DNA of 47,810 nt from contig JANWXD010000029.1 of the NCBI GenBank assembly GCA_025055455.1, positions 1 through 47,810 on the forward strand. Reading direction: 5' to 3'. Of the stretch, positions 1-47,810 are shown in pieces; the first letter of the stretch is position 1, and the number at the start of each line of letters is the position of its first letter. The notes beneath the pieces were generated by a model. The model saw only the letters and a list, made by a program, of their open reading frames with translations. It had not been told where the DNA came from and ran no database searches. Both the position numbers and the translations under genes were made by a program. Source of the DNA: Bryobacteraceae bacterium. Its GTDB lineage: Bacteria; Acidobacteriota; Terriglobia; Bryobacterales; Bryobacteraceae.

Positions 1-158
1 GCGACCTTGGCCGCCGCGCAGGCCTGATTGGCACCTTTGCCTCCGGGAACCATCTGGAACTGGCGGCCGAGCACCGTCTCGCCCGGGGCGGGCAACCGGT
101 CCACGCGCACGACGAAATCCATGTTCAAGCTGCCGACGACCACGAGGCGGATGCTCAT
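1..158 (-). CDS. rbsK: Ribokinase, N-terminal part (runs off the window)
   Basis: The first 52 residues are visible. They begin [15 protein letters not shown] and continue with [11 protein letters not shown] and PGGKGANQA, the N-terminal substrate-binding segment of PfkB-family ribokinases (D-ribose plus ATP to ribose 5-phosphate, cytoplasmic). The start codon overlaps the stop of the DUF507 gene in an ATGA motif at 155-158, so translation is probably coupled to it. The catalytic C-terminal half lies outside the window, so another PfkB sugar kinase is possible, although the NMD and GGKGAN motifs fit ribokinase best. Confidence 0.85.
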
Positions 159-742
159 CGAGTGAGGTCAATGCCCAGCTTCTTGAGTTCTTCGGCGTAG
201 TAGCGGCGGTGCAACAACTCCCACTCCTCGCTACCTTCGGTGATCTCGCGTTTCTGGGAGCGGATTTTCTGCCGCGCCGCGCGGTCCACGCGTTCCTCCA
301 GCTGGAGCAGCTCGGTCATGAGCCGCACGATCTCCAGCCGAACGTCATTCGGCTCCCGCTTCATACGCACTTCGCGCGACCGGCGCATGGCGGCGATCAG
401 CTTGTGGGAGATCTCGTTGACCTTGTCCCGCGACAGCTTCATCCGGTCGCCCGTGTCGCGGCCCGAAGCCCGCACGACTTTGCGCTGGGCAATGAGCGTG
501 TTCTTGATGCGCCGGAACATCTCCTGGTAACTCACCCCCTCCCGGCGCATGTAATCGCTGTATTGGCTCAGGATCTCGCGGACCTCTTCGTTGAGACGGT
601 CCTCGACCTGGAGTTCTTCCACGATCAGGTTGGAAATCATCTCGGCGACGGCGTCGGCGTTGCTGGTTTCAATGACTTGGGGGCTCAGTTTGGAGACCAA
701 CTGGCGGGAGAGATAGGCGATCAATTCCTTGGGAAGCAACAT
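155..742 (-). CDS. DUF507 family protein, two tandem DUF507 units
   Basis: A 195-residue, highly charged helical protein. Residues 101-195, starting [15 protein letters not shown] and ending [11 protein letters not shown], match the usual ~90-residue DUF507 protein. Residues 1-95 ([37 protein letters not shown]) have the same helical layout and length, so the gene looks like two DUF507 units fused head to tail. The function of DUF507 is unknown. The gene has its own well-formed promoter (781-809) and overlaps the ribokinase gene by 4 nt. DUF507 genes often come as adjacent pairs, so fusion of such a pair is the simplest origin; this is inference. Confidence 0.85.
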
Positions 743-780
743 CCCTGATTGAGTCCGCTCCCGATCGGCATCTGAACTTC

Positions 781-809
781 AGTCTACTGAGCGCCTTGCG
801 AGCTGTCAA
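781..809 (-). promoter_or_regulatory. Sigma-70 type promoter for the DUF507-rbsK unit
   Basis: On the minus strand a perfect TTGACA (809-804) is followed after exactly 17 nt by TAGACT (786-781). Transcription would start near 774 and leave a leader of about 32 nt before the DUF507 start at 742. This is the best-formed -35/-10 pair noticed in the window. Confidence 0.6.
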
Positions 810-814
810 ACCTT

Positions 815-836
815 CCCGCGCGGCGTCCGGCGCGGG
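815..836 (-). terminator. GC-rich hairpin after the IMPase gene, possible terminator
   Basis: The arms CCCGCGC (815-821) and GCGCGGG (830-836) form a perfect 7-bp stem with an 8-nt loop. It lies about 80 nt past the stop of the IMPase gene and just before the DUF507 promoter. The following minus-strand sequence AAGGTTTG has only three T in a row, so it is a weak intrinsic terminator at best. Confidence 0.35.
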
Positions 837-914
837 TTGCGGCAGGCCGGAGGGCAGCGACAGTCCCGCCCGCGGCAGTTCGGTCCAGAGAAACGAGGAC
901 GGCGATCGAGCTGG

Positions 915-1721
915 TTAGAGCGCAGGCAGGGGCACGCGGTAGCGACCGGCGAAGACGTCCTCGAACAACGCCAGGAGCTCGTCGTGGATCCGGCCGTTGT
1001 CCGCCACGATGTGGGGTCCCGTGAGTAGCGCCGGACCACCCCGCATGTCCGAGACGCGTCCGCCGGCTTCAGTGACTAGCAACAGACCGGCAGCCATGTC
1101 CCAGGGATTGAGACCGAACTCCCAGTAGCCGTCCAGACGGCCGCAGGCCACATAGGCCAGATCGAGGGCAGCCGATCCGGCGCGGCGCACGCCGTGGCTG
1201 GCCATTGCCGCCTGGTGGAAGAAGTGGACGTTGATGTTGCGGTGGCGCTTCCAGCTGGGAAAGCCGGTGGCCAAGAGGCTGACCTCGAGTCGGTCGGTGG
1301 AGGAAACGTGAATCCGGCGGTTGTTCAGATAGGCGCCGCCGCCGAGCTCGGCGCTGAACATCTCGTCGCGCAGCGGGTCATAAACGACGCCGGCGACGAG
1401 CCGCCCGGCGTGTTCCAGCGCGAGCGTCACGTTGAACATGGGGAAGCCGTGGGCGAAGTTGGTGGTGCCGTCCAGCGGATCCACGTACCAGCGGTACTCC
1501 GAGTCGCCGCCCTGCCCGGTACCCTCTTCGGCGACGATGGCGTGACCGGGGAAATACGAGCGGAGGCGGTCCACTACGAGCCGCTCGGAGGCCCGATCCG
1601 CCTCGGTGATCAGATCCGCTTCCCCTTTGAGCTCGTACCCCACGCGGCGTTCGAAGTACCTCAACAACAGCGACCCGGCTTCGCGGGCAATCTCCTTGCT
1701 CGCCTCGACGAAGGAACGCAT
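915..1721 (-). CDS. suhB: Inositol monophosphatase family protein
   Basis: A 268-residue cytoplasmic protein with the metal-dependent sugar phosphatase signatures in order: EEGTG (acidic metal ligand) near residue 65, WYVDPLDGTTNF near 78-89, and NPWDMAAGLLLVTEAGG near 205-221. These are the IMPase family metal and phosphate sites, so the core reaction is probably hydrolysis of inositol 1-phosphate or a related sugar phosphate; SuhB members can also affect RNA or antitermination, which cannot be judged here. It starts 14 nt after the Hfq stop and is probably the last gene of the moaDE-VWA-hfq unit. No clear ribosome binding site is present, which fits coupling. Confidence 0.85.
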   Translation of the reverse strand: MRSFVEASKEIAREAGSLLLRYFERRVGYELKGEADLITEADRASERLVVDRLRSYFPGHAIVAEEGTGQGGDSEYRWYVDPLDGTTNFAHGFPMFNVTLALEHAGRLVAGVVYDPLRDEMFSAELGGGAYLNNRRIHVSSTDRLEVSLLATGFPSWKRHRNINVHFFHQAAMASHGVRRAGSAALDLAYVACGRLDGYWEFGLNPWDMAAGLLLVTEAGGRVSDMRGGPALLTGPHIVADNGRIHDELLALFEDVFAGRYRVPLPAL

Positions 1722-1735
1722 TGGAAGGGGGAGGG

Positions 1736-2032
1736 TCAGGACTCTTCGTGCAAGTACTTGATGTCGTGTTTGTAAATGAACAGATTGGGCCCGTCCTGCC
1801 GCGTCAGGCGGATAAAGCTGGAATCGTAAAACTCGATGACGCCCGTGACTTCCTCGTTGTTCTGCAATCGAACGCGGACTGGGATCTCGTTGTCAATCAA
1901 GTACCGCAGATACTTCGGCTCCTCGAAGGTTTGCTCGGGCGGTTTGCTTTTGCGTTTCTTCTTGTTGCCGTTTTTTCCCATAAGGCGACCGCCGTCAGCG
2001 CCGCCTTCTTGGCGCGGGTTCGGATTCTTCAT
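1736..2032 (-). CDS. hfq: RNA chaperone Hfq (Sm-like), basic N-terminal extension
   Basis: The last ~65 residues form an Sm fold: NEIPVRVRLQNNEEVTGVI (Sm1), DSSFIRL, then FIYKHDIKYL, whose YKH motif is the Sm2 signature of Hfq. Hfq hexamers bind sRNAs and A-rich mRNA. Residues 1-40 are unusual for Hfq, being Lys/Arg/Gly rich with a KNGNKKKRKSK stretch. Two starts are possible. The ATG at 2032 has GGAG 8 nt upstream but overlaps the VWA gene by 38 nt; the ATG at 1981 (MGKNGNKKKRK) avoids the overlap but has no ribosome binding site. The upstream start is preferred on the Shine-Dalgarno sequence. Confidence 0.75.
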   Translation of the reverse strand: MKNPNPRQEGGADGGRLMGKNGNKKKRKSKPPEQTFEEPKYLRYLIDNEIPVRVRLQNNEEVTGVIEFYDSSFIRLTRQDGPNLFIYKHDIKYLHEES

Positions 2033-2903
2033 AATAGCCGCTCCGGGCCAGCACCCGCAAATTAGGCTGGGACACCTTCACTTCCAGACGGTGGAAGCGA
2101 TCCCGGGATGGGGGCACGTTCTTGGGATAATACGCCAGCAGATATTGGGTTCGGAGGTCCCGGAGGATCTCGGCGAAGGCTCGATCGAGCGCCGAACCGA
2201 TCTCGGGCCGAAACACTCGGCCTCCGGTGCCCGCGGCCAGAGTCTCCAGGGCGTTTTCGCCGGCGAGGTGGCGGCCGGCGTCGGAGCTGATGGGCACCAC
2301 CAGGATGGCATAGATGACGGCATCGGCCCGGTGCGCCGCTTCCAGGGCTTGGTGAAAACTCTTGGCGCTGGTCGTGTCGGCTCCGTCCGTGACCAGGATC
2401 ATCACGCGGCGCCCTTCGCGGGTCTCTAGGTCCTGCGCCGCCAAATAAATGGCGTCGTAAAGCGACGTGCCGCCCTCGGGCCGGAGCTGTTTGAGTCCGG
2501 CGCGGAGCCGTGCGCGGTTGCGCGTGAAGCTCGCAACCAGCGTCACGTCGTAGCTGAAGCTGTAAAGGGCGATGGCGTCCTCGGGATGGCCCTCGGAGAA
2601 AAGCGCCTCGAGGAACCGGTCGACGGAGTCCAGCTCGTAGCGCAGCTCCTTGGCGGTGGAGAGGCTAGTGTCCACGAGCAAGGCAATCGACAGAGGCAGC
2701 TCCGTGTGCCGTTCGAACACGGCCAGCTCCTGCGGCACGCCGTTGTCGTAGACCGTGAAGTCTTCCTTGTTCAGCGAGCCCACCAGTCCGCCGGCGGGAT
2801 CCTTCACGGTTGCCAGAATCCGCACCAGGCGGACGTCGACGCGGAAGACCGGTTGCTGGGCCGCCGCCGCGACCAGTAACGCTGCCAGGAGCGCCGAGGG
2901 CAT
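1995..2903 (-). CDS. Secreted VWFA-related domain protein, acidobacterial type
   Basis: A 302-residue exported protein. The signal peptide (MPSALLAALLVAAAAQQ) is followed by a short N-terminal domain containing VRILATVKDPAG and LNKEDFTVYDNG, then a von Willebrand A domain with the MIDAS residues DTSLS, the TSLYDAI segment and LVTDGADT, and the terminal RSGYYEE common in this family. Such VWFA-related proteins are abundant in Acidobacteriota; their ligands are unknown. The ATG at 2903 is chosen because GGAG lies 8 nt upstream and it starts one base after the MoaD-MoaE stop. A GTG at 2912 would add three residues. Confidence 0.85.
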   Translation of the reverse strand: MPSALLAALLVAAAAQQPVFRVDVRLVRILATVKDPAGGLVGSLNKEDFTVYDNGVPQELAVFERHTELPLSIALLVDTSLSTAKELRYELDSVDRFLEALFSEGHPEDAIALYSFSYDVTLVASFTRNRARLRAGLKQLRPEGGTSLYDAIYLAAQDLETREGRRVMILVTDGADTTSAKSFHQALEAAHRADAVIYAILVVPISSDAGRHLAGENALETLAAGTGGRVFRPEIGSALDRAFAEILRDLRTQYLLAYYPKNVPPSRDRFHRLEVKVSQPNLRVLARSGYYEESEPAPRRRR

Positions 2904-2904
2904 C

Positions 2905-3633
2905 TTATCCACTCCGCAAGGACGGATCCCACTGGCCCTCTACCCAGACTTCACCGTCGGCGAAGTGTTCTTTTTTCCAGATGGGCACCTGGAGCTTCAA
3001 CCGGTTGATGGCTTCGAGGGCCGCAGCGAAGGCGGCCTCGCGGTGCGGCGCGGTGACGACGATGGCCACGCTGGTCTCGCCGACCTCGAGGCGGCCCAGC
3101 CGGTGCACCATGGCGATCCGGCCGATCGGACGCTCGGCGGCGAGGGCGCGGCCGATGCGCGCCATGATTTCGATGGCCATCGGCTCGTAGCAGTCGTAAT
3201 CCAGCATGCGGGTCGGGCGGCCCCGAGTGTTGTTGCGAACCACGCCGCGGAACTCGACCACGGCTCCGTCCTCGTCTCGTTGCAGCCGGCGGACGATCTC
3301 CTGGGTCTCGATCGGGCGGCGCGTGAGCGCAAAAAAGTGCCCGGCAGGGTCTTCGATGAGGTGGGTGTACGGGCCGGCGCCCCCGCTGACCGGAGGGAGC
3401 AAGGCAATCTCGTCGCCGTCGCGAATCTCTTCGGAGCGGGCGGCGAACTGGCGGTTGCGGGCCGGTACGATGCTGGAGGACATCTCGTTGATACGCGGAA
3501 ACTTCTGCGCGTAGGCCTCCAGCACGTCGCCGACGCGGGCCGGCTCGGCGAGCTCGAGTTCGTCTTGCGCCGCGCCCACGACCTCCTTCAGCACGCCGAA
3601 AAACAAGACCTTGACTCGCACGGCCCTTTTCAT
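2905..3633 (-). CDS. moaDE: Molybdopterin synthase, MoaD-MoaE fusion
   Basis: The 242-residue protein joins both subunits of molybdopterin synthase, which inserts two sulfurs into precursor Z (cPMP). Residues 1-85 are MoaD-like (ubiquitin fold), ending LLPPVSGG; residues ~90-242 are MoaE-like with FRGVVRNNTRG, MVHRLG, and the catalytic-type lysine segment KLQVPIWKKEHF. MoaD normally needs a free C-terminal Gly-Gly, which here is internal (residues 84-85), as in mycobacterial MoaX, which is cleaved after the Gly-Gly. The start at 3633 (MKRAVRVKVLFFG) fits the MoaD N terminus. An ATG at 3690 would add 19 poorly conserved residues and overlap the divergent gene. Confidence 0.85.
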   Translation of the reverse strand: MKRAVRVKVLFFGVLKEVVGAAQDELELAEPARVGDVLEAYAQKFPRINEMSSSIVPARNRQFAARSEEIRDGDEIALLPPVSGGAGPYTHLIEDPAGHFFALTRRPIETQEIVRRLQRDEDGAVVEFRGVVRNNTRGRPTRMLDYDCYEPMAIEIMARIGRALAAERPIGRIAMVHRLGRLEVGETSVAIVVTAPHREAAFAAALEAINRLKLQVPIWKKEHFADGEVWVEGQWDPSLRSG

Positions 3634-3663
3634 CGTAGCATCCGGGCGCTGCCGCGCCTGCAC

Positions 3664-3671
3664 GTTATAAT
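3664..3671. promoter_or_regulatory. Symmetric -10 element shared by divergent genes
   Basis: GTTATAAT reads TATAAT on the plus strand (3666-3671) and TATAAC on the minus strand (3669-3664). It sits between the thioesterase start (3683, plus) and the MoaD-MoaE start (3633, minus). No clear -35 hexamer is seen for either direction. Plus-strand transcription would leave a leader of only a few nucleotides. Confidence 0.4.
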
Positions 3672-3682
3672 CCGTTGAATTG

Positions 3683-4087
3683 ATGCGCACGACGGAAACC
3701 CGGTTTCGTGTCCGCTACGCGGAGACCGACCAAATGGGCGTGGCGTACTACGCCAACTACCTTGTCTGGATGGAGCTGGGACGGGTGGAATATTGCCGGG
3801 CGGCGGGTCTGCGCTACCGGGACCTCGAAGAGCATGACGGCATTCTGCTCACGGTCGTGGAGGCGCGGTGCCGCTACCATGCATCGGCCCGCTACGACGA
3901 CGAAATCGTGGTCAAGGCTTGGATCGGGGAGGCTTCCCCGCGCATGGTCCGTTTCGACTACGAGATCCGCCGGGCGGAGGACGGACGGCGGCTGGCCACG
4001 GGTTACACCAAACATGTTTTCTGCAGCCGCGATCTGAAGCCCACGCGACTGCCTGCCAAATACCACGCGCTGTTCTCGGTTCGCTGA
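3683..4087 (+). CDS. ybgC: Acyl-CoA thioesterase, YbgC/4-hydroxybenzoyl-CoA thioesterase family
   Basis: A 134-residue single hot-dog domain. RYAETDQMGVAYYANYLVWM (near residues 11-30) contains the catalytic Asp and helix of YbgC-type thioesterases, followed by VVEARCRYHASARYDDEIVV and the closing strands. It hydrolyses acyl-CoA thioesters in the cytoplasm; in proteobacteria YbgC is linked to the Tol-Pal envelope system, but no tol genes are seen here. The ATG at 3683 directly follows an in-frame TTG at 3680. No ribosome binding site is present and a -10-like TATAAT ends 11 nt upstream, so the mRNA may be close to leaderless. Confidence 0.85.
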   Translation: MRTTETRFRVRYAETDQMGVAYYANYLVWMELGRVEYCRAAGLRYRDLEEHDGILLTVVEARCRYHASARYDDEIVVKAWIGEASPRMVRFDYEIRRAEDGRRLATGYTKHVFCSRDLKPTRLPAKYHALFSVR

Positions 4088-4123
4088 CCGCTCATTGTCG
4101 GTCGCGGTTCGCCCTGCCGGAGC

Positions 4124-5380
4124 TCATTGGATGGCCGGAACTACGTAGGGACTGCGGTAGGCTCGTGTCAGCAACCGGTCGGCCTCGGGGTCGTCGATGA
4201 AGCGGCCCCGAGCGGGGTCGAAGCGCAGCTCGCGGCCCAGGCGGTACGCAATGTTGCCGAGATGACACAACGCGGCCGAAAGGTAGGTTTCCCGGATCTC
4301 GGCGTTCAACACCGAAGGATCGCGTCGGCGCACGGCTTCGATGAAGTTCGCGTAATGGCTCGCGTCGGGCCAAGGCGCGAGGGGGGACTCGGGTTTCTGG
4401 TTGCGCCCGAGTGTGATCTCGAACCGGCCGTCCTCGAAGATGTGCAAGTGTCCTTTGGTCCCGAAGAAATCCCATGACATCGGCTCAGGCGTGTATAGGC
4501 CGCGGATTTCGCCGAGGATGGCAGTTCCATCGTCGTACTGCCAGAGCACGGTTTGCGTGTTGGGTGTCTGGCCCTGGTCCTCGTAGCCGAAGCGGCCGCC
4601 CCAGGAATGGATTTTGACCGGCAGCTCTTTTTTCATGCCCCAGCGGGAAATGTCCACGAGGTGGATGCCGTTGTTACCGAGTTCCCCGTTGCCAAAATCC
4701 CAGAACCAGTGCCAGTTGTAGTGTACCAGGTTGCCGTGGTAGGGCTGCTCGGGCGCTGGACCGAGCCACAGGTCCCAGTTGAGCCAAGCGGGAGGCGGCT
4801 CTGAAGGTTTGAAGCCGATGGAATCCCGCCGGCCGGGGAAAAACCATTTCGCCAGGTAGATCTCGCCGATCGTGCCCTCGTGGAGCAACTGGACCGCTTG
4901 CCGGAAACGCCCCATCGACCGCCGCTGGGTGCCGCCCTGAACGATGCGGCCATACTTGCGAGCTGCCGTGACGAGTTGTTCGCCTTCGAACACATTGTGC
5001 GAAGCCGGCTTTTCGAGGTACACGTCTTTGCCGGCTTGCATGGCCCAGATGGCCGCCAAGGCGTGCCAGTGGTTGGTGGTGGCGATGATGACAGCTCGGA
5101 TGGATGGATCTTCGAAGACGCGCCGCATGTCGGATTCGACGCGCACCCGCTTGCCGGTGTTTTCGAGCACCCACTGGGCGGCTTTTTGGGCGCGGTTGCC
5201 GTCCGGGTCGACCACGGCGCCGATCTCGACGTTGGGAATCCGCGCGAAGATCCGCATGAGCTCGTGGCCGCGCCCGCCCAAGCCGATGACCGCCAGGCGC
5301 ACGAGTTCTTCGGCGGCGTCGGCCAGGGCAGCCCCGGTCAAGGCAGAGGAGGAAAGGGTCAGGAATCGTCGTCGGTTCAT
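4124..5380 (-). CDS. Gfo/Idh/MocA family oxidoreductase, twin-arginine exported
   Basis: A 418-residue protein. The leader MNRRRFLTLSSSALTGAALADA is a twin-arginine signal. A Rossmann NAD(P)-binding fold follows (LAVIGLGGRGHELM), then IIATTNHWHAL and the family EKPASHNV motif, and a C-terminal dehydrogenase domain with WNWHWFWDFGNGELGNNG-like aromatic segments seen in secreted planctomycete/acidobacterial members. The substrate is probably a sugar or cyclitol, unknown here. The reading frame stays open far upstream to 5908, but homology begins at the RR leader at 5380. TACAAT on the minus strand ends 8 nt before that ATG and no ribosome binding site is visible. Confidence 0.88.
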   Translation of the reverse strand: MNRRRFLTLSSSALTGAALADAAEELVRLAVIGLGGRGHELMRIFARIPNVEIGAVVDPDGNRAQKAAQWVLENTGKRVRVESDMRRVFEDPSIRAVIIATTNHWHALAAIWAMQAGKDVYLEKPASHNVFEGEQLVTAARKYGRIVQGGTQRRSMGRFRQAVQLLHEGTIGEIYLAKWFFPGRRDSIGFKPSEPPPAWLNWDLWLGPAPEQPYHGNLVHYNWHWFWDFGNGELGNNGIHLVDISRWGMKKELPVKIHSWGGRFGYEDQGQTPNTQTVLWQYDDGTAILGEIRGLYTPEPMSWDFFGTKGHLHIFEDGRFEITLGRNQKPESPLAPWPDASHYANFIEAVRRRDPSVLNAEIRETYLSAALCHLGNIAYRLGRELRFDPARGRFIDDPEADRLLTRAYRSPYVVPAIQ

Positions 5381-5388
5381 CGCGGCGT

Positions 5389-5394
5389 ATTGTA
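5389..5394 (-). promoter_or_regulatory. -10-like hexamer just before the Gfo/Idh/MocA start
   Basis: The minus strand reads TACAAT at 5394-5389, with 8 nt to the ATG at 5380. Transcription would begin 1-3 nt ahead of the start codon, giving a leaderless message. No matching -35 was found. The rest of the 5381-5550 gap shows nothing else clear. Confidence 0.35.
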
Positions 5395-5550
5395 GCAAGC
5401 GGTCTGCTTTCGGCTCGTGTCTCGACTCGCGGAGGCTCGCTCGGCGATGTGCCGCAAACTGGAAATCGTGGCGGCGGCCTCGAGTCGGCACGCGCCCAGG
5501 GCACGGGCTCACGTGGGGTCGAAATCGGCGGTGGTGCGGCGAGGGACCCG

Positions 5551-5943
5551 TCAAGGAGACAGGGAGGGTTGCGGGCGGCGCAGACGGCGCATCACGTGCA
5601 GGGTCAAGGCGAGTCCGAGACCGACCGCCACGACGGGAATCACGTAGAGCCAGCTGCGCAGTGCGCCCTCCGGCTCGCGCAGCACGCGCTTGCCATAGCG
5701 CTGCACATAGACGTCGAGAATTTCGCGGTCGCTTCGCCCTTGTCGAACCCACTGCGCGATCTCGCGCCGCATTTCGGCGGCCACGGGGCTTCGGTGAGTG
5801 GCGACCGACTCGTTCCAGCAGCAAGGCGCCACCAAGGATTCTTGAAGAACACGAATGCGCTGATCCGCTGTGGGGCTGCTCTCGTCGGCGGCCAGAAGGA
5901 CGCTGCACAGCGCCGCCAGGGCCCAGGCCGCGTAACCCGCCAT
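5551..5943 (-). CDS. ccmH: CcmH/CycL/NrfF-like cytochrome c maturation protein
   Basis: A 130-residue protein with an N-terminal signal or anchor (MAGYAAWALAALCSVLLAA), a periplasmic three-helix domain and a C-terminal membrane helix (WLYVIPVVAVGLGLALTL). The order RIRVLQESLVAPCCWNES, EIAQWVRQGRSDREILDVYVQRYG is that of CcmH, which handles apocytochrome thiols during haem attachment. The usual RCxxCxNQ site is replaced by APCCWNES: two adjacent Cys instead of CxxC. No other ccm gene lies nearby, but the large cytochrome c gene is directly upstream on the same strand (92-nt gap), a plausible client. Confidence 0.8.
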   Translation of the reverse strand: MAGYAAWALAALCSVLLAADESSPTADQRIRVLQESLVAPCCWNESVATHRSPVAAEMRREIAQWVRQGRSDREILDVYVQRYGKRVLREPEGALRSWLYVIPVVAVGLGLALTLHVMRRLRRPQPSLSP

Positions 5944-6034
5944 TTTCTTTTCAAACTACCATGACCCGCGGCGAAGTTCGGCGCCGAGGACTCAAGACGG
6001 GCTTCATCGCGGCCTGCGATGGCAAGAGATTCGC

Positions 6035-9028
6035 TTACGGACGCAGGAACGCGATGATGTCGGCCAGGTCCTGGCGGCTGAGGTAGGTTTCGAAGTCGTC
6101 CGGCATGAGGGAGATCGCCGAGGCGCGCATCTCGGCGATCTGATCCCGGGGCACGGTGTGGTCGAACTCGCCCGAGCCGCTGCGCAGCGTGATGGCCGCC
6201 TCGGTCTCCCGCACCAGAATGCCATCGTAGATGCGCCCGTCCTTGGTGGTGACGATGTAGTTCACGTAACGGGCTTCGATGGCGTAGCTCGGATCCAGAA
6301 TCGAATTCAGCAGCTCTTCTTTGGTTTTGTTGCTCACGCCGGACAGGTCCGGTCCGACGCGGGCACCGCGGCCCTGGTGCATGTGGCATCGGCCGCAGTG
6401 CTCGTCGAAGAGAATCCGGCCGCGCTTGGGATCGCCGCGAAGTTTGAGCACGTCGACGTGGAGCTCGACGACGCGGCGACGCCGGGAGGCATCGTATTGG
6501 AACAGGCGCCGCGCCCGTTCCGCGTTGGCCGGATCCGGGTCATCCAGCAGGCGTGCGCGTGCCGCCGCGTCCACAGCGCCGACTTCGATGTAGCGCTTCT
6601 CCAAGGCTTCGAGCAGCATCGGGACGCGCGGTCGCCGGTGAAGGAATGACTCGATCAGGCGCGTTCGGGCCGCGGGCGCGAGGGCTTTCCAGTGCGCCAG
6701 CAATGTCTGTGCGGCGGAGGGTTCGTCGAAGGCGGCCAGAGCGTCTACGGCGGCCACTTGAATCTCTGCGGGTTCGAAGCTGGACAGCACGCGCGCCAGC
6801 ACCGGGGCGGCCGAAGAGTACGGCGCCCCGCGAAGGGCGCGCACGGCCGCCGCGCGCAGCGCCGCAGATTCCTTGCGCGCCAGAGCGAGCTGACGCGCAG
6901 GCGCTACCAACTGGCCCAGCTGGAAAAACCGCGCCGCCTCCCACGCCGCTTGCCGCGCGGCGGGAGGACCTTGGACGGCTAGACGGCGCAAGGCGTTCGC
7001 GGCCGCCGGCGCTTCGAGCAGGCCCGTACCGCTGGCCTCGAGTCCCTGCGCCAATCCGCGCAGGGCGTGCTCGGGGTGGGCCAGCGAGCCGGCCGCGTGG
7101 ATCCAGCGTGCGATCTCCCCGGGCTGGCGCGAGGCGCCGATGAGGGCGCCCAATCCGGCGAGGAATTCCGGAGTTTGCCAAGCGACGCCGCGTTGCGCGA
7201 GGAACCTGGAAAACTGCGGGGCGGAATGGGCGGCGGAGGTCAGCACGGCGGTGCGGATCCAGGGATCCTTGGCATCCTTCACGGCCAAGTCTGCCAAGGC
7301 TTCGAGAGCGCGGGAAGTTTTCACCTCCCCGAGCGTCAGCGCCAGCTGGAGCCGGACGCGGGGCGCCGGATCGGTGGTCATGCGCAGCAGGGCGTTCTCC
7401 AAAGCGGGATCCTTTCCGGCGAGTGGTTCGGCCAGCCGGATGGCGTTTTCGCGCACGCCCGGGTGGGGATCGGCCAGCGCCTGCCGCACCAGGGCAGCGT
7501 CCAGAGCTCCGATTCCTTCCAAGGTCCACAGGGCGCGCACGCGGGCTTCGGGTTTCAAGCTGGTGCGGGCCAGCGCGGCGAGCAGGCCGGCCGCGGATCG
7601 GTCCTGCCGCTCCACGAGCAGCCGTTGCGCCGTCTCCCGGTGCCAGCCGTTGCTGTTCTCGAGGTGCCGGACGAGCTCGGCGGACGTGGCGGCTCCGAGG
7701 TTGGGGCGGAGGTTACCGCGACGACGGGGCCGGTTCGCCAAGATGCGCCAGATCCGCCCGCGGTTGTCCCCCGCCCAGAAATTCATGTTCTTTTTGAGCT
7801 CTTCGGGAATGGATTCGGGGGTTTCGATAAAGAGGCGGTACATGTCGGCGACGTAGAGGTTGCCGTCAGGCGCATTGGCGAAATTGCACGGCCGGAACCA
7901 TGTGTCGGTGGAGGCCAAGAATTCGACGCCGGGTTTGGCCCGCGCTGCCGCGAAAGTGACTCCGTCAGGCCGCAAGATATCCCGGTGCACGAGGTTGCCG
8001 CTGACGTCTCCGGTGAACACACTGCCCTGATATTGCGGGGGCCAGGCGTCCCCCGTATACAGCGTGCTGCCGGCCGCGGCGGTGAAGTATCCCGAGGCGT
8101 GTTCCACGCGGTCCAACCCCAGCTCCTGGTAGCGGCGCTGCCGCATACGAGTGCGTTCGACGCGCCAGGCCTGCGGCGGCGTCAGGGGGAACATCGGCGC
8201 CGAGGGGCGGCCGTGATCGGAAATATCCGGCGCGACCGGAGGCAGCGTCAGGAAGGGCGCCCGCGCCAGGTAGCGGCTCTCGAGCACGACGTGGCGCAGG
8301 TGGATGGTGTTGTGGGTAATGAACCGGTTGCCGAAATCGTCCATGGTGAGGCCGAACTGAGCCGGGCCCGAGACGGCTTCGGCCCGTCCGGTCCGCGGGT
8401 GGAACCGAAAATCAGCGCCGCCGACGAGCACCGGCGGGATTTCGGGGCGGCCCGGCGCAACGATGCGGCCCGGGGCGCCGTTGTTCGCGCAGTAGACCCA
8501 GTTGTCCACGCCGAGGCGGGGATTGGTGATGCGGCCCTCCGGATTCACCTTCGGGAATCCCGTGTACAACACCTGGCGGAAGTCCGCTCGTCCGTCGCGG
8601 TTGGTGTCTTTGAAGAACAGAATGTCGGGGGCGCTGGTGACGATGAGGCCTCCATTCCACGGCAAGATTCCGCTGACCTGGAGCACGCGATCGACAAAGA
8701 TGAAGCGGCGTTCGAAGCGGCCGTCGCCGTCGGCGTCCTCGAGCAGCTTGATACGGGAACGGGCAGGCTTCCCCGGCGGCGGATCCTCGGGATAATCGCG
8801 CATCTCGGCGACGTATAGCCGGCCGTTCTCGTCGAAGGCCAGGTCCACCGGATCCACCACGTCCGGCTCGGCCAGGAAAAGTTCCACGCGAAAGTCTTCG
8901 CTGAGACGGAAACTCTCGAGAGCCTCTTGAGGCGAGAGGGGCGGGGGTTCCGATGAGCGCCGGCCGCAGGCGGCTACCAGCAGAAAGCAGGCCGCCACGG
9001 CGGTGTTCTTCCACCAGGATCGCCGCAT
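6035..9028 (-). CDS. Lipoprotein with membrane-bound dehydrogenase propeller, HEAT repeats and cytochrome c domain
   Basis: A 997-residue exported protein. A lipobox (FLLVAACGRR) sits at residues ~15-24. Residues ~40-430 form a soluble-dehydrogenase-like propeller (DLAFDENGRLYVAEMRDYP, GPAQFGLTMDDFGNRF, FANAPDGNLYVADMY) of the type seen in Pirellula/Verrucomicrobium proteins. Residues ~440-840 are Ala/Leu-rich HEAT-like repeats. The C-terminal haem domain has CGRCH at 878-882 and a likely axial Met near 975 (SLMPDDF). The protein probably oxidises a carbohydrate-type substrate and passes electrons to its haem; the substrate is unknown. It is divergent from serS and upstream of the CcmH-like gene. 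Confidence 0.85.
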   Translation of the reverse strand: MRRSWWKNTAVAACFLLVAACGRRSSEPPPLSPQEALESFRLSEDFRVELFLAEPDVVDPVDLAFDENGRLYVAEMRDYPEDPPPGKPARSRIKLLEDADGDGRFERRFIFVDRVLQVSGILPWNGGLIVTSAPDILFFKDTNRDGRADFRQVLYTGFPKVNPEGRITNPRLGVDNWVYCANNGAPGRIVAPGRPEIPPVLVGGADFRFHPRTGRAEAVSGPAQFGLTMDDFGNRFITHNTIHLRHVVLESRYLARAPFLTLPPVAPDISDHGRPSAPMFPLTPPQAWRVERTRMRQRRYQELGLDRVEHASGYFTAAAGSTLYTGDAWPPQYQGSVFTGDVSGNLVHRDILRPDGVTFAAARAKPGVEFLASTDTWFRPCNFANAPDGNLYVADMYRLFIETPESIPEELKKNMNFWAGDNRGRIWRILANRPRRRGNLRPNLGAATSAELVRHLENSNGWHRETAQRLLVERQDRSAAGLLAALARTSLKPEARVRALWTLEGIGALDAALVRQALADPHPGVRENAIRLAEPLAGKDPALENALLRMTTDPAPRVRLQLALTLGEVKTSRALEALADLAVKDAKDPWIRTAVLTSAAHSAPQFSRFLAQRGVAWQTPEFLAGLGALIGASRQPGEIARWIHAAGSLAHPEHALRGLAQGLEASGTGLLEAPAAANALRRLAVQGPPAARQAAWEAARFFQLGQLVAPARQLALARKESAALRAAAVRALRGAPYSSAAPVLARVLSSFEPAEIQVAAVDALAAFDEPSAAQTLLAHWKALAPAARTRLIESFLHRRPRVPMLLEALEKRYIEVGAVDAAARARLLDDPDPANAERARRLFQYDASRRRRVVELHVDVLKLRGDPKRGRILFDEHCGRCHMHQGRGARVGPDLSGVSNKTKEELLNSILDPSYAIEARYVNYIVTTKDGRIYDGILVRETEAAITLRSGSGEFDHTVPRDQIAEMRASAISLMPDDFETYLSRQDLADIIAFLRP

Positions 9029-9096
9029 TGCCCCAAGGAACTATCCTACGACGCGGTGGTTGCGCGCCGGACGCGGACATTGGAGCATGAAAGCGT

Positions 9097-10380
9097 ATGT
9101 ATGATCTGGCGTATTTTCGGGCCAACTTGGACGAGATTGCTCGCCGGCTGGCGACGCGCGGCCTGGCGCTCGACGGGGACAAGTTCCGCGACCTCGATGC
9201 GCGGCGCCGTGCCGCCATTACGGAAGCCGAACGGCTGCGCGCACAGCGCAACGCCGAAACAGCGGAAATCGCCCGGTTGCGCCAACTCGGCGAGGACACG
9301 AGCGGGCGCCAGCAGAAGGTCCGCGAGCTGGCCGGGCGGATCAGCGCGCTGGAGGAGGAGGCCAAGCGGCTCGACGAGCAATTTCGCCAGGAACTTGCGG
9401 GTGTTCCCAATCTTCCCCACGAATCCGTGCCCGTCGGGGCCGACGAAACCGGCAATGTCGAAGTGCGCCGCTGGGGACGCCCGCGAGAATTCGATTTCGT
9501 GCCCAAGGCGCACTGGGACCTAGGCCCGGAATTAGGGATTCTCGATTTCGAGCGGGCCGCCAAGATCACGGGGGCGCGTTTTGCGGTGTACTGGGATCTC
9601 GGCGCGAAACTGGAACGGGCGCTGATCAATTTCATGCTCGACCTGCACACCCGCGAGCACGGCTATACGGAGGTTCTGCCCCCGTTTCTGATCAATTCCG
9701 CCAGCCTGTACGGCACGGGCCAGTTGCCGAAATTCGCCGGCGACCTGTTCAAATGCGAGAGCTACGACTTCTGGCTGGCGCCGACGGCGGAGGTGCCGGT
9801 GACGAACCTGTACCGGGACGAGACGCTCGAGGGCGACGCGCTGCCCATCAAGCTGTGCGCCTATACGCCCTGCTTCCGCAGCGAAGCCGGCTCGTACGGC
9901 AAGGACGTGCGTGGCATCATCCGCCAGCACCAGTTCCAAAAGGTGGAGCTGGTGAAATTCGCACGGCCGGAGCAAAGCTATGACGAGCTGGAGTCGCTGA
10001 CGCACGACGCCGAGCAGGTTTTGCGCCGGCTCCAGATTCCCTTCCGCACGGTGGCGCTGTGCACGGGCGATTTGGGTTTCGCCTCGGCGAAAACTTACGA
10101 CATCGAGGCGTGGCTTCCGGGCTTGGGAGCCTACAAAGAAATCTCTTCTTGTTCGAATTTCGAGGCGTTCCAGGCGCGCCGGGCCGGCATCCGGTTCCGG
10201 GCCGCAAAGGGGAAAACCGATTATGTCCACACGTTGAATGGCAGCGGTCTGGCGGTCGGACGCACCTGGGTGGCCATCGTGGAGAACTACCAGCAGCGTG
10301 ACGGCAGCGTGGTGATACCGGAGGCGCTGCGGCCCTATTTGAACGCCGAGTGCATCAGCCGGCAAGGGGTGCTCCGGTAA
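9097..10380 (+). CDS. serS: Serine--tRNA ligase
   Basis: A 427-residue class II aminoacyl-tRNA synthetase that charges tRNA(Ser). Residues ~1-110 are the long tRNA-binding coiled coil ([19 protein letters not shown], many Arg/Glu/Ala). The catalytic core follows with motif 2 ([20 protein letters not shown], near 265-284) and motif 3 ([17 protein letters not shown], near 385-401). The Ser-specific [10 protein letters not shown] segment is present. GGAG lies 11 nt upstream of the ATG. Length and motifs are complete. Confidence 0.97.
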
Positions 10381-10411
10381 GACGGGAGTGGGCCGGAAAC
10401 CGACGGTCACA

Positions 10412-10438
10412 GGCCAACGCAAGCTCGGGGCTGGCCGG
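10412..10438 (+). promoter_or_regulatory. Upstream arm of a possible antiterminator in the tail-like gene leader
   Basis: CGGGGCTGGCCGG (10426-10438) can pair with CCGGCCCGGCCCCG (10541-10554), the left side of the terminator, over 13 pairs with one bulged C and one G-U. The same segment can instead form a local hairpin, GGCCA (10412-10416) with TGGCC (10432-10436). The two pairings exclude each other, as in attenuators and riboswitches. Pieces such as CACAGGCCA and ACGCAAGC recall c-di-GMP-I aptamers in order, but the full consensus is not met, so no class is assigned. Confidence 0.4.
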
Positions 10439-10543
10439 TAACTTGGCTCGATCGGTGGAGTTAGCTCGGCGCAGGCCAATCTTTTCGGGATCGACGACGC
10501 CGGCTGACATGTCTAGACTGGAGCCGGAGGCAGTTCCCAGCCG

Positions 10544-10580
10544 GCCCGGCCCCGCAGGCGGGGCCGGGCGTTCGTGTTTT
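10544..10580 (+). terminator. Strong hairpin terminator ahead of the tail-like gene
   Basis: GCCCGGCCCCG (10544-10554) and CGGGGCCGGGC (10559-10569) form a perfect 11-bp stem with loop CAGG, followed by GTTCGTGTTTT. It lies 164 nt after the serS stop but only 11 nt before the GGAGG (10591-10595) of the next gene. It may simply end serS, or act as a conditional terminator for the downstream gene. Confidence 0.65.
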
Positions 10581-10600
10581 CCGACCCCTGGGAGGCGTTC

Positions 10601-12757
10601 ATGAGATTCTTGCGCGCGGCTGCGCTGAGTTTGGCGTGGACGGGCTCCGCCCTGGCGGCCCCACCGCTGACCACCATCGAGGACGTGCTCTACAAGGCCG
10701 ATGGCAAACCGTTTCACGGGCTGGCAGTGATCCAATGGAAAACGTTTCAAGCTGCCGACGGCTCGACGATCGCTACCAGCAGCTTGGCAGTGCCGGTCGT
10801 CAATGGGCTGTTGCGGGTGCAGCTGGTGCCGACCACGAATGCATCACCAGGCGCCTATTACACGGTGCGGTACCTGGCGGAGGGCCGGATTCAGTTCGAG
10901 GAGAGCTGGGCGGTGTCGCCGAGCCCGGTCCCATTGAAACTCAAAGACGTGCGTGTTGCCGGATCCGTGCCGGGGGGTTCGCCGGGCGGACCGCCGCCGA
11001 ACCCCCAGACGCAGATTCAAATCTCCGACGTTTTGGGTCTGTCTGAAGAGCTCGCCACACGGCCCCTGAAAGGTCCGGGCTACGCGCCCAACCGCGCAGC
11101 GATGATCAACCAGTTGGGCGAGTTGGAGGCCGTGGTGGGGAATTTGTCGGACTGCGTGCGAGTGGATGGCACGGCGGGACCTTGCGGCACGACCGGCAGC
11201 ACCGGCCCAGGTTTCGTGGACGGGGAAACCCCGGCGGGTCTGATCAACGGTTCCAACGCGACCTTCACGCTGGCCAACCCGCCGAGTCCGGGCTCGAGCT
11301 TGGCGCTCTACCGCAACGGGCTGCGGCAGCAGCAGGGACTGGATTACACCTTGAGCGGCAACACGATTACGTTTCTGCCCGGTGCGATTCCGCAGCCGGG
11401 CGACACGCTACTGGCTTCCTACCGGCTGGCGGACGCGGGAAACCCGTCGGGCCAGGCGGGCGGCCATCTGACCGGGACCTACCCGAATCCTCAGATTGCG
11501 CCGGGAGTGATTTCCGACGTGAACATTTCCGATGTGGCGGGGATCCGGGAGTCGAAGCTGGCTTTGAACTTTCCGACGCACTCCAATGCCAACGACCCGA
11601 CCGCCGGCGAGAAGGCAGCACTGGCGGGTACGGCGGGAACCCCGTCGGCGACGAACCGCTACGTGACGGACCAAGATCCACGGTTGAGCAACGCGCGGAC
11701 GCCGACGCCGCATGGGCTGCTGAGCGCCAGCCACAGCGACACGACGCCGGGCAGTCCGACGCGTGGGGATCTGATCGTGGCCGCGGGCAGTCCAGCGACC
11801 TGGACGCGGCTTCCGATCGGCCCGGCCAACCGCTGTCTGATGTCGAACGGATTCGACGCGATCTGGAACACGTGCTTGTACACCGGATTCAGCGCCGGTT
11901 CCGTCCCTTTCGTCGACTCCAGCGGACTGCTGGCGCAAAACAACACCCGGCTTTACTGGGACAACAACAACCGGCGCCTGTCGGTGGGAAATAATCTCGC
12001 CGGCGCCACCTTGTACGTGTACGACGCACTCAGCGCGACCGGCCTGACCTCGCTGGTCGTGCGGGCCGGACAGGGACAGGGAACCACGCCGTTGCAGACG
12101 TGGCTGAATTCCAGCGGGGCGGAGCTGGCGCGTGTGGATGCTTCCGGGAACTTCACCGGGGCGTCGTTTACCGCGGCCACGACGAGTTCGCGCGCCGCCT
12201 GGCGAGATACGGGGCTCGCCGGCGATCCCGGCGTCGTGGCGAATGGCGATACGTGGTACAACTCGGCGGTGCAAGCGCGCAAGACGGCGGAGGCGGGCCA
12301 AGTCCACACGCTCCCGCAGGTGATCTGTAGCAGCACCGGCACGGCCACGAGTTCCACGGGTCTGACGCGCTTAGGCAGCTGCACGGTGCCCGGAAACTAT
12401 TTGAGGCCCGGCGACCGGGTGACCATCGACTTCCACTTTTCCCACGAAGGCACGGCCGTCGGTTTCACGGTGGAGGTGCGTTGGGGCGCCACGACGCTGC
12501 TCGCGCGCAGCGCGTCGGCCGGCGAGACTCACGTGGCGGGGCGGGCGGAGGCCGGCGTGCACACGGCGGGAGCGGCTTGGAGCACGCAGAGCTGGGGCGC
12601 TTCATTGGCGCTCGCCACGTCGGTGGGTAATGCCTCCGACTCGCTGGCGGCGCCGCTCGTCGTCGACTTACTAGCCCGCATGGCCGGCCCTACCACGGAG
12701 ACGGTCACCTTGCGGAATTTCACTGTTCTCCGTTATCCGGCACAGGCCAATCCGTGA
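10601..12757 (+). CDS. Secreted protein with phage-tail-fibre-like modules
   Basis: A 718-residue protein with a Sec signal peptide (MRFLRAAALSLAWTGSALAA). Residues ~22-120 form a beta-sandwich-like domain. Then come modules typical of phage and environmental tail-fibre or collar proteins: LALYRNGLRQQQGLDYTLSG with ALYRNG, GGHLTGTYPNPQIAPGVISD, DPRLSNARTPTPHGLLSASHSDT followed by GSPTRGDLIVAAGSPATWTRL, and LTSLVVRAGQGQGTTPLQTW. The last ~170 residues form a Ser/Thr-rich beta domain. The start at 10601 has GGAGG 5 nt upstream. The role is unknown: a surface adhesin or appendage tip is plausible because a Flp pilin gene follows by 111 nt. No phage head, tail or lysis genes flank it. Confidence 0.75.
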   Translation: MRFLRAAALSLAWTGSALAAPPLTTIEDVLYKADGKPFHGLAVIQWKTFQAADGSTIATSSLAVPVVNGLLRVQLVPTTNASPGAYYTVRYLAEGRIQFEESWAVSPSPVPLKLKDVRVAGSVPGGSPGGPPPNPQTQIQISDVLGLSEELATRPLKGPGYAPNRAAMINQLGELEAVVGNLSDCVRVDGTAGPCGTTGSTGPGFVDGETPAGLINGSNATFTLANPPSPGSSLALYRNGLRQQQGLDYTLSGNTITFLPGAIPQPGDTLLASYRLADAGNPSGQAGGHLTGTYPNPQIAPGVISDVNISDVAGIRESKLALNFPTHSNANDPTAGEKAALAGTAGTPSATNRYVTDQDPRLSNARTPTPHGLLSASHSDTTPGSPTRGDLIVAAGSPATWTRLPIGPANRCLMSNGFDAIWNTCLYTGFSAGSVPFVDSSGLLAQNNTRLYWDNNNRRLSVGNNLAGATLYVYDALSATGLTSLVVRAGQGQGTTPLQTWLNSSGAELARVDASGNFTGASFTAATTSSRAAWRDTGLAGDPGVVANGDTWYNSAVQARKTAEAGQVHTLPQVICSSTGTATSSTGLTRLGSCTVPGNYLRPGDRVTIDFHFSHEGTAVGFTVEVRWGATTLLARSASAGETHVAGRAEAGVHTAGAAWSTQSWGASLALATSVGNASDSLAAPLVVDLLARMAGPTTETVTLRNFTVLRYPAQANP

Positions 12758-12815
12758 GGGCCTTCGGAGTTTTTTCCTCTTCAGGACTTGGCGAAACCAC
12801 TGATTGGCGGACCGG

Positions 12816-12827
12816 CCGAGATCTCGG
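12816..12827. promoter_or_regulatory. Perfect 12-bp palindrome in the pilin leader
   Basis: CCGAGATCTCGG is a perfect palindrome 41 nt upstream of the pilin start. It could be a dimeric regulator site or a short RNA hairpin. Nothing links it to a known regulator. Confidence 0.3.
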
Positions 12828-12868
12828 AAACTGGAGGAGACAGCTCGGAGACTCGAAAGGTGGTGGTC

Positions 12869-13060
12869 ATGCGCCGTTTTTGGACAAATGCCGCCCGGTG
12901 GGGCTTTTGGCAAGAGGACGGGGGCCAGGACCTGGTCGAATATGCATTGTTGGCGGGTTTTGTGGCGGTGGCCGGCGCGGCGGCTTTTCCGCCCGCCGCG
13001 CAATCCATCAGCTCGATCTTCTCGCGCGTACAGAGCGTTTTGAGCCAAGCAGGGGCTTGA
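12869..13060 (+). CDS. Flp-type (type IVb, Tad) pilin
   Basis: A 63-residue class III prepilin. After a basic leader MRRFWTNAARWGFWQEDGG comes QDLVEYALLAGFVAVAGAAA: cleavage after the last Gly would place Glu at +5 and Tyr at +6, the Flp signature read by TadV/CpaA-type prepilin peptidases. The hydrophobic helix follows, then a short tail (SIFSRVQSVLSQAGA). The start at 12869 is preferred over an open upstream extension to 12788 because AAAGGTGG lies 5-8 nt before it and homology begins there. No tad assembly genes are in the window, so assembly proteins must come from elsewhere. Confidence 0.85.
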   Translation: MRRFWTNAARWGFWQEDGGQDLVEYALLAGFVAVAGAAAFPPAAQSISSIFSRVQSVLSQAGA

Positions 13061-13133
13061 TCGCTTTCCCGGCGCCCTAGGTTGCTCGGAGGGAGGGCGG
13101 CGCGGGCGTTGGGCGGGCGCGAGGAGGCGTACT

Positions 13134-14090
13134 TCAGTTCTTCAAATACTTCTTCAGATCGGGGTTGATCTGCGCCTGAACGTCCGGGTGGTCGAGGTTG
13201 TCGCGCGTGATCAGCCGTGGGGCCAGCGCGTTGACCTTCGGAGGCGTTTCGCCTCTCAGTTTCCGGACCGCCGCCATCACGGATTCGTAGCCCATCTTGA
13301 AGGGGTGTTGCACCACCAGCGAGTCGACCAGTCCGCTGCGTAGTTCTTCGAGCAGCGTCGGGCTCCAATCGAAGCCCACCAGCTTGACTTTGCTGCGCCG
13401 CCCTTTGAGCGCCTGGACCGCGCCGACGGTGCTGGACTCATTAGAGGCGAACATGCCGTCCAGATCGGGGTGCGCGGTGAGCATGTTTTCCGCTACGGCC
13501 AGTGACTTGGCGTAGTCGGACATCCCGAAACGTTTGTCCACGATGACGATTCCGGGAAATTTTTCCCGGATGGTGTCTTCGAAGCCCGCTTCGCGCTCCA
13601 TGGTGGAGGCCGAACCCGGCTGCGTCGCCACCATGGCCACCTTGCCCTTGCCTCCGAGGATCTCCCCCATGCGCTCGGCGGCCATCCGTCCAGCGCCGTA
13701 GTTATCCGTGGCCACATACGAGACGAACTGGTCGGTGTCGATTCCGGAATCGAAGATCACGACGGGGATGCCCTGGCGCGCGGCGCGCTCGACGACTCCC
13801 ACCATCGCTTTTTTGTCGATCGGGGCCAGAACGAGCGCGTCCACGCGGCGGTTGATCATCGTTTCCGCGATCTGCAACTGGATGGTGTAATCGGTCTCGG
13901 TGGGCGGGCCGTTCCAAAGGATCTCCACGCCGGTCTCCTGGGCCGCGGCGGCCGCTCCGGCGTGCACCGACTGCCAGAACAGATGAGCGCGGCCTTTGGG
14001 GATGACGGCGATGACTCGCTTGGTGTGGCGGCGGCAAGCCGCAAGAATTAGGGGCGGCAGAATCGTGAGAATCTTGCGCCGGGAGGTCAT
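13134..14090 (-). CDS. Sugar ABC transporter substrate-binding lipoprotein, RbsB-like
   Basis: A 318-residue type I periplasmic binding protein. The lipobox LILAAC lies near residue 15-20, then the fold with IAVIPKGRAHLFWQSVHAGA, DALVLAPIDKKAM, PVVIFDSGIDTDQ, YVATDNYGAGRMAAE and GFDWSPTLLEEL. Binding proteins of this subfamily bring ribose-like sugars or related ligands to an ABC importer; some act with sensors. No ATPase or permease gene is next to it, so its partner is unknown. It may work with the ribokinase at the window start, which is speculation. Confidence 0.88.
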   Translation of the reverse strand: MTSRRKILTILPPLILAACRRHTKRVIAVIPKGRAHLFWQSVHAGAAAAAQETGVEILWNGPPTETDYTIQLQIAETMINRRVDALVLAPIDKKAMVGVVERAARQGIPVVIFDSGIDTDQFVSYVATDNYGAGRMAAERMGEILGGKGKVAMVATQPGSASTMEREAGFEDTIREKFPGIVIVDKRFGMSDYAKSLAVAENMLTAHPDLDGMFASNESSTVGAVQALKGRRSKVKLVGFDWSPTLLEELRSGLVDSLVVQHPFKMGYESVMAAVRKLRGETPPKVNALAPRLITRDNLDHPDVQAQINPDLKKYLKN

Positions 14091-14170
14091 TTCATCGAGA
14101 TTGTTTCAGAGAGATTTTTTCATAGCGCCGTGCTGCCGCGCCAGTGCGAGGCGGGCGTTGGTGGGCCGGA

Positions 14171-14509
14171 TCACAGCGTGATGACCTGATCTGGAGGATT
14201 GGAGGCGAGCGCTCGATAGAGATCGGGAAAGCAGCCGATCAAGACGCCGTCGAAGAGCTTGTCGGCGATGTCCCGTTCGTAGCAGCATTGGTCACAGCCC
14301 ATCAAGAGGATGTTTTTCTCCCTCGCCACCTTCACCAACCGCTCGCCGAGGGGGTCGCCCTTGCGCAGGATGTAATTGTTGTCCTCGAAGAAGAACATGG
14401 CGACGACGTCGGCGCCATGGCGGTCCTCCTCGAGTTGCGGCAGGATCATCCGGCCGAGCTTGTAGGACACCGTGTGGCCGGTGGTGGCAAAAATATAGGC
14501 GACTTTCAT
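14171..14509 (-). CDS. DsrE-like sulfur-relay family protein
   Basis: A 112-residue single-domain protein, MKVAYIFATTGHTVSYKLG through DLYRALASNPPDQVITL. The fold order and the LMGCDQCCYERD segment (Cys at the expected DsrE active-site loop near residues 75-79) point to the DsrE/DsrF family, which moves sulfane sulfur between proteins. It may be close to the SaoD group of DsrE-related proteins, recalled without a search. It starts inside the stop of the IscU-like gene (ATGA at 14506-14509), so the two are translationally coupled and probably work together. Confidence 0.75.
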   Translation of the reverse strand: MKVAYIFATTGHTVSYKLGRMILPQLEEDRHGADVVAMFFFEDNNYILRKGDPLGERLVKVAREKNILLMGCDQCCYERDIADKLFDGVLIGCFPDLYRALASNPPDQVITL

Positions 14510-14931
14510 CGGCGTTCGCTTCTCCTTTCTCCGTCCGAGTTCAAGGCGGCGTGCAGGGCTTCGACGGCCAGCGCGGCTCGCCCCTGACGGTGAGCGGGCA
14601 CGCCCTGGACCGCTGCGACGAGGTCGGCTGCGCGCAAAGCGAGGGCCTCTTCGGTGCGCCGGCCTGCCACCCAATGGGCCAGTAGCTCGCAGTAGGCCAG
14701 CAGGGTGGGGCACGTGGTGGCTCGGTAGTCCGCGCGAACGACGAGGCCGTCATCGACGTCGAGGTAAAAAATCACCTCGAGCTTTTCGGCCGGGTCGCGA
14801 CCGTGGCCGATGTGGTCGCTGGGTCCCGTCCAACGCGGCCGTCGCAGGGCTGCTTCGAACAAGTCGCGCGGGCTGCGGCCGCCAAGGGCGCAACAGGGCT
14901 CCGGCCTCATTTCAGAGTGAGAACGCATCAT
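14506..14931 (-). CDS. IscU/NifU-N-like Fe-S scaffold protein, degenerate
   Basis: A 141-residue protein that follows the IscU layout: LFEAALRRPRWTGP, then EKLEVIFYLDVDDG, YRATTCPTLLAYCELLAHWV, RTEEALALRAADLVAAV, and VPAHRQGRAALAVEALHAAL. IscU normally has three cluster-ligand Cys. Here only the middle one is evident (TTCPTLLAYC); the first site reads GHGRDPAEKL and the last reads AHRQGRAA, both without Cys. It may bind or deliver sulfur or a partner rather than build clusters. Start codons at 14931, 14928 and 14910 cannot be separated because none has a good ribosome binding site. Confidence 0.65.
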   Translation of the reverse strand: MMRSHSEMRPEPCCALGGRSPRDLFEAALRRPRWTGPSDHIGHGRDPAEKLEVIFYLDVDDGLVVRADYRATTCPTLLAYCELLAHWVAGRRTEEALALRAADLVAAVQGVPAHRQGRAALAVEALHAALNSDGERRSERR

Positions 14932-15042
14932 TAGCAGGCGCGCAACCTATGGGTTTCCCTGAGTGGCGACGTCCGCCCCTCCGCTCGGTCGGCGCGGCGG
15001 CTCGAAAAGGCGCGGAGCGGCGCTCGGGACGTTCGCCGGCTT

Positions 15043-15432
15043 TCACCTCGGTCGGCAGTCGGCGCAGAGGCCGTACGGTGTCAGCTCGTGCCGAAGCACT
15101 TGAAACCTGGGTTTGCCGAAGCTTTGGATTGCGGGCAAGCAGCGGTCCACTTCAAAGACGCGCCTGCGGCGGTCACACTGGAAGTGGTGGTGATGGTTTT
15201 TCCCGGCAGCCTCATACAGGACTGCTCCGCCCGGCAGGTGTACAGCCACCAAGCTCCGGTCTTCCACCATCGACTTCAAGTTGCGATAGTCCGTGGCAAT
15301 CCCCAGCCGCCGGACCTGACGTTGAGCCGAGCGGAGGATCTCACGTGGGGAGAGCGACCGGTCGACCTGGTGGAACAGACTACGGATGGCGGCCCGCTGA
15401 CGGGTATTGCGTTGCGCCGTTCGTAGCTCCAC
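15043..15432 (-). CDS. Fur family transcriptional regulator
   Basis: A 129-residue regulator with a winged-helix N-terminal half (RQRAAIRSLFHQVDRSLSPREIL, IATDYRNLKSMVED) and a metal-binding C-terminal half (GKNHHHHFQCDRRRRVFEV, and LCADCRPR at the end). Fur-family dimers sense Fe, Zn, Mn or peroxide and repress target operons. The first CxxC of the structural zinc site is incomplete (QCDRR), while the C-terminal CADC is kept. The GTG start at 15432 gives the normal family length. Divergent or nearby targets could be the IscU/DsrE pair or the superoxide dismutase, but no Fur box was recognised. Confidence 0.85.
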   Translation of the reverse strand: MELRTAQRNTRQRAAIRSLFHQVDRSLSPREILRSAQRQVRRLGIATDYRNLKSMVEDRSLVAVHLPGGAVLYEAAGKNHHHHFQCDRRRRVFEVDRCLPAIQSFGKPRFQVLRHELTPYGLCADCRPR

Positions 15433-15637
15433 TTCTTCAGGATGCCAAGGGTTCCCCCGGCGTGCAACCGCTAGTGCGGGCGAAGGTTACGAACCGGCAC
15501 GCCTGCCAGTCTTGGGGAGCGGAGACGCGGGCGGGCTGCCGTTTGCGGGGCCTTCCACCCTGGGAACGGCCGAGACATTTGGACTTGGAGCGCACTGATC
15601 TGAAGTGCATGCGGGACCAAGGGAGATCCAGGCGGCG

Positions 15638-15790
15638 TCAGAACGTCAACCGCAAGCCCAGTTGGATCTGTCGTGGGTTGAATCCGCGCCGCATGGTCGC
15701 GACCTTCCGAAGCGGGTGTCCGTCAACACGTAGAGGGGCGCTGCAAAATTCCCGTGGCCTGAGGTTTTCGGGGAACGCAGCGCTCGCCAG
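15638..15790 (-). pseudogene. TonB-dependent receptor C-terminus relic
   Basis: The minus frame ends RRGFNPRQIQLGLRLTF and a stop, the closing beta-strand typical of acidobacterial TonB-dependent receptors. Just upstream, the neighbouring frame reads TDTRFG, so the two parts join across a frameshift near RKVATM. Only about 50 residues remain of a protein that is usually around 1000 residues long. Confidence 0.4.
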
Positions 15791-15949
15791 GGTCGAGGCG
15801 ATGGCGCCCACGAGTGCGGAGGGCACAATCAGGAGTGCGAGCCCCGCCGCGACACCCCGGGCCTTGCCGGCAGCTAAGCTGCTGGGGGGTACACTGGCGC
15901 TCAACACCAGGCGTATGACGCCTTGCTCGTGTTCCCGGAGAAACCTCTT

Positions 15950-16115
15950 TGCCTTTCAGCCCTCCGCCGACAGCACGCTGGCTGAACACTTCGCTCCTTT
16001 TACGGCGGCCGTGGTGCTTCAGGTCTTGCTGCCCCCGGTCCTCATCGCGCTGGCTTTTTCCGTTTCGCTGGAGGCCCCAGGCGAACGGCGTTCCGGCCCG
16101 GGCTCGGTGGGGTAA
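15950..16115 (+). pseudogene. ABC-2 type permease fragment
   Basis: The frame reads FAFQPSADSTLAEHFAPF, TAAVVLQVLLPPVLIALAF and SVSLEAPGERR before a stop. This resembles the periplasmic and second-helix part of ABC-2 permeases, in which GEREQGTLR would normally follow. Only this piece is left, and it breaks at the GER motif. Confidence 0.4.
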
Positions 16116-16200
16116 CGAGTGCGACCGGAACTTCAGGGCCCACGCTGCAATGCTTGCGCCCGGCTGGCGGTGCGCGTTGGCCTTCGGCGGGCTTGTCCTT

Positions 16201-16222
16201 TTTACGCCGTGTTTACGCCGTG
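16201..16222. repeat. Perfect tandem 11-bp duplication over the SOD stop codon
   Basis: TTTACGCCGTG occurs twice back to back (16201-16211 and 16212-16222). The TAA of the superoxide dismutase gene lies in the second copy; the first copy supplies a further TAA just downstream. Confidence 0.7.
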
Positions 16223-16911
16223 AGTTTACGGTAGCGCTCGGAGACGAAATCCCAGTGGATCACGTTCCACCAGGCGGCGACGTAATCTGCTCGCCGATTT
16301 TGATACTTGAGGTAGTAGGCGTGCTCCCAGACGTCGATGCCGAGCACGGGGGTATTGCCTTTCATCCAAGGGTTATCCTGATTGGGCGACGTCTCGATGA
16401 TCAGCTCTTTAGCCGGAGTGAGGCTCAGCCAGGCCCAGCCGCTGCCGAACACACCCAGGGCCGCCTTGGTGAGCTGATCTTGGAATGAAGCGAAGCTGCC
16501 GAATTTGCGGTCGATGGCTTTGGCCAATTCCCCGACCGGCTTGCCGCCTGGGTTCTTCCTCATGATTTCCCAGAACAGCGAGTGGTTGATGTGACCGCCG
16601 CCATTGTTGCGTACGGCGGTCCGCACGTCTTCGGGCACCGCGTTGAGGTCGCGCATGAGCTCCTCGATCGACTTGTTGGCCAGTGTAGGATGTTTGGCCA
16701 CGGCCGCATTCAGGTTGTTGACGTAGGTCGCATGATGCCGGCCGTGATGGATTTGCATGGTCATGGCGTCGATGTAGGGCTCCAGGGCGTCGGCTGGGTA
16801 GGGTAGGGGAGGGAGGGTAAACGGGCCGGTGGGTCCGGTTTGCGCCCGGGCTACGCTAGACAGAGCGGCAGGCACGGCGGTGAGTGTCCGAATCCAATCA
16901 CGTCGGGTCAT
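16213..16911 (-). CDS. Superoxide dismutase (Fe/Mn), exported
   Basis: A 232-residue Fe/Mn superoxide dismutase with an added N-terminal signal ([24 protein letters not shown], with a twin-arginine RR). The enzyme begins at [18 protein letters not shown]. Metal ligands are visible as His in [12 protein letters not shown] and HSLFW, and Asp/His in [20 protein letters not shown]. It converts superoxide to peroxide and oxygen outside the cytoplasm. It follows the exported aldo/keto reductase gene by 12 nt. A second, leaderless paralogue lies at 29519-30133. Confidence 0.93.
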
Positions 16912-16923
16912 AGGCGTTCTCCT

Positions 16924-17793
16924 TCAGGCTCGCACGCTCGCAGCGGGGATCTTGGCGATCAGCGCTTCCAGTTCCTGGCGGCTCTCGCTGCCGATGGTGA
17001 AGCAGTCCACACAATCCAGCGCCAGCACGTATTGGAGACATTCATCCACGCGCTGGCGCAGGCGGCCCGCACCGAAGATTTTCATGCCGATGATCCCTTT
17101 GCCTGCCGCTTTCATCTCGCGGAGCACGGAGATCACGGTTCGCGGATCCGCGTCCATCGCGACGCCAGCGGGATTGATACGGGCCAGATCGACCTCGACC
17201 CACGGGGTGCGGGCGGCAGTTTTCAGTGCGCCCAGCGTGTGGCAGGAGACGCCGTGCGTGCGCACGATGCCTTTTTGGCGCGCCTCGGAGATCACGTTCA
17301 TGGCGCCCTGCTTGCGGCGCGGCCAGTCGTCGTCCATCATGCAGTGCAGCAGTAAGATATCGATGTAGTCCGTGCCGATTTCGCGTCGGAACCGGTCCAA
17401 ATCGGCGCGCATTTCCGCCTCGGTCGAGGCGTGGGTCTTGGTGAGAATGACCACCTTCTCTCGCGGCACGGTCTTCAGGGCCGCCTTCAGATGCGCATGC
17501 GTGCCGTACTGATCGGCCGAGTCCCAGAAGTTGATGCCTTGATCGTATGCGGCCCGCAGCAGATCCGCCAAGCCCCGAACGCCGAGCTTGCGGGTCTGGT
17601 TCGAGCTGCCTCCGACGCCGTTGGTTCCGGTCCCCATGGCCAAACGGCTCAAGGTAATCCCGGCGGGGCCCAGCTTGACGCGGTCGCTAGCATACTTCTT
17701 GACCGTGCCTGCGAACAACGGATAGGGGAATGAGTCGAGCAGTCCGGCGCCGACGGCGGCGCTGGCCGCGCAGCAAAACGTCCGACGGTTCAT
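16924..17793 (-). CDS. Aldo/keto reductase, twin-arginine exported
   Basis: A 289-residue TIM-barrel oxidoreductase with a MNRRTFCCAASAAVGAGLL twin-arginine leader. Catalytic tetrad residues can be placed in NFWDSADQYGTH (Asp, Tyr), VILTKTH (Lys) and ILLLHCMM (His). It reduces aldehydes or ketones with NAD(P)H; secreted members of this type occur in Acidobacteriota and Planctomycetes with unknown substrate. The start at 17793 has GGAGG 4 nt upstream. A -10-like TATGAT lies at 17860-17855 on the minus strand. Confidence 0.87.
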   Translation of the reverse strand: MNRRTFCCAASAAVGAGLLDSFPYPLFAGTVKKYASDRVKLGPAGITLSRLAMGTGTNGVGGSSNQTRKLGVRGLADLLRAAYDQGINFWDSADQYGTHAHLKAALKTVPREKVVILTKTHASTEAEMRADLDRFRREIGTDYIDILLLHCMMDDDWPRRKQGAMNVISEARQKGIVRTHGVSCHTLGALKTAARTPWVEVDLARINPAGVAMDADPRTVISVLREMKAAGKGIIGMKIFGAGRLRQRVDECLQYVLALDCVDCFTIGSESRQELEALIAKIPAASVRA

Positions 17794-17876
17794 GCGTCCT
17801 CCAACCGTAGGGATCCGACCGCACCGCATTCCGGGGGCGGCTGGATGCAAACTTATCATACTCGCCTTCACGCCCG

Positions 17877-18554
17877 CTAGCGGGCCCTCTTTGCGAAAGG
17901 CAAGTAGAGCAGGGCAAACACGGCCACGGCGAAGACCTCCCCGACGACGATATACACCGGCCAGGGCCCCATGTAGTCGAGCAACGACGGCGTTGGAGGT
18001 TTGCGGCAGAGAAACATGTAGTTGGTGCCGAACGCCACGTTGAACAGCCCGACCAATGTGGTGTAGCCGTTGAGGAGCAGAAAGGCCCGCCACCAGCACC
18101 CCGGCCGGGGACGGGCTAGGCCGGCGATCGCGAGGAACAGGACTGTGGCGACGACTCCGCCGTGGGCCACGAAAAAGTAGATTGTGGGGTAGGAAAACGT
18201 GGGCGCCCACAGCGCCGGGGTGATGAGCGCCATGGTGCTGCCGCCCAGCCCGGCAAAATAGGCCAGCTCGTAGCTCCAGGCGCTCCGGCGCAGAGCGGAG
18301 AGAACCGTCATCCAAAGGGCGAGGTCACACAGCTGCAGCGGCAAGCCTTCGGGGAACCGCCATCCTTCCGTGCGCAGCCGCCAGGCATACCAGATCAATT
18401 CGTTTCCGGCCAACAGGAGGCCGAGAGTGCGCGAGACGCGCTGAGCCGGCAATCGGCCGCGGCGAACGGATCGGGCCAGAAGCAGAGCGCTCGCGGGGGT
18501 CGCCGCGAGGATGGCCAGGTGAAGGGGACCGAACAACCGGAAGTCGGTCTGCAT
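17877..18554 (-). CDS. TIGR02206 (YwaF-like) membrane protein
   Basis: A 225-residue polytopic membrane protein with about six or seven helices. Conserved points of the family are visible: FRLFGPLHL at the start, ELIWYAWR, LPLQLCDLALWM, PTIYFFVAHG, and LFNVAFGTNYMFLCRKP followed by SLLDYMGPWPVYI. The function of this family is unknown. Its stop is 83 nt upstream of the aldo/keto reductase start, on the same strand. Confidence 0.83.
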   Translation of the reverse strand: MQTDFRLFGPLHLAILAATPASALLLARSVRRGRLPAQRVSRTLGLLLAGNELIWYAWRLRTEGWRFPEGLPLQLCDLALWMTVLSALRRSAWSYELAYFAGLGGSTMALITPALWAPTFSYPTIYFFVAHGGVVATVLFLAIAGLARPRPGCWWRAFLLLNGYTTLVGLFNVAFGTNYMFLCRKPPTPSLLDYMGPWPVYIVVGEVFAVAVFALLYLPFAKRAR

Positions 18555-18619
18555 GGTCCCACGCTAATGCAGGGCGATGGGCGCTGCCAAACGAGGGTTG
18601 TCCCGGGCGGGGGTTCGGG

Positions 18620-19798
18620 CTAGCTCAGGAATGCGTTCACCGTCGCGAGCAGGTCCGCACCGGAAACCGGTTTGGTCAGGAAGGCTTGCATGCCCGCGAC
18701 GGCACAGCGGTGACGGTATTCCTCGGTGGCGTTCGCGGTGACGGCTACCATCGGCACCTTGTCGTAGCCGGAGAGCCGCCGCAGTCGTTGGGCGGTTTCG
18801 ACGCCGTCCATCTCGGGCATTTGCAAGTCCAGCAGGACCAGATCGAAGCGGGCCGCGGCGGCCAGTTGCAGCGCCTCGAGTCCGCTGGCGGCGCACGTGA
18901 CCAGGTAGGAATGCCGCTCCAGCATGCGCGTGACGATTCGCTGGGCCACCATGTCGTCTTCAACGACGAGGATGCGGCGTAGCGGCCGAGCCGCCGCGCC
19001 CGAGTCCGTTTCGCTTTCGGCAATCGGGACCGCGGCTTGGAGCGGCAACTCCACGACGAAGGTCGAGCCTTGCCCGGGACGGCTGTCGACCCGCAAATGT
19101 CCGCCGAAGAGCTGCACGGTCTTGGAGACAATCGCGAGTCCCAGTCCGAGCCCGGCATAGCCGCGAGAAAAGCCGCACTCCAACGAACCGAAGACCTCGC
19201 AAATCGAATCCAGCTTTTCCTCAGGAATTCCGACGCCGGTGTCCGTGACGGCGATCTCCAGGCCGAATCGCGGCGGTTGGCGCCAGCCGACCCGTGCGCT
19301 CACCGAGAGCCGTCCGCGGTGGGTGAACTTGATGGCGTTGTCCAGAAGGTGACTTAGGATCTGCCGGATGCGGGAGGGATCGCCGACGGCGATCGGGGGC
19401 AAGTCGCCGTCCAGCGCCAACTCCCAGGCGAGGCCCTTGGCCTCGGCCCGCTCCTGGTAGGGCTTCACCGCGGCCTCCAAGGCCCCACGCAGGTCAAACT
19501 CGGTCTCTTCCAGGGAAACCGTGCCGGCGGCCAGCTCCGAGTAGTCCAGCACACGGTTCAACAGGCTCAGCAAATTCTCCGCGCACAGCCGGATGGCGTC
19601 CAGATATTCCTTTTGTTCCTCCGTCAATTCGGTCTCGAACAGCAGCTCGGCCATACCCAAAATGCCGGCTAGGGGCGTGCGGAACTCGTGGTTGACCCGG
19701 GCGAGGAAATGGGCCTGGAGCCGCCGGAGGTCACTGCTGAGGAGGGAGGCGCCTCCCGGTGGAGCCTCGGCATCTCCGGCCGCTGGGGCGACAATCAC
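18620..19798 (-). CDS. Hybrid histidine kinase without sensor domain (HisKA-HATPase-REC)
   Basis: A 392-residue cytoplasmic protein. The phospho-accepting His lies near residue 37 (VNHEFRTPLAGILGMAELL), the ATPase domain has DNAIKFTHRGR, VTDTGVGIPEEKL and GLGLGLAIV, and the receiver domain ILVVEDD to FLTKP has its Asp near residue 324 (LLDLQMPEMDG). No PAS, GAF, HAMP or membrane segment precedes the kinase core. The GTG start at 19798 has no good ribosome binding site. The PilZ gene upstream is in the same reading frame, separated by its TGA and 19 sense codons, so the PilZ protein is a candidate input. Confidence 0.9.
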   Translation of the reverse strand: MIVAPAAGDAEAPPGGASLLSSDLRRLQAHFLARVNHEFRTPLAGILGMAELLFETELTEEQKEYLDAIRLCAENLLSLLNRVLDYSELAAGTVSLEETEFDLRGALEAAVKPYQERAEAKGLAWELALDGDLPPIAVGDPSRIRQILSHLLDNAIKFTHRGRLSVSARVGWRQPPRFGLEIAVTDTGVGIPEEKLDSICEVFGSLECGFSRGYAGLGLGLAIVSKTVQLFGGHLRVDSRPGQGSTFVVELPLQAAVPIAESETDSGAAARPLRRILVVEDDMVAQRIVTRMLERHSYLVTCAASGLEALQLAAAARFDLVLLDLQMPEMDGVETAQRLRRLSGYDKVPMVAVTANATEEYRHRCAVAGMQAFLTKPVSGADLLATVNAFLS

Positions 19799-19855
19799 AA
19801 CTGCTATATCGGCGCAATTCGGCTCCAGCCTTAGCCGGCGCCGGGGCGGCCGAGG

Positions 19856-20224
19856 TCAGCGCAGGAACTCCGAGGGGGCGTCGGGATAGGGGAGGCTGGT
19901 ACGTTGACGGAACTCCATGCGCCGGACTCGCAGGGCGAGCACGGGACTTTCCCCTCGTTCCACTCGGATCACCACGCCCTCGCAGTGTAGGGACCGGTTG
20001 CGGTTTGCCGACTCGGCCAGTTCGACGTTGGCTTCGACGAGCTGGCCTGGCTCGGGCCCAACCCCGGCGGGCAGCGGCTTCAACAGCCGCACGAGCATGC
20101 CCGTGCGGCTGATGTTCAGGGTCACCGCGGCGAGGTCAGGAAAATCTCGAAACGGCGAGCGGAGGCGACAGGGAAAGGACAGGGCAAAGCGCCGTGCATG
20201 CCGACGATCGGTAGTTGACGCCAT
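19856..20224 (-). CDS. PilZ domain protein
   Basis: A 122-residue single PilZ domain. TTDRRHARRFALSFPCRL carries the Arg-rich N-terminal c-di-GMP motif and LNISRTGMLVRL is the NxSxxG strand, with a closing GVVIRVERGE and ALRVRRMEF. It probably binds c-di-GMP. The ATG at 20224 has AAGGAG 8 nt upstream; a GTG at 20233 lies inside this spacing. It runs directly, in the same frame, into the hybrid kinase gene. Confidence 0.85.
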   Translation of the reverse strand: MASTTDRRHARRFALSFPCRLRSPFRDFPDLAAVTLNISRTGMLVRLLKPLPAGVGPEPGQLVEANVELAESANRNRSLHCEGVVIRVERGESPVLALRVRRMEFRQRTSLPYPDAPSEFLR

Positions 20225-20330
20225 CACAGCCACTCCTTCTCGTTTTAGGCTGCCAACGGCCTCAATGTCGAGTCATCTTTCAGTCAACTCGCTCTAGGAA
20301 ATCAGGCCCAGTACTGTCGTCCAGAAGGCG

Positions 20331-22430
20331 CTATTCCTCTTCTTCCTCGACGCCCGCCTTCGCCGCTCGAGCCGCGGCGATAATCTTCTCCGCCTGGGCT
20401 TGCGGAACGAAATCGTAGTGGGAGAACTCCATCGTGAAGGAGCCGCGGCCCTGGGTCATCGAGATGAGATCACTCTGATACGTGAGCATCTCCGCCATGG
20501 GCACTTGAGCGCGGATGATTTGCATGTTACCGCGCGTGTCCATGCCGGTAATCCGCCCGCGGCGGCCGTTGAGATCGCCCATCAAATCTCCGGCGAATTC
20601 CACCGGCGCCTGCACCTCCACGTTCATAATGGGCTCGAGCAAGGCGGGCTTGGCCTGTTCCATGGCTGCGCGGAAGGCTTTTCGGGCGGCGAGCTTGAAG
20701 GATAGCTCCGAGGAGTCCACCTCGTGGTAGGCGCCGTCGTAGAGGATCACGCGGAAGTCCACGACGGGGTAACCCGCCAGGTAACCCTCCTCGGCGGCTT
20801 CCAGAATTCCTTTCTCCACGGCCGGAATGTACTGTTTGGGAATTGCGCCGCCGAAGATTTGATTGACGAACTCGAAGTTCGCGCCGCGGGGCAGGGGCTC
20901 CATGCGGATGCGGCAGTCGCCGAACTGGCCGTGGCCTCCGGTCTGCTTTTTGTGGCGGCCTTGCACGTCTGCAGTGCCGCGGATGGTCTCCCGGTAGGGG
21001 ATTTTGGGCGCCTTCAGCGTGACGTCCACCCCGTAGCGGTTTTTCAGCTTGCTGACGGCGATTTCGATGTGCTGTTGGCCTGTGCCGGCCAGCAGAAATT
21101 CCTTTGTCTGCGGATCGCGGTAGAAGCGCAGGGAGGAGTCTTCTTCGAGGATGCGCTGGATGGCGGAGCCCATCCGGTCCTCGTCTTGACGCGTCTTGGC
21201 CTCGATGGCGAACGCGATAGAAGGCTCCGGCAGCTTGACCTTGGGATACGTGATGGGCGCCGCTTTGTCGGACAGCGTATCGCCCGTCAGGGTGTCCTTG
21301 AGCTTGGCTACGACCCCGATGTCGCCGGCGTGCAGTTCGGTGACGGGGCGGATTTCCTTGCCGAGGGGGCAGCCGATGTGCGACAACCGTTCGACGTTGC
21401 CCGAGCGGGTGTTCAGCAGGTTGGCGTCGTTTTTCAGGACGCCGGAAAAGACCTTGAAGTAGGAAACACGGCCCGCGAACGGGTCCGCCATCGTCTTGAA
21501 CACGAAGGCCGAAACCGGTTCGGAGTCGGCGATCGCGCGCGTCGCCGTCTGCCCGTCGGAAACCGTTCCCGTGACCGGCCCACGCTCGTTGGGAGGCGGA
21601 AAGAACTCCAGAGCGAAATCCAGCAGGAGGTCGGTGCCGATATTGCGCGTGGCCGACGCGCAGAGGACCGGGAACAGCCGGCTCTCCTTGACCGCCGCCC
21701 GCAGCCCGTCCACCAGATGCTCGAGCGGCAGCGTGCCCTTGTCGAAAAATTCCTCCATCAGCGCGTCGTTACCTTCCGCGATCATTTCCACCAGCGCTTC
21801 GTGGGCCTCGGCGGCAGCGCTCGAGAGGGCGGCCGGAATCTCGATCTCTCGGCCTCTGCCTGTCGGCTCCGGGCCATAGGTGTAGCATTTCATCCGGACC
21901 AGATCCACGATGCCGGAAAACTCACGTTCCGAACCGAGTGGAAGCTGCACCGGCACCGCCGCCCGCCCGAAGTTCTGATGGATGCTCTCGAGCGCCCGTT
22001 CGAAGCTGGACAGCTCCCGGTCGAGGCGGTTGACGACGAGGGCCCGCGGAAGATGGAACTGGTTGCAGAAGTGCCAGACCTTCTCGGTCTGGACTTCGAC
22101 GCCGGCGACGCCGTCGACGAGCACCAGCGCCGCGTCGGCGGCCACCAGCGCCGCCTGCGTGTCGTTCAGGAACAGATTGAAGCCCGGGGTGTCGAGCAAA
22201 TTGATCTTGTGTTTTTTCCACTCGGCAAAGGCGACGCCGGTAGAGATGGTGAGCTTTCGCTGCACTTCCTCCGGATCGAAGTCCGTGAGCGTGTTGCCCT
22301 CGTCGACGCTGGTGAGGCGGTTGGTGGCGCCCGTCAGGTACAAAATCCCGGCCGCCAGCGACGTCTTGCCGCAATGGCCGTGGCCCAACAACGCAACATT
22401 ACGGATCTCAGGACTTCCGTAAACCTTCAC
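20331..22430 (-). CDS. fusA2: Elongation factor G paralogue (EF-G2 type)
   Basis: A 699-residue translational GTPase. G1 reads GHGHCGKTS, G3 DTPG, and the G4-like motif is NRLD rather than NKxD. EF-G domains II-V follow (GHGQFGDCRIRM, DGAYHEVDSSELSF, EPIMNVEVQAP, GRRGRITGMD). The changed P-loop and the NRLD are typical of the second EF-G found in many bacteria, which may help translocation or stress responses more than bulk elongation. The C-terminus ends in five Glu. The GTG start has GGGAG 8 nt upstream. The leader may fold over that site (22440-22489). Confidence 0.9.
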   Translation of the reverse strand: MKVYGSPEIRNVALLGHGHCGKTSLAAGILYLTGATNRLTSVDEGNTLTDFDPEEVQRKLTISTGVAFAEWKKHKINLLDTPGFNLFLNDTQAALVAADAALVLVDGVAGVEVQTEKVWHFCNQFHLPRALVVNRLDRELSSFERALESIHQNFGRAAVPVQLPLGSEREFSGIVDLVRMKCYTYGPEPTGRGREIEIPAALSSAAAEAHEALVEMIAEGNDALMEEFFDKGTLPLEHLVDGLRAAVKESRLFPVLCASATRNIGTDLLLDFALEFFPPPNERGPVTGTVSDGQTATRAIADSEPVSAFVFKTMADPFAGRVSYFKVFSGVLKNDANLLNTRSGNVERLSHIGCPLGKEIRPVTELHAGDIGVVAKLKDTLTGDTLSDKAAPITYPKVKLPEPSIAFAIEAKTRQDEDRMGSAIQRILEEDSSLRFYRDPQTKEFLLAGTGQQHIEIAVSKLKNRYGVDVTLKAPKIPYRETIRGTADVQGRHKKQTGGHGQFGDCRIRMEPLPRGANFEFVNQIFGGAIPKQYIPAVEKGILEAAEEGYLAGYPVVDFRVILYDGAYHEVDSSELSFKLAARKAFRAAMEQAKPALLEPIMNVEVQAPVEFAGDLMGDLNGRRGRITGMDTRGNMQIIRAQVPMAEMLTYQSDLISMTQGRGSFTMEFSHYDFVPQAQAEKIIAAARAAKAGVEEEEE

Positions 22431-22439
22431 AAAGAGAAC

Positions 22440-22489
22440 TCCCCTGCTATGGCGGTATCGCGCGGAGCCAGCATCCGCTCAACAGGGGA
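22440..22489 (-). promoter_or_regulatory. Possible ribosome-binding-site-masking hairpin before the EF-G gene
   Basis: On the minus-strand RNA, TCCCCTG (22489-22483) can pair with CAGGGGA (22446-22440), which contains the Shine-Dalgarno GGGGA of the EF-G gene. The 36-nt loop holds a smaller 5-bp hairpin, GCGGA and TCCGC. The stem would hide the ribosome binding site. Confidence 0.4.
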
Positions 22490-22534
22490 TGGTAGCACAT
22501 CGGGCCGTGTGCGGAAGGCCTGCGCGGCTTGGGT

Positions 22535-22816
22535 CTAACCTTCGTCGCCAGCAGTGGTTCGGCAAGCGGCCACGCGGACGCGGGTTTGGCGGTCAATGAG
22601 CCGTCGGCTCCGCAGCCAGTCTTGGAGGCGCTCTGCGGCCTCTTCGGGCCTCACGGCCCGGCTCGCCTCGACCACACCGTCAGCGACGGGCAAAGTTTCG
22701 TCGAAAGCCCGATATCCTGTAAAGTCACGCAGGAAAAACTGCTCCAGCCATGCCTGAGGTACCGGCCGCTCACCCTGAGGGCTTTCCAGAACCAGCATGA
22801 GTCGGAGGGCAAACAT
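22535..22816 (-). CDS. Hypothetical small protein
   Basis: A 93-residue protein, MFALRLMLVLESPQGERPVPQ through LRSRRLIDRQTRVRVAAC. It is rich in Arg, Glu and Ala, has no evident signal peptide, and was not recognised. The open frame extends further upstream over the CpsD gene but composition changes there. A second possible start is at 22798. No ribosome binding site is clear for either. It lies 43 nt after the CpsD stop and may be the last gene of the polysaccharide export unit. Confidence 0.45.
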   Translation of the reverse strand: MFALRLMLVLESPQGERPVPQAWLEQFFLRDFTGYRAFDETLPVADGVVEASRAVRPEEAAERLQDWLRSRRLIDRQTRVRVAACRTTAGDEG

Positions 22817-22859
22817 GGCAGTTATTGGGGCGACCGCTTCGGCCGCACTGCACGGGTCG

Positions 22860-23696
22860 TTACTCAGCTTCCGCAGGCTGTTCTCGGGAGTAGTGGCTGG
22901 AGTAGTAGTAGGTGTACTTGTGGTACAACTCCCCAGCGCGAGCGCAGTTGGCCACGACGCCCAGCACGTTGTTTTCGCAGAGCGATTGCATGGCGCGGAC
23001 CACGGAATCAATCGTGGTCGAACCGATGCGCACGACGAGCACGGTGCCATCGCACATGGTCGCCAGCAGGTTGGCGTCGGCCGTGAACAGCAGCGGGGGC
23101 GTGTCCAAAATCACCCAGTTGAACACGGACGGCAGTTGCACCAGGAGCTCCCGGGTCTCGTCGGCGTTCAACAGCTCGAGGGGGTTGTTGACAGGCTCTC
23201 CGGCGGGCATCAGATAGAGGTTCAGGCCGGCGATCTTCCGGATGGCCGCATGCAACGGGGCGGTTCCACGGAGGTAGTCCGTAGCGCCCGGTGCGCGCTC
23301 CGTCTGAAACAGGTTGTGTAGTGTCGGCAGCCGGAAGTCGAAGTCGGCCAGCAGCGTGGCATTGCCTTCGAGCTGGGCCTCGGCCAGCGCCAGGTTCACA
23401 GCGGTGAAGGACTTGCCCTCGCCGGGACACGGGCTGGTGATCACGAGGGAGTGGACCGGGTGCAGCTTTTGGAAATGATTCAACCGCGTCCGCAGGCTTC
23501 GGAACTCTTCGGTGTGCGCGTCCAGCCGGTCCGGATGGATCAAGTTCCACTCGGGTGCCGGCGTGAAGGGCACCTCCGAAATCATCTCGAGGAGTCCATG
23601 CAGAGCGGGGACGGCAGCGCCCCGTGGGCGTCTGCGTGCAGGTTTGCCGTTAGTACCCCAGCCGGCGCGGCGCAAAGCTTCGTGTACTCGGCTCAT
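22860..23696 (-). CDS. CpsD/CapB-type tyrosine kinase for polysaccharide export
   Basis: A 278-residue BY-kinase-like protein. Walker A is SPCPGEGKSFTAVNLA (near residues 89-104), Walker A' LLADFDFRLP, Walker B VILDTPPLL. The C-terminus is Tyr-rich (YHKYTYYYSSHY), the autophosphorylated cluster expected in this family. It would phosphorylate itself and partners to control polymer length through Wzz, whose gene is 12 nt upstream. Confidence 0.9.
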   Translation of the reverse strand: MSRVHEALRRAGWGTNGKPARRRPRGAAVPALHGLLEMISEVPFTPAPEWNLIHPDRLDAHTEEFRSLRTRLNHFQKLHPVHSLVITSPCPGEGKSFTAVNLALAEAQLEGNATLLADFDFRLPTLHNLFQTERAPGATDYLRGTAPLHAAIRKIAGLNLYLMPAGEPVNNPLELLNADETRELLVQLPSVFNWVILDTPPLLFTADANLLATMCDGTVLVVRIGSTTIDSVVRAMQSLCENNVLGVVANCARAGELYHKYTYYYSSHYSREQPAEAE

Positions 23697-23708
23697 GGTC
23701 TGTTGTGG

Positions 23709-25400
23709 CTAGCCGCTCTTAGTGTAATAGTAATAAACCGATCCGATCATCAGCAGCAGGCCGAGCAGACAGCCCGTCGACCACGCCAGCCAGACAAGGC
23801 GGCGTCGGCGCCGTACGAGCAGATCGCTCTCCAGCAGCGGAATGCTGCCCAGGATGGGCAAGTTGGTATAGGCGCGCACATCCTTGAGATTCTTGAGGGA
23901 CGTGTCCTTGACTTCGCGGAACCCCGCCAGGCTCACGCCGAGCAACAGGCCCAGACACAGGCCGGCCCCGACAATCCTCACGCGTTTGGGCCGGGTGGGC
24001 GTAGTGGGCAGCGAGGCTGGATCGAGCAGCTCCAGCGTCTCGCCTTGCTTGCGGTTTTCCAGATCCGTGGCGATCTCCGATTGCGACGACTTGAAACTCA
24101 GATCGTCGTAGCGCTGCTTGGCCAGGTTGTAGTCCCGGACGAGGTTGATGTATTCGCGTTCGCTTTCCGGTGTGGCTTCGATGCGCTGCTGGAACTGGCG
24201 GATCAGGTCGTTGAGACGCGCCTGCTCCTTGACGAGCTGCTCCATGTCCATGTCCTTGGTTTTGATCAACACCTCGAGGCGCTTGATCTCGGCCTCCAGC
24301 GCGCGCACTTCGCGGGAGGGCTGCTGGGGCTCTCTTCTTACGGGCTGGGCTTGAGCCAGCTTGCGCTGTTGCTCCTCCTCGGCTATAAGAGCATCGCGCT
24401 GGCGGCGCAACACGGCCAGCTGGGATTCGGCCCGCCGCACGTCAGGGTGGGTGTCTTTGTACTGCTCCTTCAGGCCGGAAAGCTGCGTCTCGAAGGTGAG
24501 GATTTGCCTTTCCAGCTGGGCCAGCCGTTCGCTCTTCGCGGCGGCTTCCACGGGGCGCTCCACCGCGGCACCCAAGGCCTGCCACTGGTCCTTGAGCGAC
24601 TTGAGCTGGGTCTCCAGCAGCAGCTTCTCCTGTCCGACGCGGCTCATGGACGTGCTCACGGCATTCAACTGAGTTTGCAACGCATTGAGCTGTTGGAGGT
24701 TGCTCTGCAACTGGTCCGGAAGCCGTCCCGCGTAACGCATCTTGTAAGCGGTGAGGCGGCCCTCGATGACGTCCAGTTCTTTTTTTGCCTCCGCCAACTT
24801 GTCGCGCAAGAATTCCGTGGTCATTACGGACTGGCTCGCCCGTCCGGTGATGCTTTCGTTGATGAACCGCGTGACCAACTCCTGCACGACGCGCTGCGCC
24901 TGGTAGCGGTTTTCGTAAGCAAATTCGATGCGGAAGGCCACCGAACTTCCGCGCCCTCCCCCCGCGTCGTTCAATGGATAGACCGGGCTGATCTGGATGG
25001 ACTTGCGCATCTCTTCGATGACGTCCTCCAAGGGCATGCGCTTGCGCTCGCGCGGGTAGAGCCCGTGAGAGTTGATCAAGTCCGCCAGCCGCGCCCGGCT
25101 GAGGATCGTCTGCGCCATGGCCATGACGCGCTCGGTCATCTCCGTGTTGACGTTGCTGGCCACGTAGCGCTCGGGCACTTGCGGGGGAACCACGCGGATG
25201 CGCGCTTCCGAAACGTAGGTGTCCGGCCACAGAAACGCCGCCGTGACCGAAATCACCAGACCCGCGAACGTGGGAGCGAAAATCCAGCTCTTGTGCCGGC
25301 GGGCGATGTCAAGGTAATCCTCCACATCCAAGGGGCGCCGGGCGATGCTGAGGGGCTGAGCCGTTGGGGCTGGGGTGGGTAGCGTCGGTTCGGGACTCAT
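23709..25400 (-). CDS. Wzz/GumC-type polysaccharide chain-length protein
   Basis: A 563-residue inner-membrane protein. A short cytoplasmic start (VEDYLDIARRHKSW) is followed by a first membrane helix (APTFAGLVISVTAAFLWP) and YVSEARIRVVPP. A long periplasmic coiled-coil part (many Leu/Gln/Arg heptads, ~150-420) precedes the conserved PASLPTTPTRPKR and a second helix (LLGLLLMIGSVYYYY). Wzz proteins set the length of exported polysaccharide and act with CpsD and Wza. The ATG at 25400 has AGGA 6 nt upstream; a GTG at 25403 is less likely. It lies 8 nt after the Wza-like gene. Confidence 0.92.
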   Translation of the reverse strand: MSPEPTLPTPAPTAQPLSIARRPLDVEDYLDIARRHKSWIFAPTFAGLVISVTAAFLWPDTYVSEARIRVVPPQVPERYVASNVNTEMTERVMAMAQTILSRARLADLINSHGLYPRERKRMPLEDVIEEMRKSIQISPVYPLNDAGGGRGSSVAFRIEFAYENRYQAQRVVQELVTRFINESITGRASQSVMTTEFLRDKLAEAKKELDVIEGRLTAYKMRYAGRLPDQLQSNLQQLNALQTQLNAVSTSMSRVGQEKLLLETQLKSLKDQWQALGAAVERPVEAAAKSERLAQLERQILTFETQLSGLKEQYKDTHPDVRRAESQLAVLRRQRDALIAEEEQQRKLAQAQPVRREPQQPSREVRALEAEIKRLEVLIKTKDMDMEQLVKEQARLNDLIRQFQQRIEATPESEREYINLVRDYNLAKQRYDDLSFKSSQSEIATDLENRKQGETLELLDPASLPTTPTRPKRVRIVGAGLCLGLLLGVSLAGFREVKDTSLKNLKDVRAYTNLPILGSIPLLESDLLVRRRRRLVWLAWSTGCLLGLLLMIGSVYYYYTKSG

Positions 25401-25408
25401 CACACATC

Positions 25409-26044
25409 CTAAGGCACGATAATATGATCGCCGTTCTCGAGCAGCAGGTTCTGTTCCACGCGCTTGCCTTTGATGACGTCGTTGTAGTTGAATTTGAACC
25501 GCTTGGGCCCGCGCATGATGATGATGTTTTTCCGGTCGGCATAGTCGCGGAAGCCGCCCGCGATAGCGATGGCCGCCAGCACGGTGGTCGGCGAAACGAG
25601 GGGATAAGAACCCGGACGCTGGACCTCGCCACTGATGAAGTACTTCTTGCTATTGACCGCCGCGACTTGGACGATGACCTCTGGATTGTTTATGTACTTG
25701 GAAAACCCTTCCGTAATCCGTTCGGCGAGGGTGGCAGGCGTCATGCCGCCGGCCTGAATTTCGCCGATCAGGGGCAGGGAGATTTTTCCGTCGGGTCTCA
25801 CCCCCACAGCGCCCGACAGGTCGGGTTCGCGCCACACCCGGATGACGAGAATGTCATCCGGTCCGATGATGTAAGATTTGGGATCCACGGGCAGCCCGAC
25901 CGCTCGGCGCAAGTTCTCATCATCGCCCGGCCTCACCGGTGCGGGCGCCGGTTGCGGCTCAGACCGGTCTTGCTGCGCCCCAAGGTTGGCTGTGGCGGAG
26001 ATAAGGCAGAATAGCGCCGCTGCGACACAGGTCTTGGCGCTCAT
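25409..26044 (-). CDS. Polysaccharide export outer-membrane protein (Wza family)
   Basis: A 211-residue exported protein with a signal peptide (MSAKTCVAAALFCLISATANLGA). The Poly_export domain follows (YIIGPDDILVIRVWREPDLS, VRPDGKISLPLIGEIQAGG, KYINNPEVIVQV) and then an SLBB domain (YFISGEVQRPGSYPL, VLAAIAIAGGF). It is shorter than Wza and lacks a clear lipobox. The start at 26044 has GGAGG 8 nt upstream; upstream in-frame ATGs are at 26074 and further. With Wzz and CpsD it would form the secretion part of an exopolysaccharide system, but no glycosyltransferase, flippase or polymerase is nearby. Confidence 0.9.
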   Translation of the reverse strand: MSAKTCVAAALFCLISATANLGAQQDRSEPQPAPAPVRPGDDENLRRAVGLPVDPKSYIIGPDDILVIRVWREPDLSGAVGVRPDGKISLPLIGEIQAGGMTPATLAERITEGFSKYINNPEVIVQVAAVNSKKYFISGEVQRPGSYPLVSPTTVLAAIAIAGGFRDYADRKNIIIMRGPKRFKFNYNDVIKGKRVEQNLLLENGDHIIVP

Positions 26045-26232
26045 CGTGCTTTCCTCCCCAGCGATAGATTTCATACGTTCCTTATCGGAACGGCCGCCAA
26101 TCGACGACAAGTCCATTGTACACCCGACATCGGCAGCACGTCGCCGGACGATCGAAATCCTTGCCTCCTGGACTCATTCCGCTAACTCGTTGAATACGTG
26201 TGGGCGACGACCTGGGCCTGCGCCGGGAAAAC

Positions 26233-26250
26233 TTTGGTACTAGTACTAAA
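26233..26250. promoter_or_regulatory. AT-rich palindrome, candidate operator
   Basis: TTTGGTACTAGTACTAAA is an 18-bp palindrome with one mismatched pair around a perfect GTACTAGTAC. It overlaps a plus-strand -10-like TAAAAT (26247-26252) and lies between the EPS cassette (minus) and the EVE gene (plus). It stands out as AT-rich in GC-rich DNA. Elsewhere in 26045-26330 a minus-strand TACAAT (26120-26115) may serve the EPS operon, and a plus-strand GATAAT lies at 26283-26288; no good -35 was found for either. Confidence 0.45.
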
Positions 26251-26330
26251 ATGGCGCTTGGGGTCCCTTTTCACACCGCCACGATAATAGGAGTTTAGGA
26301 GCTAAGGTTAAGAAGAGAGCGGGGCAAATC

Positions 26331-26741
26331 ATGAAGTACTTTCTCGCAAAGACAGATCCTGGAACCTACTCGCTGGACGACTTAGAGCGAGACAAACAGA
26401 CGGTGTGGGACGGGGTCAGCAACCCGCAAGCGCTCCGGGCGATCCGCCAGATGCGTCCGGGCGATAAGGTGTTCATCTATCACAGCGGCGGCCAGTCAGC
26501 CGTGGTGGGTCTGGCCGAGGTGGTCTCCGAACCGCGGCCCGACCCAAACAACCCCAAACTCAGCGTGGCCGATTTCCGGTTTCTGGCCCGTCTGGTTCCT
26601 CCGACAACCCTGGCCGAGGTCAAGGCGCAGCGGTCCTTGCAAAGCTGGGCGCTGGTTCGACAGCCGCGGCTGTCCACGATGGAGGCCCCGGCCGCGTTTG
26701 TGGAGTGGATGCGCCGGCGCTATCCGAAGGCGCCCATCTGA
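26331..26741 (+). CDS. EVE domain protein
   Basis: A 136-residue protein that is one EVE domain: MKYFLAKTDPGTYSLDDLER, TVWDGVSNPQALRAIRQM, GDKVFIYHSGGQSAVVGLAEV and the closing LVPPTTLAEVKAQRSL, PRLSTMEAPAAF. EVE domains are PUA-like and, in other proteins, bind modified bases in nucleic acids. It stands alone, with no nuclease or methylase nearby, so a housekeeping RNA-related role is possible. It ends one base before the Maf stop on the other strand. Confidence 0.9.
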   Translation: MKYFLAKTDPGTYSLDDLERDKQTVWDGVSNPQALRAIRQMRPGDKVFIYHSGGQSAVVGLAEVVSEPRPDPNNPKLSVADFRFLARLVPPTTLAEVKAQRSLQSWALVRQPRLSTMEAPAAFVEWMRRRYPKAPI

Positions 26742-26742
26742 G

Positions 26743-27300
26743 TCAGGCGCGGGCCGCGATCTCCTTGAGCCGCCGGTACACCAGCGCCACGGGAAGGCCC
26801 ACGACGTTGAAGTAACACCCCTCGATTCGTTCGACGAACTTGGAGGCAAGTCCCTGGATGGCGTATGCGCCGGCCTTGTCCAGGGGCTCGCCGCTGGCGA
26901 CGTATTCTTGGATCTCTCGCTCTGTGAGAGGCGCAAACCACACGCGCGTTGTTTCTACGTCCAGGCGCAAGTTCGGACCGCGGCGGAGGCAGACTCCGGT
27001 CAGCACGGCGTGTTCGCGACCGGAAAGGCGTCGCAGCATGCGCACGGCCTCCTGTGGGTCTTGAGGCTTGGCCAAAATCTCACCGTCCAACACCACGGTG
27101 GTGTCGGCGCCCAAGACAATTTCTTCGCCGAGGGCCTCCACGGCCGCCGCCTTCGCGTGCGCCAGCCGCAGCACATGCTCCGACGGACTCTCGCCGGCGA
27201 CCCAGGTCTCGTCCACGTCGGCCGGCTGCACTCGGAAGGGAATCCCGGCTCGCTGCAAGATTTCCCGGCGTCGCGGCGATCTCGAGGCCAGCACCAACAT
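26743..27300 (-). CDS. maf: Maf family nucleoside triphosphate pyrophosphatase
   Basis: A 185-residue protein with the Maf motifs [11 protein letters not shown] (residues ~4-14), [18 protein letters not shown] and [20 protein letters not shown]. It cleaves non-canonical or thymidine/uridine triphosphates to monophosphates; the SRSPRR form is of the YhdE-like dTTP/UTP pyrophosphatase type. The ATG at 27300 begins at the conserved MLVLASRSP; a TTG at 27315 would add five residues. Confidence 0.92.
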
Positions 27301-27317
27301 ATTCGCATGGTACAATG

Positions 27318-27725
27318 ATGCCTTCCCATTTCATGGAGCGCGCCGGCAGGGTGATCGCCAAACTGAAATTGCCTGCGGGCACAATCTCGCCCGAGCAGCT
27401 CGCTTGTCGCGGATGGGTCGCAGCCGTGGGGAAGCGCATAGCGGCACGCGCGCGCGCCGTGACGCTTCGTGATCACAAGCTGGTGGTCGAGGTGGACGAC
27501 GCCGTCTGGCAAGGACATCTCAAGGTTTTGGAGCGGCAAATTCTGGACCGGCTGGAGGAGGTGATCGGCCCGGGCATCGTCCAGGGTATCGAGTACTGGC
27601 TGGCCGTGCCGCGCCGCCTGCCGCAGTTTGCCGCCGAGCCGGACTTCCGCGCGAGCCTCACCCGCCGCGATGAGCGGGCTCGTTCTGGGCGTGTGCAGGC
27701 CCGCCGACCGGGGAACACGGCGTGA
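27318..27725 (+). CDS. DciA-like DUF721 protein
   Basis: A 135-residue protein with the DUF721 core AWxxxVG-type segment [16 protein letters not shown], then [35 protein letters not shown]. DciA helps load the replicative helicase in bacteria that lack DnaC/DnaI. The C-terminal third is basic and disordered-looking. ATG codons at 27315, 27318 and 27333 are all in frame with no ribosome binding site; a -10-like TACAAT at 27311-27316 would favour 27333 if used. Its last codons overlap the GTG start of gatC in a GTGA. Confidence 0.75.
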
Positions 27726-28021
27726 AGATCACCGAACAGGAGGTCCGTTACGTGGCCGAGCTCGCCCATTTGGCGCTCACGGAAGAAGAGCTCGCCCGCA
27801 TGCGCGCGGAGCTGGAAGAGATCCTCGTCTACATGGACAAACTCAACGAGCTCGACACGACGGGCGTGGCCCCGATGGCTCAGGTGCTGTACGAGGCGGA
27901 GGAGACGGCCACCCTGCGGGAGGACATCGAGCGGGAGACCTTCGACAACGCCACAGCGCTGGCCAACGCGCCGTCGGCCGGCGGAGGCTACTTCAAAGTG
28001 CCCAAAGTGATCGAGAAATAG
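27722..28021 (+). CDS. gatC: Glutamyl-tRNA(Gln)/aspartyl-tRNA(Asn) amidotransferase subunit C
   Basis: A 99-residue protein, [41 protein letters not shown] and the C-terminal APSAGGGYFKVPKVIE, the full GatC pattern. GatC links GatA and GatB in the complex that turns Glu-tRNA(Gln) or Asp-tRNA(Asn) into the cognate amide form. The GTG start overlaps the DciA-like stop. gatA follows after 6 nt; gatB is not in the window. Confidence 0.95.
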   Translation: MKITEQEVRYVAELAHLALTEEELARMRAELEEILVYMDKLNELDTTGVAPMAQVLYEAEETATLREDIERETFDNATALANAPSAGGGYFKVPKVIEK

Positions 28022-28027
28022 CGCCCG

Positions 28028-29482
28028 ATGGATGCCGGCTTCCTGCGCTCACTGACGATTGACGCGGTCCGCCAGGGGTTGCTCCGAAAGGAGTTCCGCG
28101 CGGTGGAACTGGCCGAGGCGATGCTTCGCTTCGCGCAGGCGGAAGACGCGCGAACACGCGCCTACCTGCATTTTTGCCCCGAACGTGCCTTCTCGGCAGC
28201 CCGACGCGTGGATGAAAAGATCGCCCGGGGCGAGGATCCGGGACCGCTTGCCGGCGTCCCGGTGGCCGTCAAGGACGTCATTCTCACCAAGGGCGTGCGC
28301 ACCACCTGCGCGTCACGGCTGCTGGCGAACTATATTCCCCCTTACGACGCGACCGCGGTGGTGCGCCTCGAGGAGGCGGGAGGGGTGATCCTGGGCAAGA
28401 CGAACTGCGACGAATTCGCCATGGGCTCCTCCACGGAGAACTCCGCCTTCGGGCCGACGCGCAACCCTGTGGATCCGGAGCGCGTGCCGGGGGGCTCCAG
28501 CGGCGGCTCGGCGGCGGCGGTCGCGCAGGGCACGGCCGTGGTCGCCTTGGGTTCCGACACGGGAGGCTCGATCCGCCAGCCGGCGTCCTTCTGCGGCATC
28601 AGCGGCGTCACGCCGACCTACGGTCGGGTCTCGCGCTACGGCTTAGTAGCCTTTGCCAGCTCACTGGACCATATCGGGCCCTTCGGCAAGACGGTGCGCG
28701 ATAACGCCATCCTGCTGCGTGTGATTGCCGGCCGGGACGAGAGGGACTCTACGTCGGCCTTCGCCCCCGTTCCGGACTACCCCGCGTTGCTCGACGGCGA
28801 CGTTCGCGGCGTGAAAATCGGCCTGCCGCGCGAATATTTCAAAGGTCTGGCGAGCGAAACGGGGGACTTGATCCTGCGCGCCGTGGACCTGCTGCGGAAA
28901 CTGGGCTGTGAAGTTTTCGACATCAGCCTGCCGACCACGGACTACGCCATCGCCTGTTACTACATCATTTGCACGGCCGAAGCCAGTTCGAATCTGGCCC
29001 GTTACGACGGCGTGCGCTATACGACGCGGAACTTCGAAGCCGATACCCTCGTCGAGATGTACCGCAGGACGCGCGGCGAAGGCTTCGGGGCGGAGTGCAA
29101 GCGACGCATCATACTGGGGACCTATGTGCTGAGCGCGGGTTACTATGATGCGTACTATTTGAAGGCCCAAAAGGTGAGAGCGCTGATCGCGCGGGATTTC
29201 GCCGAGGCCTTTCAGAAAGTCGACGCGATCATTACGCCGGTGTCTCCCTTTCCGGCTTTCAAGCTGGGCGAAAAGATCGATGACCCGCTCGAGATGTATC
29301 TGTCCGACATTTACACGATCACCGGATCGCTAGCGGGCATCCCGTGCATGAGCGTGCCCTGCGGCCGGACCGCTTCCGGATTGCCCGTAGGGATGCAAAT
29401 TCTGGCAAGACACTTCGACGAGGCGGGGATGCTCCGCCTCGCGGACGCTTTTGAGCGCGCCGGCGGAACAGCCGGCGCTTGA
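28028..29482 (+). CDS. gatA: Glutamyl-tRNA(Gln) amidotransferase subunit A
   Basis: A 484-residue amidase-signature enzyme that releases ammonia from glutamine. The Ser-cis-Ser-Lys triad is visible as Lys82 (VAVKDVI), Ser157 ([11 protein letters not shown]) and Ser181 ([11 protein letters not shown]). The C-terminal [10 protein letters not shown] and [16 protein letters not shown] segments are typical of GatA. Full length and directly after gatC. Confidence 0.96.
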
Positions 29483-29518
29483 GGGGCTTTTTCCACAACG
29501 CTAACAGAAGGAGGAACG

Positions 29519-30133
29519 ATGCCGTTCGAATTGCCGCCGTTGCCTTATGCTTTCGACGCTCTGGAGCCGTACATCGACAAAATGACCATGGAAATTCACC
29601 ACGGCAAACACCATGGAACGTATGTCGCCAATCTCAACAAAGCCCTAGAATCCGCGCCCGACCTGGCGGGCAAGACCATCGAAGAGCTGCTGGCCGACTC
29701 GTGCGCCGTGGTGCCGGAAAGCATCCGCACCGCGGTGCGCAACAATGGCGGAGGCCACGCCAATCATACGATGTTCTGGTCGATCATGGCGCCGAATGCC
29801 GGCGGCGAGCCTTCGGGGAAACTGGCCGAAGCCATCAACAGCGTGTTCGGCAGCTTCGACCAGTTCAAGCAGAAATTTACCGAGGCGGCCATGGGGCGGT
29901 TCGGCTCGGGTTGGGCGTGGCTGACCCGCGATGCGGCGGGCAAGCTGGAGGTCTACTCTACGGCTAATCAAGACAGCCCCTTAATGGAGGGTAAGTTTCC
30001 CATCATGGGACTGGACGTGTGGGAGCACGCCTATTACTTGAAGTATCAGAACCGCCGGGCTGAATATGTAGCGGCCTGGTGGAACGTCGTGAACTGGCGC
30101 GAGATCGAGCGGCGGTTCATGCAAGGTAGGTAG
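29519..30133 (+). CDS. Superoxide dismutase (Fe/Mn), cytoplasmic
   Basis: A 204-residue enzyme with no signal peptide ([20 protein letters not shown]). Metal ligands appear as His in [12 protein letters not shown] and HTMFW, and Asp/His in [26 protein letters not shown] lies 4 nt before the ATG. It is clearly a paralogue of the exported enzyme at 16213-16911, sharing long stretches around the active site. It follows gatA by 36 nt. Confidence 0.95.
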
Positions 30134-30168
30134 CCCGACGTCCCCTGTCCGGAGGTGTCACGCTGCCG

Positions 30169-31089
30169 TCACCGTTGCGCGGCGGCAGCGTGGCCGCGGC
30201 GCCGCAGCTCCAGCTCGCGAGTGATCTCCGCCAGTTCCGTTTCGGGATCCGTCTCGTACCGTACGGCCAGCTGCGCGGCGGACACGGTGACCTGCCAGCG
30301 GTGCCAGACCGCGACGACAAACAGCCAAGGAGCGGCCCACCACAGCGTGCGGGACAGAATGGTGGCTGCCGCCACGCCAGGAATCAGGCCCAGCCAGAGC
30401 GATACCAGCCGCATGACCAGAAAGGCCGCCAGACACCGGAGGGACGCTGCCATGCGCCCTCCGCCCATCTCTTGGCGGATGCGATGCAACACCACGCTCA
30501 TGGCGGCCGGGGCCGCGAGTAGCAGAGGGCTGGCGGATTGCAAACGTCGGATCAGGGGATAGGCCGACTGGGCATCGTGCATGCTGTCGCGAAGGACCAG
30601 GATGGCCGGCACCAGGGCCAGGATCGCCCCGAGCAAGAGTCCGTCCGAGGGCCGAAAGCGCAGCCCCAAGCCGACGGCGGCGAAGGAAGACCACATCGCC
30701 GCCAGCCCCGCCGTTAGCAGTAGCAAGGAGAGGACGATGGGGATCTGACGCAGGCTGACCAAGGTCGCGAGATGGGCGTCGATCCAGCCCGTGGCCAGCA
30801 CCAGCCACTCGAACACGTGCCGGAGGACGGCAATGGCGGCGCTCGCCGTGATCAGCCCCCAGGCCAAGCGCATCCGAGTTTTCTCGCCGTGGTCCGAGGC
30901 GATCTTCCGGCACAAATGCACGGCGACCAGGTAGGCGGCGGCAGCGGCCAGGTGGAGCGCCATCTGTAGCGGGCGCACCGTTTGGGTCCCGGCGCCGGAA
31001 ACGAGCAGAAGCCCGTGCACGGTGCCCGCCGCGGCCGACGCCACTAGCAGCAGCGTCCACCACGGAGGCTGAACTCTTCGCCGGCTCAT
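30169..31089 (-). CDS. Uncharacterised membrane protein, about eight helices
   Basis: A 306-residue hydrophobic protein with around eight membrane helices (for example WTLLLVASAAAGTVHGLLL, MALHLAAAAAYLVAVHL, IPIVLSLLLLTAGLAAM, LLLGAILALVPAILVL, WWAAPWLFVVAVW) and a charged cytoplasmic tail (YETDPETELAEITRELELRRR). No family was recognised. It starts inside the stop codon of the anti-sigma gene (ATGA at 31086-31089), so it is coupled to it and probably part of the same signalling unit. Confidence 0.75.
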   Translation of the reverse strand: MSRRRVQPPWWTLLLVASAAAGTVHGLLLVSGAGTQTVRPLQMALHLAAAAAYLVAVHLCRKIASDHGEKTRMRLAWGLITASAAIAVLRHVFEWLVLATGWIDAHLATLVSLRQIPIVLSLLLLTAGLAAMWSSFAAVGLGLRFRPSDGLLLGAILALVPAILVLRDSMHDAQSAYPLIRRLQSASPLLLAAPAAMSVVLHRIRQEMGGGRMAASLRCLAAFLVMRLVSLWLGLIPGVAAATILSRTLWWAAPWLFVVAVWHRWQVTVSAAQLAVRYETDPETELAEITRELELRRRGHAAAAQR

Positions 31090-31604
31090 GCTACCGCCTC
31101 CTCGGCCAGGCACAAGCCCGCCAGCGCCACCAGCCGGCCCACGGCCGAGCCGCAGACGGAGGCGGCCGCGTCACTGAGGTGACCCACGAACCGGCCCCAG
31201 TCCCCCCACGTCAAGGCGGGCCCCGCAGCTCGGGAGCGCTCCAGTGCCCGTTCCACGACGGCACGCACCGTACCCTGGCCGCAGATGGGTTCCATCAGGA
31301 GCCGTAAGATGGACAGGGCCTCCAGCACGGTCCAGCGCCCGAGTCCTTGGCGGGCCGCTGCTTCCCGGAGCCGATGCAAGCTGCGCCAGGCCATCCGTTC
31401 CCACTCCTCCTCGCCGCCGCAGAGTGCTGCGCGCAAGCGCCCTGCTTCCGTCTCGAGCAGCTCACGCCATCGCTCGAGTTGGCGGGATTGCCAACCGCAA
31501 TCCGCGCAGATGCCCAGGTGCGCCTCTAGCGCCGACCTCGCTTGGGCGTCCAACGTGCCGTCCAGCCACGCCAACCAGCTTTGTTCGTCGATCCCGTGCC
31601 GCAT
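31086..31604 (-). CDS. Zinc-finger anti-sigma factor
   Basis: A 172-residue protein whose N-terminal part has DEQSWLAWLDGTLDAQARSALEAHLGICADC: the HxxxCxxC of the zinc-binding anti-sigma (zf-HC2/ZAS) domain. No clear membrane helix follows, unlike many such proteins, so it is probably soluble. It starts 3 nt after the ECF sigma gene and would hold that sigma factor inactive. The adjoining membrane protein may supply the sensing. Confidence 0.75.
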   Translation of the reverse strand: MRHGIDEQSWLAWLDGTLDAQARSALEAHLGICADCGWQSRQLERWRELLETEAGRLRAALCGGEEEWERMAWRSLHRLREAAARQGLGRWTVLEALSILRLLMEPICGQGTVRAVVERALERSRAAGPALTWGDWGRFVGHLSDAAASVCGSAVGRLVALAGLCLAEEAVA

Positions 31605-31607
31605 CCG

Positions 31608-32177
31608 TCAGCCTCTTCCGTTTCCGAATCGCTTGATCAGTTTTTTCTTGGCGTTGAAGATCTTCCATTGAACGGTGCCGGTGGGCAGCCCCAGGACCTC
31701 GGCGATTTCGTGGTATTCCAACTCGTCCACGTACCGCAACGTGAGGATTTCCCGTTCGTCCGGCGCCAGCGACGCCATCCATTCCGAGAATTGGGAACCG
31801 GCCAGAGGGTCGGCAACGGGCGCCGGCAGCTCGGCCGTTTCTTTACCGAGCGCCACGGTCGCCACATCCCGGCGGCTGCGCCGCAGGTGCTGCAACAGCA
31901 CATTGCGCATGACTTTGTACAGCCACGGCCGAAAGCGTTCCAAGCGCCGCAGCATCCAGCTTCGCTGATAGACGGTCCACATCACCTCTTGGGCGAGATC
32001 CTCAGCGAGCTCCGTGGGGCAGCCGCGGGTGCGGAAGTAGCACAGCAGCCGCGGCGCCAGTGCCCGGAACAACTGGCCATAGGATTCTTCGGACGGCTCG
32101 CGCAGAAACCGGTCCACCGCTTCGTCCTCGAACAAGGCGAGCGCGTCGTGGCCCGCAGCTGCCGGCTGACTTGGCAC
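31608..32177 (-). CDS. ECF family RNA polymerase sigma factor
   Basis: A 189-residue ECF sigma factor. Region 2 is visible in LFRALAPRLLCYFRTRG, ELAEDLAQEVMWTVYQR and FRPWLYKVMRNVLLQHLRR; region 4 in LAPDEREILTLRYVDELEYHEIAEVLG and TGTVQWKIFNAKKKL. It would direct polymerase to a small regulon, often including its own operon. The start is a GTG at 32177 with only GGAACA ahead of it. The 130-nt upstream gap has an AT-rich stretch and a small hairpin (GCGC GAA GCGC) but no firm promoter. Confidence 0.9.
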   Translation of the reverse strand: MPSQPAAAGHDALALFEDEAVDRFLREPSEESYGQLFRALAPRLLCYFRTRGCPTELAEDLAQEVMWTVYQRSWMLRRLERFRPWLYKVMRNVLLQHLRRSRRDVATVALGKETAELPAPVADPLAGSQFSEWMASLAPDEREILTLRYVDELEYHEIAEVLGLPTGTVQWKIFNAKKKLIKRFGNGRG

Positions 32178-32307
32178 TGTTCCGTTAACTTAGCGCGAAG
32201 CGCGCGGTAATAACAATGATAACGCCGGGGCGGTGGTTTGTTTGCTCTGCGACCTCATGCGGGGGCGTGTGGCGCCGTGTTCGGCTCGCCCTGCGGCCCT
32301 CGGCGGC

Positions 32308-32691
32308 TTAGGGAGAACCCGGAAGCGTGCCCGGTTGGATGGCCGGTGGAGTGGTCTTCGGCGCCGGCAGCCGATAATTGCGGATGGCGATCGCCGTGGT
32401 CGCTCCGGCGTAGCCCAGGTTCACCCAGTTCCATTCCTGCGACGGGTACAGCTCCTGAGCTGCCCAGAGCCCCGCCAGCACCCCGAGCTTGACACCCACG
32501 CCCCGCCCCACGCTGAAACGCCCGTCTGGGCCGCGCAGCAAGGGATTGGCCTCCCGCCGGCCCAGCGAGCTGTGGACGTCCAGAATCTGTGCCACCGCCA
32601 CGGCCGCAAAGGTGAGCCGGCGTTTTGCCTTCGTCGAAAGGCCCCAGGAGGGCAGGACGGCAAGCAAGAGCAGCGCGGCCAGTTTCCGCAT
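32308..32691 (-). CDS. Hypothetical exported or membrane protein
   Basis: A 127-residue protein with a signal-like start (MRKLAALLLLAVLPSWGL), a basic stretch, and AAVAVAQILDVHSSLGRREANPLLRGPDGRF followed by hydrophobic VKLGVLAGLWAAQELYP and WVNLGYAGATTAIAIRNY. The DVHSS and NPLLR motifs recall small hypothetical membrane proteins of Acidobacteriota, without a known role. The C-terminal tail is Pro/Thr rich. Confidence 0.6.
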   Translation of the reverse strand: MRKLAALLLLAVLPSWGLSTKAKRRLTFAAVAVAQILDVHSSLGRREANPLLRGPDGRFSVGRGVGVKLGVLAGLWAAQELYPSQEWNWVNLGYAGATTAIAIRNYRLPAPKTTPPAIQPGTLPGSP

Positions 32692-32824
32692 CTTTCACCT
32701 CGAGTTGAAATCCTGTCAGCTCCAGTGTGCGGCCAATTCCGTAGGCGACACAAGAGGTTTGCCCGAGGCGCCGCCCCGCCGCCGTACTAAACCGGTGCGG
32801 AATACAGCTTGGGCGCGGCAGCGC

Positions 32825-32881
32825 GTGGCCGAGGGCGCTTGCGGTACCTCGGCCCTAAGGCGAATGCCTGACGGTGAAACC
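32825..32881. other. Three adjacent hairpins upstream of the ABC operon
   Basis: Within 57 nt three perfect stems follow each other: GGCCGAGG/CCTCGGCC (32825-32852), AGGC GAAT GCCT (32856-32867) and ACGGT GAA ACCGT (32869-32881). They end about 79 nt before the ATPase gene. No T-run follows, so a terminator is unlikely. No known RNA class was recognised in 32692-32959. Confidence 0.4.
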
Positions 32882-32959
32882 GTATGTCAAGATAGGAGAG
32901 GGTATCCGCTCCGACCGCTGCCCGAAACGGTGTAGCCGGCCCGCCCCAGTACCGCGCCG

Positions 32960-33634
32960 ATGATCGATCTCGTCGAGGTTTCCAGGCACTTCGATGGGAA
33001 ACGCCAGGTGGTGGCGCTCGATCGCGTCAGCCTTCGCATCGACAAAGGGGAAATGGTGGCGATTGTCGGTCCGTCGGGGTCAGGGAAATCCACACTGCTG
33101 AACTTGATCGGGGGGTTGGACCGCCCGACGGCAGGCGAGATCGTCATCGACGGGGCCCGTCTGAACGGCATCGACGACGACGAACTCACGCGGATCCGGC
33201 GCGACAAGATCGGTTTCATTTTTCAGTTTTTCAACCTGCTGCCGACGCTCAGCTGCCTGGAAAACGTCGCGCTGCCGTTGCATTTGCGCGGCTGGCCGCG
33301 GAAACGGATCGAAGCGCGAGCCCGGGAGCTGCTGGAGCTCGTCGGTCTGGGCGCCCGCCTCGATCACTTGCCAGAGGAATTGTCCGGGGGCGAGCGCCAG
33401 CGGGTGGCCATCGCGCGGGCCCTGTCGGTTTACCCTCCGATCCTACTCGCCGACGAGCCCACCGGCAACCTGGATTCACACACGGGCGAAGAAATCCTGG
33501 CCCTCATCCGGGAGCTCCACCGGCGACTGGGCTCCACGGTGCTGATCGTGACCCATGACCCGCAGATCGCAGCCAGCTGTCCGCGACGCATCACGTTGCG
33601 CGACGGCCGCATCGTGGAGGACCGCCGCCAGTGA
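32960..33634 (+). CDS. ABC transporter ATP-binding protein, LolD/MacB type
   Basis: A 224-residue ATPase with Walker A GPSGSGKST (residues ~36-44), IGFIFQFFNLLPTL (Q-loop region), signature LSGGERQRVAIARAL and Walker B ILLADEPTGNLD. The FQFFNLLPTL and EPTGNLD forms are those of LolD/MacB/FtsE ATPases that drive FtsX-type permeases. It is the first of four overlapping genes; the permease starts inside its stop codon (GTGA). Confidence 0.95.
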   Translation: MIDLVEVSRHFDGKRQVVALDRVSLRIDKGEMVAIVGPSGSGKSTLLNLIGGLDRPTAGEIVIDGARLNGIDDDELTRIRRDKIGFIFQFFNLLPTLSCLENVALPLHLRGWPRKRIEARARELLELVGLGARLDHLPEELSGGERQRVAIARALSVYPPILLADEPTGNLDSHTGEEILALIRELHRRLGSTVLIVTHDPQIAASCPRRITLRDGRIVEDRRQ

Positions 33635-36180
33635 GGCTCGCGCGCCTGATCGGCTGGCCTTATGCGCGGAAGCACGTCCTGCGCACCTGCCTCACCGTGG
33701 CCGGCATTGCCTTGGGCGTGGCGGTGTTCGTGGCCATGCATGCCGCCAACCGAGCGGTTCTCGGCGGCTTCGAACGCACCGTCGATCGAATCGCCGGCGC
33801 CGCGCAGTTACAAGTCACCGCTGGGGGATTCGGCTTCCCGGAAGAAGTGCTGGAGCGGGTGCAAGCCGTTCCGGAAGTGCGGGTGGCGGTTCCGGTGATC
33901 GAAGCGGTCGTGGACACGGGCTTGGCGGGGCAAGGGAGCCTGCTCATTTTAGGCGTGGATATGACCGGGGACCGCAGCCTCCGACAGTACGACCTGGAAA
34001 GCGGTGAGGAGGCGATCATCGACGACCCGTTAGTGTTCCTGGCGCAGCCGGACTCGCTCATCGTGACGCGGGAGTTCGCCGAACGCAACCGTCTGGAGGT
34101 GGGCCACCGGATTCCCTTGATGACGATGGAAGGGCCGAAACAGTTCGTGGTGCGGGGGATCATGCGGCCGGGGGGCTTCGGCAAGGCCTTCGGCGGCAAC
34201 CTGGCGGTCATGGACATTTACGCCGCTCAGAAAATGCTCGGCCGCGGTCGCCGCTTTGACCGGATCGATGTCGCAGTGCGCGAGGGCGTGCCGGTCGAGC
34301 GGTGCCAGGCCGCGTTGCGCGCCGCGCTCGGCCCCGGCTTCGAAGTCGAGCCGCCGGAGGCCCGAGGCGCGCACTTCGAGTCCATGCTGCGCGGCTACAC
34401 CTTCACGGTGAACATCTCGAGTCTGTTCGCCCTGTTCATCGGGATGTTCATCATCTACAACTCCTTCCAGATTGCCGTGACCGAACGCCGCGTCGAGATC
34501 GGCATTTTGCGGGCCTTGGGCGCCACGCAGGGGCAGATCCGCGGGCTGTTTTTGGTGGAAAGCGCGCTGCTCGGGGCGACCGGCGCGGGCCTCGGCGTCA
34601 TCTTGGGCGGCGCCATGGCGCAGCTCAGCGCGGCCTACATCGGGGGACTGCTCGAGGACGTCTATGGCGTGGCGCAGCACGTGGAGGGCGCGGAACTCGG
34701 CGCCCCGCTGATTGCCTCCAGCGCGGCGCTCGGGGTTTTGGCCAGCGTGCTCGCCGCGTGGATTCCGAGCCGGGCCGCGGCGCGGGTGGATCCGGTTCAG
34801 GCCCTGCAAAAGGGCAAATACCAGGTGCTCAGCGTGGGCGAGAACCGCGCGCGGCGCCGCGCCGCGGCCGCCTCGCTTGCGGCGGCTCTGATCTGCCTGG
34901 CGGCGGGACGCTCCGCCGAAGCATTCTATGCCGGGTATTTGCTGGCGGTGCTGACGGCCATTCTGCTGGCGCCGACCCTTTCGCTGTGGCTGTCCAAGCT
35001 GTTGCGGCCGCTGTTGCGCTGGCTCCGCCCGGTGGAGGGCACGCTGGCGGCCGACAGTCTCATCCACGCGCCGCGCCGCACCTCGGCCACTGTGGCGGCC
35101 CTCATGCTCTCGTTGGCGATGGTGATCGGCTTTGCTGGCATGGCCGGCGCCATCTACGATTCGGTCACCCAGTGGATGGACCAGGTGCTGAATCCGGACC
35201 TTTTCGTCAACGCTTCGGGCAGCATTTCCCGGCGCAATTTCACTTTCCCGGCCAGCTTGGCGCACGAGATCGAACGGATGGAGGGCGTCGACCAGGTGCA
35301 AGCCGTGCGCCACGCGCGGGTCATCTTTGGCGGCGTGCCGGTCTCGGTGGTGGCGGCGGACGTGGAAAAGCTGGCGAGCAAGGTCCGGCGGATCGTGATC
35401 CAAGGCGATCTGGATGAAATGTATCGCCTCACCGCCCAAGGGCGCGGGGTCATCGTCTCGGACAACTTCGCTGACCTGCGCGGCGTCCGCCTCGGCGATA
35501 CCATCGCGCTGCCCTCGCCCTCCGGATTGGTTCGTCTGCCGGTTGTGGGCATCACTCGGGACTACACCGACCAGCAAGGCAGCGTTCTCGTCGACCGCTC
35601 GGTGTACCGCCGCTGGTGGCAGGAGGACTCGGCCGACGTGCTGCGCATCTACTTGAAACCCGGCTATTCGCCCGAGCGAGTTCGCCAACGCATCCTCGAA
35701 CAGTTCGCGGCGCGGCAGCGCCTCTTCGTCCTCGACAACGCTGAAGTTCGCCGCGAGATTCTCCGCCTGACGGATCAATGGTTCGGCATGACCTACAACC
35801 AAATCGCCGTGGCGGTGCTGGTGGCCGTGTTGGGCATCGTCAACACGCTGACGGTGTCGATCACGGACCGGCGCCGGGAACTCGGCGTGCTGCAATCCGT
35901 GGGCGGACTGCGGCAGCAGGTGCGGCACACGGTGTGGATGGAAGCTGTGGGCATCGGTCTCATCGGTCTGGTGCTGGGCCTGGCCCTCGGCGCCGTGAAT
36001 CTGTATTACACGGTGGAGATGGTGCACCGCGTGGCGGGCTTGCGGATCGACTATCAGTATCCGTGGGGCGTGGCCGCGCTGCTGGTGCCCGGGATGCTTC
36101 TGGTCGCCCTCGCGTCGGCTCTGTGGCCGGCCGAGAAAGCCGTTCGCGGCCGCCTGGTGGAGGCTCTCGAATATGAATAG
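33631..36180 (+). CDS. FtsX-like ABC transporter permease
   Basis: An 849-residue permease with two FtsX units. A first helix (CLTVAGIALGVAVFVAMHA) and a large periplasmic domain precede the first FtsX core (ISSLFALFIGMFIIYNSFQI, VEIGILRALGATQGQIRGL). A second half repeats it (IAVAVLVAVLGIVNTLTVSI, RRRELGVLQSVGGLRQQVR). Such permeases with LolD-like ATPases use ATP to push or extract lipids, lipoproteins or small molecules at the outer face of the inner membrane. The GTG start overlaps the ATPase stop; its last 8 nt overlap the LolA-like gene. Confidence 0.92.
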   Translation: MRLARLIGWPYARKHVLRTCLTVAGIALGVAVFVAMHAANRAVLGGFERTVDRIAGAAQLQVTAGGFGFPEEVLERVQAVPEVRVAVPVIEAVVDTGLAGQGSLLILGVDMTGDRSLRQYDLESGEEAIIDDPLVFLAQPDSLIVTREFAERNRLEVGHRIPLMTMEGPKQFVVRGIMRPGGFGKAFGGNLAVMDIYAAQKMLGRGRRFDRIDVAVREGVPVERCQAALRAALGPGFEVEPPEARGAHFESMLRGYTFTVNISSLFALFIGMFIIYNSFQIAVTERRVEIGILRALGATQGQIRGLFLVESALLGATGAGLGVILGGAMAQLSAAYIGGLLEDVYGVAQHVEGAELGAPLIASSAALGVLASVLAAWIPSRAAARVDPVQALQKGKYQVLSVGENRARRRAAAASLAAALICLAAGRSAEAFYAGYLLAVLTAILLAPTLSLWLSKLLRPLLRWLRPVEGTLAADSLIHAPRRTSATVAALMLSLAMVIGFAGMAGAIYDSVTQWMDQVLNPDLFVNASGSISRRNFTFPASLAHEIERMEGVDQVQAVRHARVIFGGVPVSVVAADVEKLASKVRRIVIQGDLDEMYRLTAQGRGVIVSDNFADLRGVRLGDTIALPSPSGLVRLPVVGITRDYTDQQGSVLVDRSVYRRWWQEDSADVLRIYLKPGYSPERVRQRILEQFAARQRLFVLDNAEVRREILRLTDQWFGMTYNQIAVAVLVAVLGIVNTLTVSITDRRRELGVLQSVGGLRQQVRHTVWMEAVGIGLIGLVLGLALGAVNLYYTVEMVHRVAGLRIDYQYPWGVAALLVPGMLLVALASALWPAEKAVRGRLVEALEYE

Positions 36181-36925
36181 ACTGTGCGCTTGGCTCTTGC
36201 TGGCGGCCTCGGTCGGCGCCGCCCAGGAGGCGCGCTCCATCGTGGAAGAAGCGCAGCGGCGCACGCGGACCCAGTCCCAGCGCTACGAAGGCACGCTCGA
36301 AGTCATCGGCAGCAAAGGAAAGATCGCCGTCAAGCGCTGGCGCTACGAACGGCTGGGCTCGCACGGGTCGAGCAAAGCCGTGCTGCGCTTCACGGCGCCG
36401 CCCGAGGTCAAGGGCGTGGCGCTGCTGGTGCACAATCATCCGGATCGCGCCTCGGATCAGTGGATGTGGACCCCGGCACTCCAGCGCGACCGACGGATCG
36501 CGCTCCAAGACCGCTCGACCCGCTTTTTCGGCACCGACTTCAGCTTCGAAGATCTTGAGGAGCGCGATGTGGACCAGTTCGACTATCGCCTGGCGGGCGA
36601 GGAGACGGTCGACGGGGCGCTGTCCTGGAAGATCGAAGCCGAACCCAAGAAAACGCGCGCTTCCCAATACACGCGCTCGCTGATCTGGATCCGCAAGGAC
36701 AACTACGCCTGGGTCCAGATGGAGGGCTATCGCGGCGGGCGGCTCATTCGCCGGGTCCGCTACTTGGACCTGGAGCTGGTGCAAGGCATCTGGACCGCGC
36801 GGCGGCTGGAAGTGACGGACTTCACCCGCAACAGCCGCACCGTGCTGCGAGTGGACAAATTGGAATACAACGTCAAGCTGAGCCCGGAGGAGTTCACGCT
36901 CCAGGCCTTGCGGCGCGAGTCATGA
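36173..36925 (+). CDS. LolA-like outer-membrane lipoprotein-sorting protein
   Basis: A 250-residue periplasmic protein with a signal peptide (MNRLCAWLLLAASVGAAQ). It shows the half-barrel pattern of the lipoprotein-sorting family: VEEAQRRTRTQSQRYEGTLEV, VLRFTAPPEVKGVALLVHN, DQWMWTPALQRDRRIAL, FFGTDFSFEDLEERDVDQF and SLIWIRKDNYAWVQMEGY. It would carry a hydrophobic substrate from the permease across the periplasm. It overlaps its neighbours on both sides (8 nt and 4 nt). Confidence 0.87.
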   Translation: MNRLCAWLLLAASVGAAQEARSIVEEAQRRTRTQSQRYEGTLEVIGSKGKIAVKRWRYERLGSHGSSKAVLRFTAPPEVKGVALLVHNHPDRASDQWMWTPALQRDRRIALQDRSTRFFGTDFSFEDLEERDVDQFDYRLAGEETVDGALSWKIEAEPKKTRASQYTRSLIWIRKDNYAWVQMEGYRGGRLIRRVRYLDLELVQGIWTARRLEVTDFTRNSRTVLRVDKLEYNVKLSPEEFTLQALRRES

Positions 36926-38133
36926 GGCGCGGGCTGGCGGTCCTGCTGGGCGCACCGTTGCTCGGCGCCGATTTCAGTCAGCGCGGTTTTGTCGAGCTGC
37001 GCACCGTGCTCTATCCGCAGACCGCGGCCAACGACCGTGCCCGAGTGGTGGCCGAGGGCCTGCTGCGCTACGAGGCGCTTTTCAAATTTTCCGGCTGGCT
37101 TCGGGCCGCCGGCGCCCTCGACGCGCGCACCGACACGCACCATCAGACCAGCCGCGGGTTTCAGGTTTCTGTGTGGGACCGCGAAAGGCAACGCCCGGCC
37201 TTCGCGCTGCGACGTTTCAGCGTGGCGGTCAACCGCGGCAGCTTCACAGCGGAATTCGGCCGACAGTTCGTACGCTGGGGCAAAGCGGACGTGCTCAATC
37301 CTACCGACCGGTTTGCCCCGCGCGACTTCCTGACCGTCGTAGACAACGACTTCCTTGCGGTGACGGCCGCGCGATGGAGTTGGGAGCGCCAGGGCCACAC
37401 GCTCGATGCGGTGCTGGCACCTCGTTTCACGCCCAGCCGCATTCCGCTGCTGAACCAACGCTGGGTGGTCGTGCCGGAAGCGCTGCGAGGCATCCCCCTG
37501 GCCGACGGAGGCGCGAGATTTCCCGGCGGTGCGCAGTTCGGGCTGCGCTGGAACCACGTGGCGCGCGGCTTCGAGCACTCGTTCTCCTTTTACGAGGGCT
37601 TCCACCACTTGCCCTTATTCGAGGGGAGACCGGCTTTCGGCCGGATCGAGGTCGTGCGCTTCTACCCGGCCCTGCGCATGTATGGGGCGGATGCGGCGGC
37701 GCCGCTTCGCTGGATCACGTTGAAGGGCGAAGCCGCGTGGTTCACCTCCCGTACGGCGCAGGCTGACGAGTACGTGCAATATGTCGTCCAGGCGGAGCGG
37801 CAATCCGGCGAGTGGTTCCTGGTGGGCGGGTACGCCGGCGAACGTGTGACGCGGCGGCGCAATCCGTTCGGCTTCGCTCCGGACCGCGGTTTGACGCGCG
37901 CCTTCCTCGGGCGGGCCGGCTATACCATCGACGCCAACCGCAGTTTGGCGTTCGAAGGCGCCGTGCGCCGCAACGGCAAGGGGCTATGGCTGAGGATCGA
38001 GTACTCGCAGGGCCTCGGTGCGCATTGGCGGCTCACGTCCAGCTTCACGCTGATCCGTGGCGCCCAGGAAGACTTCCTCGGCCAATACCGCCGCAACTCG
38101 CACGGCATCCTCTCTCTGCGGTACAGTTTCTGA
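36922..38133 (+). CDS. Outer-membrane beta-barrel protein
   Basis: A 403-residue protein with a short signal (MRRGLAVLLGAPLLGA) and many amphipathic strands rich in aromatic and charged residues, for example FSVAVNRGSFTAEFGRQFVRW, WSWERQGHTLDAVLAPRF and FEHSFSFYEGFHHL. It ends in GILSLRYSF, the terminal Phe signature of outer-membrane barrels. The RQFVRWGKADVLNPTDRFAPRD-like turn is similar to DUF1302-type porins. It is the last gene of the ABC unit and would be its outer-membrane component. The ATG overlaps the LolA-like stop. Confidence 0.8.
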   Translation: MRRGLAVLLGAPLLGADFSQRGFVELRTVLYPQTAANDRARVVAEGLLRYEALFKFSGWLRAAGALDARTDTHHQTSRGFQVSVWDRERQRPAFALRRFSVAVNRGSFTAEFGRQFVRWGKADVLNPTDRFAPRDFLTVVDNDFLAVTAARWSWERQGHTLDAVLAPRFTPSRIPLLNQRWVVVPEALRGIPLADGGARFPGGAQFGLRWNHVARGFEHSFSFYEGFHHLPLFEGRPAFGRIEVVRFYPALRMYGADAAAPLRWITLKGEAAWFTSRTAQADEYVQYVVQAERQSGEWFLVGGYAGERVTRRRNPFGFAPDRGLTRAFLGRAGYTIDANRSLAFEGAVRRNGKGLWLRIEYSQGLGAHWRLTSSFTLIRGAQEDFLGQYRRNSHGILSLRYSF

Positions 38134-38192
38134 CCGCGCGAGGGCCGACTTTATGATGGCGGCGTGCGTTCCGTTTACACAGGAGGCCAGTT

Positions 38193-38612
38193 GTGGTCGA
38201 AGTGCGTGACCTGCCGACGCTGAATGCCGTCCTGAATACGACCGCGGCTGTGTTGCTGGTGACCGGGTACGTGCTGATCCGGCGCGGCCAGGTGCGCGCC
38301 CATCGGGCGGTGATGCTGGCGGCCTTCGCGACATCGATCCTGTTTCTGGTCAGCTATCTGATCTACCACGCGCAGGTGGGCTCGGTGCGGTTCCAGAAAA
38401 CCGGGCCGATCCGCACGGTGTATTTCGCCGTGCTGCTGAGTCACACCGTTTTGGCGGCTGCGGTGCCGCCCTTGGCAGTGATGACGCTCCGCCGCGCGCT
38501 GCGCGGCCAATTCGACCGGCACCGCGCTGTGGCGCGCTGGACCCTGCCCGTCTGGCTGTACGTCAGCGTCACGGGAGTGATCATCTACTGGATGCTCTAC
38601 CAGCTCCCGTAA
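38193..38612 (+). CDS. DUF420 membrane protein (CtaM-like)
   Basis: A 139-residue protein with four membrane helices and the conserved His positions of DUF420 (RAHRAVMLAAF, SYLIYHAQVG, LLSHTVLAA, FDRHRAVARWTLPVWLYVSVTGVIIY). DUF420 proteins, such as CtaM, aid assembly of haem-copper terminal oxidases. The GTG start has AGGAGG 6 nt upstream. No oxidase gene is in the window. A -10-like TATGAT lies just upstream at about 38152. Confidence 0.88.
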   Translation: MVEVRDLPTLNAVLNTTAAVLLVTGYVLIRRGQVRAHRAVMLAAFATSILFLVSYLIYHAQVGSVRFQKTGPIRTVYFAVLLSHTVLAAAVPPLAVMTLRRALRGQFDRHRAVARWTLPVWLYVSVTGVIIYWMLYQLP

Positions 38613-38713
38613 TTCCGGGGACCGAGCCCAAAACTTCCCGCCGGGCGCCGAGTGGACAGGGCTGGCGGGAGCTGTCGAACGATCAAGTACGCGAGTGGCT
38701 CCCCCTGCCCGGA

Positions 38714-38806
38714 GCGAACCGATACGGCGCCCGCCTCACTCGTGGCGTCTCATACGATCCTCCGGAGAGCGGAGGAACTGCGCGAAGCGAACCGAAAGGG
38801 CGCGCC

Positions 38807-38813
<7 letters not shown>
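38714..38813. repeat. Imperfect direct repeat at the 3' end of yjbQ
   Basis: GCGAACCGATACGGCGCCCG + CCTCACTCG (38714-38742) recurs with small changes at 38787-38813 (GCGAACCGAAAGGGCGCG + CCTCACTCG). The second copy includes the stop codon of the YjbQ gene. The two are 44 nt apart. The rest of 38613-38806 shows nothing clear. Confidence 0.6.
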
Positions 38814-39226
<413 letters not shown>

Positions 39227-39334
39227 ACCAGCTCCCGGTTGCTTTCGGTTCCAGGCTTCGTCATCCCCTTCTCGTTCCGACGGCGTGGGCCGATATCGTG
39301 GGGATTTCGTAGCCTGTCCCCGATTTTGGCGCGA

Positions 39335-39340
39335 TACAAT
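39335..39340 (+). promoter_or_regulatory. -10-like hexamer just before the S9 peptidase start
   Basis: TACAAT ends 6 nt before the ATG at 39347, so transcription would start at about the A of the ATG. There is no ribosome binding site. No -35 match is evident. Confidence 0.45.
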
Positions 39341-39346
39341 TCGGGT

Positions 39347-41395
39347 ATGCAGCGAGTCCTCCTGGCCGTGCTCGTCGTGGGCGCGGTGCTGCGGCTCGAG
39401 GCGAAACAGGCCTTCGATGTGCACGCGCTGCTCCAGGTGGCGCGCATCGGCGACCCGCAGCTTTCCCCCGACGGCAAACTCGTGGCGTTTACGGTTCAGC
39501 GTCCCGACGTCGAAAACAACACCCGGCCGACCCATATCTGGATCGTACCCGTCGAAGGGGGCGCGCCGAAACAAATCACCTACGCTGGCACGCGCAACGA
39601 GCGCCCGCGGTGGTCGCCCGATTCCAAACGCCTGGCCTTCGTGTCGGACCGCAGCGGTTCGTCCCAGATCTGGATCATGGATCCGGACGGGAGCAACGCG
39701 GTGCAAGTGACCCGCCTGGCTACCGAGGCCGAGGGCGTGCTGTTCTCGCCGGATGGAAAGCATCTGATCTTCACGAGCGAAGTGTACCCGGAGTGTCCGG
39801 ACGAAGCGTGCAACGAAAAGAAACTCGAGGCCGAAAAGGCGGCAAAGATCAAACCGCGCCTCTATACGACGCTGCTGTACCGGCACTGGAACCACTGGAA
39901 GACGGCACGGCGGCGCCATATTTTCGTGATTCCCGTCACCGGAGGGCGGTCGCGCGATCTTACACCCGGATGGCGCGACGCGCCGCCGTTCTCGCTCGGC
40001 GGTCCCGACGACTACGCCGTTTCGCCGGACGGCCAGGAGCTGTGCTTCGTGATGAACTCGGATCCGGAACCGGCGGTGAGCACCAACTCGGACTTGTACG
40101 TGGTTCCCTTGGAAGGCGGCCCGCCGCAGAGGATTACGGCGAACGTGGCCGCGGACAACTCGCCGCTGTATTCCCCGGACGGCAAGTACATCGCCTACCG
40201 CACACAAGTGCGCGCCGGCTACGAAAGCGACCGCTGGCGGCTGGCAGTCTTCGACCGGACGACGCGGGAGACGAAGATTCTCACCGAGGGGCTGGACCGA
40301 TGGGTGGGCAGCTTCACCTGGTCCCCCGATTCCAGCCGCATCTTTTTCACCGTGGAGGACCGGGGCCGGCAAGTAATCCAGATGATTCCCGCTTCGGGCG
40401 GTGGGGCCCGCATCGTGGCCAGCGGCCCCAGCCATCTGGACGATGTTCAGTTGACCGCAGACGCGAAAACGATGATCTACACCGAACAGAGCGCCTCTCG
40501 GCCGGTGGAGATTTACCGGGCCGCTTCCACGGGAGGCCCCGCCGTTGCGCTCACGCGCCTCAACGACGACTTACTTTCCCGGTATCAGCTAACGGCTGCG
40601 GAGGAGTTCTGGGTGGAGGCTGCCGACGGGGCGCGCGTCCACAGCCTCCTCGTCAAACCGTACGGATTCGAAACCGGCAGAAAATACCCGGTGCTGTTCC
40701 TGATTCACGGGGGTCCCCAGAGCGCGTGGGGCTACAGTTGGAGCTATCGTTGGAATGCTCAAGTCTTCGCTGGCGCCGGCTACGCCGTCGTGATGCCGAA
40801 CCCGCGCGGCTCTACCGGGTACGGTCAAAAGTTCATCGATGAAATCAATAACGACTGGGGAGGCAGGGTCTACGAAGACATCATGGCCGTCGTGGATCAC
40901 GTCGCGCGCCAGCCGTGGGCGGACCCGGATCGAATGGTCGCCGCCGGCGCGTCGTATGGCGGTTACATGATGAACTGGCTGCTGGGCCGCACCGATCGGT
41001 TCAAGGCTCTGGTCTCGCACGCCGGCGTCTTCGACCTGCGCAGTATGTTCGGCGAGACCGAGGAGCTATGGTTTCCCCTGTGGGAGTTCCGCGGGACCCC
41101 TTGGGATAATCCCGAACCCTACACTCGCTGGTCTCCCAGTTACTATGTTACGCAATTTAAGACCCCCACGCTAGTAACTCACGGGGAACTGGATTATCGT
41201 GTGCCCGTGGGCCAGGCTCTGCAATTATTCACGGCGTTGCAGTTGCGGAAGGTTCCTTCCAAGCTTCTCCTGTTCCCTGACGAGGGCCATTGGATTTTGA
41301 AGCCGCAAAACAGCCGTTTCTGGTACGAGCAGGTGCTCGACTGGCTGGGCATGTGGACCCAGCGGGCGCCCAGCGCGGCACAGGAGGCCAAGTGA
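39347..41395 (+). CDS. S9 family prolyl oligopeptidase-type peptidase, secreted
   Basis: A 682-residue exported serine peptidase. A signal peptide ([21 protein letters not shown]) precedes a seven-bladed-type propeller with PDGK and WSPDS repeats (residues ~40-400). The alpha/beta hydrolase domain has [15 protein letters not shown], the nucleophile in [16 protein letters not shown], the Asp in [10 protein letters not shown] and the His in FPDEGHW. It would cleave peptides, often acylaminoacyl or dipeptide ends, in the periplasm or outside. The reading frame stays open upstream but the signal peptide and -10 element support 39347. It overlaps the esterase gene in a GTGA. Confidence 0.93.
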
Positions 41396-42678
41396 CGGTG
41401 CTTCGGCGCGCGGTACCCTTGGCCGTGCTGCTGGGGGGACTGTGCGTGGGGCAGCCCCGGCGGCCCGATGTGAACTACGACGAGTCCAAGGTCCCCCCAT
41501 ACACCCTGCCGGATCCCTTCGTTTGCGCCGACGGGACGCGGGTCACGACCGCGGCTCTGTGGCGGAAGAAGCGTCGTCCCGAAGTGCTGCGCCTGTTCGA
41601 AAGCGAAGTGTACGGCCGGAGCCCGGGGCGGCCCCGACACCTCGATTTCGAGACCGTATCCGTCGAGCGGGGCGCCCTCGGGGGGAAAGCGGTCCGCAAG
41701 CTGGTTACGGTGCGTTTCGCTCCAGGACGCACGGATCCCCAGATGCGCCTTCTCATCTACCTGCCTGCGGCCGCGCGTGGGCCTGTACCCCTTTTCGTCG
41801 GACTGAATTTCGGCGGCAACCACACCGTGCATGCGGATCCCGGCATTCCGCTGGCGCCGGTCTGGGTGCGGCGCGACGAGGGCAGGGACCTGACGCCGCA
41901 GATCCCGGAGGAAAAGACCCGGGGTATGGCGGCCAGCCGCTGGCCGGTCGAACGGATTCTCGACCGGGGCTACGGCTTGGCCACCGCGTACTACGGCGAC
42001 ATCGATCCGGACTTTGACGACGGCTTCCAGAACGGCATCCACCCGCTGTTTTACAAGCCGGGACAGACACGGCCGGCGCCCGACGAGTGGGGCTCGATCG
42101 GTGCTTGGGCGTGGGGATTGAGCCGGGCCATGGACTATTTCGAGAGGGATCGAGATGTGGATGCGCGACGCGTGGCGGTGATGGGGCACTCGCGGCTCGG
42201 CAAGACCGCGCTGTGGGCCGGAGCGCAGGACGAGCGCTTTGCCGTGGTCATTTCGAACAATTCCGGCTGCGGCGGGGCGGCCTTGAGCCGGCGGCGATTC
42301 GGTGAAACGGTGCGGCTCATCAACACCGCCTTTCCGCACTGGTTCTGCGGCAACTTCAAACGGTACAACGACAACGAGGACGCGCTGCCGGTGGACCAGC
42401 ATTTGTTGCTAGCGCTGATCGCGCCGCGACCTGTCTACGTCGCCAGCGCGGAAGAGGACCTGTGGGCCGATCCCCGGGGCGAGTTTCTCTCGGCGCTGCA
42501 CGCGGATCCCGTCTACCGCTTGCTCGGAGCCGACGGGCTGGGCGTGCGGGAGATGCCGCCGGTGGAGCAGCCGGTGATGACGACCATCGGCTATCACATC
42601 CGCAAGGGCAAGCACGATGTGACGCTGTACGACTGGGAACGTTTTCTCGATTTTGCCGACCGCCACTTGCGGCGCTAA
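41392..42678 (+). CDS. CE15 glucuronoyl esterase-like protein, secreted
   Basis: A 428-residue alpha/beta hydrolase with a short signal ([21 protein letters not shown]). Motifs match bacterial CE15 enzymes: [48 protein letters not shown] (nucleophile Ser267), [26 protein letters not shown] and the His in [14 protein letters not shown]15 enzymes cut ester bonds between glucuronoxylan and lignin. GTG at 41392 is chosen because AGGAGG is 4 nt upstream; GTG at 41398 is the other option. Coupled to the S9 peptidase gene. Confidence 0.87.
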
Positions 42679-42689
42679 GGGGCGAGCCC

Positions 42690-43922
42690 TCACCCGAGTC
42701 TGCGCCGAAGCCAGTCGAGCGCCGTCTGGACCGCGACGGTGCGCACGCGCGCGCGATCTCCCGGGAAACGGAACCGCCGGGCGTCTGCTCCGGTGGAATC
42801 CGCCAGACCGATGCATACGGTGCCCACCGGAGCGGCGTCGGTTCCGCCAGAAGGTCCGGCCACGCCGGTGACCGCGAGGGCGTAGGTCGACTGGGTGCGC
42901 TCGCGGGCGCCCGCGGCCATAGCTTGCGCCACAGGCTCGCTCACCACGCCGTGCTCGTCCAGCAGCGCGCGCGGCACGCCGAGCAGCCGAACCTTGAGGT
43001 CGGCGCTGTAGACGAGGAAGCCGCCGAGAAAGTAGTCCGAACTGCCGGGCACTTCGGTGATCCGGGCCGCCAGCAACCCGGCCGTGCAGCTTTCTGCCAC
43101 GCTGAGGGTCGCTCCGGCGGCGCGCAACCGCGCGCCCACCACCACCTCCAACGACTCTCCGTTGCGCGAATAGATCTTGTCGCCGAGCAGCACCTCGATC
43201 TGGCCGCCCAGTTCGTCCAACAGGCGCTCCGCCTCCTCGGCGGTGGCGCAACGGGCCCGCAAGTGGATCTGGATGTCGCCCGGCGCCGCAAGGATCGTCG
43301 TGATGGGGTTGGCGTACTTACGATATACGGGCGCGATGAGCTGGTCCAGGTCGGACTCGGGCATTCCGGCGACGCGGTACACGCGGGTGCGGATGACTTG
43401 CCGTGGCGCCCAGCGCTCGAGCTTGGGCAGGCACTCGCGCAGAAACATCGGCTGGAGTTCGGCGGGCGGACCCGGCAGCAAGATCACAACCCGGCCGTCG
43501 TGCTCGACCCACAGCCCGGGCGCGGTCCCGTTGTCGTTCCGCCAGGCTTCCGCGCCCTCGATGATGTAGGCTTGACGCCGGTTGATCTCCGCCATCCGGC
43601 GGCCTGCGCGGCGGAAGCGCTCTTCGATCCATTCGAGGAGATCGGCGCGGAACACCAGCGAGCGGCCGAGCGCAGCGGCCACGGCCTCGCGCGTGACATC
43701 GTCCTCGGTGGGACCCAGCCCTCCCGTGAGCAAGATGATTTCGCTTCGCGCTAAGGCCCCGCGCACGGCTTCCGCCAGCCGCGAGCGGTCGTCCCCGACG
43801 ACCATCTTGCAGACCACCTCGATGCCGAGGTTGTTGAGGTGTTCCGTCAGGAAAAGGGAGTTGGTGTCCAGCCGTTGCGGGGTCAGCAGTTCGGAGCCGA
43901 CTGCGATGATCTCCGCGTTCAT
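42690..43922 (-). CDS. cinA: CinA family protein (nicotinamide-nucleotide amidohydrolase)
   Basis: A 410-residue two-domain CinA. The N-terminal molybdopterin-binding-like domain begins MNAEIIAVGSELLTPQRLDTN and contains LTGGLGPTEDDVTREA and ILLPGPPAEL; the C-terminal PncC domain has SVAESCTAGLLAARIT, PGSSDYFLGG and VTGVAGPSGGT. CinA recycles damaged or spent NAD derivatives (ADP-ribose pyrophosphatase and NMN deamidase activities). It ends 11 nt from the esterase stop on the other strand and follows the IPT/NHL gene. Confidence 0.95.
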   Translation of the reverse strand: MNAEIIAVGSELLTPQRLDTNSLFLTEHLNNLGIEVVCKMVVGDDRSRLAEAVRGALARSEIILLTGGLGPTEDDVTREAVAAALGRSLVFRADLLEWIEERFRRAGRRMAEINRRQAYIIEGAEAWRNDNGTAPGLWVEHDGRVVILLPGPPAELQPMFLRECLPKLERWAPRQVIRTRVYRVAGMPESDLDQLIAPVYRKYANPITTILAAPGDIQIHLRARCATAEEAERLLDELGGQIEVLLGDKIYSRNGESLEVVVGARLRAAGATLSVAESCTAGLLAARITEVPGSSDYFLGGFLVYSADLKVRLLGVPRALLDEHGVVSEPVAQAMAAGARERTQSTYALAVTGVAGPSGGTDAAPVGTVCIGLADSTGADARRFRFPGDRARVRTVAVQTALDWLRRRLG

Positions 43923-44951
43923 CTACAGGAGCGGCTTGCCTCGGATGCCGACGTCCACGCGGTAGATAGCGTTGTTGGTGGCCACGATCATGGCTCGCGA
44001 CGGGGTGAAGGCCAGACCGACGATGTTCGGACCCGATAGGAACAGCTCGGCACGTCGGTCTGGATCGATGCGGACGATGCCCTTGCGGCCCGCCAGCGAC
44101 GCCGCCACGTACAGCCGTCCGTCGATGTCGAACGCCAAGCCTTGGGGCCGCCCCAGGCCGCGGTAGAAGACCTCCGTGTCGCCTGTCGGCGAGATCCGGT
44201 AGACGCAGTCGAAGCTGGAAGTGGTCGGGCCGGTGACGTACAGATAGCCATCGGGGCCGAAAGCGAGATGATAGGCTGCGATCGATGGCTCCAGCGTGGC
44301 GAAGACGTAGATCTGGCGGTCGCGGCTGATCTTGAAAATCGTGCCACTGCGGTCGCCGACGTACAGATTTTCTTCCTCATCGAAGGCCAGACCCGTGGCC
44401 ACCCCCATGCCTTCCACGTAGACCGTCATCTGGCCGCCCGGGGTGACCTGGTATACGATCCCCTCGTAACGGCTGGAGACGTACAGCAGGCCGTTGCGAT
44501 CGAATGCCAGGCCGGTCGCATTCATGATGTCGGAGAGAAACGGTTTGAGGCTGTAGTTGAGGTCGATGCGGTAGACGGAGACGGGCGTCTTTTGCCCTCG
44601 CGAGCCGCTGAACGTGGTGTAGATGTTCCCGTGGCGGTCGATGGCGGGATTGGCCACCGGATGCACGCTTTCGACCAGCTGCAAGCCGATTTCGCACATG
44701 TAGGTGGCCGTCCGCTCGTCGCCGTTGCGCAACACGACTTCGCCGACGGCCGCGCCTTCGGGCACGCGGACGATTACCAGTGAATCCGAGCCGATGATGA
44801 TCGGCGCCGGAACGTCGCCCACCGTGACTTTCGGCCGCTCCGACCTGGCCAGATGCTTTCCGCGGATCTGCAGTTCGCCGCCGGCAATTGCCGCCGGAGG
44901 CGATACCGTTTCGATCACCGGACGATCCGCAGCTTCTTTTCGGGTCCCCAT
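43923..44951 (-). CDS. IPT/TIG and NHL-type propeller protein
   Basis: A 342-residue protein. Residues ~10-95 form an IPT/TIG immunoglobulin-like domain (IETVSPPAAIAGGELQIRGKHL, SLVIVRVPEGA). The rest is a propeller of repeats ending AFDRNGLLYVSSRY, AFDEEENLYVGDRS, AFGPDGYLYVTGPT and AFDIDGRLYVAASL. No signal peptide is clear with either start. ATG 44951 follows the PgpA stop by 2 nt; ATG 44972 (MFQSLLSM) would overlap PgpA by 19 nt. Function unknown; binding or SMP-30-like roles are possible. Confidence 0.75.
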   Translation of the reverse strand: MGTRKEAADRPVIETVSPPAAIAGGELQIRGKHLARSERPKVTVGDVPAPIIIGSDSLVIVRVPEGAAVGEVVLRNGDERTATYMCEIGLQLVESVHPVANPAIDRHGNIYTTFSGSRGQKTPVSVYRIDLNYSLKPFLSDIMNATGLAFDRNGLLYVSSRYEGIVYQVTPGGQMTVYVEGMGVATGLAFDEEENLYVGDRSGTIFKISRDRQIYVFATLEPSIAAYHLAFGPDGYLYVTGPTTSSFDCVYRISPTGDTEVFYRGLGRPQGLAFDIDGRLYVAASLAGRKGIVRIDPDRRAELFLSGPNIVGLAFTPSRAMIVATNNAIYRVDVGIRGKPLL

Positions 44952-44953
44952 AC

Positions 44954-45433
44954 TCAATAAAGATTGAAACATCCTGCTGCGAACAACACAAGCGCCCCGT
45001 ACAGTCCCGCCACCACGTCGTCGGCCACGATGCCCCATCCACCGGGGAGCCGCTCGGCGTGGCGCGCGGGGTATGGCTTGCAGATGTCGAAGAGCCGAAA
45101 CAGAAAAAACCCCGCGACCGCGCTGTGCCAGTTCAGGGAAGTCGCCCCGGCCAAAGTCAGCCATTGTCCCACGGCTTCGTCGATCACTACCTTGCCAGGA
45201 TCGCGCTGGCCGCAGTTACAGGCCGTTACGCCGGCGGCCCACACCGCCGGCAGGAAGGCGGCCGCGGCCAAAACTGCGAACTGCCCCGGCTTCCCGCCTG
45301 CGTATTGCGCGAGCACAACCGCCAGGGTCAACGCGCCCAGAGAACCTACCGTACCCGGCGCCACAGGGGCGTAGCCCAAGCCGGCCAGCGTCGCCACCGG
45401 CTCCGCGATGCGTGCGGCGGCCTTAGCCGGCAT
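44954..45433 (-). CDS. pgpA: Phosphatidylglycerophosphatase A
   Basis: A 159-residue membrane phosphatase with [25 protein letters not shown] and [14 protein letters not shown] followed by [18 protein letters not shown], the PgpA pattern. It removes phosphate from phosphatidylglycerophosphate in phospholipid synthesis. The ATG at 45433 has AAGGA 6 nt upstream and overlaps the yacG stop by 11 nt; the open frame upstream to 45541 has no PgpA-like sequence. Confidence 0.92.
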
Positions 45434-45620
45434 CGTTTTCCTTCTCAGTTTTGGGTTGTTCTTCCTCCGAGGCGATGGGGGTCGAGATGACGTACTTTTC
45501 CGCCGCCCAGTTGCCCAAATCGATGATCTTGCAGCGTTCACTGCAAAAGGGCATGAAGGGGTCTCCGAAGCGGACCTCTTTCTTGCAAATGGGGCACTTC
45601 AAAAGCCGAGAGCGGCTCAT
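45423..45620 (-). CDS. yacG: DNA gyrase inhibitor YacG (zinc-binding)
   Basis: A 65-residue protein with the four-Cys zinc site CPICKKEV and [19 protein letters not shown] of YacG. It binds GyrB and limits gyrase action. It starts inside the RimO stop (ATGA at 45617-45620) and ends inside pgpA. Confidence 0.93.
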
Positions 45621-47029
45621 AAGCCGATCGCCGCCGGGCGTTGCGCGCGCCGCGCGTCGAGTACGACGAACGGTGACGAGGTCCGTCGGCGCTGAGGTTC
45701 GGCGTGGCCGACGAGCGTGCCGATCAAGTCGTAGTCCAAGGCGCGCGTGACGCGCAGCTTGCGGAAGCAGCCGGGCTGGGGTGCAGGCCCCTCGACGTCA
45801 TTGACGAAGCATACGCCGTCGATTTCCGGCGCCTGTGTGGCCAAGCGCGCTTCCCACAACAGCTCGCTCTCCCGCGACGGTCCCTCCACGAGCACAGTGA
45901 ACTCCTGCCCCACCAGACGGCGGAGGTTCGCCCGGGAGATCCGGCGCTGGAGGGCGAGCAACCGCCGCTTGCGGTGATAAACCGTACGCCGGTCCACTTT
46001 GTCGGGCAGGTGGAAGCTCTCGCTCGTTTCTTCGTCGGAGTAAGAGAACACGCCGAGCCGGTCGAAACGCGCCGCCTCGACGAACTGGCACAGCTCCTCG
46101 AAATCCCGATCGGTCTCGCCGGGGAAGCCGACGATGAAACTGGTGCGGAGGGCGACACCCGGAATCGTGCGGCGGATCCGCTCGATGAGGCGCAAGAATT
46201 GGTCCCCGCAGCCGCCCCGTTTCATGCGCTTCAGCACGAAGGCGCTGGCGTGTTGGAAGGGAATGTCGACGTACTTGACGAGCGCGTCGTGCGCGGCAAG
46301 GGTGTCGAGGAGTTTCGGCGTGACGCGGTTCGGGTAGGCGTACAGGAAGCGGATCCATTTCGGGTGCTCCGTCTCGATCTGGGCCAGTCGCTCGAGCAGG
46401 AGCGCCAGGCCATCCCGCAGGCCCAGATCTTCTCCGTACGAGGTCGTGTCCTGACCGATCAAATTGATTTCCCGAACGCCTTCGGCGAATAGGCGCGCCG
46501 CCTCGGCCACGACGGACTCGAAGCGCCGGCTCCGGAACCGGCCCCGGAACTGCGGGATCACGCAGAACGAACAGGGATGGTCGCAGCCTTCAGCGATTTT
46601 GATATAGGCGTAATGGCGGGGCGTGGAGCGAAGCCGGGGCGTGAACTCGTGGTAGAGGTACGGTTCCACGGCAGGAGCTGGCTGGCCGCCTTCACAAACC
46701 GCCACGATGGACTCGAGTTGGTTGGTTCCTAAGACGGCGTCCACGTCCGGGATGCTCCGCTGGATTTCGTCCCGATAGCGCTCGACCAAACAGCCGGTGA
46801 CGATCAACCGCCGGGCTTGCCCGGTGCGCTTAAATTCGGCCATCTCGAGGATCGTGTCGACGGACTCCTGCTTGGCGGGGTCGATGAAGCTGCAGGTGTT
46901 GACCACGAGGACGTCGGCATCTTCAGGCTTGCTCGTCATCTCGTGGCCGCGCGCGGCCAGCAGCCCCATCATGACTTCGGTGTCCACCAAGTTCTTGGGG
47001 CAACCCAGGCTGACGAATCCGACTTTCAA
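45617..47029 (-). CDS. rimO: Ribosomal protein S12 methylthiotransferase RimO
   Basis: A 470-residue radical SAM enzyme. The N-terminal UPF0004 domain has [25 protein letters not shown] and VTGCLVERY with three cluster Cys; the radical SAM site is [16 protein letters not shown]; a C-terminal TRAM domain follows ([11 protein letters not shown]). SLGCPKN and FRGRFRSR favour RimO over MiaB. RimO adds a methylthio group to Asp89 of ribosomal protein S12. Confidence 0.95.
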
Positions 47030-47079
47030 GGTTGCGCGTCTCGGGGAAAAAGAATGCGGAGATTCGCTTTCAGGATAGC

Positions 47080-47505
47080 ATGGAGACGAAAAGCGCGATG
47101 GCGAGGTTGCGGATTCGTAACCGCACGCGCGGCACGGTGCTGGCGACCGCCGCCGAGGTAGCCGCCACGAGCCGCCAGCGGCGGACGGGCCTGCTCCGGC
47201 ACGAGCGGCTGGAGCCGGGCGAGGGCCTTTGGATCGTTCCCTGCGAAGCCATCCACACCTTCGGAATGCGCTTCCCCATCGACGTGCTCTTCTTGGACCG
47301 GCAGAAAAAGGTCCTCAAAGTGCGGTCGCATATGCCCCGGGGACGGATCGCCGTGTGTCTGTGGGCGCACTCCGTCCTCGAACTGCCGGCTGGCACCATC
47401 GCGGCCAGCGGGACGCAACCGGGCGACGAGCTGGATTTCGAGGAGGCCAATGAGGCCGTCGAGGGCGAGCGGATGAGGTCTTGGGGAGACTTTGGGGCGC
47501 GCTAA
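47080..47505 (+). CDS. DUF192 family protein
   Basis: A 141-residue protein with the DUF192 pattern: VATSRQRRTGLLRHERLEPGEG-like start of the domain, EAIHTFGMRFPIDVLFLD, KVRSHMPRGRIA and SVLELPAGTIA. The function is unknown. The ATG at 47080 has AGGA 5 nt upstream; ATG 47098 (MARLRIRN) is the other choice. Its stop overlaps the stop of the convergent Asp-box gene. Confidence 0.87.
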   Translation: METKSAMARLRIRNRTRGTVLATAAEVAATSRQRRTGLLRHERLEPGEGLWIVPCEAIHTFGMRFPIDVLFLDRQKKVLKVRSHMPRGRIAVCLWAHSVLELPAGTIAASGTQPGDELDFEEANEAVEGERMRSWGDFGAR

Positions 47506-47810
47506 GAGCCGGCCGCCGCCGGCAAGAGAGGATGTCGCGCCAGCCACGTCTCGCCGCCGTCCAGGGAGGCGAAGACGCCATGGGGGCTGACGGCCCACAT
47601 CCGGCCGTCTTCCGCTACGACTCCTGTGAAAGTCTCGGAGCTGCGCAGGGGAGCGGGCTGCCAGGTCTCGCCCCCGTCGCGGCTGATCAAGATCTCGTCG
47701 CCCGCGATCAACCCTGCGCCGCTCGAGGTGAAGCAGATGGCGCGCAGCAAGCCGGCTACGGGAGAATTCTGACGGGACCACGTCTTGCCGCCATCGCGCG
47801 TGCGGAGAAT
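47502..47810 (-). CDS. Asp-box (BNR) repeat protein, C-terminal part
   Basis: The frame is open from the window edge. It contains three Asp-box repeats, RTRDGGKTW, ISRDGGETW and ASLDGGETW, in the last ~100 residues, as in YCF48/photosystem-II-stability-like or sialidase-type propellers. The N-terminus and any signal peptide are outside the window. The product is probably secreted, by analogy only. Confidence 0.8.
   Translation of the reverse strand: MLRTRDGGKTWSRQNSPVAGLLRAICFTSSGAGLIAGDEILISRDGGETWQPAPLRSSETFTGVVAEDGRMWAVSPHGVFASLDGGETWLARHPLLPAAAGS

Follow-up and report, generated by a model that had tools for sequence, protein, structure and literature searches.

The window, as we call the whole stretch of DNA analysed here (47,810 bp, positions 1 to 47,810 of contig JANWXD010000029.1 of a Bryobacteraceae bacterium), contains a gap of 220 bp between serS and the ATG, at position 10601, of a gene encoding a 718-aa protein (P0001). 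The two genes and the features of the gap are:

9097 to 10380, forward strand: serS, seryl-tRNA synthetase (Pfam tRNA-synt_2b and Seryl_tRNA_N), the upstream neighbour, outside the module
10404 to 10411, forward strand: T box CGGTCACA (consensus CRKTCACA), by family conservation; its TCACA begins 107 bp before the -10-like box
10438 to 10444, forward strand: A box GTAACTT (consensus YAACY), its AA 21 bp ahead of the TT of the B box
10460 to 10465, forward strand: B box GTTAGC (consensus STTAGC), 54 bp ahead of the -10-like box
10514 to 10519, forward strand: TAGACT, -10-like box of the presumed promoter, by column conservation; the conserved stretch runs to about 10533
10525 to 10600, forward strand: predicted mRNA leader of about 75 nt, its start placed from the -10-like box
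10544 to 10569, forward strand: GC hairpin of 11 pairs, all GC, with a loop of 4 nt, read from the sequence
10570 to 10580, forward strand: T-rich tract GTTCGTGTTTT after the hairpin, from the sequence letters
10590 to 10595, forward strand: ribosome binding site GGGAGG, from the sequence letters
10601 to 12757, forward strand: P0001, 718-aa protein whose start resembles a signal peptide (by eye) and which has tail-fibre-like repeats

P0001 had no match in Pfam or NCBIfam and a weak match to a tail-fibre family in PHROG (E 0.00069); judged by eye, the product looks secreted. Matches to the protein were obtained in 40 of the 61 genomes searched, the window's own genome counted. P0001 is widespread in the family, some genomes having matches on more than one contig, and its neighbours vary; serS lies directly upstream in 19 of 81 loci (window counted).

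Conserved boxes and their spacing

A scan of contigs confirmed 161 relatives of P0001, of which the best 80 of 161 were kept; the record titles assign them mainly to Bryobacterales, Bryobacteraceae, Solibacteraceae and unspecified Acidobacteria MAGs. The upstream regions compared numbered 80, one from the window and 79 from homologues; the core scan left out one locus with only 9 bases upstream (L099), and the first alignment was made without L001, a copy of the window, and L014, which has no upstream DNA. Four blocks are conserved: CRKTCACA (T box), YAACY (A box), STTAGC (B box), and a core, cTARACTGRRgnCGGnAGGaG, that begins with the -10-like TARACTG; the window carries an exact three-part match at 10407-10520. 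In 59 of the 80 regions the core scores above the 99% level of random windows, the scoring matrix having been trained on the very loci it was applied to; these had been seeded with the pattern TANA[CA]TG, so that the core letters are partly circular. The other 21 regions lack a core above threshold, and among the 59 that have one, the T box falls short of its threshold in 20. The first core letters are fixed in a set of 44 regions because these were picked for one TANA[CA]TG; conservation in this set extends about 13 nt further downstream, and its column conservation showed nothing resembling a -35 box. A TTGACA-like -35 (at least 4 of 6 matches) occurs at the right distance in 2 of 59 loci, with 10 and 6 at control offsets, in line with the missing or weak -35 box of an activator-dependent promoter. 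Core-like 17-mers were also sought in the window's own genome, but the 21 matches did not rise above chance, the reversed pattern giving 46.

The distances between the boxes vary little, with the reservation that the T and B matrices were seeded with loci at the commonest spacings, which introduces circularity: the T box lies 103-108 bp from the core in 37 of 39 loci (T score > 7.4), the B box 51-54 bp from the core in 31 of the 35 loci above threshold (41-42 bp in three), T and B are 52-54 bp apart in 27 of 32 loci (T > 5, B > 6.1), and almost every aligned locus has 21 bp from the AA of the A box to the TT of the B box. The exceptions, which are few, seem to be shifts of about one or two helical turns. 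The distances of T and B to the core are both about one turn shorter in L035 (83 and 42 bp), L063 (84 and 42 bp) and L102 (83 and 41 bp), the T score being below 7.4 in L035 and L063; L111 has T at 97 and B at 53, and T distances of 97 (L092) and 95 (L068 and L103) were all obtained with T scores below threshold. One locus, L045, is at odds with turn steps, its B box being at 45 and its T and B boxes 59 apart. Distance changes by about a turn are what DNA-bound proteins need, and are hard to explain by an RNA fold.

Loci outside the P0001 family gave a less circular comparison. They were taken from matches to two models: R1, a sequence-only model from 36 sequences of the family, some from genomes later searched, and R2, a T-to-B model (matches listed up to E 10). 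From 61 extra loci, 60 of them hand-chosen from the R1 and R2 matches listed plus L117, 14 were left out (12 judged to belong to the P0001 family, L259 with no T box, and L260, cut short). In 37 of the remaining 47, part of which were drawn with the full model R1, core included, TANNNT stands 103-108 bp after TCAC, while control windows averaged 1.7 and never exceeded 4; among the other ten, four carry it at 94, 96, 101 or 117, and in six it is missing throughout 70-134. R2 contains no -10, and 16 of the 18 non-P0001 loci fetched with it have TANNNT 103-108 bp downstream.

At P0001 loci beside serS the core was found in 12 of 19 and the T box in 6 of 19, as against 47 and 33, respectively, of the other 61 usable loci; the module is thus rarer beside serS than elsewhere.

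The leader and its hairpin

The leader below the -10-like box is structured (mean z -1.86, n=31, with 45% below -2; the window's own -1.48), whereas the 110-bp module above it folds like shuffles (mean z -0.31, n=58), so that structure begins at about the presumed transcription start. The preliminary description had placed an 11-bp terminator 11 nt before the ribosome binding site and, upstream of it, a promoter for the gene. The stem is real, but the distance was wrong, as 20 nt separate the stem, and 9 nt the T-rich tract, from the binding site; that the gene has its own promoter upstream is very probably correct, and the hairpin, which recurs in homologues, belongs to the leader. A 6-kb scan returned 4 terminator-like sites, with a shuffle mean of 5.2, and the hairpin of the window taken alone is therefore within chance, whereas its recurrence in homologues is beyond it: among 41 leaders (loci with at least 55 nt from core to start codon, window counted), a hairpin with a T-rich tract is present by rule in 20 and absent in 21, compared with 5.2 in shuffled leaders. 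A GC stem with a U tract thus recurs between promoter and gene, the window's own U tract being weak. The recurring hairpins vary in sequence, and a DNA search with the whole leader in 61 genomes recovered, apart from the leader used as query, two short matches, both within the hairpin. An alignment of the hairpin that used 22 of 32 hand-picked leaders, 10 being left out, yielded five consensus pairs, at four of which one or more sequences differ on both sides of the pair, and a small covariation term (-0.43).

This recurrence of the hairpin with its U-rich tract leaves room for two roles of the leader, simple attenuation or stabilisation, both compatible with a promoter upstream. In an attenuator without an aptamer, the hairpin would end some transcripts and be relieved by a factor or a translation-linked event. 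The excess of terminator-like hairpins and the pairs with two-sided change agree with this, as do the eight T that follow the stem in L034, whose protein is 69% identical. However, the core lies within 35 nt of the start codon in 16 of 59 loci, which leaves no room for a hairpin there, conserved alternative pairing was not found, and the first leader hairpin, which looked likely by eye, was not significant (mean z -0.58, 32 loci); the weak U tract of the window and the small covariation term count against it as well. We regard such an attenuator as a serious candidate whose chances are somewhat short of even. In phyla such as Acidobacteria, hardly any predicted attenuator has an associated function, according to PMC2965389.

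Four homologues with short leaders (L094, L095, L097, L101) have the ribosome binding site in or at the loop of a hairpin of 6-7 bp beside the start codon, with stem sequences that differ among them.

Alternatively, the hairpin may protect the mRNA and the U-rich tract aid ribosome binding or standby, for which the hairpin-protected leader of ompA is the model. The structured leaders, a pyrimidine-rich stretch directly ahead of the binding site in many of them, and the secreted look of the product are in line with such a leader, but a hairpin followed by T-rich DNA has the look of a terminator just as well, and we consider it conceivable rather than probable.

Other readings of the upstream boxes

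YAACY and STTAG might each supply one half of an alternative-sigma (ECF-type) promoter, YAACY-N16-STTAG, with a start near 10472, and TARACT would then be a second promoter or another element downstream. The 21 bp from AA to TT, kept in nearly all aligned loci, come close to the geometry of ECF promoters. The strict distance from STTA to TARACT described above is, however, unexpected for two independent promoters, which makes this reading improbable. The ECF41 promoter, as given in PMC3426412, has a -35 element TGTCACA followed by CGTC 16 +/- 1 bp on. That partner is seldom present here, CGTC or CGTA at 14-19 bp occurring in just 1 of 39 loci, and the ECF41 assignment was rejected.

The preliminary description had seen in 10381-10600 the mutually exclusive folds of a riboswitch or attenuator, 10426-10438 pairing either with the left arm of the terminator or with 10412-10416, and an aptamer with pieces like c-di-GMP-I. 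The alternative pairing can indeed be drawn, but with the left arm it does not exceed chance, as 59 of 1000 shuffles were as good; in 23 loci (window counted), the pairing with the left arm had a mean z of -0.15 with one locus below -2, i.e., no excess over dinucleotide shuffles of the upstream region, and the region 10381-10600 as a whole folds no better than shuffles (z -0.40). The absence of conserved pairing, named beforehand as the result that refutes exclusive folds, is what RNAalifold returned: 0 pairs in 36 aligned upstream regions, the sequences being anchored and diverse and L085 poorly aligned. As to the aptamer, GGTCACAG resembles part of that of c-di-GMP-I, yet no covariance-model match to c-di-GMP-I was obtained in the window at E up to 10. 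No Rfam family reached its threshold in the window, and relaxing the limit to E 10 brought up just two weak matches there, both on the opposite strand and neither to c-di-GMP-I; c-di-GMP-I was likewise absent at its gathering threshold from 20 homologous loci, and Rfam over the window and 40 other loci gave nothing relevant (one tRNA in L181). Moreover, both the supposed aptamer (about 10406-10440) and the supposed antiterminator (10426-10438) precede the -10-like box by about 75-110 bp and are therefore probably not transcribed from this promoter, so that the aptamer would be located above the transcription start, in a region held at fixed distances from that box. A riboswitch is not supported and has, in our estimate, very little chance of being right; the preliminary description as a whole is partly supported.

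Pairing in the RNA between CRGTC of the T box and GACTG of the core, whose letters are partly fixed by the seed, was dropped by eye because T boxes vary there (T for G in 8 of 30).

Reuse of the module, the promoter reading and known systems

R1 was built from sequences of the family, and its matches in the family are therefore partly by construction; the large searches with it used stricter filters. With the limit set loosely at E up to 1, where some matches must be expected by chance, at least 119 of 121 family genomes were matched; at E up to 0.01 the numbers were 35 of 61 family genomes (own genome counted) and 2 of 20 further members of the order. A sample of the phylum gave, at E up to 0.01, no match in 148 other genomes and a match in the window's own genome alone, which shows that false R1 matches are rare. 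Among those listed, a second match in the own genome is at G000:C68:83763-83868 (L186, E 0.002), with TANNNT 105 bp after TCAC and an open frame that has no Pfam match (146 residues tested).

The module is found again ahead of unrelated genes, at sites that are among the fetched loci and were selected from the matches listed. It precedes small multi-copy proteins with the motif STGPxTxxGK (the STGP family), which start NRxNAQxSTGPxTxxGK-like. Loci of this family (L174-L176, L178, L183, L188, L219-L232, L235, L237 and L238) carry the module in many cases. The STGP family had 30 matches in G086, 22 in G123 and none in the window's genome (E up to 0.001). A coordinate comparison placed an R2 match directly upstream of 19 of the 30 in G086, the weakest of these R2 matches having E 0.87. 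The copies tested gave one Pfam hit below the cut-off (COX4, 0.0085) and none in NCBIfam or PHROGs.

The module was also seen before HU-plus-TIR genes at L187, L245 and L251. In L251 the TIR part is TIR_2 by Pfam (E 1.8e-10), and PADLOC gave weak TIR matches to this piece as well; the HU part in all three and the TIR part in L187 and L245 appear so by eye from the letters. At L117, in another family of the order, the module stands before a gene that is ParB-like by eye and has no Pfam match. Three near-copies in G090 (L170, L172, L173) have it immediately ahead of an RNA-like sequence; this sequence contains a GGGTTCGAACCC stretch, had no Rfam match and is possibly a new small RNA. Various other frames follow it elsewhere, e.g., at L171, L177, L179, L180 and L181, and some of these sites may be due to chance.

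From the comparison of sequences, which yielded conserved boxes, fixed spacing, shifts close to whole turns, no RNA pairing upstream, reuse before other genes and a recurring hairpin, we read the region not as a riboswitch but as a phased promoter followed by a short leader, with a probability of roughly 0.78. The boxes at 10404-10411, 10438-10444 and 10460-10465 are putative sites for an activator or an array of activators on one face of the helix, which would take the place of a -35 box and set the polymerase at the -10-like TAGACT (10514-10519). Transcription would start near 10525-10528, and the leader of about 75 nt would then fold the GC hairpin at 10544-10569 with its U-rich tract ahead of the ribosome binding site; the hairpin may trim or tune read-through or protect the mRNA. 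Protein binding of the boxes, the start site, and a lowering or tuning of read-through by the hairpin are all three what we infer from these letters.

A more tentative extension, less likely than not, is that the module represents a promoter class of Bryobacteraceae and near relatives, in which one regulator acting over about 115 bp might co-control the secreted tail-fibre-like protein, the STGP family, the HU-plus-TIR genes and the RNA, the fibre gene having a leader attenuator in addition. To our knowledge, few regulatory sites have been described for Acidobacteriota. The module ties a surface-fibre-like gene to unrelated gene families and provides a handle for finding the regulator and its regulon, and it illustrates that a phased DNA module can pass for a riboswitch if one sequence alone is seen.

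Among the papers found on Acidobacteria or Solibacter promoters, start sites, riboswitches, motifs and ECF factors, no title or abstract opening describes the module. PMC2864571 names a candidate motif, 'Solibacter-1', given in its table without an Rfam accession, which may or may not be related to the module. The promoters of ECF41 sigma factors resemble it in their -35 TGTCACA, which is like CRKTCACA, but differ in the CGTC expected 16 bp downstream, not found here (CGTC or CGTA in 1 of 39 loci). With intrinsic-terminator attenuators it shares a terminator-like hairpin between the presumed promoter and the ribosome binding site, whereas an antiterminator fold was not found here and homologues with short leaders lack the room. 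The likeness to the c-di-GMP-I (GEMM) riboswitch consists of the GGTCACAG-like letters only; the module differs in that covariance matches and conserved pairs are absent here and the site is upstream of the -10-like box. We know of no activator whose sites match these boxes and distances. Class I and class III promoters of CRP are activator-dependent, with helically phased upstream sites and a poor or missing -35. The module is like them in its sites above the -10, in distance changes of about whole turns, and in having no TTGACA-like -35, but is distinguished by four boxes over about 115 bp and by its distribution, which within the genomes searched takes in one family of soil bacteria plus a few relatives from the same order.
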